Assembly (NCBI GenBank): GCA_030620115.1
Contig: JAUXFG010000220.1
Span: 1 to 5,383, forward strand
Source: Candidatus Fermentibacterota bacterium
GTDB taxonomy: Bacteria; JAFGKV01
DNA: 5,383 nt
Direction: 5' to 3'
How positions within the stretch are numbered: the stretch's first letter is position 1; each line of letters opens with the position of its first letter. The translations under genes and the position numbers were made by a program. The notes under the pieces are model-generated. The model searched no databases and was not told the origin of the DNA. It was given only the letters and a program-made list of their open reading frames with translations. Positions 1 through 5,383 of the stretch are shown here, in pieces.

Positions 1-238
1 GCAATCCGAAATCAAGCAATTCTTCCCCCTCCCTCCCCCCCCACAAACTTCGCCCCCCCTCCGTGGCGCCGCTCAGTGGCGCAGGCGTCCCTGCCTGCCA
101 TCCCGAACTTCTCCTCCCCCCAAAACTTCATCGGGAGCCTCCCTCAATCCTCCCAATCTCCCCTCCCAATCTGTGTAATCTGTGGTTCCGATCTTCCCCT
201 GCCACCCATGACCGCTGCTTGTACCCATATACACCAAA
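1..238. repeat. Non-coding C-rich repeat region downstream of tRNA-Leu
   Basis: No credible gene is visible; open frames here run through the tRNA or are low complexity. The sequence is strongly C-biased on the plus strand and holds short repeats. A C-run followed by A-[CA]-AAACTTC occurs at 35-51 and 115-128, and a close relative lies at 5350-5360. CTCCCAATCT occurs twice (150-159, 163-172). AATCTGTGK is in tandem at 168-185; on the other strand this reads as CACAGATTACACAGATT, a sequence I recognise as a common dispersed repeat in spacers of environmental bacterial genomes. The function is unknown. Being downstream of a tRNA, it may simply be a repeat-rich spacer. Confidence 0.6.
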
Positions 239-265
239 GCCGCACCCCCTGCCAGAGGGCGCGGC
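239..265 (-). terminator. Putative hairpin terminator of tRNA-Leu
   Basis: On the minus strand, five bases after the tRNA CCA end, GCCGC-G-CCCTC can pair with GGGGG-T-GCGGC across a 5-base TGGCA loop. This gives an 11-bp GC-rich stem with two G-U wobbles, followed by TTTGG. The U-tract is short, so this could be a weak intrinsic terminator or only a 3' processing hairpin. Confidence 0.45.
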
Positions 266-270
266 ATGCT

Positions 271-358
271 TGGTGCCGAAGGTGGGATTTGAACCCACAC
301 GGGCTGTTGCCCACTGCGCCCTGAACGCAGCGCGTCTACCAGATTCCACCACTTCGGC
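271..358 (-). tRNA. tRNA-Leu (anticodon CAG)
   Basis: Reading the minus strand, a full class II cloverleaf can be drawn. The acceptor stem is GCCGAAG (358-352) with CTTCGGC (281-275), then discriminator A and an encoded CCA (273-271). The anticodon stem is CTGCG/CGCAG (330-326 and 318-314) around the loop TTCAGGG, giving anticodon CAG at 323-321, which reads CUG leucine codons. The long variable arm (313-299) has a GGGC/GCCC stem with an AACA loop, typical of tRNA-Leu. The T arm is GTGGG-TTCAAAT-CCCAC (298-282). The D-arm contains GGTAGACGC, as in bacterial leucine tRNAs. It is 88 nt including CCA and shows no intron or mismatch in the main stems. It has its own promoter just upstream and a hairpin just downstream, so it looks like a monocistronic unit separate from the protein genes. 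Confidence 0.97.
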
Positions 359-385
359 ATAGTATCGCTCATGGGCAGACGAACA

Positions 386-413
386 GTTATCCCTGATTCC
401 CGTGCAATGTCAA
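386..413 (-). promoter_or_regulatory. Sigma70-type promoter of tRNA-Leu
   Basis: On the minus strand a perfect -35 TTGACA (413-408) is followed after 16 bases by GATAAC (391-386), a 4/6 match to TATAAT. Transcription would begin near 379, about 20 bases before the mature tRNA 5' end. It sits in the short gap after the stop of the beta-barrel gene, so the tRNA need not depend on read-through from that operon. Confidence 0.6.
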
Positions 414-433
414 GGAATGAATAGGAAGGGACA

Positions 434-1108
434 CTAGAACCGGCGAGCGAGGGTAATCTCCAGGAGCAAAGATGCATCCCGTGGGGCTATCGGCACCTCG
501 CCCTCATCATCCAAATAGGGCTCACGGCCCTCGTACGTATGATCCATCCACGAATTCAGCAATAGATAGGCCGCCGGGCAAAACTCCCAGTGTGTTCCAA
601 AGTCGGTCTCGACTCCTCCCCCAAGTAAGAAACTCGTGGCAGTGAGCCGATCGCTGTCCAAGGAGAACCGGGGATCCTCTCGGGGATAGAAGGGCTCCGC
701 ATAGTCCCATCGTAGCCAGGAGATCCCCATTCCGACCACTCCCATAGGTCGAGTCGTTTCATCGGGGTTGAAGACGAGCCGTGAATTGATCAGAATACCG
801 GACATGGATACATTGTCCCAGTCGACCCCATCTATGGTGGTCGATGATGCACCCAACCAGTACTTCGCCATCCAGCGAACACCAAGGCTGAAGTTCTCGT
901 GCACACGATAGGCCAGTTCTATGCTCCCCCCTCCGCCGGGTTTTACATTATCCCCAACCCGCCCATTGAGTTTGAGGATGCCGGGACTCATATGGAGCCT
1001 GAGCCCCGGTTCCACTGCGGATGTTTCTTGAGGTCCAAAGCCGAGCAATAGAAGGCATAAAAGAAGAGTCAGAGTACCACGCTTCTCATCCCTTTGAACG
1101 TCGAGCAC
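434..1108 (-). CDS. Small outer-membrane beta-barrel protein
   Basis: The 224-aa product starts with GTG (1108-1106), preceded by GGAGG five bases upstream (1118-1114), which decides the start. Residues 1-31 form a signal peptide: basic start (KR), hydrophobic TLTLLLCLLLLGFG, cleavage near TSA-VEP. The Cys in the hydrophobic core is not in a lipobox. The mature part has alternating, Gly- and aromatic-rich strand-like segments (about 60-84, 102-114, 121-135, 157-187, 211-224) and acidic loops, and it ends in LLEITLARRF. A C-terminal Phe after alternating hydrophobics resembles the signal read by the BAM complex. Length and pattern fit 8-strand barrels of the OmpW/OmpA-barrel type, but no specific family is recognised. 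The start overlaps the end of the TPR lipoprotein gene by 23 bases, suggesting one transcript and coupled translation. No clear terminator follows it before the tRNA promoter. Confidence 0.8.
   Translation of the reverse strand: MLDVQRDEKRGTLTLLLCLLLLGFGPQETSAVEPGLRLHMSPGILKLNGRVGDNVKPGGGGSIELAYRVHENFSLGVRWMAKYWLGASSTTIDGVDWDNVSMSGILINSRLVFNPDETTRPMGVVGMGISWLRWDYAEPFYPREDPRFSLDSDRLTATSFLLGGGVETDFGTHWEFCPAAYLLLNSWMDHTYEGREPYLDDEGEVPIAPRDASLLLEITLARRF
1086..1108 (-). other. 23-base gene overlap (translational coupling)
   Basis: The last codons and TGA (1088-1086) of the TPR lipoprotein gene overlap the GTG start (1108-1106) of the beta-barrel gene in a different frame. The ribosome site of the second gene (1118-1114) lies inside the first. 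This arrangement usually means co-transcription, with translation of the second cistron aided by ribosomes finishing the first. Confidence 0.75.
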
Positions 1109-2174
1109 TCACACCTCCCAGTATCCGACCATGGCGGTCAATTCCCACTGGCCGGCGCCCCCTACCTGATGGAGGTTTTGCAGCCGGTTTCGGTTGTGGC
1201 TTGGGGTTGTTGGGATCCGCAATCACCGCACCGGCGCCGCCTTCCACGTGGCCGGCGCCATCTCCCTTGAGCTGCTCAACAAGAATTCTCGCTTTGTCGA
1301 TATTATCGACATCCTCCGCCGTATGGGGCGCCCGCAAGTAGCGCTCAAGATATCGGAGGGCGGCGGATCCGTCCCCCTGATCTGCATAGGCAACGCCGAG
1401 ATAGTACAAGGCCGGCACATTGTCTGCATCAAGCTCGCACACACGCCTGAACTCCCACACGGCATTCTTGTTCCGCCCTGCATCGAGATAGATGATTCCG
1501 AGCCGAAGATGGGCTTCTACATTGTTGATGTCGGAGTTCAGGACTTTCTGGAATGCATTGATGGCAAGATCGGGGCGACCGATACGACGGTAGTATTCGC
1601 CCGCCGCGAATTGAACCCTTGGATCTTCTGGTGTCAGGCTCAAGGCCAAATCGATCTCCTCATCTGCTTCTGTGGTTTGACCCCGCTCGAGATAGACAAG
1701 ACCAAGACCTGTGTGCGCAGAGGAGTTGTTGGGTTCCAAGAGGAGTGCTTCGTGATAGAGACTATCGGCTGCGTCATATTCACCGCGTTCCGAATGCTTG
1801 TCGGCCAACGCCACCAACAGGTCAGGTTCTTCGGCCTCACCGAGCCGGAGGCGCAGCTGCCTCATCTCTTCCTCCCTCATCCGCCGAGCCAGCTCCTGAC
1901 TAGCTTGCGGCGCAAGGGGGTTGGTAGGGTACCGATTCAAGAAGGCCTGCAGGGAAGCCATCCCGGTGTCGGCAATCGCTGTCTCATACTTCACCGTATC
2001 CAAAACCGCAACCGCGTCCATGATCAGAGGGCTCTCGGGGTGGCCATGGATGAACTTCCTGATCTTGTTCTCGTCGCGGCTTTCCACTGCCTTCCGATAC
2101 TGTCGATCCGCCGACGCGCACCCCATTGCCAGAACAAGAATAAACCCGATTCCAAGGCGCCACCTGTATCTCAT
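1086..2174 (-). CDS. TPR-repeat outer-membrane lipoprotein
   Basis: The 362-aa product starts at ATG 2174-2172, with GGAGG six bases upstream (2185-2181). The open frame continues 12 codons further upstream, but those precede this strong site and would displace the signal peptide. Residues 1-19 are a lipoprotein signal, RYRWR then a hydrophobic stretch ending L-A-M-G-C, with Cys19 as the lipidation site. Ala at +2 gives no inner-membrane retention signal, so an outer-membrane anchor is likely. Residues about 20-115 are helical, with FIHGHPES- and FLNRYPTNP-like segments. About 118-283 hold five TPR units of 33-34 residues (for example AHTGLGLVYLERGQTTEAD), usually a protein-binding scaffold. 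About 319-362 form a Pro/Lys/Arg/Gly-rich, probably disordered basic tail. It is first in a two-gene operon with the beta-barrel gene. The partner is unknown; TPR lipoproteins often serve envelope assembly or secretion. Confidence 0.88.
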   Translation of the reverse strand: MRYRWRLGIGFILVLAMGCASADRQYRKAVESRDENKIRKFIHGHPESPLIMDAVAVLDTVKYETAIADTGMASLQAFLNRYPTNPLAPQASQELARRMREEEMRQLRLRLGEAEEPDLLVALADKHSERGEYDAADSLYHEALLLEPNNSSAHTGLGLVYLERGQTTEADEEIDLALSLTPEDPRVQFAAGEYYRRIGRPDLAINAFQKVLNSDINNVEAHLRLGIIYLDAGRNKNAVWEFRRVCELDADNVPALYYLGVAYADQGDGSAALRYLERYLRAPHTAEDVDNIDKARILVEQLKGDGAGHVEGGAGAVIADPNNPKPQPKPAAKPPSGRGRRPVGIDRHGRILGGVSARRSKG

Positions 2175-2243
2175 ATCCTTCCTCCCGGTGATCGCTGACC
2201 TGTCTTTCAATCCGGACGATTCACCTCTATGGGATAATCGTTT

Positions 2244-2252
2244 TGCTATAAT
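2244..2252 (+). promoter_or_regulatory. Extended -10 promoter candidate for the large plus-strand gene
   Basis: TGCTATAAT (2244-2252) is a perfect TATAAT with the TG extension. No good -35 is seen 16-18 bases upstream, which extended -10 promoters tolerate. Transcription would start near 2259, giving a leader of about 285 bases that includes the inverted-repeat element. The distance to the gene is long, so a closer promoter is possible. Confidence 0.4.
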
Positions 2253-2264
2253 GCGTAAGCCACT

Positions 2265-2294
2265 CTATTACCCCATCTCCACGCAGTTTGTCAA
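2265..2294 (-). promoter_or_regulatory. Promoter candidate for the TPR lipoprotein-barrel operon
   Basis: On the minus strand a perfect -35 TTGACA (2294-2289) is followed after 18 bases by TAATAG (2270-2265), a weak 3/6 match to the -10. The start would be near 2258, giving a leader of about 84 bases. It faces the plus-strand extended -10 at 2244-2252, so the two transcripts would cross each other's promoters. Confidence 0.4.
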
Positions 2295-2365
2295 CATGAG
2301 CATATGAGGGTAGCTTCCTCCGTTCAAGATCATTGGAGAACAACGTCAGCTTGATCAACGCCACG

Positions 2366-2519
2366 TGTCATTCTGAGGAGACGAAGCGTAGCTTCTCAAT
2401 AAGTCCGTGCATCCGACATCCTCCCCCTTTGGCAAAGGGATTGAGGCCACCGGCTCATAGAGCCTATGGCTCGGCGAGGGGATTTCTCCAATATCGCACA
2501 GACTTATTGAGAAGTTACG
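2366..2519. repeat. MITE-like inverted-repeat element in the leader of the large gene
   Basis: Arms of 24 bases, 2387-2410 and 2496-2519, are inverted copies matching at 22 of 24 positions; the shared core is CTTCTCAATAAGTC. The outside left flank holds GTCATTCTGAGGAG (2367-2380), resembling a dispersed repeat I know from many bacterial spacers. The interior holds smaller palindromes: CCCTTTG-G-CAAAGGG (2425-2439) and GGCTC-ATA-GAGCC-TAT-GGCTC (2452-2472). No transposase frame is present, so it would be non-autonomous. No target-site duplication is evident. One arm recurs at 5319-5340. An open frame from a TTG at 2333 reads through it into the large gene, but its residues look like translated repeat, not protein. 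Confidence 0.7.
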
Positions 2520-2525
2520 AATCCA

Positions 2526-2530
2526 GGAGG
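2526..2530 (+). promoter_or_regulatory. Ribosome binding site of the large gene
   Basis: AGGAGG (2525-2530) lies 12 bases before ATG 2543. The spacing is longer than usual, but no other start codon lies between, and the ATG opens directly onto a signal peptide. The site begins six bases after the right arm of the inverted repeat, so a leader hairpin could affect access to it. Confidence 0.6.
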
Positions 2531-2542
2531 CCATACTTCATC

Positions 2543-5329
2543 ATGTCACGACCTTCCAAATGCAACATCGCAAGTTTCTTTACCGTTCTATGCGCTCTAT
2601 GCGCTCTCTTGTGTCAGCTTTCCTTCGGTGCGAGCGAAACAACGGGACCTGAAGATCTTCTCCCCGTTCTCGGTCAGAACGAGAAGCAGTGGTCCCTCCC
2701 GCTGGATGCCGGTGAGCCCGACGAGTATCGTCTCCCGTTGGTGGAAAAAGCCATGCGCAATCCGTGGCGCAGCGCCGATCTTATCGATAGTCTCGCCACC
2801 CTTTGGCTGGAGGTCTCCCCGGCAACGGGAATCAATCTCTCATGTCAGCTGCGGGGCATCTTTCCGGAACCCACACGCCTCCAATCGGTTCCGGCCAAGC
2901 TGGAAGGGCTTCCCAAGGGATGGCCTCGCGACCTTGTGCGCGCGCTCTCGATTCTCGCCGCATGCTTCGAGGCCCTCCCGGATACGTGTGTTTCTGTTTC
3001 CTCGCAAGATATCGATGATATTCTATTCTGCCTTCTTCCCATGCCCAATGAACTGACTGCACTCCCTTGTGAACTAGCGCAACATGAGCGTACTGTGGAT
3101 GAAAGATCCAAACGCGTGTTCGAAACGGGAGGGGGCTTCCTGGGGGAATGCATGGCCCGGAATGGACAGATGATGTCCTGGGGTCTTGCCCGTGCGACAG
3201 AGGTGCTTCGTTCCATAGACCCGGAAGATCTGGAAAATCTTCACTCAGTGAAATCCTCGAAAGCTTCTGGTGATGTGGTGTTGGACAAGGAGTACCCATG
3301 GGGTTCACTTCTCGTCGGCGGCCCTGGAACCACGATCTATACCTCTTCTGCCACACTCATGGTGGATCTGGGTGGCGATGATATCTATCTGACGCCGGTG
3401 GGCGCCAGCAGTGAGGGAAATCCCAATTCGATGTGTTTGGATCTGTCGGGCGATGACTTCTACTCCGTGAGCGACACGGCCGGCATTGCGGCGGGAATCG
3501 GAGGCGTCGGAATCGTGTTGGACGTGGAAGGCGACGATGTGTATCGGGGCGGTGACGTGAGTCTGGGCGTGGGTATTGCCGGCATCGGCATGCTCTTTGA
3601 CCTCCAGGGGGATGATATCTTCTCCGGGGGCAACCTGACCCAAGGCGCCGCCGTGCTGGGCGCGGGGATTCTGGCGGATCTTCAAGGGAACGATCTCTAC
3701 GACGCCGGCTTCGCGGCCCAGGGATTCGGCTATGTGGGCGGAGCCGGCGTACTGTTCGATTCCGCTGGATCGGATAGATACCTGCTTGGCAGCGCCTACA
3801 CGGATATCTTGAGATATGAGGACCATGCACTTGCCATGGGACAAGGTTTTGGCTTCGGCCATCGCCCCACATACTCGGGCGGCATCGGCCTGCTCATCGA
3901 TGCGGAGGGAAACGACACCTATCGTGCCGACATATTCGGCCAGGGCGCTTCATACTGGTACAGTCTCGGCGGTTTGGTCGACTTCAAAGGCAACGACGTG
4001 TACGCCGCCTACCAGTATGTCCAAGGTGCCGGGGTTCATCTCTCCGTCGCCGCGCTGGTGGATAAGGAAGGGAACGACTCCTATTACGCCCGGGGCGTAG
4101 CCCAAGGCTGCGGTCACGATCTCGCAATCGGTTACCTGAAAGACCACAGTGGCGATGATTCATATGTGGCGTACGACCTATCCCAAGGAGCGGGGAGTGC
4201 CAACGGCATAGGCATACTCGACGACGGCGCGGGCAATGATAGTTACTCAGTAATCCGTTCGGTCAACTCGCAGGGATACGGCAACCGGAGGCGACATTAC
4301 GGTTCGCTTGGGCTTCTCTGGGACCGTGCGGGAGATGATGTATTCTCCTCGCCCGCCAGTAACGAAGCCTGGCAGCGAGGCCTCTGGGGCTTTGGGTGGG
4401 ATCGGGAAGACTCTGCTGATTCCCCCTCCATGGAGGCCGTCGTCTCTGATTCAATCACCCTGGAGCAAGCCATGGAAGCATGTGGAATCTTCTCGACCTG
4501 CGAAGCCCTGTTCATCGTGGCCGCAAGAGGAGAACCTCGTTTTGCCAAGGCTGCCGAGGCCGCAAGAGAGTCGCTTCTGGCCAAACAAGGCCGATCGATT
4601 CCCTGCCTGCTCGACGCACTTGGATCCCAACGACCGAGGGATCGGTGGACCCTGGAGAAGCTTTTCCGCGGGCTGGGTTCGCAGGGCTTAGACGCGCTCC
4701 TGGGGTTTTTCCATCGCGCGGGTCCTGATGCTGATCCACATGCCCTGGCAACCGGTCTATGGATCATCGGAAGGATGCTGGAACATGAAGGTGATAGTAT
4801 CTCTGTGCCGGAAGAGATGAATCGTCTCTTCTCGCTGGCGAACCACATAGACCGGAGGGTCCGATCTTCCCTGGCCTATGTCTTGGCCGAGTCAGACATA
4901 CCCGGGAGGGATTCTCTCCTCTTGCGTCTTGCCCGAGACTCCGCCGCCACCGTTCGGTTGGGAGCCGTCAGGGGGTTGGAGCGGATACCATGGGCCGACG
5001 CGGGGCCTGTACTCCTTCCTGCACTGGAAGACTCTTTTCCTGGCGTCGCCCATTGCGCAGCCACCATATTAGCCCAGCGTATCGACCAATCCGCCTCGGC
5101 GCTCACACAACTACACAGCGAACAGTCTCAGCTTGCCCTGCTCTCATCCCTCTCGCTCTTCCCCGAAGAGGAGCAGCGGAAACTCCTGGAACTCTGGGCT
5201 ACAAGCGGTGCCAGTGTCCTGGTGAAAGCAGTGGCAACTTCAAGACTCGGCCGCCCCTGCGACCACAGCGCCCTATCCCCCGATCTTCGAGCATTACTCT
5301 CCGCACTTGGAAACGCCCCTTCTCAATAG
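2543..5329 (+). CDS. Exported 27-residue GDD/GND-repeat and HEAT-like repeat protein
   Basis: The 928-aa product starts at ATG 2543. The frame is open upstream to TTG 2333, but that part is translated repeat. Residues 1-30 are a Sec signal (SRPSK, then a Cys/Leu-rich core, cleavage near SFGA-SET); no Cys is in a lipobox. Residues 31-260 are mostly helical and unrecognised. Residues 273-601 carry twelve copies of L-x-D-x-x-G-[DN]-D-x-[YF] with the repeat Asp at 275, 300, 327, 353, 379, 406, 453, 480, 507, 534, 561 and 594. The linkers often contain QGxG, suggesting a beta-solenoid. Residues about 655-905 are helical pairs with HEAT-like signatures such as RRVRSSLAYVLAE and ATVRLGAVRGL. No catalytic motif is seen. 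Likely role: periplasmic or surface scaffold or binding protein, perhaps metal-binding through the Asp-rich turns. The stop codon lies in a repeat arm shared with the leader. Certain as a gene; function unknown. Confidence 0.9.
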   Translation: MSRPSKCNIASFFTVLCALCALLCQLSFGASETTGPEDLLPVLGQNEKQWSLPLDAGEPDEYRLPLVEKAMRNPWRSADLIDSLATLWLEVSPATGINLSCQLRGIFPEPTRLQSVPAKLEGLPKGWPRDLVRALSILAACFEALPDTCVSVSSQDIDDILFCLLPMPNELTALPCELAQHERTVDERSKRVFETGGGFLGECMARNGQMMSWGLARATEVLRSIDPEDLENLHSVKSSKASGDVVLDKEYPWGSLLVGGPGTTIYTSSATLMVDLGGDDIYLTPVGASSEGNPNSMCLDLSGDDFYSVSDTAGIAAGIGGVGIVLDVEGDDVYRGGDVSLGVGIAGIGMLFDLQGDDIFSGGNLTQGAAVLGAGILADLQGNDLYDAGFAAQGFGYVGGAGVLFDSAGSDRYLLGSAYTDILRYEDHALAMGQGFGFGHRPTYSGGIGLLIDAEGNDTYRADIFGQGASYWYSLGGLVDFKGNDVYAAYQYVQGAGVHLSVAALVDKEGNDSYYARGVAQGCGHDLAIGYLKDHSGDDSYVAYDLSQGAGSANGIGILDDGAGNDSYSVIRSVNSQGYGNRRRHYGSLGLLWDRAGDDVFSSPASNEAWQRGLWGFGWDREDSADSPSMEAVVSDSITLEQAMEACGIFSTCEALFIVAARGEPRFAKAAEAARESLLAKQGRSIPCLLDALGSQRPRDRWTLEKLFRGLGSQGLDALLGFFHRAGPDADPHALATGLWIIGRMLEHEGDSISVPEEMNRLFSLANHIDRRVRSSLAYVLAESDIPGRDSLLLRLARDSAATVRLGAVRGLERIPWADAGPVLLPALEDSFPGVAHCAATILAQRIDQSASALTQLHSEQSQLALLSSLSLFPEEEQRKLLELWATSGASVLVKAVATSRLGRPCDHSALSPDLRALLSALGNAPSQ
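2587..2607 (+). repeat. 9-bp tandem repeat inside the signal peptide
   Basis: TCTATGCGC occurs twice head to tail (2587-2595, 2596-2604) and continues with TCT. It encodes the repeated Cys-Ala-Leu in the hydrophobic core of the signal peptide. Because the unit is nine bases, gain or loss of a copy keeps the frame and changes the core length by three residues. Confidence 0.7.
3359..4345 (+). repeat. Protein-level repeat array, 12 units of about 27 residues
   Basis: This stretch encodes residues 273-601 of the large protein. Successive repeat Asp residues are 25, 27, 26, 26, 27, 47, 27, 27, 27, 27, 27 and 33 minus-one-unit-free steps in the order: 25, 27, 26, 26, 27, 47, 27, 27, 27, 27, 33 for the eleven intervals. 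The 47-residue interval carries an extra segment of about 20 residues (around LLGSAYTDILRYEDH). Unit 6 has GSD; units 1-4, 10 and 12 have GDD; units 5, 7-9 and 11 have GND. Codons differ between units, so the array is old and not a recent DNA duplication. Confidence 0.85.
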
Positions 5330-5340
5330 GTCCGTGCATC
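5319..5340 (+). repeat. Solo repeat arm overlapping the stop of the large gene
   Basis: This 22-base stretch matches 2392-2413 at 21 of 22 positions and has the same orientation (core CTTCTCAATARGTCCGTGC). The single difference, A to G, does not alter the TA pair that, read in the gene's frame, gives the TAG stop at 5327-5329. The interior palindromes and the second arm of the leader element are not seen in the 43 bases before the window ends. Confidence 0.7.
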
Positions 5341-5383
5341 TGCCTCCCTCCCCACAAACTCCATCTCGAACTTTGCTTGCCAC
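5341..5383. repeat. C-rich spacer similar to the window's left end
   Basis: CCTCCCT-CCCC-ACAAACT (5343-5360) matches 28-49 apart from a longer C-run there, and CCATCTCGAACTT (5361-5373) matches 98-110 with one difference, in the same order. No terminator is visible after the large gene within the window. Confidence 0.5.

Follow-up and report, generated by a model that had tools for sequence, protein, structure and literature searches.

The closest solved fold to the protein described here is 3p4g, the Ca2+-bound, right-handed ice-binding helix of region IV of the RTX adhesin MpAFP/MpIBP, which is built from 19-residue units (PMC3492233, PMC6891781). Each of these units has one GND-containing acidic turn of the xGTGND type, and the sequenced MpAFP peptide IDAGTGNDEIYIK bears a GND-x-x-Y element (PMC3492233). 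Ca2+ that bridges Asp residues has been described in RTX rolls (PMC6891781), and MpIBP binds ice through a surface made up of a repetitive Thr/Asx array (PMC3492233). The adhesin itself has a mass of 1.5 MDa, and RTX type I secretion uses an uncleaved C-terminal signal. The RTX nonapeptide, GGxGxDxU (HemolysinCabind, PF00353), places two acidic turns in every 18 residues. Right-handed β-helices are also found in PL6 alginate lyases, the mannuronan epimerase AlgE4, and GH28 proteins, which have conserved polar residues on successive turns. Neither the right-handed β-helix fold class nor the GND turn is new.

The gene studied here is the one long plus-strand gene in the window, by which we mean the whole 5,383-nucleotide stretch that was analyzed (positions 1 to 5,383 of contig JAUXFG010000220.1, from a Candidatus Fermentibacterota bacterium). 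It occupies positions 2543 to 5329, with an ATG at 2543 and a stop codon at 5327−5329, as supported by homologs with 30−48% identity in the solenoid part, and encodes 928 residues; all features of the gene given below are on the plus strand. A Shine-Dalgarno-like AGGAGG, read from the sequence, is present at 2525−2530, 12 nt before the ATG. A mechanical call had begun the open reading frame at 2333; this start was rejected, the extra stretch being part of a dispersed repeat element. Residues 1−30 (2543−2632) form a plausible Sec signal peptide, recognized by eye from its hydrophobic core and its ending (...SFGA before SE). They are followed by a mainly helical domain (approximately residues 31−240; 2633−3262) that was assigned from AlphaFold2 (AF2) and DSSP and is kept in many homologs, by a β-solenoid domain (residues 241−622; 3263−4408), and by a C-terminal HEAT-repeat region (approximately residues 650−928; 4490−5326). 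The last assignment was based on a match to HEAT_2 (PF13646), with E 1.6e-5 and a best Pfam stretch of 791−857, and on homology to separate neighboring HEAT genes of relatives; the 928-residue protein scored 25.5 bits, just under the cut-off of 27.7, whereas the separate genes scored 104.8, 52.4, and 39.5 bits, far above it. From its sequence the solenoid protein is plausibly exported, and periplasmic or located on the cell surface. A crude signal-peptide test, which looks for a Met followed by a hydrophobic stretch, was passed by 75 of 101 homologs; this test is weak because 61 of 180 neighbor genes also passed a narrower version of it.

Within the solenoid, a motif scan identified twelve acidic-turn motifs of the form LxDxxG[DNS]Dx[YF] at positions 3356−4345, where shuffled versions of the protein gave a mean of 0.007 motifs and a maximum of 1. 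The motifs begin at residues 272, 297, 324, 350, 376, 403, 450, 477, 504, 531, 558, and 591, and their first Asp residues are 275, 300, 327, 353, 379, 406, 453, 480, 507, 534, 561, and 594; the array spans residues 272−603. All twelve motifs reported in the first-pass annotation were found, and its coordinates of 3359−4345 were correct to within one codon. The Asp residues at 453, 480, 507, 534, and 561 (units 7−11) are exactly 27 apart, as it had stated. Its description of every unit as GDD or GND holds for eleven units, the unit containing Asp 406 having GSD instead. Two other descriptions did not survive. The units had been called constant in length, but the spacings are 25, 27, 26, 26, 27, 47, 27, 27, 27, 27, and 33, a range of 25 to 47; and they had been called near-perfect, but their mean pairwise identity is just 29% for protein and 42% for DNA, with differing codons, and no DNA tandem array was detected at the motif region by TRF. 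Recent duplication of the units at the DNA level was ruled out by the same TRF result and DNA identity. Because of the low unit identity, the different codons, and the lack of a tandem DNA array, we conclude that the array, though not near-perfect, is genuine and old.

Searches with the protein and a domain profile gave nothing relevant for the solenoid domain in Pfam, NCBIfam, PHROGs, or the PDB sequences, and a profile of the 27-residue unit gave nothing in Pfam or the PDB, in agreement with the earlier failure to recognize a named family. When 49 homologs were compared with Pfam and NCBIfam, the solenoid domain was again without a family match, and phage, plasmid, and viral-contig searches returned no solenoid homolog. 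Yet a profile search found the solenoid domain in 67 of 386 genomes, about one in six, across many families; the domain also occurs in candidate phyla such as WOR-3 and Cloacimonadota. Relatives in WOR-3 and Cloacimonadota contigs are 27−41% identical, and those in other genomes are mostly 33−48% identical over the solenoid. Of the 107 homologs collected, 97 cover at least 340 of the 384 profile positions. The 47-residue spacing also recurs in relatives: unit 7 carries a conserved insertion of approximately 20 residues with a long loop that ends in RPxxSGG (residues 414−447; 3782−3883). Given the conserved length, the unit 7 insertion, and the unit-specific residues described below, the solenoid, as seen in these alignments, is a specific domain of fixed design and not a freely expanding repeat. 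Selection extends beyond the turn structure, to the fixed size, the inserted loop, and the unit-specific residues, a point missed in the first-pass annotation. No description of the family, its 27-residue DxxG[DN]D turn, or its fixed twelve-turn design appears to exist in the searchable libraries and papers; a literature search for a HEAT-linked β-helix or for a solenoid with GDD/GND units of 27 residues found nothing.

AF2 models were obtained for residues 30−645 (pLDDT 87.7, pTM 0.91) and 241−622 (pLDDT 92.0, pTM 0.92). Both predict a right-handed solenoid. Each unit makes one turn of it and contributes a conserved acidic turn, as had been anticipated from the repeats. DSSP analysis of the models gave three strands per turn: a long GxGxLxD strand, a strand after the acidic turn, and a short strand. 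AF2 is biased toward confident β-solenoids for perfect repeats (PMC11795689); such a bias is less likely here because the units are just 29% identical and a natural alignment was used. In structural comparisons with VIA-align, 3p4g was on top in the first run (Z 18.6), and in the second run 3p4g_B ranked first with Z 23.7 and an rmsd of 2.7 Å over 265 residues, all other matches being at or below 17.1. This precedent for the acidic turn, a Ca2+-bound RTX-adhesin β-helix, was missed in the first reading. Further right-handed β-helices among the matches were the PL6 lyase 7dmk (Z 16.1), AlgE4 2pyg (Z 15.6), and GH28 7b8b (Z 14.7). The left-handed γ-carbonic anhydrase, GlmU, and serine acetyltransferase also appeared in the VIA lists, and a left-handed helix was rejected; right-handedness was assigned because these left-handed hexapeptide helices align mostly at rmsd values of about 11−14 Å. 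The predicted model is a right-handed parallel β-helix of three strands per turn, and low rmsd values were obtained for right-handed helices only. Foldseek gave no significant match against the PDB (best E 0.26 and 0.6), and a comparison with the BFVD viral structures likewise gave none. Judging from these models, the solenoid domain is very likely a right-handed β-helix, and it would belong to the pectin-lyase-like right-handed β-helix fold class, an assignment that does not imply homology.

The resemblance to region IV of MpIBP lies in the predicted right-handed helix and in the single GND-containing acidic turn per unit. The two differ in unit length (19 residues there and 25−27, with one of 47, here) and in the turn itself, xGTGND there and DxxG[DN]D here, and they share 17% identity with no profile match to the solenoid. 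In relation to the RTX repeat, G-N-D-x-[YF] (or more generally G-[ND]-D-x-[YF]) corresponds to the second half of the nonapeptide, and the GG of the first half is swapped for D-x. The turn departs from the canonical GGxGxD in having Asp at position 4 and, in most cases, a residue other than glycine at position 5. There is one acidic turn per 27 residues here versus two per 18 in RTX proteins, and a plausible N-terminal signal peptide and C-terminal HEAT region in place of the C-terminal secretion signal. PF00353 matched neither the protein nor its isolated units, and a search of the protein's own genome with the same model missed the solenoid gene.

Across the homologs, three positions of D-x-x-G-[DN]-D, namely the opening Asp, the Gly, and the closing Asp, show 81−100% conservation in each of the twelve units, with most values exceeding 90%. 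By analogy with 3p4g, Ca2+ between successive turns is the likeliest reason for the stacked Asp residues, and the acidic turns are probably clamped in this way. One corner of each turn would then carry the acidic loop D-x-x-G-[DN]-D-x-[YF], and we infer that Ca2+ between successive loops would neutralize the stacked Asp side chains and, in the manner of RTX adhesins, lock the helix once it has been exported. If so, the GND turn of RTX adhesins would be in use beyond toxins and ice-binding. A different reading, which concerns the turns only and is compatible with any view of the conserved residues described below, is that the turns are not metal sites; instead, hydrogen bonds from Asp and Asn side chains would cap them and the domain would fold without Ca2+. 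Asn ladders are a feature of pectate-lyase-like helices, and the missing GG, the alternation of N and D at the +4 position (77:57 in sampled units), and the failure of the RTX Pfam model to detect the protein are all consistent with this reading. We consider it unlikely, however, because the Asp residues at 0 and +5 are so strongly conserved in every unit, because up to 24 stacked carboxylates would be costly without cations, and because the nearest solved structure binds Ca2+.

A second set of conserved residues is specific to single units and is not part of the repeat consensus. These are R441 of unit 7 (3863−3865), which is near-invariant; Y471 and W472 of unit 8 (3953−3958), near-invariant and strongly conserved, respectively; Y492 (4016−4018; 90% conserved) and H499 (4037−4039; near-invariant) of unit 9; H525 and D526 of unit 10 (4115−4120), of which D526 is near-invariant; and N554 of unit 11 (4202−4204; 73% conserved). 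R441, Y471, H499, and D526 were all present in 101 of the 107 homologs, from genomes of many families. By DSSP indices, these four residues occupy the same segment, just before the GxGxLxD strand, on successive turns, and they should therefore line one corner of the helix. In three divergent homologs (L020 from genome G006, L129, and L139) the scaffold is retained but H499 and D526 are both gone, and L129 also retains its HEAT part. Joint loss of the His and the Asp with retention of the scaffold is the pattern of an active site after function has been lost, and these proteins are possibly pseudo-enzymes or binding-only versions that could serve as natural controls. The R-Y-H-D row is very probably a functional site. 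To our knowledge it matches no named catalytic set, and no catalytic motif with these residues and this spacing is known in the PL6, AlgE4, or GH28 families.

The partner modules linked to the solenoid include HEAT and PDZ domains. Among 100 homologs with enough genomic context, 28 carry C-terminally fused HEAT repeats and a further 24 have them in an adjacent gene; these figures understate the total, because the script missed cases such as L066, L074, L097, and L101. In twenty 13-kb neighborhoods, each HEAT match outside the solenoid gene adjoined the solenoid gene. Several of the separate HEAT proteins start with signal-peptide-like segments. The HEAT_2 repeats here differ from the general family in being putatively exported and genetically tied to the solenoid. 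Another part of the solenoid family has an N-terminal PDZ domain instead of HEAT, and a PQQ-type propeller or an Ig domain is seen in individual members. N-terminal PQQ-type β-propellers were seen in L092 (by Pfam) and L028 (by eye), and the N-terminal extension of L013 contains a second region that by eye looks like a parallel β-helix. Apart from HEAT, no conserved gene neighbor of the solenoid gene, and none pointing to a glycan pathway, was found in the relatives examined. The R-Y-H-D row is conserved in the HEAT, PDZ, and other domain types alike; thus HEAT docking alone does not explain it. The row and the HEAT link likewise appear to be undescribed in searchable libraries and papers.

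As an overall account we propose, with our judgment evenly divided, a family of Ca2+-clamped right-handed β-helices with a catalytic or ligand-binding cleft, linked to HEAT or PDZ modules. The scaffold would be a right-handed parallel β-helix whose turns each comprise approximately 27 residues and three short strands, with the site formed by R441, Y471/W472, H499, and H525/D526, together with Y492 and N554, at the corner before GxGxLxD on turns 7−11. The conserved row would most likely bind and chemically process a ligand of elongated shape, for which a carbohydrate polymer is the most plausible candidate, and the C-terminal HEAT region, present as a separate neighbor gene in related genomes and replaced by PDZ in others, would act as a docking or regulatory module. 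Within this account, we lean slightly toward an enzymatic rather than a purely binding role for the site. The suggestion that the ligand is a carbohydrate is more tentative, falling somewhat short of an even chance, and it derives solely from the fold class and from the presence of PL6, GH28, and AlgE4 enzymes among the structural matches; the overall fold is alike (Z 14.7−16.1), but the solenoid has no sequence similarity to these proteins, and no Pfam or NCBIfam matches of their type were found in the 49 homologs. More tentative still is the full proposal of a widespread, undescribed family of exported enzymes with a Ca2+-clamped twelve-turn right-handed helix, an Arg-Tyr-His-Asp active site unlike those of known β-helix enzymes, and a HEAT or PDZ partner tied to it genetically. 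Placed on a Ca2+-type β-helix, the near-invariant R-Y-H-D row provides a concrete and testable active-site hypothesis for many exported proteins now called hypothetical.

The principal alternative to an enzyme is that the solenoid is a non-enzymatic platform, such as an envelope assembly or quality-control scaffold, on which the R-Y-H-D row recognizes a protein or peptide partner or the HEAT or PDZ module itself. Several observations would suit a platform: about half of the family has HEAT as a fusion or in an adjacent gene, and another part has an N-terminal PDZ domain; HEAT, PDZ, the PQQ-type propeller, and Ig are all interaction modules; and no pathway genes recur nearby. However, members lacking HEAT conserve the row just as well, L129 keeps its HEAT part despite having lost the His and the Asp, and so strict an R/Y/H/D set, from which the His and the Asp disappear together, points more to chemistry than to the docking of a protein; we regard a platform as rather unlikely. 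A purely structural or surface solenoid (an adhesin, ice-binding, or S-layer-like protein in the manner of MpIBP region IV), in which conservation would reflect Ca2+-dependent folding, is very improbable in spite of the ice-binding RTX helix being the best solved fold and the presence of GND turns, because the most conserved non-turn residues (R/Y/W/H/D/N) are non-repetitive and unit-specific, unlike the Thr/Asx array of MpIBP, because the protein has 928 residues and a plausible Sec signal peptide and is not a giant adhesin, and because unit number and insertion are fixed, unlike free-running adhesin repeats.

Several minor observations were made in the window and among the relatives. In the homolog L013 (G031:C26), tblastn showed one in-frame TGA and a profile search over a slightly shorter stretch showed none; the TGA is probably the gene's own stop codon. 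On the minus strand of the window, a gene at 1086−2210 encodes a TPR-repeat protein with a lipoprotein-like N-terminus and is followed by one at 434−1108 for an outer-membrane β-barrel (OMP_b-brl, E 2e-8); in the relatives examined, these two genes (434−2210) did not recur beside the solenoid gene. A tRNA-Leu gene (anticodon CAG) was identified at 271−358 on the minus strand by both ARAGORN and Rfam. The dispersed repeat is an imperfect palindrome found in the window at 2366−2530 and 5310−5353, with 54 matches across the genome. Its arms of 24 nt (2387−2410 and 2496−2519) are 92% complementary, and a partial copy of the element overlaps the solenoid gene's stop codon.
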